A DNA stretch of 64,000 bases from Deuterostichococcus epilithicus (taxonomy: Eukaryota > Chlorophyta > Trebouxiophyceae > Prasiolales > Stichococcaceae), in NCBI GenBank assembly GCA_033439295.1, contig JAVTLE010000023.1, forward strand, positions 2,082,530-2,146,529, in the 5' to 3' direction. The position numbers were made by a program, and so were the translations under genes. The notes below the pieces were generated by a model. The model was given only the letters and a program-made list of their open reading frames with translations. It had not been told where the DNA came from and made no database searches. Each line of letters starts with the position of its first letter. Positions within the stretch are counted from its first letter, which is position 1. Below, piece by piece: positions 1 to 64,000 of the stretch.

Positions 1-101
1 GAATCTGAGCCGCTCAACAGAGAGAGGCCGTCGGTCCATGTCTCCACGCACCGCCAAGTACTGGCTGCTAACTTTGCACCTTTCCATCAGCTGTTATACA
101 G

Positions 102-954
102 GATTTTTGCGCCTTGCATGAGGCCGGCTGATATGAGCGGCAGCAGGGTCATGTCCTTGGATCATCTGCGCAATACCTCGACCACGCTCCGCTCAAATGC
201 AGCAGGCGCTACACCTCGAGAAGCAGATCAACTGATGTCCAAACCCTCTCATGCCGCTGCAGAAAAAAAATCCGTATTCAAAAGCGGGCGCCGCAGCAAC
301 GAAGACCTGAAACAGAAGTGGCACCACATCTCCGGGGCGGTTTTGGGCAACAAGGAGCTGCGCGGCGGCAGGATGATGCGACATGCGCAGCCGCGTGACA
401 ATGGTGCATGCGCACTGCAGAGGTGGGGCTCCACACTTGTATCAAGCCTCCCTCACACTGGCTAGGGTCCATATCCGAGGTCTTGGACCGCGTTCTTCTC
501 ATTAGGCCGTGCAGACGTGCAGAATGGCCTGTCGTACGGAACGCGAGCCACAGCACCCGTGTGCTGGGTCGCGACTTGCTGGCGAGGATATGCAAGGACG
601 TGATGCACGCTGCATCAGTTGCGGTGAATTATCCTACATCCTGAAGAGCTGCGCTGCAACAGCCTGGACTGCTGGGTGTGGAGCTCACCCCCCCTTCCCC
701 CAAAGCACTCGTCGCCTACCCACCCTGACGATGCTTTCGCATCATCTGCGACTCCCCTCACGTGTGGGACACAGGAGCGCAAGGCCGCCAAGGCGGCTGC
801 GACGCAGAAGCTCAAGACAGCGCCTGCCCCTGCGCAGCAGGGCACGAGCAGCGCGTCAACTGGTGTGCGCAGCGGCGCGCTGCGCCAATTTCTGGCTATG
901 CGGCCCTCTTGCCGATGCTGGCAGGACAGCCCGTTGTGTCCATGCTGCTCTTGA
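102..954 (+). CDS. 3' part of an unrecognised gene (tentative)
   Basis: I do not recognise this protein. An acceptor-like CAG ends at 101 and is followed by an open frame containing MSLDHLRNTSTTLRSNA and KKSVFKSGRRSNEDLKQKWH, a polar stretch rich in Ser, Arg and Lys. A second acceptor-like CAG ends at 774. It opens a basic, Ala/Lys-rich segment starting ERKAAKAAATQKLK, which closes with a stop at 954. The two pieces could be the last exons of a gene that begins left of the window. The donor between them is not obvious and the last 20 residues are Cys-rich and odd, so the ending may be wrong. The gene would converge on the golgin-like gene at 1858. Splicing, frame and reality are all uncertain without transcripts. 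Confidence 0.3.
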
Positions 955-1857
955 AGGAGTGGCGATGCGCAGCGGTGGCCGGCCTTGCACCATCAATCCC
1001 CCAGCCACGGGCCTACAGAGCCGGGTGGCCTGCATGGTGCATGCAATGCCCACAAGACAATCTCCAAATCCTCGCAATGCAGGGTCAAGATTGGCGAAAG
1101 TCCGACGTTTACAATTCAAGAGTGTGACGCCTCTTTGTTATGTCTCCTTGGCAGGCGAATCGGGTGTGAACTGCTGGCGAAACCCCAAAGAGGAGATGGG
1201 GGGTGCTGGTATCGTCCAACAAAGACGCGATTCTAGTTGCTCTGATCGACGGGACCCAGCACTGACAAGGCTCAACGAGTGAAGCTCTCCTCGATGAAAC
1301 GTTTGAGCACGCGTGAGCGTCGCGGGGAGTGCACCTCTGCTCATTGGCAAGGCAATTTGCTTCAATAAAAACCGGCATTACATCCCTGGCTCCGTGAGGC
1401 GTGAGCAACTGTTCGGAGTTGAGCGAAATACATGAGGGTGCGGCGGCAAGCGGCGGAACGCTGTAGTCGAGTCAAGCCGCTGAACCGAGGGTCCAAGCTG
1501 GGTCACTGTGTGCGCAAAGGCTGGTATGCGGACGACAGATCATGAGCAATAGCCATGTTTGGCGGGAAGGGCAGCGGTGCTCGGCAGGGCGGCGGGATAT
1601 CCCATGACAGCGAGCACCGCCGCTGCCGCAAGGCAAGCGGCGGGCCGGACCAGCGCTTGGCGTAGCCCGCCTGGGCGGTGAGGGTGTGTGGCCCCTTGAA
1701 TTTTAGGGTAGGGGTGGCGCAGCTCCTGGATCACGCACAAAGGGGCGGGGGGGCGAGCCCCTGTAGCCTCAGCGAACCGCTAGACTACTAGAAATCGGTG
1801 GATAAAGGGGAATGAAAGAGTCATCGACAGCAGCTGGCCGAAAAGCTGAACACTCTA
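955..1857. other. intergenic stretch, nothing recognised
   Basis: About 900 bases lie between the tentative + gene and the stop of the golgin-like gene. The open frames here are short, lack family motifs and show no paired splice sites. I see no RNA gene or repeat array. Confidence 0.5.
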
Positions 1858-4800
1858 TCAGAAGATAACAAAGAAGACGTGGATGAACAGCATGTACAGG
1901 CAGACCAGGGCCCGGGCAAGGGGTCGCTGGTTGAGTGTCACTGCCAGGCGGTCCAGCTGGTGCGCTGCTGCGACCGCCGGCGGCGCATTCAGCGGCGGCC
2001 GCGCGCCGCGGACAAGGCCCGCCAGCGGCGCGAAGCCCCTGCCGCCGCCTGCAGCGAAACCCACACAAGTGCATCAGATCCACACTTCGCAGGCTCGGCC
2101 TGCGTCCACATCGAGCGGCGATGCCCAACAATGCACTGTGCAGGACGGCAGGAACAGGAGGCTGCCCACCAAATGCCACGGCCAACATGCTCGCTTGTCG
2201 CTGGTCTGAAGCACAGTAGGGCGCACCGGTCAGCATGGCGGCCTCCACGTCGAAATTGTCGTCCTCGTTCTTCTTGTTGCTGAGGAAGCCGGCGCCGGGG
2301 CGGGAGGTGGGGCCCTGCGGCCGCCGCGACGCCTCCGCCAGCTGCGCCTGCTGCGACGTCAGTTCCGCCCGCAGCGCGTGGTTCTCCGCACGAAGATTGG
2401 TCATGCTCAGCTCCTGCGGTTCCGCCAGAAGGTGTGACGCGACGTCCCAGCCCCATGATCGATGAGCACTGCCCGTACATATCCTGCACTCCGCCTCACG
2501 TTGCACTGCAAAGCAGCACGAGGACATGCGACCACTGCAGTTGGCGATGTCAGCAGGACAGACCCACCGCACGGCGGCATCGGGGACACCCTGGCAGCAG
2601 CCTCAACTGCCAAGGTACAGAAGCAGGAGCAGGCGGCACCTGCTGGGACAGCTGCTGGCGCATCTCACGCAGGCGAGCGGCTGTCTCCCCATCGCGGCCC
2701 GACAGCGGCTGCGGCGGCGGCCCGCCGCTGGGCGGCCCCTGCCGCGCCGCCAGCGCCCCCTGCAGCGCCTCGCCCCGAGCTCGCGCCTCCTGCGGGCAGA
2801 GGTGCCCCCTTGTTCACTACAGCTTCGGCATGGCCAGAGCCTCGTGCACGGCCTCTGGTGCAGTAAAACTCACACAGCAATCCCCCAACAGGTGCCTTCC
2901 CCGGAACAGCACAGCCCATCCGCGGGTGGCAGGTGCTGCTGGAATCAAGAATTTCCGCGGCACCTGCAGGGCAACCTCCAGGCGGTGCTTCTCTGCGGCC
3001 ACGCCGGCGGCGTTTGCAGCTGCCTGCTGCAGCTGGGAGCGCAGCTGCGCCGCCTCCTGACTGTCCGCCGCCGCTGCCGCCTGCGCCTCGGCAGCCTGCC
3101 CCTGCGCAGCGTCTGACGCCGCCACGGCGGCCTCGCGCTCGCGAGACAGCGCCTCAGCATGCTCCCTGCAGCACCACAATCGAGGCGTAAGCCACGCTCG
3201 AACCGAAGTGGTGGAGCCACTTCCGTCTCGGGAGGATGGCATGCTGTGGACCCGAATCCGCAATCCGCGTTGCACGCCAAGCTGCACTCCTCCGAGTGCA
3301 GCACTCGACCATCCACTTGCTGCCCCGTTTAGGCGGACGCTGCAGCTGGAGCCCTTCTGACTCCGCACGTGACGCGACACGCACCGCAGCTGCTGCAGCT
3401 CGGCCTCGAGCTGCGCCGCGCGCTCGCCGGCACCGGCGCCGGCCTGCNGNGCGGCGCTCGTCGCCGCCGCCAGCTGCTGCTGCAGCTGCCCGAGCTGCCG
3501 CGTCAGCGGCTCCTGCTGTGCTTCCATGGCGGCGCAGCGGGCCTCCGCCTCACCAGCGCGCGCCTCCGCCGCCGCTGCCACCTCGTCGGCGTCGGCGCTG
3601 CACAAAGCACAAATGCCAAACCAATGACGCGGCGACGGGAAAATTTTCTGTGCTATGCTTGCAGAGCGGTGTTGTGCACACACATAGTCGGCCACAGGCT
3701 TCCTCACGCCAGATTCTGCAGGACAGATGCCAATGCACACAGGAAGATGGTTCCACGTCAGTCAGCAGTGAAACCTCAAGCACAGCACCTTGCAGCGTGG
3801 GCGGCTTCCATCTGAGCTGCGAGCTCCTCCAGGCGCCGGCTGCCCTCCTCCGCGCTGCGCTGCAGCTGCGCCAGCTGGTCTGATGCTGCCTGCGCCTCCG
3901 CCCGCGCCGCGGCACGCGCCTGCTGCTCGTCTGCCAGCGTCTGCTGCTGCTCGTCGAGCTGGGATCGCAGCTGCTCCAGTTCTTCCTGGGGCAGCAGAGC
4001 AGTCGAACATGCTGGAGAGCGGGAGCCACACGGCAGGTTCCAAAAGAAGAGACAGCTCGGGCACCTTGCGCATGCCAGAATCACCCAACACATGCTGTGT
4101 CATCCGTCGCACAGGAACAGCTGCCCTGCACCGAAGCAATGCAGCATCTGTGGGCGTGAATCGTGCACCAGGCGTCCACCTGCAGGTCTGCGGCGCGCTG
4201 CGTGGCGGCGGCGGCGCCGTCCTGCGACGCCGCCTGCGCCTCGGCGAGGGCGGCCTCGGCATCGTCTCGCGCGGCGGCAGCGGCGTCTCGCTCCGCCATG
4301 GTAGCCTCCACCTGCTCGATCAGGCCGTCCAGCTCCCGCATCAGGCCCTCCTTCTCCTGCGGTGCCACGGCAAACGTGCATTGAGGTTTCCGGTTGTCGG
4401 CGGCTTTCACCTCGTCCTACGCTGAAACCGGTGAGCATGTGCAGCCACTGAAAAGGGCTGCGATGAGCCCTTCCACAGCAGAGACAGCCGAGCGGCCCTG
4501 CAAGGAGGATGACAAACCTGAAGGCAGGACTTGTGAATGGTGCTTGCAATCGCGGAGCGCACCAAGGTCAGCCGCTCCGCAGCGGCTGCCTGCTGCTCCA
4601 GCTCGTTGCGCAGCTCGGCCGCCTCGCCTGCGGACGCCTGCGCCGCCTCCAGCTGCTCGCGTAGGCCTCCCGTCTCCGAGTCGAAGTACGCCTGCCATTC
4701 GCTGCCCAGCGAGTCCAGCTGCGCCCGGTCCGCCTGCAAGCAAGGTGCCTTAAGCCGCTGGCTCGCTCCTGGTCCAGGAAGTGGACAGACATGAGCGAGC

Positions 4801-7800
4801 CTGGCATGCCGGGCGGCATCTGGCCTGATGCCATGTCCCCATGAGCACCGTGGTGCAACCTGGCAATGTGCAGGGAATGCGCAGTACGCATGGGTGCTTG
4901 CAGACACCCAGATGAGGCACTGATGCAGGGGTGCCGTGATGGGCAGGCGATGTCGGGGCTGCAGGGCGGCAGATGCCAAGGGCACCTGCTGGGCCTCCTG
5001 CGCCTCCTCCAACCTGGTGCGCAGCTCCGCTGCCTCCGCCGCCGCTGCCTCCGCCCTGCCACATGCATCAAGAGAACTCGACCATGCACCCTGATCCGCC
5101 ATCTGCCTCGCTCAAGGCGACTGTGGCGCTCTCATGATGTTGAGAGCGCTGCTATGCAGAGCTCGAGCGTCGCCGCCCAGGACGAAGGCCTCCAGCCAGC
5201 CGCCGGCCCCTGGAAGCATGCCCATGCTGTCGTCAACCTGCCAAAGGACCAGAAGCATTGCCTTGAGAGGCAAAGCGCGCCTTTCTGCACGCTCCTGGGC
5301 GGCCGCCAGCTCGTCTTGTGCCTGTTGCTCTGCCGCGGCTGCTGCTGCCGCCTTGGCTTTGAGCGCTTGCCGCTCCGCCTGAGCCGAATCCGCCTGCTGC
5401 GACAGTCGGTGCAGCTGCTGTTGCGCCGCCTCCGCAGCGTCCTGCGCTTCTGCGGTTGCGGCCTCCGCCTCTGAGAGCTGGTCCCGCAACTGCTGCTGCG
5501 CAGAAGACAGCTCGGCCGCCTCCTGCTGCGCCGCCCGCGCCTGGGCGTTGGCTGTCGACAGCTGCTCCTGCAGCACCTGGGCCTGCACGCAAGGAGCTGG
5601 TTCGTAAAGCCCTGAACGATTCATCCGATGCAAGGTCCTGGCAAAAGATAGAGGTTTCCTGCAAGTGCAGTTGGTTTGTGAATAGGGCCTCGTTTGAAGA
5701 TGCAGCGAGGTCCATAAACAAGGTTTAATGCTGCAAAGCAAGGCCAGCGCCGCACCTGCTGGGAGGCATCGGCCTCAAAGCGCTCCTGTAGCTGCGCTGC
5801 CTCCCGACGGGCGGCCTCGGCGGCAGCCTCCGCCTCGTGCGCACGGCCGCGCTGCTGGCCCGCCTCCCGCTGCGCCGCGTCCACGGCCGCCTCTGCTTCC
5901 TGCAGCTGCTTCCGCAGCGGAGCGGCCTCCTCCTGCGCCGCCTCTGCGACTGCAACGGCTTCCGCCGCCTGCTCCTGTAGGCGCGCCGACTCCTGCTGTG
6001 CAGTGGCCGCCGTCGCCTCCACTTCCTGCAGCCGCTCCTGCAGCTGCTGCTTTTCAGCGCTGCTATCGGCCAGCTGCTGTTCCAGCTCCTGGCTGTGCTG
6101 CTGCGCACCCTGTGCTACAGCCTCTGCTTCCTGCAGGCGCTCCTGCAGCTGCTGAGCCTCTTGTATCGCGGCGTCGGCAGCCGAGCCCGCAGCGCTGCTG
6201 CGCTCTGCTGCCGCCGCGGCCTGCTGCTGCGTGTCCGAAAGCTGCTGCTGCTGCCCTGTCAGCTGTTGCCGTGCATCGCTCAGCTGCTGCTGCGCCTCGG
6301 CCAGCTGGGCCTGCACCGCGGCGGAGGCGTCGCCTGCCTCGGCGGCCGCCGCCAGCTGCTGCTGCGCGTCGGACAGCTGCTGCCGCGCCTCTGCGGCCTC
6401 CGCCTCTGCAGCCTCCAGGCGTGAGTGCAGCGCCTCCTCCGCCTGGACAGCGGCACAGCAGGTTCAGCTCTATGTGTGCAGCGGGAGGTCGTACAAACCT
6501 CCTATTCACGGGCGCGAATCACAGCACTCCACCTGGACGGATGCAGCCAGACGTGCGCCAACCCTCTGGCAGAATTCACAGTTCGAATCGTTGTCGCCAT
6601 GCACAGCCGGCACACCTCAGATGCCGCAGCGAGCTGGTCGCGCAGCTCGTCGGCCTCCTGCTTTGCGGCGCCGATCTGGGAGTAGGCGTCCTCCGCCTGC
6701 GCTGATGCATCCTGCAGCTCCGCCCGCAGCTGCTCCGCGTCACCTGCCGCCTGCCGCAGCTCCTGCGCTGAGGATTGGACGTCACCATCGGCGGAGACGA
6801 TGCCAGCCGAGCGTGCTGTCGTATGCATGCATCCCAGCACCATGCTTTTGGCGCGCCTTTTAGACATGGCCGCCCAACAGCTGGCGTTGCAGGACAGGTA
6901 ACCTGATCTGAACGACGTGAGGGTGTTTCACCGCGGGGGGGGCGGGGGAAGCGCAGGAGCGGCCGAGCCACCCACATTGGCCTCGGCCTCCCGGTCGGCT
7001 AGCTGCTCTGCGAGCTGGCCCTGCGCCTGCATGAGCCGCTCCAGCTGGGCGCCCCGCTCCGCCGCCTCCGCCCGCGCTGCCGCCAGCGCGCCGGCAGTTG
7101 CGGCCTGCCGCGCCTCGGCCGCCTCAAGCTCTGTCGTGACCTCCATCATGCGCACCTGCAGCCAGCCGCAGCACATTTCTTCGGAATTGTCCTGCTCTGG
7201 TCAGCTGCTGAGGAGTTGTCTCGGCAGACTAACACACCTGCGTCTCCTGTGCTGTGTCCCTGCGCAGTTCGATGCAGACACCGACGAGGTGGCAGGCTGC
7301 ATGGCAGGGTGTTCCACGCAGGACAGCTTTGATACGGAGTAGGTCTGATGCAGGAGCAGGGAACAGAAAACCAGCGCACACCTTGACGGCGTTGAGAGCG
7401 GTCTCCTTGTCACCGACGGCGGAGCGGAGCGCCCGGAGCTCCTGCCCCAGCTGCGCGGAGCCTGCGGCGGCGTCGGCGGCGTCACGCAGCTGCGCCGTCA
7501 GCGCCGCTACCTCCCCCTGCAGCGCCGTGACGGTGCCCTCCAGCCGCGTGTTGCTGTCGTCCAGCTCCAGGTTGGCGCCCTCCATCTCCTCCAGCTGCAC
7601 GCGTGATCACAGGATGCTGAGCAGTTCACGGGGTTACATGCTGCGGTAGGCCAGGAACCAGGTCAACAGCTGATCCGAAGGGCTGGAAAGGGCTTGGTCC
7701 GCTTGCAGCGCGAGACATCTCCGGTGTCTCCATTGTCAAATGGCGCTAATGACGCATTCGTTTGACAGTCAGCGCCCTCAATGTCAATTTGGGAAATATT

Positions 7801-9582
7801 GTCTTCAAGGTGGGGTTTGTTCGCGATCACCTGCTGCTGCGCTTCCTGCAGCTGCGCGGCTGCCTGCGCGGCGGCCTCGCGCTGCGTGGCAAGCTGCGCG
7901 CCGACCTCGTCGCCTTCCTCGACCTGCATGGGCCCAGCACTGCGGTCAGGCAAGTGGCCGCAAGGTCCACATGAGCTGTCGGATTCATGTCGTCCGCATA
8001 CACCACTCCTGGAGCACGGGGAATTCGGATCAGCCAGGGCCACACGCACAGAGGGTCGCAGCAATACACCGACATAGTCTCGGAGGATGATGCACTCGCC
8101 TGCTGCTGTAGGGCAGTCAGCTCCTCCTGCTGCGCCCGCAACTGGGCCTTGGCCCGCTCCAGGGCCTCCTGCGCCGCCTTCGCCGCCTGTTCCGCCTCTG
8201 TGCGGCCGCGGGCCGCCTCCGCCAGCTGCTCGCTGCCGGCCTGCTCGTTGGCCGCTGCGGAGGCTGCCGCCGCCGCCTTGGCTGCGGCCCTCGCGGCTTC
8301 NGCGGCGTCCAGCCGGGCCTGCAGGTCTTGGTGCGCCTCGGCTGCACGGCGCGCCTCCGACTGCCGTGCGTCCATCGCAGCCGCCAGCTCCTCCCGCAGG
8401 ACAGCCGCTTCCGCCTGGTGCTTGCCGACGCGGCTGTCCGACGCCTGCAGCGCAGCCGCGGCCTCTGCCTGCGCCTGCTGTTGCTGCTGCAGCTCCTGCT
8501 GCGCGACCCGCAGCGCTGCGGCGTGCTCCTGCGCATCGGTCTGTGCGGCATGCAGGGCGGCCGCGTCGGCGCCCTGCTGCTGCTGCAGCTGCTGCAGCTG
8601 CTGCTGCAGCTCCTCCACCTGCTCCTGCAGGTCCTCATTTTCAGCCATCTGCACAAAGGCAGGCAAACGGGTCATTCCCATGGGTCCTCCCATCTCCATC
8701 CGTCTAGTCTCAGTTCTTTGGAACACAGCCACTGGGACCAAGATTTGCGCTTCTACTCCTTGCAAAACGAGCCATGCGCCAGGTCATCCACTGGTCACCT
8801 GCTGGCCGAACTCGCGCTGCAGCTGCGCAAGGTCGCCGGCGCCAGTGCCGCCGGCTGCTGCGTGATCGGCTGGATGCTGCCCCCAACTGTCCTCAGCCTG
8901 CTGCGCGTCTCCAAAAAGCGGGTTGGTCGCCAGCGTCCGGGAGGTGGCCTCGGCGTAGGCGGGGGCAGCCTGGCTTGCAGCGCCATTCGAACGGGCGATT
9001 TCGCCAGCCTCAAAACCGCCTGGTGCGTATGGTGGTCTGCCTCCGGCATGCAGCTCAAAGCCGCTGGGGCTGGAAGGGCCGGCTGGTACGCCAGCGGAGC
9101 CGCTATCTCGAGGTTGCGCCAGCAGCTGCTGTGCTGGCTGACGCTGGGGCGGCTGTGAGACAGCCGCTGGCGGCGCCGCTATCGCAGAGGGCCGAGGTGC
9201 GGGCCTGGCTGGGCTGGCGGCAGCAGGCTGGGCAGGCGAGATTGCTGGCTGCGTTGGGTCTCTGGGTCTCGAAGGGCTTGCAGGCGGCGGCTGGGCTGCA
9301 GCGGGCGGCGTGCGAGCCGCCGCTGGTGGCGCGGCGGCGCCGGCAGCTTGCTGCAACTTTGAGGCCGCGGCGGCCGCTTTCCTCCGCTTGAACTCCTCGA
9401 GCTGAAGGCGACCAAAAATAGCGATGTATATTTCTCCTCATGCCACACATCTTTGGCAGGCTTCGAACCAGCCCACAGCAGGCAACCCCAGCTGTCTCCT
9501 GCTGCTGATCACCTGAAGCAGGTGGCAAATCACCCACCTTCTTCTTGCCGGCGTCAAGCGTCGCCTGCTTTCTCACGTCCAT
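1858..9582 (-). CDS. tail-anchored golgin-like giant coiled-coil protein
   Basis: This is a long protein of roughly 1,450 residues (estimated by summing about 18 exons), probably a Golgi tether. It starts at ATG 9582 with MDVRKQATLDAGKKK, which splices to LEEFKRRKAAAAASK (about 9402). This joined motif resembles the N-terminus of plant BLISTER and related coiled-coil proteins. A Pro/Ala-rich disordered stretch follows (about 9350-8800). Almost uninterrupted Gln/Ala/Glu heptads follow from 8650 to about 2300; the largest exon is near 6450-5755 and repeats LQERLQEAEA-like units. The last exon ends NQRPLARALVCLYMLFIHVF plus three residues and a stop at 1858. That is one C-terminal membrane helix after an Arg-containing linker, as in golgin-84/CASP-type proteins. 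Undetermined bases fall in exons at 3448, 3450 and 8301. The coiled coil and tail anchor are directly visible; the Golgi role is inferred from the family. Confidence 0.75.
3448..3450. other. undetermined bases inside a coiled-coil exon
   Basis: Two N positions (3448 and 3450) fall in an exon of the golgin-like gene. The reading frame is the same on both sides, so they hide two residues at most. Confidence 0.95.
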
Positions 9583-10164
9583 GGGTGCAGTCCAGTGAAC
9601 GCTCTCTCAGGGGAGATGCTGAGCCGTGCTGCTGAGGCCAAGCTGTTCGGGGGTGGATCAGCAAGTCCAAGTGCTCTGTCGGGGCAGCCTCGCACCCGAC
9701 GAACGCGTTGTGACTGCCTCAGGATACTGACTGGACCAGTGGCGCTGTTCAACGCAACGCCTGCAAGTTCTGCGCTTGAACGTTGTTAAGTTGAAAGTCT
9801 CCAATCATCCTGTGGTTGTCAACGCAGCACTCCCACAGCTCTGCACAGGATTGTGTAACTTTTTCTCTGGGGAACGGTGTTGAAGCCTCTTGCGTCCAGA
9901 GGATTGGCTTGGTTGGGTTGCACAGCAACGATTACGTGATAGTTACGTAAGGTGTCCCAATCTTTGAGCCCGACGTTTCGTGATCAGGCCGACAGCTCTC
10001 TGACACAGAACTTCATTTACATTCAACAAGCTGCAAGACTACCACTTGATTGCGCCAGGGCGTGCTGCATTTCCAGAGCTTGAGTCGGTGTTGAGCATGC
10101 GAACAGTCCAAGAAGTCTCACAGATATCCACGAGTAGCAGCATTTGACAAGCGAAAAGGCAAGA
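9583..10164. promoter_or_regulatory. head-to-head intergenic region (golgin-like / J-CS protein)
   Basis: These 582 bases separate two divergent start codons and must hold both promoters and 5' leaders. They are visibly more AT-rich than the coding DNA around them. I could not name a specific box. Confidence 0.45.
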
Positions 10165-13100
10165 ATGGTTCAGAATCCGGATACAAGGGACCCCTGGTCG
10201 CAGGTAGGAGGCGGGATGTCCCTGCATGGAGCCGACGCTGATGCAGTGCAGTCGGCTTCACCGCGCCTCATTCCTCAGCTGCTGATGATGAATCCATCGC
10301 GCTGCGTCGGACGGCGGATCAAAGCATATTGAGTAGTGTGGTCACAGGTCGAAGACCTGTACGGTGACGCAATTTACAGGACGTTGGGCGTCCGACCGAC
10401 GGCGACATCTCATGAGATCCGGCAGGTGAGCTTGCTCAAAGAAGTGCCTGGGTGTTCAACATTGTTTGCGCCATGAATTTCGCGTTATTCTAAAGCTTTA
10501 ATGTGACCTCGCGCAGGCGTACAGGAAGCTGATCAGGACACATCATCCGGACAAGGGTGGCTCAGCGGCAGCGTTCAGGGCCATTCAAGAGGCCTTCGAT
10601 GTGCTGTCTGACCCGTCCAAGAGGGCCGTTTACGATGCGTGGGCGAAGGAGTTGCAATTCCGCTACGTCCAGGGCGTCACTGCCAAGGCAAGGACATCTT
10701 GCAGCCTTGAAGATCTGCTTGAAGATCTGGCTAGGTTCTCGCGGCGGAACCGCCGGCGGCAGCAGGCGGGAGCTCCACCAGAAGCAGAGGCCCTGGATGC
10801 GCTGAAGAAGCGGTGCAGCACCATCAACAATCCGAAATCGCATCATCCGCACAGCCACGTGGTCACTGCTGGTTTCGAACAGCGCACGGCGGAATCCGGC
10901 TTGCAACGCATGTGCAGGCGCACGGCGGCGAGGGGATGCTGCTGGACCAACTCGACGGCCTGGGCATGCACTGCGACGCCAACACGCAGCTGGTGGTGCT
11001 GTGCGAGGTGTGCAGCCGGCCCGCCACTAAAGACTGCTGGACGTGCGGCATGAAGATCTGCGATTTCTGCACGCTCAAGCGCCACTGGAAGGTGCGACAC
11101 CTGTCATTGCAGCCTGCTGCACCATGTGTCGACTGAGATACCGGCGCAGCTCCTGTCTCGTGGATGATGCATGGACAGTGATAACCAATCGCGCCAAGTG
11201 GGAACTGTGCAGGATGCATTTCCGCTGCACTGGCCCCTCATCAACTCCGACCACATGCGCACTCAGCTCGCAAAGCGCGAGCTGGAGAAGAAGCGCATCG
11301 AGGATGCGCACAGGTGCGGCACCAGAACTCGTTCATGGCAAGTGTGCGAGGTGCAGAGCTTGCGCTGATCAATGTTGCTGCAGCCATGGTGAGCTGTGAC
11401 GTGTGCAGGTTGGAGGTGAAAGATCCAGATTTCCGGGATGCGCAGCAGCGGCGGGAGATGCGCAGCTTTCAAGACGCCGCCTGCAGGATAGCGGCACGGT
11501 CTGACCGCCTGGTGGGAGCACTTGTCGTGCCTGGCTGAAGCATCTCGTGTGTTTGCTGCCCCTTGCAGCAATTAGACAGAGTCCTGCGGCCAAGCATGGT
11601 TCGGCGCCATGAAGATGCCCGTGCGCCCTGTCACTGCAGGTATTGTACGACCACGAGCTGGCCAGGTTCTACATGTGGGCGCAGACGGACAGCACGGTCT
11701 TCGTGGTGTGCCATGTGCCGACAGGTGCGACGCCTGCGCTCAGCGTATTTTCGAGTGATGCATTATACGGAGGGTCGTGCGGGTGCAACTGAGCCGTGCT
11801 GATGCGCGTCAAGGTGATGAGCGCAGTCTGTTGCCGCTTACTGCCAGGGCACAGCAGCCAGCAGCTGCTGCTGGACTGCACGGTGCAGTCGCTGAAGCTG
11901 CAGGCGCTCGGGGAGGCGCTGCCCATCATCGAGCGAACACTGGACAGGGACGTTGACAGCTCACGTCACCTCGAGACCTACAGGCACGTGCTGGCCTGTG
12001 GTTTCTCCGGTCAACCGCGGTCCATGCGGGCAATGCCTTGCTGGGATGGTCAGCCCGGCAATGTGCTGACTGCAGTCTGGGGTTATTTGGTCGCAGGACG
12101 CCAGACAATCGCCAGTTTGCAATATCGTTGCCGAAGGAGGAGTATGGCGCTACATGGCAGCGGCTGTTCCGCGGCGACAGCGATGGCGTGCGCTGCCTGC
12201 AGCCCCTCCACACTATCACAGGTGCCGTTGAATGATGCGCTGCAATGCGCTGATATCCCTTTGTTGCCCCTGTGATGGATGATACGTTCGGCTCGCATTA
12301 AGTCACTCGCATAAACTTTGCTTTGTTGTGGTCGCAGAGACGGATGGTGACGTGACGCTGGAGTTTGAGCTACCCTTCTGGATCGACGAAGCGGATGTGG
12401 ATGTGCGCATCACCGCCGCCAGCCTCGCTGTGGTCGTGCGCAATGAGCTGACGTATTGCCGGACCTACTGGCGAAACAGGTGATCACCTGACCAAGCATG
12501 CGGTGTGAGCAGCATGAAAACCCATGCCGCCTTGACGGTCCAGGGTACCCTGATCATTGTCACGGCATATTCGTGATTCTAATACGCCTGCGATAGGGAG
12601 GAGGAGGAGCGGAATTCGGACTATACGGTCGTCGACACCGTCGAGAGCCTGTGGTGCCTGGATGCCGACCGCAATGCCGCAGGGCAGCGGATACAGGTGC
12701 TGACAGTCAGCCTCGTGAAGCCACCGCTAAGTGCGGACGAGGTCACATGGAAGAAGAGTGAGTCCACTGGGGACCTGCCTGTCGTCCCTGACTCATGCCA
12801 CATGCATGTGCACCAGCAATGTTAATCTGCAAGTCCCCTGCAGGACACCTTCCGGCAACTCGCATTGCAAACAACCATTCGAGCAAGGTTTATGTTGGTT
12901 GCTACAGGCAGACGCATGGACAACAGGGCAAGGGAGCGCCCAGGCGGCATGCACCAGAAGGGCGTGCGATATTTTGTGGAAGACGAGGACGAATTTGCGC
13001 TGGAGGACATGCTGCAGGCGCTGTGCTTCAGGGACTGCGGCAGCACCTTCGTGCCGTCTAAGCCATGGCAGCAGGACATTCCCAGCAAGCGGGTGACAGA

Positions 13101-13176
13101 TGCGTCGGCGCTCAGCGCAAATGCGAGGAAGCACTTGGAACTGCTCACAAAGTCTGGCACGACTGCTGAGTCCTAA
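10165..13176 (+). CDS. J-domain, B-box-like zinc finger and CS-domain protein
   Basis: A predicted co-chaperone. Exon 1 (10165-10203, MVQNPDTRDPWSQ) joins in frame to 10348-10425 (YRTLGVRPTATSHEIRQ) and then to an exon from 10517 carrying the Hsp70-stimulating HPD in RTHHPDKGG. Together they make a J domain at about residues 20-85. An exon from about 10918 encodes CEVC, DCWTC and ICDFC followed by KRHW. The spacing C-x2-C-x7-C-x2-C-x4-C-x2-C-x4-H resembles a B-box. Short helical exons follow. An exon near 12340-12480 then reads VTLEFELPFWIDEADVDVRI, and another holds VDTVESLWCLD; these are hallmarks of a CS (p23/NudC-like) domain. The stop is at 13176. The donor after about 10812 and some middle junctions are unresolved. 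The domain order J, zinc, CS is visible; an Hsp70-to-Hsp90 client-transfer role is inference. Confidence 0.75.
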
Positions 13177-13223
13177 ACGAGCAGGTCCATGGTGTGTTGC
13201 TTGTCAACCTCCATGCGGAACGT

Positions 13224-13228
13224 TTACA
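13224..13228 (-). terminator. candidate poly(A) signal of SF3B5 gene
   Basis: TGTAA on the minus strand, about 183 bases beyond the SF3B5 stop. TGTAA is the usual poly(A) signal of green algae. It lies on the J-CS gene side of that gene's own candidate signal, so the two 3' ends probably overlap. Confidence 0.4.
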
Positions 13229-13255
13229 GCTGTATTTTCGTGGCGCATTGGCTGC

Positions 13256-13260
13256 TGTAA
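13256..13260 (+). terminator. candidate poly(A) signal of J-CS gene
   Basis: TGTAA on the plus strand, 80 bases after the stop at 13176. This is a normal distance for the green-algal signal. Confidence 0.45.
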
Positions 13261-13410
13261 TCAGTAGTAACGTTCAGTCTGACAGCCGTGCCTCGCTGGA
13301 TGGCTGGGCCACGACAAATATCCCGCATGCCCAGACTGTCAGCGACAAGCTCAGTGCTGGGAGCGAACCAGATACATCCCCCCTCCTCCAATGCACAAGC
13401 AATGTGCCCG

Positions 13411-13796
13411 TCACTCCTCTTCCCTCCCGGTGGCGGGCGGCACGCCGCACGGCAGAAGCATTTTCTGCAGGAACTCGTACCGTACGCGCCCAATCGACTC
13501 ATTCTGGGCGATGGCGAAGTACTGCAGCATGGGTGGGTGGCCCACGTACGATGCGTAGCTGTCCCGCGCAATGTTCACTGCAAATGCAACACAGCAATCA
13601 GTCAAGGAGTGGTGGCAGCTGCTTTTGATAATGTTGCGTTTGCAATCATGTTTTTGTCTTGGTGCTGAAACACTTACGAGCCTTTCGCACCTGCCCACTC
13701 GAAGCGCTGCAGATCGGCATGGCCGGTGCCCACATACTTTGCCTGCAGGTGCTCGAGCTGGCTGTTTATGTTGAAGCGGTCCTGCAGGGTCGCCAT
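13411..13796 (-). CDS. SF3B5: splicing factor 3B subunit 5 (SF3b10)
   Basis: A small subunit of the SF3b complex of the U2 snRNP, which helps branch-point recognition in the nucleus. Exon 1 is 13796-13691 and reads MATLQDRFNINSQLEHLQAK then YVGTGHADLQRFEW. A GT donor at 13690 and a CAG acceptor ending at 13578 join it in frame to exon 2 (13577-13411), which contains RDSYASYVGHPPMLQYFAIA then QNESIGRVRYEFLQKMLLPC. The product is 90 residues, the normal length for this family, and both conserved halves (QLEHLQ.KY.GTGHAD and RDSY.SY.GH) are intact. The gene starts head-to-head with the PDK1-like kinase and converges on the J-CS gene. Confidence 0.96.
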
Positions 13797-14585
13797 GGCG
13801 CCGTGCCTGAAAGGACCTCAGCAAGCCTTCCTGGCAGCTGACCTGCAAGTCAGAGTGAGAAGCCTTGAGGAAGCGATGCGGCGGCATCGGCACGTCGTGC
13901 TACCTCAGGGACGGGATGGGAACTGCAACGGCAGTGAGTGCGCATCACCTGATCTTCGTGGTCGTTGCCCTGGCAGTGTCACAAGGTTCGTGCGCAGCCC
14001 CGGCAACTTACTGAATTCCCTGCAAAGAGATTGCTGCAAAGATGCGTCTTAAGGGCTGCGCCGGTGTCAAACTTGCCAGAAACTCCTCGCCTATTGCATT
14101 CGGGCCGGGGATGAGCAGCACTGAGGGCGGAAGTGCGAAGACTGAACAAAGAGCCACTTCCTCACGTTCTTCAGGGGACGAAGAATGTTGTCAGACACAA
14201 CGGGGGGCACTGTAAAACTCACCCGCTGAAGTCGCAGCTGTTGCATCCACGAAACTTGCAGACAACATCTGTGTCAAAATTTGCCTGTTGATGATCTCGC
14301 TCTCTTGACAGGCCACCGTGGACGGAGGTTTTGCGAAAGTGATCCCACCCCGTGACGTTCCGCCTCCCGTCAGCCTGCAGTTCACAAACAACGGGTTTAC
14401 GTCTCCATTTGCGCACGATTGAAGTTTGACCACCCAGCCACCGCTGGAAGCGTCGCCGGAGTGTTCAGATCTACTCTCAGACTGACGCCTGCGACGCCGC
14501 CATGACACCCGTACACTAAGCTGGATGCACCTCTGACCAGCACTGCCGTGCACGGCACGGCAGATTACTGATCAACCGCTCTCGT
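13797..14585. promoter_or_regulatory. head-to-head intergenic region (SF3B5 / PDK1-like kinase)
   Basis: These 789 bases lie between two divergent ATGs. A minus-strand open frame at 14191-14553 matches no family I know and is treated as chance. The region probably holds both promoters and 5' UTRs. Confidence 0.4.
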
Positions 14586-17452
14586 ATGATCAGCAACCAC
14601 TGCAGCATGCCTAGCCCGCATCGACACGTCAGCGGGGAGGCGGGTCACGACCTCCCCCTGCGCTCCTCCTCCATGAACTACCGTGCCCCCAGGTCGGTCC
14701 AGCGGGCTAATGATGTTGCAATGCAACGGCTCGTAGCTCTCCGAGGATACCTGGGCAAGGTTCCTGCTTTAGCACCCTATCGTGACGCGCTGTGGAGCGC
14801 GCGTAGGGTGTCGCTGACGCTGGCGGACTTTGACATCGTCCGACGCATTGGCGACGGCAGCTTCTCGGAGGTCGTGCAGGTGCCCAGTTGACACCACCTG
14901 CGGTCCATCCACGCGGACCTCACTCTCATGACTGTCCTGTTAGGTCTGGCGAGCTGGCACCATCACGCTGCTGATGGCAAATGCCCTCAACACATGCAGG
15001 TGCGGCACAAGGCCACGGGCAAGGACTATGCGCTCAAAATCGTAGACAAGCACCTGATCGTGCGGCACCGCATGGTGTCCCACATCAAGACGGAGCGCAA
15101 CATCCTGGACGACTGCGACTACCCCGGCATCGCACGCCTGTACTTCACCTTCCAGGTGGGAATTGAGAGAGCTGCCTCACAGTACCTGCGTTCTTCAGTT
15201 GTCTTACTCCTTCCATCGGCAGAGGGCTGCCCCCACGTGGCGGCTTTGCCGGCATCAGCGGTCTGTATTTGACCATACAGGTAGGAGGTGCTCTGTGCAT
15301 GTTTGTCTGACGGTCGGCTTTGGCGGGTCGCCTGCGCCAGGCGACTGCATGCTGACCTGATCTCTGCGCTGTTCTGCAGGACGAGGCCAGCTTGTACCTG
15401 GGATTGGAGCTCTGCCCCAACGGTGCGGTGTCTGTGTTTCAGGTCAAGTCGGAAGTTGGAACATAAACTGGTAACAGTGCCGCCGCGTCTGAGTGCGACT
15501 TTGAACAGGGCCTGCACCTGCTGTCCTCTCCAAGCGCTTCAACTATGCAATCTACACCCGCAGGGGAGCTCTACGACCAGATCAGGGTGGCGGGCCGCCT
15601 GTCTGCGGCGCGGGCGCAGTTTTACGCGGCAGAAGTTGTCCTGATGCTGGAATATCTACAGGTGATTGATTTACCTTTGCAAGTCTTCATCTTCCCCTCT
15701 TGCGCGCCAGCTCGCCTGCCGCTGTTCCGTTGGTTAAATGCATGTCCATCAGCAAGGGTGCCGGCCGCACTTATGACAGGGTAGTCAATCCTGTGGGTTG
15801 CAGCCGGCTCCCTGTTTTGTGGCTGCAGACGAAGCAGGTGGTGCACAGGGACCTGAAGCCGGAGAACCTGCTGCTCGATGGCGATGGCCACCTAAAGCTC
15901 ATCGATTTCGGCAGCGCCATGCTGCTGCAGGACGATGGCCAGGTGTTGCCTCCTCTTGTATTCCCCCTTCTTCCTGCAGGCACAAAGCGGTCTCAGGCGG
16001 CTTTGCTGTTGAGACTGCTAAGGCCTTGCATGGCAAGCGTATCCAATGTAAGAAGCTGTTGTGCCAGTCCTCTCTGGAGGGCACGAATTCAGTATTCGAG
16101 TTTCTTCTTGCAGGAGGCAGAGCGCGGGGATGGGCAGCGGAAGACGTCTCTGGTGGGCACCGCCGACTACGTTGCGCCAGAGGTGGGCTGTGGATTTTCA
16201 CTGGCTTCTTGGTGATCGAACAGCTGTGCTGCCTGCGTATCCCGAAGCTCGATTTCCACAGGAATGCCCACTGCAGCCGGCAGCAGTGCATGGCAGATCG
16301 CTGGCAGTGCGGCACGGTGCCGTGATGCCGCGACTCGCAGGTCCTGAGCAACGATGCGGTGACCAGTGCGGTGGACTTGTGGGCACTGGGCTGCATCCTC
16401 TTCCAAATTCTGGTCGGCAAGGCGCCCTTCAAGGTACCTACCTATCTGCTCATCCACCTGCTCTGCCGCTGCATGTTTCCACACACCACATGCATCGCTC
16501 ACTGGCGGATGCAAGCCAACAGAGCAGCCCTCACAACCCACATTTGCTGACTCTGCCAGAGGTATGAGACACGTTTCCCCCCTGCCCAGGCCGCCAGCGA
16601 GTACCTGACCTTCCAGCGGATAGCGGACTGCGCCTACGCCATCCCGCCGGAGTGCGAGCTGCCGCCCGATGCGGAGGACCTCATCAGGCGGCTACTCGTG
16701 CTGGAACCCTCCGCGCGACTAGGTCAGGCGCCATGCGCACCGTGCGGCTCTGCCCTGAATTTGCAGGTATTGCTAGCCGACCACAGCCAGGCGCCGCAAC
16801 CTCAGCCATGCATCTGCATCGAGCAGCCGCTGCTGCTGCAGTGCTTTTATGATGAAAACGGGCCCATTGGCGCCTGGAAGCGAGCATACTGTGGCATGTG
16901 TGCAGGCGCGGGAGAGCAGGGCCTGCCGGAGCTGAAGGACCACCCCTTCTTCGGCGGCGTGGACTGGGCCACACTCCGCGAGCAGCCCGCGCCGGCGTTT
17001 GCACGACCGCAGCCGAGTGCGGACGTCGATGAGGTGGGCCTCGACTGGGAGATGACGTCCCTAATGTCGGCGCTGCCAGTGCAGTATGGGCATGATGCCG
17101 GCAGCCCGCCGCGGTGGACGTCAGGCCCCAGCGGCAACCCGACGGAGCGGCTCCGCGCCGCAGTCCCTCCAGCCTGAGCATCGGATCCCGCGACCACGCC
17201 GGCAGCGGCGTCTCGGATGCGTCTCTGACGACGGCGGAGGGCGGCGCCAGTGGCAGCCCGGAGCGGCAGGCGGTGGGCGGCGGCGCCCTCGGCGGCGGCG
17301 CGTTGCCCAGTACGAACAGCAGCTCCTGGTCACCTGCGGTGTCGCCCTCGAAACGAGCTTCTGTGCGTCGGCTGAGCCCATTTGCGACCGACCTCTGTCA
17401 GGCGGCCGAGGTGGCTGACTTGGTGTCTGCTGCTGTTAAGACTGCATCGTAA
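14586..17452 (+). CDS. 3-phosphoinositide-dependent kinase 1-like AGC kinase
   Basis: A Ser/Thr kinase of the PDK1 type, which phosphorylates the activation loop of other AGC kinases. The kinase domain is spread over about eight exons. The glycine loop is [13 protein letters not shown]; the catalytic Lys is in [23 protein letters not shown] is near 15845; the DFG motif is in [11 protein letters not shown]. The activation loop has [13 protein letters not shown] with the expected Ser/Thr. Later come [20 protein letters not shown] and [13 protein letters not shown]. The [15 protein letters not shown] segment is PDK1-like. The exon ending RLG at about 16730 joins one starting near 16910. After about 17033 the end is ambiguous. 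Reading through stops at 17177. A GT-AG intron 17034-17131 instead opens a Ser-rich tail ([12 protein letters not shown]) to 17452, which I prefer. No PH domain follows in either case. Confidence 0.8.
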
Positions 17453-17604
17453 GCGACGCAGGATCGGTTGGTTTTTTGCGATGCGCTGCATTACTGGGCC
17501 GACGGAAGTGTGACATGACATGACTGGCGCATCTGACTGATTGGCGACTTCTGACGAATTGAATGACCAGTGTTGCGGAATTCATGAAAGGGTTTCTACA
17601 ATCC

Positions 17605-19797
17605 TCAAGAATTACAGTCGACCAACCGTGCCTGGCCCTCCAGATCGACAGCGACCTGCCGCAGCAGCCCCTTGCGCGCAAGACGATACTGCACAGCAAG
17701 CTGCCTGTGCATCCAGACCGTCCAAGCACTCGCATTTGCCTCGTTCGGCGGCTCTCCGCTCTGTTGCAGCAGCTTGTCGTCCTGCTCGATGCCGGTAGCC
17801 TGCCGCTTCAGCAGGGCGTCCGCCTCCGCGGCGACATGCCGGCACACGGCAGCCTCGACACCGCTGTCCAACCGCCCGGCCAGCTGCTGCATTGGCTGCT
17901 GTGACTGCTCAGCGGCGCCGCCGCAGTTGTCCCGCCGCACAGCCAGCACGGGCCCATACTGGCCGCTGTGCCGTGCGGCGCTGCTGACTGTGTAGCACAC
18001 GCTGGCGCCGTCAAAGTTTAGCAGGTCGTGGCCGCCGGGCTGCCCCAGGACACAGATCTCCTGCAGCGCCGACAGGCCTGCCGCTGCATGGTCTACCAAT
18101 GCCTGCTCTGCCGCTGCCTCCTCTGCCGCTTCCTGGTCTGCTGCCGGCTGCTGCGCTTTTGAGCTGTCCGGCATCCCGACGCCAGGCACTTGTACAGCCT
18201 CTGCCTTGGCGGCGGCTGCAGCTACCGCTGGGGCACCAGCTCCTGTAGCGCTGGAGCAGACTATCAGTGCCTGATGCGGGCTGCCAAAGTCCTCAAACAC
18301 CTGCGCGACAACCGAGGTTCATATCAACTTCACCCGAATCACACGCCTCCTCCCCGGCTTGAGCAAGGTTCCACAGGGAGCTTGATCAGCAACCGGCACC
18401 CACTTCGAAGCCTGGATCGCTGGGCGTGAAGGCGTAGCCGAGCACGAAGTCCCGCAGCGGCCGGTCGCCGTAGCTGATGAACACCTCCTGCCCCTTCTGG
18501 ATGGGCCTTGTGGCGACCAGCTGGATGGTGCTGCGAGTCAAGCAGGTCAGTTGTCAAGGCGATGACCTCAGGCGACAGGAGCAAGTGCTGTAGAGTGCTG
18601 CGAGCCACGGGTCCATCGAGTGTTGTCAAATCTCTTTGTAAAGCGTCACACAAGAGTCAGTTGCTACAGGAAGTTGCGCCTTTTTGCACCTACTGCCGCC
18701 GGGCCTGACCCGCAGGCGGACGGTGCAGGAGGCGCCGCCGCCGCCGCAGTGATTGCACATGGAGATCAGCGGCAGCATGCACATGTCCAGCTGGCGGAGG
18801 CTGCCGCAGGCCTTGCCACCGGCATCGCCACTGCTGCCCTCGCCAGGCGCCGCTGTTTCTGGCAAGCGCAGGCTCAGCGCGCGCGAGCGCACGAGGCAGT
18901 GCGCCCAGACGAAGCTGTGCAGGCTGACGGCCGGCTCTGGACCTGTACACGGCAACGGCAACGGACGCAGTGCTCATCGTTCTGCAATCATCTCTGCAAC
19001 GCCGTCTTCCCCTGAAAGCCAGCAGTCGGTCGGTCCTTTCCTTGACAACATGCAAGCTCACCAGGGAACAGCAGGCTGTGAAGCGCAGTCAGGCGCAGTC
19101 GCTCCCGCAGCACAGACGCCTCCAGCGGCGGGCACTGCAGCTCCCGCAGCTCACGCACACTGCAGGAACGGAACACGGAGATCTTATGGCATGCCGGGGC
19201 TTGCCACAGCACCCACAAGCAGACATCAACCAGGTGATGGTGATCATAACAGGTGGCGGTGCACCGATTTAAGAAGGAGCCCATCAGGATGCAACACCTG
19301 AAGAGCTGCAAGCTTGTCGCCGCCACGCCAGCAGAGCAAATGCGGGACAACGCTGAGCCGGGCGGCGCCGGCAGCAGTCGCAGCGCCAATCGCCGCGCGG
19401 TTGCCGGGTCCCGCAGATCGAGCAGCAGCCCCAGCGCTAGCAGGAGCGCTCGACGCGTGTCCCCGGGTAGCAGATCGGCGCAGCGGCTCAGCGCCGAGTC
19501 CAGGCAGTCCAGCCCCGGGCCCATTGAGCCTATATGTGCGCCGGATGGAAAATGGGGGTCATCTCCTCCCATCATCTCCCATCACGCAGGTGTCAAAAGG
19601 TCACCCATCAACAGATTGCTCGGTGCTGCATTGCACACCAATGGCTCGCACCTTTGCGGGCTGCCTGCAGTCGAGCAGTGCACGTGCTAACGGTGCGTGC
19701 GCATCTGACCGGAAGCGCCGCTGCCACCTCCCCGGGCTGTATCAGTTGCGTGGCGATGAGGCCCCTGTGATCAACCGCCACAGGTTGGCCGAACATT
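17605..19797 (-). CDS. SET-domain protein methyltransferase, Rubisco-LSMT/SETD3 type (5' end open)
   Basis: A predicted protein-lysine or histidine methyltransferase. The first exon recognised (19797-19711) has DHRGLIATQLIQPGE, the N-SET start. An exon near 19520-19340 is Leu/Ala-rich (RALLLALGLLLDLRD), and another has SVRELRELQCPPLEASVLRE; both fit the inserted helical iSET region. SLHSFVWAHCLVRSRALSL and LPLISMCNHCGG (18900-18740) form the core. The usual DxxNHS is here SMCNHC. GQEVFISYGDRPLRDFVLGY (about 18480) carries the SET Tyr. The final exon (about 18300-17605) is Ala/Glu-rich and matches the loosely conserved substrate-binding end. The start codon lies upstream of 19797 and I could not fix it. 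The substrate cannot be told from sequence alone. Confidence 0.78.
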
Positions 19798-20728
19798 CTG
19801 ATTAAAAGAATATACAGATATTCAGAAAAACGAAATTTCAATCCAAAAACGCATCAGGTAATGCAGTTGGAAGAACATGAGGATGCCGCAGGTCGCGCCT
19901 GCCGCTGGCTCCGGCGCCCAGAGTGACTGTAATGCGGTCGTCGCCACGATCTGCTGGGCCTGCATCGTTAACTGATATTAGTAATAGGCTTGCGTCTGAA
20001 GGCGGAGCTCCACCATCAGAGAAGACAAGTTCACACCTGGGTGCTCTATTCCCAGACTGGCAAGCAGCTCGACGAAAATCTGATGATCAGCCTCGATGCG
20101 CATCTTTGTCTATGTTAGAGCAACTTGGAGTCAGAAAGGGAAAGCTGCTGGTGGCTAGACATGCTGAAGAAGTGTAGCGGCTCCTCGGTTGCGCCAGGTG
20201 GCAATCACGGGGAAATCACGGGGCTGACGTGGCCTCGCCTTCAAAAGCGGTTTCAAGGCGCGCAACGCCGCCATACCTCGATATCTGCATAGGCTCGCCT
20301 CCTCGCACACTCCCCACCATCTGCTCAGCACACCTTTCAAGCCCGGCGACACAGCTCGCGGCCGTGTGCGTCGCCTGACTTCGGTCCACAAGTGCCCCGG
20401 TGCTGACTAGGTGGTCGTGCGCCTTCCGTCGACGAAGGTGACCGCGCGCTTCTCGCTGGCGTGTAGCCCGGCAAAAATTGATAGTCAGCGCCTGTCGTGC
20501 ATTTGAAGGCGCAGTCTTGCCGGAAGCGGAAGGCATCGTGAGATCTTTCAGGCCTTTGTCGCTGAACGCCCCCAAGCTGCCCGTAGGGGGCATGGAGTCT
20601 TGCATGTTTCGAAATTTTCAGGATGTTCAAGGCAATTGCTGTCGAAGCTGCTTTCGAGGGAAGCCTTTTCTGCTTGTACTGACCTGACCTCTTCGGCCCC
20701 TGCTCCTGTAGGTCAAGCACGCGTCGCG
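19798..20728. other. unresolved region between SET gene 5' end and small + gene
   Basis: This stretch should contain the missing first exon(s) of the SET gene on the minus strand. It may also hold an upstream exon of the + gene that starts at 20729, since a CCTGTAG acceptor-like site lies just before that ATG. No frame here shows a family motif. Confidence 0.4.
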
Positions 20729-21166
20729 ATGGCCACGCAAGCAGTCAGTGTCAGGTGTCAGATGCAGACGACGGCGCCGTCAGGCGTGCCTGCACGGCGT
20801 GGCACGACGCCCCAGGGCACCACACCGCTGCTCAAGCCACTGGGCGCCTCGGCCCGCGCAATCGCCAACATCAAGCAGCAGGCGCCCAAGCTGCAGGCGC
20901 AGCTCTTTTACGCCGCCTCCAATCAGCAGAACGCCGGGCCCGGCTTCGTGCGGCCTGACTGCCCGCCGGACTCTGTGGATGAGCCGGCGCGTCGCGCCGC
21001 ACCCGCGCGCCCCGATGCCGCCACTGCCGGCCAGCGCGACGGCGGCAACAAGCCCAGCTTCCGCAGCGCGCTGGAGCAGGCCAGCTGGATGACGGCCACG
21101 GAACAGGCCGGCCGCGCGGACAGTCGGCGCTCCGGGAAGTTTGGCCTCGGCTTTTTGGGACTGTGA
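20729..21166 (+). CDS. small unrecognised protein, possibly organelle-targeted
   Basis: I do not recognise this 145-residue protein. The ATG at 20729 opens MATQAVSVRCQMQTTAPSGV followed by PARRG, a Ser/Thr/Arg-bearing, acid-poor start that could be a transit peptide. The middle is Ala/Gln-rich (ARAIANIKQQAPKLQAQLFY). The end is SGKFGLGFLGL at the stop 21166. It is uninterrupted by introns downstream of the ATG, unlike its neighbours. The frame stays open upstream through a possible acceptor, so the true start may lie in an earlier exon. It converges on the myosin gene. The even codon usage and lack of internal stops support a real gene; function is unknown. Confidence 0.5.
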   Translation: MATQAVSVRCQMQTTAPSGVPARRGTTPQGTTPLLKPLGASARAIANIKQQAPKLQAQLFYAASNQQNAGPGFVRPDCPPDSVDEPARRAAPARPDAATAGQRDGGNKPSFRSALEQASWMTATEQAGRADSRRSGKFGLGFLGL

Positions 21167-21889
21167 GGTCTTGCCAACAAGACAAGACATGACTCAAGAC
21201 ATGACCTGAGTGGGAGCTGCCCATCCTGGGGGCGACCCGACCTCTCAGCAATGCAGGCTGCAGTTGCTGTACAGTGGGAGCGCGCAGCCAAATCCTCTTG
21301 CGAGTGCAATTTGATCATGGGACAAACGGTCCACCCAAGACATCATTCAGGACTTCGCATGTGTGGAGATATTCGGTCCTCCTGCGGGGACGCTCTGCAC
21401 ATCATCGCGTGTTTAGGAGGGCCGTAGGTTGCGAGACGTCATCAGCGTGTTTGGTACGTACTTTTTGACAGCGTCGGTCGCATTTTGGATGCGATTGGCC
21501 GACACTTTTGGCAGCCGGGATTTTGGAGCACCTTCTCGGTTTTTGCGTCAGGCGTTTATGCGATGTGCATGAGCAGCAACAGACGGGTTTGGGGGACGGG
21601 TTGACACACATATAGACATGAAGTGCATGTTTACAGTGGGTAATCAACATCAGTGAGGTCACACACGTTTCGAAAGAGCTTCCCCACACATCAAAACACC
21701 TGCGAAATGTTCCGAGTGCCTGTGCATGTCTACCTGTGCAACTTACGGCCGAGCATGTTGTGCCTCAACTTCCCCAACTGGCAAGGCTATACTTGTTCAG
21801 ATATATCTTCACGCACCCGCGACCAGCGCCCGCTCTGCCAGTGACTGTGCTGGGGCTGCCACTTCCCGTCGCCACTACGCCAGCCTTCA
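21167..21889. other. tail-to-tail intergenic region
   Basis: These 723 bases lie between the stop of the small + gene and the myosin stop. They are more AT-rich than the surrounding DNA. One minus-strand TGTAA (21631-21635) is a candidate myosin poly(A) signal. I see nothing else. Confidence 0.45.
21631..21635 (-). terminator. candidate poly(A) signal of the myosin gene
   Basis: TGTAA on the minus strand, about 255 bases past the myosin stop at 21890. Confidence 0.35.
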
Positions 21890-24800
21890 TCAGTTGTGCG
21901 GCTCCCGGCTGGGCGACGTCGCCTGCTTGCGCGAGAAGGAGAACTTGGACATGAGGGAGCCGCCGCGGTGCTTGCGGCGCGCATCCTCGTCGCCGCCGGC
22001 GCCCGGGCTGGAGCCCAGCCGCGGCGCGCAGCCGGGGGTGCTGAAGTCGCCAGAATTGCGGCTGCCGTTGGCGGCGCGCGGCGAGCGCGCCTTCCGCTCC
22101 TTGTCCACCTTCTTCAGCACCTTGGCCGTGTCGTCCAGCCGCATCTGGGACGCCACGAGCAGGAGGTTTAGAGGTATGGGCAAAAGTTGAAACAACATCT
22201 GCCGCACCAGAGGCTCACGTGGATGTTCGAAATGCGTCAAGACCCCGTCGAGATCGCAGTGCCTGCTGTGAAGCGTCGACCACCCAGTGACAGGCAGGGG
22301 AGAACCACGGGGAGGTCGCCAGCCGGGTGGCACTTGTTGCAATGCTCCACTGCTCAATCAGGTCGAGCGCAAAACCGGGCAGGAGTCTGGCGCCGCACCT
22401 CGAAGTCGCGCTTGAACTCGGCCCAGGTGCGCGCCAGGTTGCGCAGCTCCGCGTCCGGGTCCATGGGGTACAGCGTCTGCGACACCCCCTCCTTCACTTC
22501 CCTGCGTCACGTGCGACGGGCCCGATGAGAAAGCCGCGCAGTGCGTTTCCCTCGGGGCCTCGCTCAAGACCTGTTTGGCAGGTGGTGCGGGACGCACGGG
22601 CAGGGTGCCGGCGAGGTTTTCACAGGGCTAGCGCCAGGAGTCAGTCTGAGACCTGGCCACAAGGCTGCTTCTCAATGGCGCACCCGACAGAACCGGCGTC
22701 GTCCACACATATTTGGGGCGCAGTCATGCTTTCCAGCACGGGCTCTGCAGCAGCTGAGCTGCAGAAGTGCCGCAAAATGCACTTCAGAGCTGCACAGCTC
22801 AGCGCCAGGGGGACCATGGCAGCAGGGCTTCCTTCGAAGCAGGGGCGCACCGGATGAAGTTGGCGTCGTCGACGAACATGGGCGCGCGCTTGCCCAGCTC
22901 CTCCTGCAGCTTGTCCACGTACCTCTCGCCGCTGGCCACCGCCTCCCGCTGGCCCCGCCCCGACTCGTCCTCTGGCCAGTCTGCGCAGCGGCAGCGGCAG
23001 TGACTCGCCTGTCAACACCCGCTGCACGGCTGCTGCGGCGCAGCGCACTAAGAGGCGCTGTGGCTGCCCCCACCACGGACGGCACTGCTGCCTCGGCGGC
23101 ATCCGCCGTGCCCTGGCTCCTGCAGGGTTGCTCCGCCCGGACAACGGCGGCTGCGATCACTGGGCGGAGCGATGCAGGCGTAGGCATGGAAAGACGAGCA
23201 CGAGGGGCATGCCACGGCCGCTGCCTGGTGCGCACCATCCGTGAGGGGCTGCTCCGAGGTGGGCGAGGCGGAGCCGTCGACAGGCGTCAGCACCGAGCGT
23301 GTGCTGGTCGCGCTGTGCGGCCTGCCCCCCGACGGCGAGCCCTCCAGTCCTGTGCGCCGGCGGGACACAGCAGTGCCTCAGCCACGCTTCCCTCCCCAGC
23401 AAGCAAGCAGGTGCTGCTGGCTGCCACGCTGCTGCCGCTCTTTGCAGGCAGCTGCTTGAGGTCGTGGGTCGAGGAGGCAGCGTGTGCCTCCGGCAGCCAA
23501 CCCCCGGCAAACAGCTCGAGCAGAGCAAACCCACCTGCCGCTGCGAGCGTCTCCTGCACGCCGGCGATCTGGCGCTGCAGGGAGTCGTTCTCGTGCGTGA
23601 GCGCGTGCACCCGCTGCTCCAGCTTGCAGCTGTACTCCTCCCACAGCGCGATCTGCAGTTCACGGTGCAGCACCTTCAGCTACGTTCAAAAGACTCAAAG
23701 ACCCAGACGCATGTGTCCTGTCAAGGACCTTAGCTACCAAGTTGCTGACACATGCCGGCTGTTCGCAAGATGCAGAGTCCTGGCTGGCAGAGGCGCCCGC
23801 CCACACAGGCATCCCGCTGCAGATGCAACAACCACAGGGCATCGCTGCTCCGACATGCTGCGTCTACCTGCTCGAGCGCTGACTCGGGGACAGACATGCT
23901 GCCCAGGTCGCCGTCTACGGCTGGCTCCGCGGCCGGCACTGCGGCTGGCTCTGGTGTGCTGGCCTGCGGTGCGTCTGCTGACAGCTCCCGCTGCGACGAC
24001 TCTGCGGCCCAAGCAACAACAGCTTGAACAGGAGCGTGTCAACGCCTTCACATGGCATGCAGAATGAGCCGAGGCACTAGCAGCACGGGGCCAGCAGTTT
24101 GCAGTTTGCATAGGCTAGCCTGGTGCTGATGCACTCCCAGCAAGCAGAGCAGCTCTCATAACCATCAGGATTGACCCTGAACCAGCACTGCACAGGGGTC
24201 CCCAAGCAGCCAGCCCACCTGCCGCTGCCGCCGGGCTGGGGCTGTGCTGGCTGGCAGCCACTGCTGCCGCCACTGGTGCAGCTGCCACGGCCACTGCCAC
24301 AGGCGCCACTGCTGGCTGTGGCGCAGCCGCAGGCTCCGGTGGCGGCGGAGGGGGCGGCGGCGCCTCTTTCCAGGCCATGAACTCCTCGCCGTGCTGCTGC
24401 CAGAGCTCCAGGACGTCGATGATCTCGCTCGCACCCAGGCCAAAGCGTTTCTGCACGACCACCGAACGCACGTTTGCCTACAGCTTGAAGCGCGGCAGCA
24501 ATGCCGGCTTGCAGACCGGCGCTTGACGGTTCCTGGGTGACGGTCCTATCGACGTTCTGGAGCATGATGTGCAGCAGCGCAGTGTGATCCAAAGCTCTGG
24601 TGCTGGCGGCTCATGATGGCGCAGCCCACCTGGATGGCCTCCCACCGCTCTGCGGCTGCCTGCTTGATGGCCGCGATGCGCGCCTCCTCTGCCTCCCGCG
24701 CCCTCCTCGCCTCCAGGCGCACCGCCAGCCGCTTCGCCAGCTGCAAGCCCACATGGAGAGCTGTCGGCACCGAGTGAAAGCTGTGCAGCAAGCATGCACG

Positions 24801-27800
24801 GCAGGCGATTCGACAGTTCATCGGCAGGGTGCACCCATGCATGGGGCCGCCCATGATGAGATGGGATGTGACCTGCTCAGGAAGGCAGAGACACACCAAA
24901 CATGTCAATCTGTATGCAAGGGATCGTGTGCGAGAGATGCTCACCTGCCAGCGGCGCAGGCCCATCTGCAGGCGCCCGATGGCCGCACGGTCGCGGCTGC
25001 AGGCTGCCCGGGCGGCGTGGCCGCGCTGCCGCGTCTGAATAACAATCGCTGCCCTGTGCCGCCTCGCCGTTTCTGCGTACGCCTTCCTCGCCTGCGCGAT
25101 GCACAACAGTGGCAAGCATCAATCAGCGAGCAGGCGCTGCCACAGCAACACCTGTCCCAGAGGCAGGGCTGCAATCTCACTGTGACCTTGCAAGAGCACA
25201 ACAGTAGCAATAAACACAACAGGAGGATTGTGTCTGCAGTCACCATGCAGGCGGGTGGAGGAGCAGGTTTCAGGGGCACACCTGCATGCCACGGGCACGG
25301 GCCTGGATGGCTGTGGCAGACCGCTTCGTCTTCAGGAACGTCCGGCGCTCGCGCACCATGCGGTACCGGCTCTGCAGGAACAGCACTGTCCTGCGGGCAG
25401 CTAGCAGGTAGCATGTCAAGGGCGGCTCCTACATTGACTCACAGAAAAGATGTCCGAGCCATCAGATATGCAGCTCAACCACACAATCGAGCCCCTATCC
25501 TGCCTGTGCGCCGGCCGGCGAGCAGAGGGCGCGCCTGAGGCACGCCACCATGCAGCTCGAAGCCAGCAGGCCATCAAAGTTGAATGAGAGGCGAGATCAG
25601 TGGATAAGTGGTGGGGTACAACGAGGGGAGAGGGACGGGAGGGCGGGGGGGATGGGNTTGGCGCACNGGTTGATGCGGGCGGAGGTGTCTTCCAGGTGGC
25701 CCAGCACACCGGCGCGGAAGAACAGCTTGGTGCGCCCGATCTGGTACATGCCCTCCGGAATGCGGAACTCTGCCAGCAGCTCCTTGCACACCTCCAGCGA
25801 GCTGCGCCCCTCCCAGCCTGCAGGGTTTTTGCAGGGCCCAGGCAGCATGTCAGCCGTTGACACAAGTCTGACAACCTGCGCGCTGCGGCAAGACGACTGG
25901 CGGAATACTAGACCGGCAGAACGCAGGATAGTAGCAGGTCACGAGGGGTGTCACAGCAGTGGAGTGGAGCACCTGCGCCAGCGCCGTGCAGGAGTACTTG
26001 GTAGCGCTCTGCGAAGTGGCGGTGCAGGTAGCGGGTGGGGTAGCCGGCGCGGGCGATGCGCGTCACCTCCAGCACGCCGCAGCAGCGCAGCTGGTGCAGC
26101 GTCAGCGGCGCGTCGAACGTCGCCGCCACCTGCAGCCCGTTGGGCTTGATGCAGCGCACAAAGTGCAGCTCCGTCCTGCGAGCAGGAGTGCAACGCTATC
26201 AAATGACGCTCACGCGGTGCGGGGCCTGCCGCAGAGCACAGCAGAGTTGACAGTGCTCCGTGCTGCAATGCCCAGCACGGAACCAAGGACAGCATTTGCA
26301 GGTTCTTCGTTACCCCATGTGCTGCAGGAACAGCAGGCGAGATAGGGCATTTGGGAGGTCCGGGCAGCCTCGAGGTGAGACAGCAGACAGACGCACTGGT
26401 CGAGCCGCGTGATGAGGTCCTGCAGCTGCTCCCGGAAGCGGTTGCCCACGGTCTGGCTGCCGCGCTTGTCCTGCGCAGCCGCAATGCCCACCGCCAGCTG
26501 CGCCAGCAGCGGGTGCTGGCTCGCCAGCATCAGCTGCACCAGGTCTGCCCGCAGCAAGACACCGCCGTCAGGTGTGCTGCCTGCCTTGTGCACTGTGCCC
26601 TAGCTCGTACAGGAAACCCTAAACCCTAAAGGCTAGATGCAAAAAACATTATGGCCCCCAGGCGTCAGGGTTTCGTGGACTGCCGAGCTTGCACACAGCC
26701 TCACACAAGCCTTGACAGTAGGACGCCACACTGACTGCAGTCCGGGAGGACCCCAAAAAGCCGGCCAGCACTGCAGGCTGGATGCTGAGGTCGGCAAGAG
26801 GGGCGCGCGCCTGGGCTGAGGGTGTCGCGGTTCTTGTCCAGGAACTTGTGGCAGGAGTACACCACGTCGCCGGCAAAGTGGTCGACCAGGAAGTCGCCGC
26901 CCGTGGAGCGCTTGTCATACCCAAAGTGCGGGTTCTTCATCAGGTTGCTCCGCAGCTTGGCGCTGAATGTTGCGTCCGTGGCCTGGACAAGGTCGCAAAT
27001 GATTCAGACCTCGGTGCTGACCCTCTCACATATTGCGTGAGCAAGCCGTGTCACGATCGTGGGGAGGTGCCGCCTTCCCACGGTATCCCGCAGCGCACAC
27101 ACACAGCTGAAAGCACACAACCCACAGCCCACAGCCCACAGGCAGCATTTCGGCTGATCAGCCCGAATGCCGGAGCAACAAGGGGAGGCAGCAGTGGAGC
27201 ACCTTGGGGTAGATGCACTCCTCGTCGAGCAGCGACAGGATGCCGACACCCTTGGGCGGCCGCGACTCGATGAGGTCCACGCACAGCTGGTTGTCCTCAA
27301 AGTCCACGTGCGTCCAGTCGATACCCTCCGCCGCGTACACCTCCTGCTCCAGCTTGAACAGGTGCCTGCGCGTCACAATGTGGACCTGAGTGAACCTGAT
27401 CCCAGAGGTGTATTGATGTGTACTGCAGGCTGCCGCAGCCATGCGGTCCAGCTGTGTGTGTCGCAAGCTGCATCCTTCCATTACAGCCGCCGCCCGAACA
27501 CTCGCTTGATGTCTGTGCAGGCCTGCAGCTGCAATGCCGGAGCCAGTGGTTGCCAACACCCTCAAAAACCATCGGACAACAGCTGCAGTGCTGAACGCGT
27601 GTGCCAAACTGCCGCCGAGCGCACCGGTTGAACTGCTGCTGCAGGCGCTCGTTGGCGTAGTTGATGCACAGCTGCTCGAAGGAGTTCTCCTTGAAGCACT
27701 CGAAGCCGTAGATGTCCAAGATGGAGAGGCTGGTGCCGCTGGTGCGCTTGTTGCCCACCGCCAGCGCCGCGTTGATCTTCTCCACCAGCCAGCGGAAGGC

Positions 27801-30651
27801 CGCGGCGTAGATGGACTTTGCCAGCGCGTCCCGCGTGTCCAGCGCCGCCTCCATCTTCAGCTCCATGTCGATCGTCTCGCCGCCTGCAGACGAGGAGGGT
27901 GGTGTCTCCACGGTTGCAGTGAATCTGTGGTACACACTTAGCAGCTGTCCAGGCCCCGCCTCCATGTTAGCGCCGTGTCGATCGTGTTGCCGCCGGGGCG
28001 GCCAGGGGTTTCATGATTCAGGGAAGGGCGAGGCGTGTTGCCACGGCTTGCGTGGGACCCGCGACTGCTCGAAGAGGATGAAGGGCCTCGGCAAAGGACG
28101 TGATCCCACATTCGTCTCAGCCCTCTGCAGAAACGCGGGGTGGTGACCGCAATGCGAGTGGGCGTCCAGTCAGCGTGCCAGAGCCTCTTCAGGTCACGAA
28201 TGCAGCCGAGCTCATCTGCCCTGTCCGCCCACCTGCCGTGATCTTGCGCTTGCACAGCGCCTGCACCAGCTTGTCCTCCGGCACGCGCAGCAGCGCCGCG
28301 GCGGTGGCCAGCGCGGGCCCAGGCACCACCTCCACGCTGTCCGCCGTCTTGCGGCGGTACTGGATGTTGCCCAGCCACAGCACCGCCGACAGCAGCGAGA
28401 ACATCAGCGCCTGCGCGCCAGGGCGTTGAGAGTCTTTTGCTTCCAGTTTGGTCTTGCTGGATCGACCTTGATGTGCAGGCTGGCTTTGCTGCTCCCGCCA
28501 GCATTCGGCGGTTGCTTGCCAGGCGCCCGAGCAGGGCGAGAGGACCGCACCATCATGGAACGGATCCATGCCCTTGCAGCCCATCATGCGCCGCGCAACC
28601 AGCAGCAGCATGAGCACAGCAGCCACTCAGCCCACCTGTGACGCGGCGTCGATGCCCACGACCGTCATGGAGTGCTTGACGTGCGCAAAGTCGGCGGCGT
28701 CATTGGTGCCCGCAATCTGGGAGCAGCCGCTGGCGGCAAGGTACGAAAAGTCCTCCAGCTCGTCGGGGATGCAGTACTTCTTGCGCTCTTCCGCGTCCGC
28801 GCCCTTGCACAGCTGCGCAGCGAGAGATGGGGCTCAGCGTCCCGATTGCCTGCTCAACCGTTTGCCAAACGCGAGCGAGGCTGTCTTCATACAGACACGC
28901 ATCCAGCACCCAAGCTCTTGGGATTGACGCGCATCTGCTGACCTGCAGACCTCTGTTGCAACCATGTGCAGCCCTGCACACGCTGAGGCAGAAGGGGCGC
29001 CGACCTGATAGAAGATGTGGTAGTTGCGCTCGCCGGGCAGCTGGTGCGTGACGCGGCTCTTCTCTAGCAGGTACGTCTGGATGAGGGCGCCGCAGATGTG
29101 GCGCGCATTGTTGAAGTAGATCTGGATGAGCTTGCCAAAGCGGGAGGAGTTGTTGTTGCGCAGCGTCTTGGCATTGCCAAATGCCTCCAGCAGCGGGTTT
29201 GTCTCCAGCACCTGGTCCTCCACGCCCGTGCCGCCTGCAGGGTTCAGAGACCGCATCTCAGACTTTGCCGCAGGCTGGCAAGTCGCAGCAGCAGTTTGAC
29301 CAAATGTGGTCCTGCTGCTGATTTCACCGGCACCTGATCCTCCACCCCGGTGGCACATGCGGCGAATCAATGTGATTCTACAAGGCCCGTGGGACTCAAA
29401 ACTGCTGCTTATCGGCGAGTGCAGCAGCAGGCTTCGAACGTAATTCCGGGCTGCGCTGTGGGCGCCTGCTCCTGCATGGAGCTGGCAGAACTGCGCATGC
29501 AAGCCGCTCGCGCACACACAGCGCCTGGCTGCTCAGTGCGAGCCGCGCAGGGTCAGAGCCGTCAGCATCAGCCGTCTGTGTCCCCGGTTTTGAGCAGGAC
29601 GTTGAAGGAGCGGGGGTGCAGATGGCCTCTGCTCGATGACTGCCTTTGCGGTGACCGGGCTGCACCCAACTCACGATGTAGCTCAGGGGCTGCATGTATT
29701 CAAGTTACCTGCAAGGCCCGCCAGGTAGCGCATCGCGATCTTGGTGGTCTCCGTTTTGCCGGCACCCGACTCGCCGTTGATGACGATGGACTGGGAGGCG
29801 CCGGCGCGGCACATCTCCTTGTACGCCTTGTCTGCCGTGAGAAAGATGTGCGGCTCGTAGCCGTGCTGCTCCCGGCTGGTGCGCGCGGTGTAGTGCTGCA
29901 GCACCTCCCGCGTGTACAGCTTCTGCACGCCCTTGAAGGGGTTGACCGCGATCAGCACCGGCCCCGCGTGCGTGTAGATCTGCGCAATGTGTTCCGGCGT
30001 CAGAGGTGCGAGTCACAAACGCATCTCCCAGCGCTCGCAGGGGCAGGCGGCCAGGCCTTATGCCAATGCAGCAACGATGCAACACACGTGCAGCACGTGC
30101 CGCGGCATGCAGCACATCATGCAATGCAGCTGCAGTGGCTCAGCAGGCTTGCCAACAAACCCACCGAATCCAGGTCATAGCGCTGCCGCAGGTCGTGCAG
30201 GATGGATGGCTCGTTCAGGTAACTGAGGCTGGTCAGGTCGTTCACGCCGTCCAGGATCGGCGGGTTCGCAGGCACCAGCAGCTCTGCTTTCGTCTGGACC
30301 ACCTGCTGCCATGCAGCCGAGGGGCATGTGACCAGCTGCGTGATTGAGTGGTGGCGGCAGCAGCGTGCTCTGCGCTGCTGCTTACAGCCCGTGATCGTCC
30401 CTGGCAGCGATGGCCCTCAGCGAGGACACTGAATGCGGCGCGTGCGTCAATTGCCGGTAGGGCAAACGGCCTACCTGGCCAGTGCCGAGCCCGGCGTCAG
30501 TGTCCAGCGCGATGCTGTACTCCTTGCCCACGCTTTGCAGCGTGGCCGGCAGCCATTGCGTGGGCGAGCTCTTCCACCAGACCCGCGAGCCCCTGTCCAG
30601 CCCCTCAAGGCTGTCTGTCTTCCAGGCCTGCGGCGGTGGCGCGCTCGCCAT
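21890..30651 (-). CDS. class VIII unconventional myosin heavy chain
   Basis: An actin-based motor with about 20 exons. ATG 30651 opens [19 protein letters not shown] and an SH3-like segment with [19 protein letters not shown]. The motor follows. [10 protein letters not shown]-type start is [20 protein letters not shown] (about 30290). The P-loop is [12 protein letters not shown] (29770). Switch I is NNNSSRFGK (29150). The TEDS region is [20 protein letters not shown] with Glu at the expected site. Switch II is [19 protein letters not shown] (27720). [20 protein letters not shown] and [13 protein letters not shown] follow. IQ-type helices are near 25380-24950 ([15 protein letters not shown]). 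The tail has a short coiled coil ([18 protein letters not shown]). It also has [11 protein letters not shown] and [20 protein letters not shown], which match the class VIII C-terminus. There is no DIL domain, so it is not class XI. Undetermined bases lie at 25657 and 25667. Confidence 0.92.
25657..25667. other. undetermined bases at an exon edge of the myosin gene
   Basis: N at 25657 and 25667, next to the exon that ends LEDTSARIN. They leave that donor site uncertain. Confidence 0.95.
26614..26630 (+). repeat. interstitial telomere-type repeat in a myosin intron
   Basis: Two full CCCTAAA units with AAA before them (AAACCCTAAACCCTAAA). CCCTAAA/TTTAGGG is the Arabidopsis-type telomere unit, also used by many green algae. 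With only two units inside a gene it is an internal copy, not a chromosome end. Confidence 0.8.
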
Positions 30652-31741
30652 CCTGTCCACGGGGTGCTGCTGCCCTCAAACGCCCCTCGTTTCCACAGTC
30701 TGTACGGCAACAATGATATCGTCAGTCACTGACCACGCTGCACGAACTGCCTGCACTCGGCTGGCTGACCGCGCCTTCGGACCCCGCGCACTCCAGCCCT
30801 ACCTCCGCGTGCATGCCCAGCCTCTGCGCCATAGCAGCCCAGAGGATGCACAGAGCTCGTGCGAGGCTGTGCACAAGCGAACGCCACCGAGCTCTTCGCG
30901 TCTGCAGAGCTGACCAACGCTAACTGCGAGATTGCTCGCAACGGAATTGTCGGTCAAAAGCCTGTACGCCAGGACCGTCTGCCAATATCATATGACCTGC
31001 TTCTTCAATTCGTAAGCTATGCTTGCAGAGCGCGACCCACCTCCCGGTGAGCGTTGCTGCTGGTGGTGCCTTGTTGCCTGTGCCCTCACAGTTTGAGCAG
31101 CACCGGCTGCGCGCGGCCAGCGATCATAGTAGCACTAAGCTAAGCAGAACGCAAGGTTGTGCTGTCTGAACGTCAGAACTCCCGCAGTCCGACACCAGGG
31201 CGTTTCAACCGCAATACAAATTTGTAAACCACGCGGCCACTGCCAGGCTGCGATGGCCTCAACACAGTAGTTTCGGGTCGCTGCAATTTGTGGAAAGGGC
31301 AATTTGGCACCTCCACCGTCCACGGCTCTGCACTTCACCACATCAATCCGCAAGCTGGACCGCCGCCACGTTATCGGCGGTGGCACTTTGAAGGAATTCG
31401 AAAATTTGTCGCCGGATGCAATTGCCTCCAGAGAAGATGCGAAGCGAAAAGTTTCTTGAGCGAAAGGTTTCTTGCGCAAACTGTCAGTGGTTGACTTCGG
31501 ACATGCGGAAACATTGAGAAACAGACATCAACATACTACCACCGGGACGCTGCAGCGCCAAAATTCAAAACAGCTGGAAATAGAGTCGCCGCTTCACAGC
31601 AATGTTTGACTCTCTGTCCGTGCACTCGCGGCGGAATTGGGGCTACAATCCATGGGGAGGAACCAACGGTCAATCGTCTAAATTGATAGTTTTTAAAAAA
31701 CATGTGGGGCCCTTCATGCCACGCACTAGTTAGCCGCCCGC
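30652..31741. other. gap between two genes on the same strand
   Basis: About 1.09 kb lie between the myosin start and the VTE1 stop. They hold the myosin promoter and the VTE1 3' UTR. Several open frames exist (for example minus 31135-31479 and plus 31288-31494), but none shows a family motif or paired splice sites. The stretch around 31100-31700 is noticeably less GC-rich than coding DNA. Confidence 0.45.
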
Positions 31742-34372
<2,631 letters not shown>

Positions 34373-35009
34373 GCTGCGCTGCGCTCGCAGAAGGCAACTT
34401 GTAGACCGCCGTGTTAAAACAGCTGGTACTGTGTCAATCTCAGAACTGCACTGCACTTTACATGCAAATGCTGTTCGAATGCATGGCAGCTCGGGCGTCC
34501 ACTGAACGTGTGCAAATGCCACGTTGGCTGCAGCCACGGGCTCAAGGCGTGCACATGGGCCAGGACTGCCGCAGGGCCCCCCGCACAAAGCTTTCTGCAG
34601 AACCATCTGTAAAACTCAACCCACGCTCTCCAACCTCCGTGTCTCTGTCTCCTCACGATCGCTGTGGCATTTGGGCAGACTTATCAGCTATCGCAGATAG
34701 ACTGGACCTGCAGAGGCGTAGGTACAGCGTCCTGGACATTGGCAGACCACGCCAAATCGCGTTGGCATGCTTCACTGAGCAGCATGTGCGATGTGGGCGC
34801 CAACAAGCTGATCGAGAAATACTTTCATGACTGCATCTACACGTGCGCGCAACCACCTTGCGCATTGCTTCCAACAAGCATGAGCCGCGATATGTTTCGA
34901 CACGACAGTTTCTCAGCACGGGCTCCAATTACCAGTCAGCTGTTGTCTCCTTCGTCGGGTTCTGGCATGTGCGGGACTGGCTCGTCTGGCGGCGGCGGCG
35001 GCGGCAGCA
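34373..35009. promoter_or_regulatory. head-to-head intergenic region (VTE1 / PQ-loop carrier)
   Basis: These 637 bases separate divergent ATGs and presumably hold both promoters. A Ser/Gly-rich + frame (34877-35044) overlaps the start of the PQ-loop gene in another frame and is treated as a shadow. Confidence 0.4.
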
Positions 35010-37224
35010 ATGGGCAGCCTGACTCTGACATGCAGCGGCACTGACTGCAGGACGAGGGATGGCGTGGGCTTCACCTTTGGCATAGCAAGCATCTGCTTCT
35101 GGCTGGTGGCCCAGCTGCCGCAGTTCGTGCTCAACATCAGGAACCAGAGCGTGGAGGCGCTCAGCAGCTTCTTCCTGGCGCAGTGGCTCCTGGTGCGCTC
35201 ACGGCAATGACCATGCTCCCCTCTGGCCATGCCATGCCATGCCAGGCCATGCCATGCCATGCCATGCCATGCGCTTGTCACTTCCGAGTCCCAGCGGTCA
35301 AGCCCTGGACGTAGCGCGCGCCCCCGGGGCATCACATAATGTGGTCCGCCCAACAGCAAAGCACGGCATCCATGTGACACCTGCGCATGCCAAGGTGGCA
35401 TTGCATCCTGCAGGGAGACACGTGCAACCTTGTGGGATGTCTTCTGACAGACAGCCAGCTGCCGACGCAAACGTATACCGCAATGTACTTCATCCTAGCT
35501 GACATGTGAGTGTGCACATGCTGCACCCTTGGTTCAAGCGCCGAGTATTGTTGCAGAGCCTCTCAAGTACCGGCATCTGTCGTCTGGCTTTCTGTGAACA
35601 CTTCGCCTGTCATTTTTGCAGGGCAATGATGGTCCAGGTGACTACAGCCCGCTGTGTGCGATCCTGCATCTGCTGCATTTGTACGCGTGCACTCGCAGAC
35701 TGAGAATGCTTCCTATTCACTTCCGACGTTCTGACACTTTGCATCCGCAGTATGTATACTATTTGGCGGTCCAGAGGCGGCAGGAGCGTATCTATGCACG
35801 GCGTATGGTGCGGCAGCAGCGGCACTTGCACTACATGCACAGCCACAGCGAGGCAGACAGCCCGCGGGCGCCGACGCCTGCTGGCGGGCGCTCCTCAGAC
35901 GAGGTACCCAGTGCCGCAGCAGACTTCCCTGATGCAGCAGAGCAGACTTGCACCATGAGCACTTCTGACTCAGTGCTGCCGTGATTGTCACACCTTGGAC
36001 TGATGTCTTTGCACAGGAGACGGGGCTGATGGGCAGCAGCAGCAGCGGGCACCTGCAGAGCACCAGCGCGCGGCCGGCTGCAGCCAGCAAGCAGCGTGGC
36101 ATCGTCACCAGGTATTGCACCTGCAGTGCTGGGTTGTTTCTGGGGCGGTGTTCGCCCCAGGCACTGCTTCCACCTGCGCCTGTGTGTGTCCAGCACCTGC
36201 CCGACTCATGCTGCAGCGATGTGACGTTGAGGCGTCGGTACCGACAGGACATTCGCCTCGTTGGCGGTCCTGATGCTGCTGCACCACTCGGTCGTCGGCT
36301 TCGGCCCGAGCAGCGGCAGCAGCGGCAACTTTGTCAGCGGCGGCATGGGCGGCGCCGCGGGGCGGAGGCTGGCGCACAACTCCACACTGGGCTTGGGCAC
36401 ACAGCTGCCGGCCTGGGCCAGGTGACCAGCGCCTGCTGAGCCCTCTTGCCTGCAGCATGGTACGCGGTGTCAGCATGGCTCGTGTGTCTGTGATGTTGCG
36501 CACCACCAGCAGCCAGCTCTGACCTGATGAAGCCAATCACCGCAGGCTGTCCGGCGTGTGGCTGGGCTACATCTCATCCATTTTCTACCTGTCCAGCCGC
36601 GTGTCACAGCTGTACAAGAACTGGGCGCGCAAGTGCACGGAGGGGCTGTCCGTCGCCATGTTCCTCATGGCCATCAGCGCCAATGTGAGCATGAAGAAAC
36701 CTACACATGGGCCTGCCAAGGCGACTTTGGAGATCTGCAGAGAGCAATTTGCCTGCCTGTGCTTGCGTTTGCCTGGTTGTTGGCACCAAGTGCAGGCCGG
36801 GCAAGATCTGAAGTCATACGCTGCCTCCTGTGTGCACAGCTCAGCTACGGGCTCGGCATCCTGATCAGGACCTACAGCAGGGACGAGCTGTTCGACTCGG
36901 CGCCATGGCTGCTCGGCAGCCTGGGAGTCGTCTCCCTCGACGTGCTCATCTCGCTACAGGTGCTATTGCATACACGATCTCCTGGTGCTTCACTCTGCTG
37001 GCGCGCAGTTTCCGCCGTCGACATTGGAAGATCTGAACTCGGGCCTGCAGTCCATGCTTGAGATTGCTGAAGCAGTAAACGCTGATTGTCCGCTGGTGCA
37101 GGGCATGTTCTACCCAGCCAGCGACAAGGATCCCAACAGGCTCAGGACGCCGCTGCTGGTTCCCACGCCGGCCGGGCGCGAGGCATTCCCGTCGCTGTCA
37201 GAGGAGACACGCAGGGAGCAGTAG
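35010..37224 (+). CDS. PQ-loop repeat transporter (PQLC2/YPQ1-like)
   Basis: A seven-helix carrier of the PQ-loop family, probably exporting basic amino acids from the vacuole/lysosome. Exon 1 (35010-35192) has ICFWLVAQLPQFVLNIRNQS, the first PQ loop. Exon 2 (35414-35505) has GDTCNLVGCLLTDSQLPTQT and YTAMYFILAD. A 16-base microexon (35622-35637) completes ADMAMMVQ. The exon from 35751 reads YVYYLAVQRRQERIYARR and runs into a long Ser-rich cytosolic loop. After more exons, VWLGYISSIFYLSSRVSQLY-KNWARKCTEGLS (about 36550) is the second PQ-like loop. It lacks a strict Pro-Gln pair (SRVSQ). Next come LSYGLGILIRTYSRDELFDS and SLDVLISLQ. The tail ends SLSEETRREQ at 37224 and carries RLRTPLL. A LL-type sorting signal is possible. 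The start could lie upstream in another exon. Confidence 0.85.
35227..35272 (+). repeat. CCATG pentanucleotide microsatellite
   Basis: About nine near-perfect CCATG units with one variant (CCAGG), inside the first intron of the PQ-loop gene. It does not touch an exon. Confidence 0.9.
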
Positions 37225-37402
37225 AGCAAAGGGGTGGCTTTCGTCGGCGTGTACCCTGAAGCATTGTGTTGTGTATCAATTAGCGTGTGTCCTCTGTTGA
37301 TTGTGCCAGGAACCGGATGGCCGCTGTTGGGTGACAATGCTTGCTTACCCAGACATTTTTCTGGACGGGGAGGAGCGAAAGAGACTGGAAAGACAGAGGG
37401 AC

Positions 37403-37407
37403 TGTAA
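37403..37407 (+). terminator. candidate poly(A) signal of PQ-loop gene
   Basis: TGTAA about 180 bases after the stop at 37224. It marks the likely end of the transcript before the repeat island begins. Confidence 0.4.
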
Positions 37408-37640
37408 TGTGTCTCGGCGTCCTATTATTGCCGGCCGGTGTTGCCAGCAGTCGCCTGCATAAAACCCTCGTCCTGGCTGAAGGAAAAAAAACGATGCTTG
37501 CCTCAGCAGGGGCGTCACATCAGCAAAGGGGCCATGGCGGCACCACACTTTGCAGACAACGTTTCCTGCCCAAATAAAACCCCTCCCCCTCTCTCTCTTT
37601 CTTTCCTCCGTTGCATGCATCTTTTGTTCCGTGCCGCACG

Positions 37641-37689
37641 CTCCCTCCCTCCCTCCCTCCCTCCCTCCCTCCCTCCCTCCCTCCCTCCC
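37641..37689 (+). repeat. CTCC tetranucleotide microsatellite
   Basis: About twelve uninterrupted CTCC units directly abut the left end of the inverted-repeat island. Confidence 0.95.
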
Positions 37690-38010
37690 ACACTCTTTCC
37701 CTCTCTCTTCTCTTTCCTCCGTTGTATGCGGTTTCTTTCTTTTCTCTCCTTTATCCCTTTATCATTTAAGACATGGTTCAACGGAAAAGTCGGACGTGGC
37801 GTGCAGTGCTGGCGGCGCTTGGTCGAGAGGCCTAACCCATGAAAGCTATGCGAGCATGCAAAGGAAGAAAGTGTGATCTATTCGTTCCTTCAACTCCTTC
37901 GTGTTTCGTCCTTCTTTTCTTTTCTTTTCACAGAGCAACAGAAGAAGGCAAGAATGTACAACAGAAGCAAGTCCAAACTGGCTTTCTATTGTATGCATTG
38001 TTTTCTTCTA
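37690..38010 (+). repeat. left inverted arm of the island
   Basis: Pairs with the reverse complement of 39560-39870. It begins in a CT-rich tract beside the microsatellite. Its inner end is the first copy of the GGCTTTCTATTGTATGCATT block. An outer partial copy of its first bases also occurs at about 37590-37640. Confidence 0.7.
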
Positions 38011-38054
38011 TTTGCGCTGCAACGGAAGAAACAATGCATACAAAAGAAAGCCAG
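37978..38054. repeat. hairpin 1 of the internal cluster
   Basis: Arms of about 28 bases: the left starts CTGGCTTTCTATTGTATGCA and the right ends TGCATACAAAAGAAAGCCAG. They surround a loop that contains GCTGCAACGG. Confidence 0.75.
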
Positions 38055-38144
38055 TTCCGTTGCAGCGCAAACAGAAGAAAACAGTCCTTTCATCCGTTGT
38101 ATGCAATTTTTATTCCGTTGCAGCACCAACAGAAGAAAACAAAC

Positions 38145-38187
38145 ATACAACGGAAGAACGTCCCATCCTGGCTTTCTTCCGTTGTAT
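38145..38187. repeat. hairpin 2 of the internal cluster
   Basis: ATACAACGGAAGAA on the left pairs with TTCTTCCGTTGTAT on the right, with a loop of about 15 bases. Confidence 0.8.
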
Positions 38188-38346
38188 ACATTTTCTTCCG
38201 TTGCAGTGGCAGAAGAAGAAAACAAAACGTAAAACGGAAGAAAGCCAAGAGATTGGACTTTTTTGTCTTCTGTTGGCGCTGCAAAGGAACAAAACATGCA
38301 TACAACGGAAGGAAGGCATGTTGCGCGCGGAACAGAACAAAAAATG

Positions 38347-38391
38347 CATACAACGGAAGAAAGCCAGGATCAGACTTTCTTCCGCTGTATG
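38347..38391. repeat. hairpin 3 of the internal cluster
   Basis: Seventeen-base arms CATACAACGGAAGAAAG and CTTTCTTCCGCTGTATG with one mismatch and an 11-base loop. Confidence 0.8.
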
Positions 38392-38433
38392 TTTGTATTC
38401 TTCCTTTGGCGCTGCAACGGAAGCGAAAATCTT

Positions 38434-38474
38434 TACAACGGAAGAAGGCCAGGATCAGACTTGCTTCCGTTGTA
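38434..38474. repeat. hairpin 4 of the internal cluster
   Basis: TACAACGGAAG pairs with CTTCCGTTGTA around a loop that repeats the CCAGGATCAGAC of hairpin 3. So whole hairpin units were copied. Confidence 0.8.
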
Positions 38475-39559
38475 TGTTTGTTTTCTTCTGTTGGTGCTGC
38501 AACGGAATAAAAATTGCATACAACGGAAGAAAGGACTGTCGCGCGCGGAACAGAAGAAAATAATGGGCGTTCGCCAGGGGCGAGACGCGAGTTTGATCAG
38601 AATGCTCGAAAGGGGCCGTCGAAAGGGGAGCAGCCAGGTCGTTGATCAGGCTGGCCGAGGAATGACAGCACTGTGCAGCACCCTGTAGCGAAAACGGCCA
38701 CAGCGAAATGACGCATCGCAACATGCAGCAGCTGGCATGGCATGCTCGTGCTATTACGATCGCAGGACTCATACAGATAGCAAATCAGCACGCTCCAGGA
38801 CACTCACGGCTCGGGGTGAGGGGAAAATTCATGCAGTGTGCATGACTCAGGGCGACATGAAGTTTCCACGCCGAAAGCGCTCGCACATCACTGCAGAAGC
38901 CTTTCTGTCATCTGCTGGAACAAGCAGGCGCAAGATGCCGCATGCAGCTCAGCCGGCGAACATCCCCAGCTTGGACATGAACATTCCCCCTCGTACTTGG
39001 CAGGTGGGCGAGTAAACTTACCCACGAGCGGAAGCTGAGCAAAAGTTACACATCGTCTTAATTTTCCCTCGTCGTTGATCTCTCCGAAACGCCCCTTATG
39101 CAACCTGCTGCAGCGCGCACTGGCTGCCAGCTGCAGCAGCCGTGCAACCTGGCAGCGAACCGCACTGCAGCCGGAAGGCTTCCTAATCACAGTCTGCGTC
39201 TGGCAATCGCGAAATTTACCCTCGTTAAAGGACCAGAGGGGTTAGTCTCAGAATCATCCCCCGTTCTATGGAAAATCGTACTAAGGGCGGGGAAACGATT
39301 CTTACATCAACTCGCCAAATCTTACAACGCCGGCTGCCGGGGCGCCGTTCGCACGGCCAGCCGCAGCGCGAGGCGCCTGCCTCACGCAAGGTCTGCAGAA
39401 TGGCCCAAGGAACAGCTGACTGACCAGGGAAGACCTGAAGACGCAGACTGACACCGGCAGAAGGCGGAGGAGGTTTCCCGTCGACGACTCTTAGAGTTTA
39501 CTACGGCCAGGCGGAAACCTTGAGTGCATAAGTTTGAATCACCGAAGGTGATCAAATTA

Positions 39560-39870
39560 AAATGCATACAACGGAAGAAAGCCAGTTTGGACTTTCTGCC
39601 GTTGTACTTTTTTGCCTTCTTCGGTTGCTCCCCGTACAGGGAACAAACTAGGAACGCATACAACGGAGGAAAGAGTGAAGAAAGGATAGATCACACTTTC
39701 TTCCGTTGCATGCTCGCATAATTTTCATGGACTAAGCCTCTCGATTGAGCGCTGCCAGCGCTGACTGCACGTCACGTCCGACATTTCGGTTGAAGCATGT
39801 CTTGAAGCAGATAAAGGAGAGAAAAGACAGAAAAAGCACACAAAGGAGGAAGAAAAAGAGAGAGTGGCAG
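39560..39870 (-). repeat. right inverted arm of the island
   Basis: Reverse complement of 37690-38010 (see the element entry). It ends in an AG-rich tract that mirrors the CT-rich tract of the left arm. Confidence 0.7.
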
Positions 39871-40158
39871 CCTCAGCCCTCAGGTAACCCTGCAAAATAT
39901 GGCGTACACTAGCGTACACCCTGAAGCTTGGGGTTGTACGGTCAGTACTTTGTGCTAGCTTTCAGGGCTTGCTTCCCTACTGATACGTAACATAAATGCC
40001 GAGAGCGTTAGAGGAAGCTGGTAAGGGTGGATAAACAGAGGGTACATGTACCTCCTGAACCCTATATTTCATGAGCTGTGCTGGCCCAATCCAACCAATT
40101 GGCGCTTAATCAACTAGGACCCAGAGTTCACCACCAAGGTATCCAGAGGCAAAGCGCG

Positions 40159-42325
40159 TCATGCCACCAGCAGGGGCTCCGCCTCCGGCTGGGCAACACC
40201 ACCCGATTCCCTTGCCAGCTGGCAGAACAGACCCACGTTCTCCTCCGGGGTGCCCTGCACCACGCCGTGGCCGACGTTGAGGATGTGCCGCGCGCCGCCT
40301 GCCTGGAGCAGCGTCTGCTGCACGTTGCGCCGGATGGTGGCCTCACTGCCGAACAGCACCATGGGGTCCACATTGCCCTGAATGGTGCGCTGGCCACCCA
40401 GCGCCCGCCGCGCGTCGGCGATGTCCACCGCCCAGTCGAGGCCGATCACATCGGCGGTGCAGCCGCGCATTGACTCCAGCTTGCCTGTGCCTGCAGCAGC
40501 AGGCCCCTCTTGTCGACCTGCTGCTGTCTCCTCCTCAACGCTCAGCAGGCTGCCGCACTCATTGAGGCGACCAGGCGACCAGGTTGCATGATGTGACAGC
40601 GCTGCTGCCACGACGCCCTTGAGAAGTTCCCGAGAGCTAGAGCCTCACCTCCGTTCGCGTGGAAGATGAGCGGCGTTTCAGGATAGCGCGCCTTGACGCC
40701 ATCAATGACGCGCTGCGCATATGGCAGGCTGAACTCCTGGAACTGCCCCGGCGTCAGGTGATGCGCCCACGAGTCGAACAGCTGCACCACCTGCGAGGCC
40801 AGCACTGAGCAGCCTGGATTCTCCGCACCACCCACCGACAGTACACCCTTGGGAAAGGAGGGAGGAGGCGGGTCTTGCAAGCGATTTGAGCTGATGCCGA
40901 CGGAAAGACAGTTTCATGGACCGCGTGCTGCGGCAGGTGCTGATGCCTGCGCTGGCGCCAGCCGACTGAGCAGCGAAACACGCACTTGGGCGCCGCTGTC
41001 GATTTGGTGGCACACGTACACGATGAGCGCGTCCGTCAGCCGGTCCAGCAGCGCCGTCAGGATCTCTGGGTTGTTCATCATGATGCGCTTCGTCTGCAGG
41101 CAGTGCCTGCATGACGGGACAGCGCTGCGCATTGGTGCCTCTGATACTCCTTCACAGCCGGGCCACAGGGCAGGGGACAGCTGATCCGCGAAAGTCGTGA
41201 GGTTGGCCCTGTGCTTCGTCGGCTCAGCACGCATGACGTGCGACAGATGCTCAGGGTCATGCTGCGCCTGCAGCAGGGACCTTGTCAACTTGTGCGCAGG
41301 ATATGGGTGCATGGCGGGTAGCTGCAGCGGCTCGCCTGTCGGCGGCGCCCTCCATGGCGTACGCTGCCAGCGTCCAGGGCGCGCCGATGAAGCCCAGCAC
41401 CGTCGAAGCGTTGCCGACGTTCTGCCGCAGCGTCGACAGGATCTCGCGGATGAAGGGGAGGCTGGCGTCCGGGTCGTCCAGCGTCCGCAGCTGCCGCACC
41501 GCGTCCAGGCTGCAGGGAGCATCGGTTGCATTTTCAGCGGAAGCTGCGCTGTGCGCCTGCGGCGCCAGGATCAGACAGCAGATCGCCGGATCTCTTCAAG
41601 GCAAACGCCAGGAGTGCAGGAGCAGCGGCGCTGGGCAGGCTACGAACCTGCGCACAGGCGTCGAGATGACCGGGCCCTTGCCCTTGATGACGTCGAATTC
41701 GATTCCGAGCGCAGGCAGCGGCGTCAGGATGTCGCTGAACATTATGACGCCGTCAGGCTGAAACGCCTCCCACGGCTGCATGGACAGCTCGATGGCGATG
41801 CTGGCCGTCTCCGACCGCGTCCTGAAGGGAATCTTGTCAGAGAACCTGCACGCATGCATGATGTTTAGGGCTCAGGAGCACGGCGTCGCACTGGCAGGGT
41901 GCATCAAAATGGCGGAGCGACAGTACTGCAGGGGTGAATGAGGGTCGCACTTTCTGAAGTCTGCCATGTATCTGCCCGCCTGCCGCATGAGCCACACCGG
42001 CGTCCGCTCGGCGTCTGCGTGCAGCAGGATAAACTTTTCGCCCTGTCAACCACAGTCGCCCCGTGCGTCTTGCAGCGGGGCCGTCTGTCCCCAATGCTCA
42101 TGGCCATGCAGCATGTGCAACATGCGTGCAAGGAAGTTCTGTGCTTCGAGTGCAACACTCACCCTCGCCGCGCGCGACCCTGAGCAGTAGAGGATCCTGC
42201 TGCCCCGCTGCCGCCGCTGAGACGCATGCTTGCCGCGGCGCTCGTGGGGTGGACTTGGGACACAGCCGTGCACCACGTGCGCTTTGGTGGCTGGTGAAAG
42301 GACTGTTGCAGGCCGGCGCCCGCAT
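40159..42325 (-). CDS. uroporphyrinogen III decarboxylase, plastid type
   Basis: Removes four acetate carboxyls from uroporphyrinogen III to give coproporphyrinogen III, on the shared path to haem and chlorophyll. ATG 42325 begins [20 protein letters not shown], a transit-peptide-like start, and the exon ends [11 protein letters not shown]. The next exon has [20 protein letters not shown], the conserved RQAGRY signature that holds the active-site Arg. Then come [24 protein letters not shown] with the catalytic Asp, [20 protein letters not shown], and [20 protein letters not shown]. The later ones are [35 protein letters not shown], and [41 protein letters not shown], which carries the conserved His. 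The stop is at 40159. About eight exons give the full family length. Most plants carry more than one UROD; which one this is cannot be told. Confidence 0.94.
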
Positions 42326-43076
42326 GCTGCTCGCTCTTTTCGAGAGCAGCCCGTTGACGAGGCTGCTGGTTGGTGTTCTTGAAGAGCAAACGAGAGCAGG
42401 TCCTGCAACGGCGATCTATATGATATCGTGCGTGATGCTCGATACCGGAAGATTGCAGCAGCAAGTCACAAACACACTGGCGCAAGATGGGGCGTCATAA
42501 CTCAAATGCCAAATCAAGATGGCGTTCCGGAAGATCTCAGCGTTGGCTCCGAGCGTCCCGCCCAAGTCCCGATGACTCAGCAGCTCGCCCGTCAAAGGCT
42601 CAAAGTGTGTATGTTGCTGGCATGCCTTGCATGATCGTTGCTCAAAGCTGACGGTCGGTCACTGCTCAACCTATCCGAGAACCTCGCCACAAGCCAGTGG
42701 GTGCTTGTTTTGGGATACCTATCCGAGTTGATGCACTGCGGCCAACGGAGGCCCCGACGCACGAATACTGGGGCACTCTGCCGGTTACATCTCGTCGGGA
42801 TACTGTGAGAAACACTGTGGGCCCTTGCGAGACCCCCGATCAGGCAAACCCTTTCACCGATGCTGTGGGCAAACACAGCTGATGCTGGCTGGAACCACCG
42901 CACTGGTGCACACATTCGAATGCACGACGTTGCATCCAGCCACCACTTACCAGGAACAGCCACCGCACCTCCGTTGAGGTCATCAGGCACCTTGGCGCTG
43001 TTTGGCGCGCGCCGCGGCTCATGCACTTAAAGCGTGGCTGCGTGCATCAATGTGCAGGCCGTCCTGACTGCTCGCC
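42326..43076. promoter_or_regulatory. head-to-head intergenic region (UROD / pyruvate dehydrogenase kinase)
   Basis: These 751 bases lie between divergent ATGs and probably hold both promoters. I see no repeat or RNA gene. Confidence 0.4.
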
Positions 43077-45564
43077 ATGGCGGTGTCTTCCATGGCGGGG
43101 CGCCTGGCGGCGATGCGTCACAGCCTGGCGGCGACCAGCGTCAAGCTGGTGGACTCGGTGCCGCGGGAGGTGGTCGACGACATCTTCCACTGCGCCCTGA
43201 AGAAGCAGACCGGCGTCACCCTCAGGTCAGCTGCGTGGGGTTGCTCCGCATGTGCTGCGACGAGCCCGGCAGCCCGGCCTACGCATGTAGTTGCAGCATG
43301 CAGGCGGAGACGCGTGCTGCCGTGTCCCAAGGCAGTGCTCTGGCCGATGCTGGACCGAGAGTGGATCGTGCACACCCTCCTGGCTGATGCACCTGCAGGC
43401 ACATGCTGGACTTTGGGGCGAACCCCATCGAGCGGCAGCTGCTGCTGTCGGCGCAGTTTTTGAGAGCGGAGCTGCCGATCCGGCTGGCGCACCGCGTGGC
43501 AGAGCTGGAAAACCTGCCCTACGGCCTCAGCGCAAAGCCGCACATCCTGAAGGTGCAGCCCTTTGGGCTTAGCTCTTGCAAGCGAGGCTGTCAGAGTTCG
43601 ACGAGATTGTTGCTGCGCAACCTGCCGACAGTCAGATGTCTGGCGCAAATCGGTCTGGCGCACACCGCACGCCTGGTCATGCCATGACACTGATGGAAAG
43701 TGCTGATGCAGGTGCGAGACTGGTACGTGGACTCCTTCAAGGAGCTGCGGCAGTTTCCGGAAGTGCGGGACACCGACACGGAGCTGAAGTTCACTTCCCT
43801 GCTACAGGTGCGCCTGTTCGCTTGCTGGCTGTCGTGGCTGGTTTGCATGCGCAGCCCAGCTGCATGTGTGGGGCCCTGCGCTACTGTAAAGCCGCCAGTG
43901 CCCTCTGTGGAGCGCACATTGAGCGGGGGAACCCACCGCCCCCCGCCAGATGGAGGCAGACAGAAGCGCGGACGCATGCGATCTCAGCAGCAGCAGGGGT
44001 GCTGCTTCATCTCCCTCTGATGCACCAACGGACACCCCTGGCTGATTTCAGCCTGCCGTGCTGGGCCGCAGAGCATCTACAACCGGCACCGCAACGTGGT
44101 GCCGGTCATGGCGATGGGAGTCGCAGAGCTGAAGCAGGAGCTGTCACATGACGTGGGGCTGGGCGACCTGCCGGAGATCCACCAGTTCCTGGATGGCTTT
44201 TACCTCTCCCGCATCGGCATCCGCATCCTCATCGGCCAACACATTGCGCTGCACGACGACAAGAAGGAGGACCACATCGGTACGCGTGCTCTCCTGGGCG
44301 GCAATGTGTCAGTGCACCCTGTGTTATGACTGCACACTTCACCAGCGTTCCAACCCCTCCCTACCGTACCATGCAGCACGTTGCCGTCACACTCAGGAGG
44401 TCAGTAATGACGATGACGCTGATGCAGAGCACCCTTGTTTAAGGAACGAGTCGCACATCCAGCTATGTGCTGCTGCTGTGTCGCTGCAGGCCTCATCTGC
44501 ACAAATTGCCAGCCGCATCAAGTGGTGAGCGACGCGATCTACGACGCGCGCTCCATCTGCCTGCGGGAGTACGGCGATGCGCCCGAAGTCGATGTCTACG
44601 GCGACCCGGGCTTCGCCTTCGCCTACGTGCCGTCGCATCTGCATCACATGGTGGGTGCCTCCTGGCAAGGATTTCAGCTAATGCACGGCTGGCCAGAAGG
44701 GGCGCTTGCAATAAGAAACAGCATCTGCTGTTGACGCTGTCGTGCTGATTCGAGATCATTGGCTGCCGGAATGCCACGCCCCTGACATGCTCGAGCACCC
44801 GCTCCACAGGTGTTTGAGCTGGTGAAGAACTCGCTGCGGGCGGTGAACGACAAATATGCAGACTCAGACGACCTGCCGCCCCCGATACGAGTCATCGTGG
44901 CGGAGGGCGGCGAGGACGTCACCATCAAGGTGCGGATTCCTGCTGCCAGAATGCCTGCTGTCAAGGCGAGGCAGGTACCAGAAGGCAGCAGGTCTGGCTG
45001 CATGCTGCCGGAGGAGCAGACATCTGTGGTGACCGTGGCATTGAGTGGCGGCTGACGCTCCCGCGGCGCACAGGTGTCGGACGAGGGAGGCGGCATCCCC
45101 CGCAGCGGCCTGCCGCGCATCTGGACCTACCTGTACAGCACAGCCTCGTCGCCGCTGTCGGACATGGACACAACGGGGGAGACGGACGGCCCCGCCGTCC
45201 TGGCCGGCTATGGCTACGGCCTGCCCATCAGCCGCCTGTATGCGCGCTACTTTGGCGGCGACCTACAGGTGCTACTGCTGCTACCACTGGCAGACTCCTG
45301 CAACCGCTGTAAGACAACGAGCCCTTACTTGCTGGGCTGCTGCACACCACATTCGAGCATGCATGTGGAGCACTTGTCATTCAAACTCACGACAACATGA
45401 GCGGGTTGCAGATGACCAACATGGAAGGCTGACATGATCAACAGGCATCCAATGCTGACTTCGTAATTCTGCCTTGGCTGGAGATTACGAGCATGGAAGG
45501 ATATGGAACCGACGCCTTCCTCCACCTTAATCGCCTAGGAAACGTGCAGGAGCCCCTGCCATGA
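43077..45564 (+). CDS. mitochondrial pyruvate dehydrogenase kinase
   Basis: Inactivates the mitochondrial pyruvate dehydrogenase complex by phosphorylating E1-alpha. It belongs to the GHKL ATPase fold although it is a Ser kinase. ATG 43077 begins [20 protein letters not shown]. Next come KKQTGVTLR and [19 protein letters not shown] (43405). [19 protein letters not shown] precedes [40 protein letters not shown] and [19 protein letters not shown]. The catalytic His is in the HQFLDGFY segment. The N box is [16 protein letters not shown], the G1 box [20 protein letters not shown], and the G2 box [20 protein letters not shown]. The last exon reads [17 protein letters not shown] and ends NVQEPLP at 45564. 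All motifs are intact and match plant PDHK from end to end, over about nine exons. Confidence 0.95.
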
Positions 45565-46310
45565 CCGCTTCTGAAAGGTGAGCTGCAGCTTCTGCTGCTT
45601 GGCTGCATCTCTGATTCAGCAGCATTCGTGATCCCGGCTGTGATTCAAAATGTTGCAACAGGGAATCATCCCGATCCTGATCATGCGTGTGCAGCAGGTG
45701 CCGGCAGCAGAAGTTTGCAGCAGCGGGTGTCCAGACAAACATTATTTCGTCTCCTCTCTGGGGTGGGTGTTGAGGCATTATCGCTGGTCGGTCGAGCACC
45801 TCCTTGACTACCTACATCGGATTTCCCACTGCAATGCAATGGTTGAGGTGTGTTTAGGTGTGTAGATGGATGCAGATGCCGCTGTGCAGCTTGTAGACCA
45901 CTCAGGTGTATCCCAAGCATGCCGCAACCTGGATCGCTCGGAGGTGGCAACCGAATTGAATGACAGCATGCGACTCCCTGGTGCACATCTCTTCATTCAA
46001 TGCGCACCCCTCCCCAGCCAATCCTACACGAGCGCACGAACAAAATGCTCAGTTCAGGAGATGATGTGCGCACCCTGACTTGGCTATCCTAAGGAAGGCA
46101 GTAACTGTTGTTGCCCTGAGTGTTCCGTTGGGAAGAAAACACGGTGCGTATGAGGAACGGACATGCCGCTCGCCAGCTGCTCGCCTGGCCGGACTGCAGG
46201 GTATCCCAATTCGGCTTGCACTCGGCGTCCCTGGCTGCCACAACGGCTGCAATGTGCTGCCAGTCTGCCAGTGCCCGCTTTGATCCAGCCGCCGCAGGTA
46301 TGGCTGCCAT
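45565..46310. other. tail-to-tail intergenic region, nothing recognised
   Basis: These 746 bases lie between two stop codons. No open frame with a motif, no repeat and no TGTAA signal was found on the proper strand. Confidence 0.4.
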
Positions 46311-47643
46311 TCAGTCCTTGAACAGATCGTCGAGCCCATCATCGTCGTCGTCCTCCTTGGTTGCAGCCGGAACCTCTGCAGCCTGCACAGGTCATGAGCG
46401 GCGCACTCAGCACCGACATCGCGAGCTCGGGCACCATCATCGTGCATGGTGCGGTCACACGACCATCGTTCCAATGATATTATAGTGCGTACCCCATTGG
46501 TGGCGGCCGCTTCATCGGCATCCTCTTCCTTCCGGCCATACACATCGATGCTCAGGTCCTGTTTGATGTTGTCGGCATCGTTGACGACATTCTCCATGTT
46601 CAGCACTCGCTTTTCGTCCAGGTTGTAGTTGAAGTTGGCCTTTGTGGAGCCTAGTGGCACAATGTCCCTGCACATGACAGGGCAGGTGCGACGACTTCAT
46701 GATATGCTCCGGGGCATTCAAGCGGCCGAAACCCTGAACACTGGTCAGACACGGCAGAAACCTGCATCAGCGCTGTCGCCGGTGGGCATACGTGCACCAG
46801 TACCGCAGTCGAAGATCTGCTGACTCACAGGAGGTTGTCCTGGGCGTGCGGCCGCAGCCATGTGCGCGCGGTGGCGTCGCAGCGGAAGTCATAGTCCTCG
46901 CAGAAGGCGGCCTCCGCAAACTCCTCGGGCAGCAGCGATTTGTTCCTCGCCATGGCGTCGCCCAGCTTGATGCCTACGAGCGTCTTGAAGCACGTCCTGG
47001 CGCCTGCACGACGTCCACGAGTCATGCTGTGGGTGCGCGCAGGGCCATGCGCCTGGGGCGCCAACGCCGACTGAGCAGCGCTCTTGCTGCTCTCCTTAGC
47101 TTTGTGAGCGCAGGCTCAGACTCACCGGCAACCATGCACTCCAGCGAGTTTGCGGACACCGGCTCGATCACAAATGCGTCCACTAGCTTGCCGCCGTCCT
47201 CGCTGCGCTCGAAGCAGTGTGCCAGGCCCTGCGGTGGTTACACACTCATCGTTTTTGGCCGACACAGCATCCATGCAATACTCACTGGGACCAGCAGACT
47301 CTCGACCACCTGCCAGTGCGCGCAGCGTTGATGCTGCGCAGTCGAGCTGCCTGTCCCTCACCAGCACGACGTACGAGTCCTTCGGCGTGCTCCACTCTGC
47401 CCCGTATGTGAGCGTGTCGACTTCCGTCGCTGCAGCCCTGACTGCTAGCCTGGATCCAAGCCGTGACGACTGCAGGCACGGTGCAGGCTGCAAATTGTGG
47501 CGGCTGCTGCGCCGACCGGGGCACGGAGGGCAGCAGCCTGCGGCAGTGCTCTGCGGCACTCTGCACCTCGGCAGAAATGATGCGTCTTGTCGCGCGCACT
47601 GTGCTGTTGTGCTGCGCTGCTGGGCTGGAAAGGCTGATGCCAT
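46311..47643 (-). CDS. conserved unknown protein with plastid-type N-terminus
   Basis: I cannot name the family. ATG 47643 opens MASAFPAQQRSTTAQCARQD and stays Ser/Arg/Ala-rich for about 70 residues, like a chloroplast transit peptide. The mature part begins DTLTYGAEWSTPKDSYVVLV. The next exons give LAHCFERSEDGGKLVDAFVI-EPVSANSLECMVAG, then ARTCFKTLVGIKLGDAMARN, PEEFAEAAFCEDYDFRCDAT and ARTWLRPHAQDNLL. A further exon has KANFNYNLDEKRVLNMENVV-NDADNIKQDL, followed by an acidic Asp/Glu tail (KEDDDDDGLDDLFKD) and a stop at 46311. The globular part is rich in Cys and aromatic residues and the splice pattern is coherent, so the gene is surely real. The phase of the first junction (near 47310) was not resolved. 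Stroma location is inferred. Confidence 0.75.
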
Positions 47644-48159
47644 CTGGGGAGCTCGCTAGCAGAGTTTGCCAGGTTGTACAGCAGCCGGTCAGTGATACAG
47701 CACTATGCAAAATTAACCACCATTCCTGACTTGCAAAGGTAAAGCAAACATGCCCAACACGAACAAACAACGATCTAGATCACGTGCGGGCTGATCCCGA
47801 CAGGGAAAAGGCGGATTCATATTTCGCAGCGTGGTACATCGACCCTCCCGTTCCGAAGGCGCGCGCGATGCATGGTCCAGAGCAGCACAGGCCAAGCTTG
47901 GGCTCGTGCAACATGGATGGACAATCATCGCCTTGCGGTTGATTCGTGATAAATTTTGATTCACTCGTCGAGCACAAGGGCAGCCAATAGCAATGTTCGA
48001 GTCTCACAGCGCTGTGATGGCTGGCAGGTGAGTCCCAGCTGACGATATGCAGAACATGTTTGGAGGTCAGGTCGTCGGCACTATAAGGTGCGGTGTGATA
48101 TGTGATGCAGAGACCGGGCGACGCCCAATACATCACAATATGCATCCCCTGCCACGCGC
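47644..48159. promoter_or_regulatory. head-to-head intergenic region (plastid unknown / DUF4200)
   Basis: These 516 bases lie between divergent starts. They may also contain an upstream first exon of the DUF4200 gene, because MLERRRQM is usually internal in that family. Confidence 0.4.
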
Positions 48160-49605
48160 ATGCTAGAGCGCCGGCGCCAGATGATAGAGCTGCAACAGGC
48201 GCTCAGCGAGCAGCAGGCGGCATATGCGGCCACGGTACGTCCTAAAATCCCCCACATACATGCCGACTGCTGTTCAAATACCGCTCCGCAGGCACCTTCA
48301 TGATGCTACATGATGATGCCAGCAGGAGAGGGCTGAGTGGCATCATCATCCTGAAGGTGGTTATGTCCCACCACCTTCAGGACAAAGAACTGGTTGAGCG
48401 GGAGCATGCACTGAAGAAGAAAGACCTGGATTTCCAGCAACACCTGTGTCGCTTTGCCAGGTTCCTTTTCAGGTACAGCTGCACGCAGCGGCTTCTGCGT
48501 GTAGTGCATCTGTGAGGCTGCGGCATGCTCAGCTTGGCCCGTGGCGGCATTCGCAAGCGTCCCAATCTGGTTGCTTTCATGCGTCAGGACAGCGATGCAA
48601 AGCGGGCCCGCGCCCAGAAGAAAGCACAGGACGAGCTCAAGCTGCAGGCCGCCAAGCAGACTGAGATCGATCAGTTGGTGAGCCACAGGCTGAAGTTGCA
48701 GTTAACAGCGTACATTTAGCAATGTGTTCGCGTTGCACAATGATGTTGTCGCCTCCTGAACATCCAGGTCGAAGACATCGAACATTTCAGGCTGAAGCGC
48801 AGCGAACTGAAGTCGGCGGTCGAGGACAACATCAGGTGCGCAGGTGCATGAACATGCATTTCATGCCATGATGCAGGCACGGAAGTTATGCTGAGAAATA
48901 TCCCGATGTGCGTGCACAAGATATCGAGAATATCTCGAGAGCTGTCTGCTGGAGGAAGATGGGTTCCATGACATTGCCGAGATTTTCGCGCGACATGCGG
49001 CGCTCACGGCTCAGCGGCAGACCTCGAAGGGCGGCAGACGGCATGCACCAAAGCAATGCATCGGGAGAGGTGAGACGAATTTGGGATGCAGAGCGCTGCG
49101 CCGCTGTTGCTTGCATGCTGGCGGTCGATCGGCATTGACGTATTAGAGCTCTGCTGCACAGAGACGAGCTGCAGTCATATGTTGCGTCACAGAATGAAAG
49201 GAACGCGGCATGCACCGCTGCCATTGCCAGGCTGAAGGGCGACTCAGATCCAGATGCGAGCAGCAGTAGCGTGGGGGCAAGGTTGAGTGCGGCAACTTTG
49301 GCGCAGCTGGAGGAGCGATTGCTGGGTTTACAGACATGTTCAGACTTGGCAGGAGGCTCACGCAATGAGCGGCAACGGGCGCTGGCCCAGGTGCATCATG
49401 CTGGACACCTTTCTCTACATCAGACCACATTTCTGCTTCAATTTCCGGTCCATCCTCCTCTTGCAAAGAAGTCAGCTGAGGAACCGTGCTGCAGAACATT
49501 GCAGGACGCACAATGCAAAGAGGCTGGAGATACGACTCGGGGGAATGGAAGCCAGTCAGAGCGATGGGCACTTGGCGGGTCCAACTGGAAGCAAGCTATG
49601 AGTCA
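48160..49605 (+). CDS. DUF4200 coiled-coil protein, CCDC42/CFAP73 type
   Basis: A coiled-coil protein of a family whose best-known members (CCDC42; CFAP73/MIA2 in Chlamydomonas) act in cilia. The first exon is MLERRRQMIELQQALSEQQA-AYAAT with a GTACGT donor. The next has DKELVEREHALKKKDLDFQQ-HLCRFARF. The next has QDSDAKRARAQKKAQDELKL. Together these match the DUF4200 core (a LKxKDLxxQ..L.rFxxFL..nDxKrxRA pattern). Then come VEDIEHFRLKRSELKSAVED, SYAEKYPDVRAQDIENIS and RDELQSYVASQNERNAACTA, as expected for the rest of the family. The 3' end near 49605 is uncertain and lies almost on the USE1 stop. The start may be one exon too late. Whether it works in a cilium here is unknown. Confidence 0.7.
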
Positions 49606-49623
49606 GTGTCTGCGTTCAGCTAG

Positions 49624-50936
49624 CTACTGCTTGAACCCCACCATGTATGTGACGCGTATGTACAAGTACATCCCGAGGAACACGCAGGCCACAAGCAGCA
49701 GCGCGAGACACGTCTTGCAGAACCCGATGCGGTTCCTGCACAGAGAGCATAGAACCACTTGGCAAGAGGGCTTTGCCTACGCATTCGTTCAAATTTGCAC
49801 ATGTGCGGCTGGCACTATGGACAAAGGCCGCATTCTTGGCCGAGCGAGAGGCTGCACCGTCGGCAGCAGCAGCGGCACTCACCTGCCGTGGATCTCCTTG
49901 GCCCGCTGCTTGCTCTTTCGGGCCTGCTGCAGGCTGTGCTCCATCGCCACCTCCGTGTCGTCCAGAAGCGTTGCCCGCTGGCGCAGCTGACTCTCCATCG
50001 CTAGCGTGTTGCTCTTCATGCCGGCCGCCAAGCCCAGCAGTTCATCCGTCAGCAAATCCTGCCACCGCCACCCCAGGATGTCACACCGACGCCTGGCTTC
50101 AGCAAAAACTTGTGCGGCCAGCATAGGATCAATTGGAGGCGAGCGGTGGGTGTCATAGCACAGCGGGGGCATGTGGCGGAGTCGCACCTGCAGCTGGTCG
50201 TGTGTGTGCAGCGTGCGGCGGGCTGCATCTGTGAGCTGGCCGCCTGGCGGTGGCTCAGCTGCCTGGGATCCTGTCGCTTCGTCAGGCTGCAAACGCCTGC
50301 ATATGAGAGGTGCCAGCATTCCAGGATGCGGACTCACAGCACGACTGCAGCAGCATGCACAGAAAAGCTTGCTTGAGATGCAGCGATGCTCACGAGAAGA
50401 GGGCTGCCCGCGACTGCCGTAGCCGCTCGCCATCCTGCGCTGGCGACAGAGCAGCGCCCGGCTGCTGCAGCCGCTGCGAGAGGCTGTCCACCTGCCCCTT
50501 GTAGAGCCGCAGCACGTCATCTGCCACTCTGCGACTCGACAACGTCGGTGCTCTGTCTCGCCAGCTGGAAACACGAAGTCACTAAACGCACACGTCCAGC
50601 AACAGCAACAAGTACGCACTTGTCCGTGGGGCTGTTTCCTAGGTTTTCGAGCTGCTCCGACAGCGTCTCGACATACTGCGGCCAGTAGCAGACCAGATTA
50701 ATACACTTTGGTCAATTCGAACAGCGTTTTTGCTCCATTACGATGGCCAGCAACTAAATGTGCATCAAGGCGCCGATCACATGATGGAACAGCGGGCTGC
50801 TGCGCCACGCAGTCAGCTCCTTCTTCCCCTTATTGTCGCCGCCGACGATGTCCCAGCAGGTTTTGAGCAGCCTACGGAAGCTGATCTCCAGAAATTGCCC
50901 ACTTGCAGGAGACGGGAGCGGCGCGGGATTGGCCAT
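49624..50936 (-). CDS. USE1: SNARE protein USE1
   Basis: A SNARE for Golgi-to-ER retrograde transport on the ER membrane. ATG 50936 opens MANPAPLPSPASGQFLEISF-RRLLKTCWDIV. An exon ending FHH joins YVETLSEQLENLGNSPTDK (about 50680). Then comes SRRVADDVLRLYKGQVDSLS. The SNARE helix is ELLGLAAGMKSNTLAMESQL followed by LDDTEVAMEHSLQQARKSKQ-RAKEIH (50050-49880), which fits the USE1 pattern. The last exon is FCKTCLALLLVACVFLGMYL-YIRVTYMVGFKQ, a C-terminal membrane anchor with stop at 49624. The N-terminal LRRLL-type segment and the tail agree with plant USE1. The gene has about five exons and starts head-to-head with the AP2 gene. Confidence 0.88.
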
Positions 50937-51236
50937 GCAAGAATTTTGCTTCTGACGTACGCCTGGCGCGCTCTTTGCGGGCTGCAAACACACCCGAGAC
51001 CTGAGGAACGTTTCTCCACGCGAAGACGGTGAGCTTTGCAATGGAGCAGACAGCTGCCGGGCATGACTCTGTCGTGTGTCGTGCAAGGGGGCGTACAGCA
51101 GCAGCACACGGGGAGGGCTTAAAGTCCAAAATCCAGGGATATTGAAGAGCCAACCCCCTCGCGAATATGGACAGCTCCGCCTGCTCCGGCCATAGATAGG
51201 TTGGTTGCGCGCCTCGGGGTTGGCTGCTCGATCGGC
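50937..51236. promoter_or_regulatory. short bidirectional promoter (USE1 / AP2-ERF)
   Basis: Only 300 bases separate the two divergent ATGs, so both promoters and 5' UTRs must share or overlap here. Confidence 0.45.
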
Positions 51237-52825
51237 ATGCAGTCCATTGACAGCACGCATGCAGTCCTGTGCATCGACGGCCCTCCAGCTCCGCCGATCG
51301 AGCGGTGGAGCTCAGATCTGTTCACCCATGTGTCGTCACTCAGGCCAGCCCTCAGCCCGTGCCCCTCTGACGCCTCAGCAGCCACAGCGTTTTGGGCATC
51401 ACCGTCCAGCAGTCACTCGATGCTGCTGCAGCTAGATGACATGGTTTCGTTGACAGGCAGCCCAGTTGCTAGTCCCGTGCCGCCGCAGCCCGATGCAAGT
51501 TACACCAGGTTGCTGAGCCGGCTGCAGCGCCAGAACGGCGCACGCCGGACCAGCAGTGGGCCTGCAGCGCCGTCTCAGCACCAAGCACGCGACGGCGACG
51601 CAGGTGGCGCATGCGATCAACCAAATGCATCTCCCGCAAGCCTGGAGCGGCACGCCTCAGCATGCAGCTTGGCCACGTCCCGCCTGCAGCGAGGTGAGCG
51701 TTGGCCCACAGATTATGAGCATCCATAGAATGTATCTCGAAACGGTTTTCCAAGTCCAACAGCCATCCTTCAGGATGGAATTTGTGGAAATTTTGGATTT
51801 CAGTGGCGAAGCTCACATTCGTCCTGCAGAAGCTTTACGGATTCTTTGTGTCAAATCCGCGGTCGAATTTCGGGATGCAAATGCGGCACGGCATGCAAGA
51901 GGGTGGCACCAGCTGCTGTCAAAGTTTGCGTAGCGCGTCCTCCAGCGTGCAGAGCAGCAGCTGCTGCTATGCGCTAGGCTGATCGTCACATGCATCAAAC
52001 GTCAAACGCACGTCAGAGAACCGTCCCTGCGAATCCGCGACCGGCAGGACTCGCGAGTGAAATGCGAGTGATGCAAAGCTGTGCATTTGACAGCCTTGTC
52101 TACCTATTTTGCAGGGTCCTCGCTTGCAGTGTCCTCGCTGTCTTCCGACATGACACGGCGCATGGCAGGCATGGAGCGGCAGGACAGCTTCGACAGTGAC
52201 ATCGAGAACAGCTACGTCCGCTACAGGGGCGTTCGGCAGCGCGCGTGGGGCAAATTTGCGGCAGAGATCCGCGACCCCGCAAGGAACGTCCGCCTATGGC
52301 TCGGTGCGTCTATGTTGTGTCAGGTGTGCAGGCATGTCCTTGAACTGATGCTCTCTATGTGCAGGTTACAAGGAAAGGCCGTGACAAGTACCAGAATGTC
52401 AACCTGATGACATCGACACTCATGAGCCTGTCCACTGGCGCAATGGATCACACTGGATGCTGATATGCGCAGGGACGTTCCCAACAGCGGAGGAAGCTGC
52501 CAGGGTGTACGACAATGCAGCCATGAAGCTGAAGGGACCGTCAGCCAAGCTGAACTTCCCGCTGGACGGCTGCGGCGAGCCCAGCGCAGCCCGAGCGGTG
52601 AGGGCTACACCCACCATTTTTAACGGCAGTTGCAGATGCCGGTGTTCGGGCCGCAAGGACACATTCTTGTGCCGCAAGCACAAGCTGAGGAACTGAGCTT
52701 GAGCTGAGCACCGTGCTTTGGTGCGTCTACAGGGCATGGTCATGCGGCGGACCCAGCGAGCATCCAAGCTGAGAGCGCGAGAGGGACTGAAGGAAATCAC
52801 CCGGGATGCTCTGTTGAACCAGTAG
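51237..52825 (+). CDS. AP2/ERF-domain transcription factor
   Basis: A predicted DNA-binding regulator with one AP2 domain. ATG 51237 opens [20 protein letters not shown] and a Ser/Pro/Ala-rich disordered region (51237-51690). After an intron the next exon has [20 protein letters not shown] and then [26 protein letters not shown] second intron cuts the domain exactly after WLG. The domain resumes [29 protein letters not shown] at about 52483. The last exon is [30 protein letters not shown], ending at 52825. The [18 protein letters not shown] and WLGTF.TAEEAA motifs are intact, so the beta-sheet that reads DNA should be functional. Land-plant ERF genes usually lack an intron in the domain. The target genes are unknown. 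Confidence 0.88.
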
Positions 52826-53145
52826 GTAGCCTCAGAGTTCGTGGTTTCGTGAGAGCACGCACTTGTAGTTGGTTTCAGCACTGTGGTTTTCACATTCACC
52901 AGCACTGTCTCTAAGCTGCAGCAAGAATGTCCATTCTGCTGAATGATGACCTGCTGCCGGCTCCTGGCACCGACAAGTTGATCGAGCAGTCGAGCAGTAG
53001 AAAGTCAGAAAAGTAGGTGCAAGTTCTGTTGACGATACAATTGCGTGGATTGCAATGAGCGTACCTAGAGCAGCAATAACGCAGTTGCAATCCCCCCTTG
53101 CAAAGTTCCGCAGGACAAGATAGGTACCCAGCGCTGCTGGACTGC
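52826..53145. other. tail-to-tail intergenic region, nothing recognised
   Basis: These 320 bases lie between two stop codons. No motif, repeat or RNA gene was seen. Confidence 0.4.
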
Positions 53146-54055
53146 TCACGCGGGGCTGGACATGTGCCGCGGTCCAACGGGCTTGGCGCTGCCCACTGCA
53201 GCCTCTGTTGCTTGCCCCGCTTCTACTTGCAAGTAGTCGTCCAGAAACTCCTGGGACATCTGCAGGTATGGGGGTAGGTGCTCCTCCCTGAAGTGATGGT
53301 AGTCCCACGAGCCTTGCAGCAGATGCTTCTGCTCGGGCACCCACACGTACACCTCTGCATCGGTGCTGGTGCCGTCCTGCGTCCACACTCGTAGGATCAC
53401 TGTCGGCAGGAGTGCAGTGGGCTGCATCTGCACCGGCTGAGATGCACAATCCTATTGGCGGCAAGAGTCACCTCAAAGACTGGGCGCTCTGTGATCCGGT
53501 AGTAGTCCACGTCCTCATACTCTGCAGTGCGTGGCCCCAGACGATGAGGCCTTATATTGATGGTTGATATCACACGGAAGGCACAAGTATGGCAGTGCAT
53601 ATGTGGTATATCATCTGGAATATACCAGCTTAGCCCACCGTCAAGGATGTGCATCTCCTTGCTGTTCAGTCCGCTCATCACCTGCAGTAGCAGGTTCGGT
53701 CTTCAACCATGGGAGGAGACTCATCCAGAAAGGTTTGACAAACACCTACCTTAAGCCCGCCGACCGCGCAGCTTGACAAAAGCGCACCCAGCCCTCGACG
53801 GCGTCTGATGGCTCTGCTGGCGTGATCGCTGGGTACACTCGCTTTTGGATTTTGTGTCTTTTGTAGCCCGTCAGCTTTGCTGCACGTCGCTCAGGTAGTC
53901 GCTTGAGGAGCACCTGCGAACATGCAGCATGGAGCCGGACTCAGCCATCGTGGCGCATGCCGGCAAAGCGTCCGTAGCATGCCAGACGAGCCATCACTTG
54001 CCTGGACAACCTCCTCTGCCATCAGTGAGCCGTACACGAACACCACACCGGCCAT
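53146..54055 (-). CDS. AIG2/gamma-glutamylcyclotransferase-like protein
   Basis: A small enzyme of the GGCT/AIG2 fold. ATG 54055 opens MAGVVFVYGSLMAEEVVQ; the VYGSL motif is the family's substrate-binding loop. Exon 2 (from about 53916) is VLLKRLPERRAAKLTGYKRH-KIQKRVYPAITPAEPSDAVE. Exon 3 has VMSGLNSKEMHILD, which joins to EYEDVDYYRITERPVFEVTL (about 53530). The Glu of DEYEDVDYYR sits where the catalytic Glu is expected. The last exon has AEVYVWVPEQKHLLQGSWDY-HHFREEHLPPYLQM, the AIG2 ending, and stops at 53146. Intron 1 (54001-53917) uses a GC donor (CAG/GCAAGT), which is the only join that keeps the frame. The substrate of AIG2 proteins is poorly known, so cyclotransferase activity is inference. 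Confidence 0.85.
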
Positions 54056-54629
54056 TCTGCCGGCTTGCAGGGCAGTGCTGCGTCTGCTCAGCCCTCAATA
54101 TGCGCTTCGGAGTTGTGCCGCATGCGCTTGCAGTGCAATTTCATTGATGATCGTCTGGCGCATGTAAGAGAGCCCGCTTCGAGTGAGAGCCCGCAGTACT
54201 CTGTGTAGACGGCCTCCAAGCGGGCATGCAAATGTGTTCTGGGTGTTCACTGACTCGTGACCGTCATCCATGAACATCATACTTTGTTACTATGTTTTGC
54301 CCCAGGCATTCACAACAACGTGCATCCATGCTTGGCCTGCAGGACAACAGGAATTGCATCCTGAAGAATTAGTTCCTCTGTTTGCTTCTCCTCAAGGCGC
54401 CAGGCTGACGGAGGCAGACCTCGCCAAAGGAATTGCGAGGTGGACAACCGAGCAAACCGAGCCTGCACTCCATTTGCCGTTGCAAGTGCCCTTGTAGTGT
54501 TAACGCATGTCAATCCGAAATGCGCCCGTCTTGTTCGACTCGTCAGCAAAGCCAGCGCCTTGGGACATTGCACCTGCACGCCGTCCCCGGCGCCAGCTTG
54601 GCCTGCGCACGAAGCTCTGACTCGGCTGT
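54056..54629. promoter_or_regulatory. head-to-head intergenic region (AIG2-like / ATG6)
   Basis: These 574 bases lie between divergent starts. Overlapping open frames on both strands near 54270-54580 show no family motif and are read as chance. Confidence 0.4.
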
Positions 54630-54780
54630 ATGGGCGCTGGCCGCGGCATGGTTCAGTTTCAATGCCAGTCCTGTCATGCGCGGCTCCATTTGACCGGCGC
54701 TGAGGCGCTGCGGGATGTGGTGGCTGCGGCGCCGGGGCCGCAGAAGCGCCGCGAAAGGGGTAAGGATGCTGCAGGCGGGC

Positions 54781-54826
<46 letters not shown>

Positions 54827-57538
54827 ATGGGTGCCGCACGGCGGGCCCGCAGCGCCGATGGACGAGTCCTTTGTGGTGCTGGACGGCGCTAACCGCAGTG
54901 CGCCTGCACAGCACGACGCGCTCGCGGCAGGTGGGGTGCTGGTCGCTGGACGTTGAATTCGCTCTTCACATGACGATTGATCGTCAGAATGCAGCATGCC
55001 GCCGAAGCCAGCGTGCGGTACGAACTTGCCCCGTGGCGCTTTTTCTCAGCTCCAATCTGACGTGCTGTGCGACGATGCCCTCCAATGCCAGCATGATCTG
55101 CTGCAGGATCGGGCGGCCCGCGCAGCCTGGAGGAGTCGTTCGTGGTCCTGACGGGCGGCGCCGGCGGCCGCGGCGCTGGCGCCGCTGCCGCGGCGCAGCA
55201 GCAGGCGCACCACCAGGGACTGGACGATCTGCTGGCCGCCTGCGCCGCCACCTTCGAGCTGGCCTCGTCCGCCACCCAGGTGCGATTTACAGCCAGCTGA
55301 TCCTCATGGCGTCCGTCACAGCACTACTCAGCGCAGCAAATCCAGCTGGGGAGCACCTGGCACCCGTGCTGAAGCTGGGCGCTGATCGTCAAGCATTCCG
55401 CGTCGGGTTTGGGGCACGTTTGAAAGTCAGACGACCCAGAGCCCTCGCTTGTGCGCCGGTAGGTGGACCAGCCTCTGTGCGTGGAGTGCGCGGGCAAGGT
55501 GGTGGCGGAGGTGGACGCCGCGACGCGCGCCGCCGAGCAGGAGGCGGCCGCCTACGAGGCCGCGCTGCAGCGGTTACAAGCAGACCCGCCCGCGCCGTTG
55601 CCGAAGCCCGAGTTCGCGGCGCGCCTTGCCTCGGCGCAGGCTGAGGAGCGCCGCGAGCGGTGCGCTGTCGGCTGTACACCTCACCTCTCGTACTTGTTGC
55701 AGGTAGCAGGGGACAGGAGGTATCGGCCTGGTATTGAACCAGGCAACTGTGCCGCGACGCTCCAGCCCGCCGGTGATGTCAGATGGCCGTGAAGCAGCAG
55801 AGGCTGAGTGGCTGTTGTTTCTTTGAGGTCTGCGGGACTGCAGGTGATCCGTGCACTGAAGACCCGCCTTGCACATGCTGCAGGGAACGGGCGGAGCAGC
55901 TGGAGGCGGAGCTGGCAGATGCTGAGCGGGAGCTCTCAGGGCTGCAGGCGAGAGCATGGCTGCTCATGCATGAAGGGTGTGCTCCGTAGAGTGGTGTCCG
56001 AGAGCTCGTCCGCTGTCTGTTGAAGCAGGCAGGGGCCATTGCCCGCACTTGTGAGCATGGCGGCCCGGGCGACCGCCCACGGCAGTGGGCCGCAGCGCAC
56101 ACAGGCGCACTGCAGGACCCACACACTGACGATGTGCAGCGCACCGATGTCACCTGCTGACCTCACCTCCCTTGCGCCGCGCCGCCCTGCAGGAAGCGGC
56201 CGGCCAGGTGGCGGCGCTGGAGGAGCGCTACTGGCACGCCTTCAACGACTTGAGCCTGCAGCTGGGGGCGCACCTGCAGGAGCGCGACGCCACGCTGGCC
56301 AAGGTCTGCGCGCCGGCCCCGCCCACATGCACACGCCCGGAATGCTCCCTTTGTCGCTGACGCAGCTGGACCACTGCCGCATGCTCAACTCGAGATGTTG
56401 ACAAGGCCAGCGTGTCGCTGGCGCCCCCAAAGATGTTTGCAGCTTTCGTCCGGCACGGCCGCTCAGCGTCGCGCACGGTTGTCATGCTGCCGTCAAGGCG
56501 CACGTTTCAGGGTCAGGCGGGCGACTGTGACACTGCGACCCTGTGACACCGCACAGATAGAGGCGGCGGATGCGCAGCTGGAGGCGCTGCGGCGGACGAG
56601 CGTGTGGAACGACGTCTTCCGCATCTGGCACACCAACGCCTTCGGCACCATTGGCGGCTTCCGGCTGGGGCGCACCGCCGCGGAGGCGGTGCCCTGGGAG
56701 GAGATCAACGCCGCCTGGGGCCACGCCGTGCTGCTGCTGCACACGCTCGCGCAGGTGGGGGTTGTTGGGTGGCCGCGCAGTGCGGGCACCTGTAGGATGT
56801 CGCGCTGCAGGCTGCCGGTGCATTCCCAGGAGCTGTGCCCGAAAGCGCCGCCTGGTGGCAAGCGGCCGGCAGGCGACCGAATCTCGGGGTGCTGTGCTGC
56901 GCCTGTAGGCGTGCCAGATGACGTTTTCGCAATACCGGTTGCTACCGATGGGCAGCTACCCGCGCGTGGCGGACGGCCGCGCGACGCACGACCTGTACGG
57001 CCCCGTCAACCGCTTTGTGTGCACCGGCTACGACCGCGCCCAGGTCGCCTTCCTCGCCTGCCTCAAGGTGCGGTGATTGCAGAATTTGTGTCAACTGGAC
57101 ATCAAGCACAAGGAACATCTTCATCAAGAAGACACTTCTAGCAAGGCTATCGAAAGCTTGTGCCAGTTGTGGGGCTGTGGGCTGCTCGTCACAGGGCCAG
57201 GGCAGCCACACTCTGAAATTCGCTGATGAGTTTCGCCAGAGCCGGCAATGCAGGAGTTTGCGGCGTGCGCGCGGGCGCGGGATGTGGCGGACCGTCGCGT
57301 GGACCCCTTCGAGCTGCCGTACGCCATCGACGGCGACCGGGTGGGCGGCCTCACCATCAAGCTCATCTTCAACAAGCTGGATCGGTGGTCCAAGGCCCTC
57401 AAGTACATGGCCACCGACCTGAAGTGGGCGCTCAAGTGGGTGATCGCCGCCAACGACGGCGCGCTGGCCGCCTCGCTGTCCGCCGGCTCGCGTGCCCGCA
57501 GCGTCGCCGGCTCCTCCGTCATGGGCTCCGGCCACTGA
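54630..57538 (+). CDS. ATG6: ATG6/Beclin 1 autophagy protein
   Basis: A subunit of the VPS34 PI3-kinase complex that starts autophagosomes. ATG 54630 (or 54648) leads to [17 protein letters not shown], the Cys-x2-Cys start seen in plant ATG6. A run of about 16 Gln (54783-54827) and [10 protein letters not shown] follow. A further exon repeats [11 protein letters not shown] and has [16 protein letters not shown]. Next are [20 protein letters not shown] (55460) and the coiled coil ([40 protein letters not shown]). The evolutionarily conserved domain is [25 protein letters not shown] (56590), [45 protein letters not shown] and [24 protein letters not shown]. It ends at 57538. About ten exons, no break seen. 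Confidence 0.93.
54783..54827 (+). repeat. CAG repeat (polyglutamine) in ATG6
   Basis: About 15 glutamine codons, CAG with one CAA, between the N-terminal zinc-like motif and the first conserved DESFVVL segment. Confidence 0.95.
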
Positions 57539-58014
57539 CGCTTGGCAGCACACTGGCGCTGCGCCGCTGGTGGCGGGCATTCCCCGCATCCTGCCACCCT
57601 GCCGTGCGCGTCGAGGAGTGTGCCTTGTGGTGCCGCTCTGCCGTGAACCTGGTCTCCGGCACCAGGAGATCTCAGGATACACAGTGGGTACCTAGGCTGA
57701 GTCTGTGCATGTACGATCGTGTACATTATGAGCCTGCCAGCTTTGGGGCGGCTGCTGCCAGGGCTGGTGTACGTAGGTGGTAACAGTAGAACAGCAGTTG
57801 CCATTGCACAATTGTTGTCAGTGCGTAACTGGCGAAACACAAAAGAGTAGAAGATGTGCAAAAGGAATGGACCAATGTGAGTGCGGACAGCTGCCAAGAT
57901 AAGTGCCAAATACGGGCAATGCCGCGACCAAACAATCAGTGACCACACACAACCTGGGCGCAAGTATGCCACACCGCCAAAATTTCAAAGCTTGGCTGAT
58001 GTTAGCATCCACTT
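57539..58014. other. tail-to-tail intergenic region, nothing recognised
   Basis: These 476 bases lie between two stop codons. They are AT-richer than the flanking exons. No TGTAA on the correct strand was found for either gene. Confidence 0.4.
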
Positions 58015-61000
58015 TTACGAAGCAGCGGCCTTCTTGGCCGCGGCCTCCTTCGTGACCAGCTTTTCCGCAAAGGCAAACGCAATGCCCGACATGACATAGC
58101 AGCTGGGCACCAGCAGCATGGCGTGTTGCAGACCCACCCGCTCGCTCAGCCATGCCACGCCTGCACATGTGGGCACTGCTTCAGGACATGCTCGCCCCGA
58201 CGAGGGAGTGCCTCAGGTGCAATCAAAGCGTATCACAGAAGTGTCTCAATCTGGCACCAGCAGCACAGTAGCGGCAGGGACGCTCGCCTGAGGACATAAG
58301 CGAGTTGCAAGGCGGCACGAGCAACGGCAAGCAGCGATGGTCTTGCCACTGCGGGGGGCGCGGTGCCAGGCTGCTGAGCATGGGAGGGAGGAGGCCGAGA
58401 GGCAATCGAAACCGACCGAGGGGGCCGCAGCCGCCGATGAAGTTGCGGATGCATAGGTGGATGGCGGAGGCGGTGGACCCGGCGTCGGGCGGCGACACGT
58501 CCCGCACCATGATGGCGCTGGGCGCGCGCCAGCACTCTGACAGCGCGAACCCCACCAGCAGCGCTGCGAAGGACTGCTGGTAGTCCGGCGCCAGCATGGA
58601 CACCGCCAGCACCGGCCCCGCAGCGATGGAGGCGCCTGCGGCGGCGGGGGGCCAACCTCCTAGCGGTGACTTCTTGGCCGAGCTTGGCTTGGTGTGTGCC
58701 CACATGCACGCTCGTGTGGCGGCAAACAGCAGCAGCCAGGCGCTGCGGGTCCTGCACCCCTGGTTCCAGACGCCAATCTGGGTTGCAAGGGGGTGGCCAC
58801 TCACCGACGGTCAGCCAGGCGCGGCCGCCCTTGCGCGACAGCCAGTCGCCGGCGAGGCCGCCGCCCACGCCGCCGATGATGCCGCCGACGGGGATGATTG
58901 CCGCCAGCATAGGCGCATACACGTCCGGCCCCACCTCGAACACGCGCTGGTAGAAGGTGGCCTGCCACGCCACCAGCGCCCAGCTGCCCACATCGTTGAG
59001 CGCGCTTGCAAAGGTGACTGCCTGCATTTGCGATGGCCAAAAGCAGTCGGCTTGCACAGCTGGACCAGCATGTTCTCTCCACTGTCACTTGCGCTGTGCT
59101 GGATGCCTGCAAACACCGCCTTCCAACCGCAGGACTTCAGCACACACGTCATGACAGGCACAGGGTAAAGCATGCAACAGGTGGCGAAATGCGTTCCTCA
59201 AAGCCTGGGGACACGAGCAGCTCCTTGATGAGGGGCCAGGTCTTGCGCTTCTCCACTGCATGACCAGGCGCCGCCAGCGCCGCTGTTGCTGCGCCGCCGC
59301 TCCCGCTAGCCTTCGCTGGGCGTCCTTCCCGGCTGCTCCCCCTGCGAACACAGTAGATCACGCCCTGTAAGACAGACTGCGAACCTACATGCAGACCTGT
59401 AAAGCAAACGGGTCCCCAGGCAGATCAGAGACACGGCATGTCGGCGGGCTAGCAGTTGAGTCGGCTTTAGATCTGGATATCGATGCATCCAGCAGTGGGG
59501 AACGTGCAGGCGAGAATCGGGATGGCCTGAGTCAGTGTGGCCGGGGAGCGGGCGCCGCACTTGTTGGGGGAGGGCAAGAAGCGCGACGAGGCGGCGGGCG
59601 GCCCGGTGAAGCCCTTGCCCGGCGGCGCGCGGGGTTCATCGAGCGTCAGCAGCGCCAGCACCGCGATGGCGATGCCCGGGGGGCCCACCCACCACAGGAT
59701 CTCCCGCCAGCTGGACTGCTGCGCCGCGCCGTACAGGATGGAGAAGTCGTAGTCGTAGATGGGCGTGACCGCCGCCTGGTCGCCCTGCGTGTACAGCAGG
59801 CTCTGCCGCGACGGGTCCACCGCCTCCAGCGGCACCTGCGGCACGGGGGCGACAGCCTGTCGGCGTGCATTCTGTGAAAAGCACCGAGGGGACATCCCAG
59901 CTGCCGACCCCTAGGCTGTCCGACCGCCAGCAGCGGTTTGCAGGAGCTTTTGTGGGCGGCCTGCTGCTGTGCATGTGCACAAGTGGGTGTTGAGATTGTC
60001 AGTCGCAGCCTGATTGTTGCAAACATGCTGAAAGCAGTAGATCATCTAGTGGACCAGGGCGCAAAGACATACTGACCATGGTGATGCCGATGTCGCCGGT
60101 GGGGATGCCCAGTTGGCCTGCCAGGATGACAGCGCCAAAGGACAGGGCGCGGCCCATGTAGATGGCGGAGTTGTAGGCCGCCATGGCGGTAGTGCGCTGC
60201 TTCGGGAAGAGCTCCGGGATGAGGCCGAAGCACACGGGGTTCTGTGCTGCCTGCGCCACCGCAAAGCCGATGCGCAGCACTATGAGCGCTGCAAAGCTGT
60301 TCACCTGTGGAGCAACATCCAGGCATCTGTGTTCAGAAGGCCTGTTGATTGTAATTCAACCTGTCGACATCCTGTCACGTAGCAAGCATGCTGTCGGGTT
60401 GCACGTGCACAGTGGGGCCTGGCATTTGTGAAGGAGGCGAGAAAAGCACGAGGCAGCAGCAAAGATGGGAGATACCTGAGAGGCTGCCATGGTGAGGACG
60501 GACCATGCGGCGATGCCGGCGGCCAGCAGGCGCGGCCTGTCTGCTCGATCCGCCAGCAGACCCACCGGCACGAGCGCCGCGGCATACAGCACCTGTTGCA
60601 GGTCATTGACCCCGCAAGATCAGACGCACAGGCCTTCAATTGTTCCCTGCCTGGCCTGAGATGGATCGCGCCCACCAGTGTGATTGCCAGCCGAACATTG
60701 ACCACCAGCCGTCTTGCAACCGCCTGCTTTGGCGAGCGACAAGCAGCAGCACACTATTGCACTTGAGACTCGGACGAAAGTCAGGTTACAACGAAGCGAT
60801 CGCAAAGCCCACAAGACACAACACCAGACGCACCGTGTAGCCGGAGGTGAGCAGCGCCCCCTGCGCATCCGTTAGGTGCAGGTCCTCGTTGATGAGCGGC
60901 AGCAGCGCCGGCAGCGCAAAGCCGGTGGTGCTGTGGTGCACGTACGCAAGGCCCAGCACCAGCAGGCCCCACAGCGTGCCGATGTCCGGCTGCCGCGCTT

Positions 61001-61700
61001 TTGCGGCGCGGCCGGCGCCGCCGCCGCTGCCCTTGGGCCCCGGCTCCGCTTGCCCAGCCGTCAGCTCTGCCGTGGCGCCNCGGCGGCTGCGCCGAGGCGC
61101 CGCGGCTGCCACGCCCGCCCGACGAGGTGCCGCCGGGGTCCTTCGACACCACCGCTAGCGCCGTCGGCACCTCAGGCTGCGCATTAGGCTCAGCCTGTGC
61201 TGGCCGCTGTGCAGTCGCTGACGCCGCCGGCTGCGCCGCCGCGGACGTGGAGGCCGACAGCTGCGCCGAGTTGCACCCCGAGCGCAGCAGGTGCAGCGCC
61301 AGCAGCGTGCGGCGGGCGGACGAACCGAAGTTGCTCAGCGTGTCTGCTGCGGCGTCGCTGGACGGCTGGCCGCTGCCGGCGTCTAGCACCGATTGCCACA
61401 TCTGCTGCACCATGGGCGTAATCAGCTCCGGGTCCGTGCTGTGTCCTGAAAGCTGCTCCGGTGGGAGCGCGGCTGGAAGGACTGAGGGCTGCCGTCGCCG
61501 TGCTGCGTGCCTGAGACATGAGCTGAAGGCTGGTTGGTTCAGCGGCGAGCGGGGCCTGCTCGTTCGTAGGTGCTGACCCTGCGCGGTCGTCGACCGCGCC
61601 GCGACACTGACGCCGCCGTGCTGCTGAGCATCATGCGCAGCGCATGCGGTGTTACAGAGTGCAACGCGCGTCGCGCTGCTGTGTGTTGCGCGCGCATGCA
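58015..61700 (-). CDS. major facilitator superfamily transporter, spinster-like
   Basis: A twelve-helix carrier. ATG 61700 opens MHARATHSSATRVALCNTAC, and about 200 residues of Ser/Ala-rich, transit-like sequence precede the first helix. Helix 1 is LWGLLVLGLAYVHHSTTGFA-LPALLPLI (60980). Helix 2 and the MFS motif A are VGLLADRADRPRLLAAGIAA (60570). RIGFAVAQAAQNPVCFGLIP-ELFPKQRTTAMAAYNSAIYM (60250) is the conserved RxG helix-4/5 region. A loop with REILWWVGPPGIAIAVLALL follows. SALNDVGSWALVAWQATFYQ and GGVGGGLAGDWLSRKGGRAW start the second half, followed by QQSFAALLVGFALSECWRAP and SCYVMSGIAFAFAEKLVTKE with stop at 58015. The frame shifts at an undetermined base (61080). Spinster proteins move lipids or sugars; the substrate here is unknown. 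Confidence 0.8.
61080..61080. other. undetermined base that breaks the MFS reading frame
   Basis: The frame of the N-terminal extension (to about 61085) and the frame of the first membrane helices differ across this single N. A wrong base count in the assembly is the simplest cause. Confidence 0.75.
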
Positions 61701-62254
61701 TGGTGATGTGCGGGACAGGGCGCCCCCCAGATGCGCGCACGGCGGCGCACTGTCAGGGGCTTGCTTGCCACGGGTGCTTGATGCGGACTTTGGGGTGCTC
61801 CATCAGTTGCAAGCTAAATTACTGGAGGAACAGAGAACATTGTATCGCTTCTGCATTGATGATTTCGGCGAGCAGTGAAGAGGAAGAAAATCACGACAGT
61901 GAAACGACAAGAGGTGGAGAGCGTCCCGCGAGGTCCTGTGACGATCGAAAGGCAGTGTTCTCGGGCTCTTAATCAAGGATGCAGAGCCGCTTTTGAGCCA
62001 GCAATCGCCTGTCTAGTCAGGCTCCAGCTGTGAGCTATCCGTCTCAGGGGAAGATACTCGTACACACGCGGGCGAGGTGCAGGCTTTCACATTTCCCTTG
62101 TCGACGTGCTGTGCCCTCTGTGCTACGCTGCAGGGCCACTGCACGGCACTCGAAGCAAAGTCTGTCTCTGCTGGGTTTCAGCTGGTTAGCAACGTGGCGC
62201 TGGTGCGGTTGGCCATTGCAAGCATTGAATCCAAAACGCCGGTTTTGAACAGAC
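61701..62254. promoter_or_regulatory. head-to-head intergenic region (MFS / SAM)
   Basis: These 554 bases lie between divergent starts, with no other feature recognised. Confidence 0.4.
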
Positions 62255-64000
62255 ATGTCTAGCTTGGAGCAGCTCGTCAGGAAGGCCTGCCCATTGATAT
62301 CAGAGGGCTTTATGCCCAATCTACTGCTCACGTTGAACCGGCATGATGTGGACACTGACATGCTGCACGGCCGGGAACTGACTGATGCAGACCTCAAGGA
62401 GATGGGTATGTGCGCAGCGGTACACGGAGCTCAGTATTGTCTTGCATGCTTTGCATGTTACAGGACGTCACCACTTCCGATTCAAGGCGTCATTTTCAAG
62501 CGGATGACAGTTGTACCCTTCCACGGCAGGCATCACTCAGCTGGGGGTGCGGCGCAAGTTCCTCAAGGCATTCGGTGCCAGGGAGGCGGCTGCGGCACAA
62601 CCAGGTGACGAGGCACAGCCATACTAGTACGATATTTAACAGAAGCACCCGGCTGTGCATTACGAGCGTTACCGTTTGGCTTTGCAGCCGCAGCTGTCTG
62701 TGCACATTTGTCCACATCGAGAAAGGCTGACGGACTGGTGTCGTGGTGTGTGGCATGCAGACATGCTTCAAGCGGATCCTGCTGCGGCTCAGCAGGCCGC
62801 GCGTGCAGCAACAATTGCGGCCGCGCAGCCGGCCGCCAAGCCATCCGCCCGGGCGCTGCGGCAGCCATCAGCCTCCGTGCAGCCAGCAGCCCAGCCGGCA
62901 GCCCGGCCAGCGGCGCAGGCACAGCCGTGGCAGGCGTCAGCGGCGGAGCAGTCAGAGGCGGAGCCGCCATCGCGCCGGCGCGCCATGGCGCCGCCATGTC
63001 AGCCGTACAAGATTCCGCCGCTCGGCTCCTGGGCACTGGAGCAGGAACGCCTGCACCAGGAGCAGCAGGCACAGCAGGCGGCAGCCGCGCCTCTGCCGCA
63101 GCGGCGGTCGCCTCCGCGTGCAGACCGCAGCCAGCCACGGGACCTGGACTCAGACGACAGCCTGCCGCGGCCATCGGCAGCCCCGGCAGCACCCACGCCG
63201 CCGCCGCAGGCTGCGCCGTCGCCCAAGGCAGCTTCTTCAACTTCGATCAGCAGTGACGAGGCTGCGCCCACGCAGAGCAAGCAGAAGAAGCCGCGGCGGA
63301 CGGCGGCCAGGCTCACAGTAAAGGAGAAGCGACAGATGTGCGAGGAACGGCGCAAGGTCCGACCGCAGTGCAACGATGTCTGACGTTCAATCGTGCACGT
63401 CAAAGCTTCTGCACACGATGCAAGCTGGCTGCGATGCAGAAATGGTCTGGTTCCCTAGTCTTCGTGCCATGAAGCTTTGCTGCCTACAGGAGATGCACCA
63501 TATCGCGCAGCGGGAAGGGTGGCTCAACTCGCTCATGTGGAGAGATATCACAAGGGCAGGCAGCACCCATAGCAAGGTACAGGTGTATGCGTGTGTCATT
63601 GCAGCTGTGTTCTTGGCAGTCTGAACGGAACTCTGGAGGTACTGAGCATCAACATTGTCCGAGCAAACAATTGTTGACCACGAGCCATCTGGTGAGGCCA
63701 TTTGCATGCTCGTTCTCTTATGCTGCAGGGCGGCACGACACTGATGTGATGTGGCCTGGTGACCCGCAGAAGCTATCCAAAATCGTGGCGCGGCTGGCAC
63801 GAGACTACCCAGGCATCGACGGCAGAAACCGCTCGGAGCGCGAGGCGGTCATCCTGGAGAAGTTCAAAAATCTGGTACACGCCTCGCGGTCGCGGAACAA
63901 GCCTGGCAGCGGGGCTTTGGCGGCGTCAGCCGAGAAAGCGGCAACTCCTCGGCGCTCGCTGCCTACGCCACCCGCGGCGGCGCCGGCAGCGGCGCCGCCC
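62255..64000 (+). CDS. SAM-domain protein, 3' end beyond the window
   Basis: ATG 62255 opens a SAM (sterile alpha motif) domain: SLEQLVRKACPLISEGFMPN, LTLNRHDVDTDMLHGRELTD-ADLKEMG, then after an intron (exon 62530-62604) GITQLGVRRKFLKAF. SAM domains bind proteins, other SAM domains or RNA. The exon 62761-63356 is Ala/Gln/Pro-rich and disordered and ends with a basic patch (RRTAARLTVKEKRQMCEERR). Exon 63490-63576 has EMHHIAQREGWLNSLMWRDI. In phase with it, an exon from 63770 reads KLSKIVARLARDYPGIDGRN-RSEREAVILEKFKNLVHASR and runs off the right end, still open. These three splices keep one frame, so I read one gene. The C-terminal helical part is not a domain I know. Confidence 0.7.

Follow-up and report, generated by a model that had tools for sequence, protein, structure and literature searches.

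The DNA analysed here, referred to as the window, is a stretch of 64,000 nucleotides from Deuterostichococcus epilithicus (GCA_033439295.1, contig JAVTLE010000023.1, positions 2,082,530-2,146,529 of the forward strand). The genome with which it was compared is the same 46.8-Mb assembly of 21 contigs, in which the window corresponds to C19:2082530-2146529. Next to a uroporphyrinogen decarboxylase gene on the minus strand (window 40159-41531; two frames matched URO-D in Pfam) lies an island made up of a foldback structure with a second repeat inside it:

37583-37640, unstranded: outer foldback tip, A type (likeness to six tips on five other copies)
37641-37707, unstranded: (CCCT)n run by the tip (TRF)
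37701-37999, plus strand: left arm, comprising the flanking domain and the first array units (self-BLAST, shuffles)
37900-38558, unstranded: array of ~85-bp units (TRF, fold)
38559-39562, plus strand: nested ~1-kb non-coding repeat (genome search, at least 45 places)
39538-39552, plus strand: hairpin at the 3' end of the nested repeat, ATCACC-GAA-GGTGAT (z = -4.81 when 39520-39566 is folded)
39561-39864, minus strand: right arm (self-BLAST, shuffles, arm query)
39885-40044, unstranded: flank segment partly common to C14:1233538-1233647 and C9:74450-74594

The inverted arms and what they enclose

The two arms (37701-37999 and 39561-39864) are diverged reverse complements, 78% identical over 311 columns in self-BLAST with 19 gap positions, which agrees with the length of about 310 bp proposed in the first-pass annotation; the identical order of blocks in both arms was also borne out. 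Could the likeness be a chance product of the CT/AG tract, as that annotation had asked? The local score of the arms is 167, against a mean of 13.6 and a maximum of 27 among 500 dinucleotide shuffles. Since the part without the tract (approximately 37765-37887 against 39680-39806) still scores 84, compared to 10 for shuffles (maximum 18), low-complexity chance is ruled out.

From the outside inward, the layout is tip, (CCCT)n run, flanking domain and array of ~85-bp units. The sequence beyond the (CCCT)n run is common to the tips of other copies, and the left edge has therefore been moved outward, to about 37583-37600, from where it was first drawn. The inner flanking domain, from TTTCTCTTCTTTATCCGCTTCAAGACATGG onward, is present in the copies read that far. 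The left array of the window copy is longer than the right one. Only part of the 1.5 kb originally described as enclosed belongs to the foldback: about 0.56 kb, up to 38558, is its own hairpin array, and the remaining two thirds or so are a separate mobile repeat. Outside the right arm, the flank segment at 39885-40044 has one match beside another foldback (on C14) and one with no foldback hit nearby (on C9), and is probably an independent small repeat.

Palindromic units without coding capacity

Each ~85-bp unit contains two palindromes, one with a stem of ~17 bp around TACAACGGAAGAAAG and the other shorter. Allowing at most one mismatch, TACAACGGAAGAAAG matches 115 + 117 places genome-wide, against 0 + 4 for a reversed control pattern; one bare motif of this type stands on C9. 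The foldback motif was absent from viral contigs, and a single match among prokaryote genomes, in a Bacteroidetes record, was read and judged to be chance.

In line with the first description of the island as lacking coding capacity, no evidence of coding was found. Its long open frames come from the repetitive array, which is open in more than one frame, and none of the three island frames (two in the array, one in the nested repeat) had a Pfam match above a cut-off; two matches of one array frame fell below it and were not counted. The Pfam set comprised ten frames in all, the others being three of neighbouring genes and four at a longer variant of the nested repeat (L041, see below); among these four, 4338-4727 is the only frame to fall entirely within that variant. 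ARAGORN, run with the bacterial code, found no tRNA.

Might the arrays be hairpin RNA loci, that is, siRNA or miRNA precursors retained for regulation? Two array units do fold better than their shuffles (z = -3.95 and -3.42), and transcription, if any, would give long dsRNA. However, the window has no Rfam match at the gathering threshold, array length differs from copy to copy, and the arm queries had no gene-like target elsewhere among the matches listed. We regard this explanation as improbable.

A dispersed family

Two arm queries against the genome found at least 13 loci on 7 of the 21 contigs, all such counts being lower bounds: five on C1, two each on C14 and C16, and one each on C10, C12, C18 and C19. 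Dispersed copies had been named beforehand as something that would support an element, and such copies are present. Eight of the copies are two-armed (those on C19, C12, C18 and C10, both on C14, C1:1839361-1841277 and C1:1902699-1905163), while five loci are one-armed or fragmentary. Because no arm match listed falls outside the 13 loci, the possibility that the arms are a copied gene was rejected.

Some copies have features of their own. A short run of the telomere type, GGGTTTA, directly abuts the C1:1902699 foldback on its left side (L058, C1:1902610-1902759). In the C10 copy, a perfect hairpin with a 14-bp stem lies on the outside of the left arm (L062/L050, C10:1510500-1510734), and the right arm has only half of it. 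Beyond the window, a fragment of ~44 bases at C19:2154907-2154950 matches the B tip of the C12 copy at 89%.

Tips and flanking repeats

Eighteen foldback tips could be compared at 10 loci. Seven are of the A type, three of the B type and eight of neither, and no tip is common to all copies; a CTCCCTCCC run occurs in 10 of the 18, the window tip included. The family has the long inverted arms, the repetitive arms of variable array size and the dispersed copies of FB-like elements, and no conserved terminal tips; it is accordingly filed as foldback-like in architecture, outside any named superfamily.

At C12:3514938-3517276, the foldback is bounded by a 66-bp direct repeat (95%), whose score was reached by none of 3000 random pairs. 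Homology to other copies ends no more than 3 bp from this repeat on both sides; in this comparison, the B and A tips were matched against C1:2549307-2549381 and C1:1905127-1905264. The C18 copy (~1258202-1260549) has a direct repeat alike at 20 of 22 bases, 4 bp off the left edge and 14 bp off the right, which was equalled by none of 3000 random pairs when flanks of 40 or 60 bp were taken, by 0.1% at 100 bp and by 0.5% at 200 bp, the pairs being drawn from the first 1.5 kb of loci. Both look like insertions with long duplications. The other four of the six copies in the flank test (C19, C10 and both on C14) had no direct repeat in the flanks covered, which were 49-57 bases at C10, 90-113 at the first C14 copy and 23-32 at the second; C1:1902699 was left out since its right flank is too short. 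Flanking repeats were consequently found in two of six copies, in a test that a duplication of 7-10 bp would escape where the tip is uncertain. A candidate in the window (37247-37272 and 39912-39937) is alike at 21 of 26 bases, but 5-8% of random pairs equal it, and it was rejected. Candidates for the flanking duplications suggested at the outset as a mark of mobility were found at C12 (66 bp) and C18 (~22 bp), and not at the window copy or the three others.

How should such uneven edges be read? They could reflect age and exchange between copies, or else duplication and break repair. In the latter case, the island would be no transposon but a palindromic repeat that owes its spread to template switching, break repair and the duplication of segments, for the most part in regions that are subtelomeric or rich in repeats. 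The variable outer edges fit such an origin, as do pairs of copies that have different flanks in common (the window right flank with C14, for example, or C1:1905127-1905264 with C12), and the distribution of the loci, of which 5/13 are on C1 and 4/13 within ~30 kb of a contig end. Even the 66-bp and ~22-bp direct repeats are explicable by break repair. On the other hand, the copies are spread over seven contigs, and the edges of the C12 copy are exact, lying inside a flanking duplication. Spread by duplication is thus a serious contender, though on balance an unlikely one.

A second element nested in the island

The nested repeat is a family in its own right. Searches that scored 40 of 83 candidates and, with a second query, 40 of 67 gave 41 nearly full-length copies among the loci fetched by place, and the second query added four further places known only from matches of ~500 bases, which makes at least 45 places in all. 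Compared with the window copy, the nearly full-length ones are 79-91% alike; most copies of the repeat have no foldback arms.

The ends of the repeat are sharp. The 5' tip is AACAATGGGCG in most copies and AATAATGGGCG in the window copy, and the 3' tip is CTAA[A/C]A in most. In 39 of the 41 copies (the tip pattern was not found in the other two), left positions -3 and -2 are A in 34 and 34; at the right end, position 1 is A in 37, position 2 is C (16) or A (22), and position 3 is A (35). Positions next to these tallied bases carry no weight, having been dictated in part by the pattern used for the search. Beyond either tip the bases are mixed. The nearest 12 bases on the left, one of which belongs to the tip, are rich in A (0.41, compared to 0.23 at a greater distance). 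By eye, no general target duplication was seen; L010 alone looks like one. A 5' counterpart to the 3'-terminal hairpin was considered and rejected, given z = -0.51 and 58 of 200 shuffles that fold as well.

At L043, two copies stand head to tail with a single AACA in common, and AACA (AAAA in about half) is the sole sequence common to both tips. The tips and this one tandem junction make it probable that the repeat is mobilized through a single strand or a circle, with either HUH-type rolling circle or a tyrosine recombinase as the mechanism. If there were a circular intermediate, it would have a CTAACAATGGG junction.

Four diverged copies (L030, L039, L041 and L042) consist of the 1-kb part followed by a common extension of up to 1.7 kb, which at L030 and L039 runs to the end of the fetched stretch; these longer variants stand at different left flanks. 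L011 contains the last part of the extension. At L041, none of the four frames that lie in the extension or just past it had a Pfam match. C4 ends in a TTTAGGG array (L049), and within ~8 kb of this array lie the nested repeat, a truncated copy and the long variant. Such telomere repeats are in keeping with a green-algal host, and so are the large size and the GC richness of the genome. Two pairs, L020/L022 and L044/L045, have very short branches in the tree of the repeat, which point to more recent activity.

Landing in foldback arrays

The foldbacks on C12, C18 and C19 have the 1-kb repeat inside their arrays. In all three it occupies an A-rich linker that separates hairpins, and its orientation relative to the array does not vary. 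Such regularity, in 3 of 13 foldbacks, might suggest that the arms and the 1-kb middle are a single composite element, moved jointly. However, among the 40 loci retrieved by place for the 1-kb repeat (L009-L048), 37 are not foldbacks. The three foldback-borne copies also fall in three parts of a 41-copy tree, where well-supported branches require three changes and no bootstrap tree out of 200 (0%) unites them. These results indicate three separate insertions into foldbacks, not one; they contradict a composite element, which we consider barely credible.

By chance, 0.013-0.11 of the 41 copies would be expected in arrays, compared to the three observed (P = 3e-7 to 2e-4). These values overstate the case, since the window copy prompted the search and purging of genic insertions is outside the model; the foldback total of 14.5 kb behind them is itself an estimate, and the C18 stretch held ~40 flank bases.

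Comparison with known systems

The foldback resembles both Tetris and Galileo, in whose arms the arrays likewise differ in size from copy to copy. Like the island, Tetris of Drosophila virilis has a flanking domain, tandem repeats in its arms, a variable non-coding middle and no autonomous copy found (PMC4079207). Its repeats are ~220 bp and its target duplications 8-10 bp, whereas the island has palindromic units of ~85 bp, no common tip, and flanking repeats of 66 and ~22 bp at two of six copies. Galileo, a member of the P superfamily in Drosophila, likewise has long arms that are repetitive within and differ greatly in length, but it has a known transposase and makes 7-bp duplications (PMC3573991); neither was found for the island, where the transposase search covered the MULE profile. 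The 66- and ~22-bp flanking repeats exceed the 7-10 bp described for the two systems. Galileo's chimeric copies without matching duplications, described in the same paper together with exchange between copies, are a further likeness to the island.

For the nested repeat, the likeness is to other kinds of element. Helitrons begin with TC. The nested repeat begins with AACAATGGG in most copies, not TC, but its 3' hairpin followed by CTAA agrees with the CTRR end of Helitrons, and, as in Helitrons, inverted terminal repeats were not seen. Helitrons insert between A and T (PMC10741241), and no such site was found here. The RepHel profile PF14214, the one HUH-type profile used, had no hit in this genome, and it matched none of 14 control genomes either. 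On its sequence, the nested repeat resembles a Helitron at the 3' end only. Replitrons are 0.9-4 kb long, with direct terminal repeats of 5-11 bp and duplications of 2-8 bp (PMC10741241); the nested repeat falls within this size range, but the terminal repeats and duplications were not seen, and the data do not justify the name Replitron for it.

What is the island?

The island is best explained, with a probability of roughly 0.6, as an old member of a family of non-autonomous foldback transposons, with a second element nested in it later. The first-pass annotation is supported in part: dispersal and anatomy speak for such a transposon, whereas the lack of a universal tip, flanking repeats in only 2/6 copies and the presence of another repeat inside do not. 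On the best reading, this is a new family that belongs to a type already known, foldback-like in architecture and without a superfamily. Arms, array and dispersed copies are there to be seen in the genome; that the dispersal came about by transposition is what we infer from them.

The foldback would presumably have been moved by proteins made elsewhere that are now lost or were not found. A genome search with a MULE profile found no autonomous partner: the MULE transposase profile PF10551 had 0 hits in this genome and matched 3 of 14 control genomes. The arms of the foldback may then have been altered by unit expansion and by exchange between copies, and the ~1-kb non-coding element later entered the A-rich linker between hairpins. 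More speculatively, and with a good deal of doubt, the foldback may belong to a kind that makes long duplications of variable length (~22 and 66 bp) without a fixed symmetrical tip, its arrays being preferred landing sites for a new group of hairpin-ended elements that make no duplication, represented by the 1-kb repeat.

Implications

Foldback elements in flies drive inversions and seed satellite arrays, according to the literature (including PMC4079207). Among the papers found on foldback transposable elements and green algae, none deals with a family like this one, as far as titles and the beginnings of abstracts tell, and such elements appear to be little described in green algae within the literature searched. 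The three independent landings in hairpin arrays make target preference testable. The 1-kb hairpin-ended repeat is present at 45 or more places, with some of its copies forming closely similar pairs, and could be a way into a group of transposons that was active more recently and is possibly as yet unclassified.
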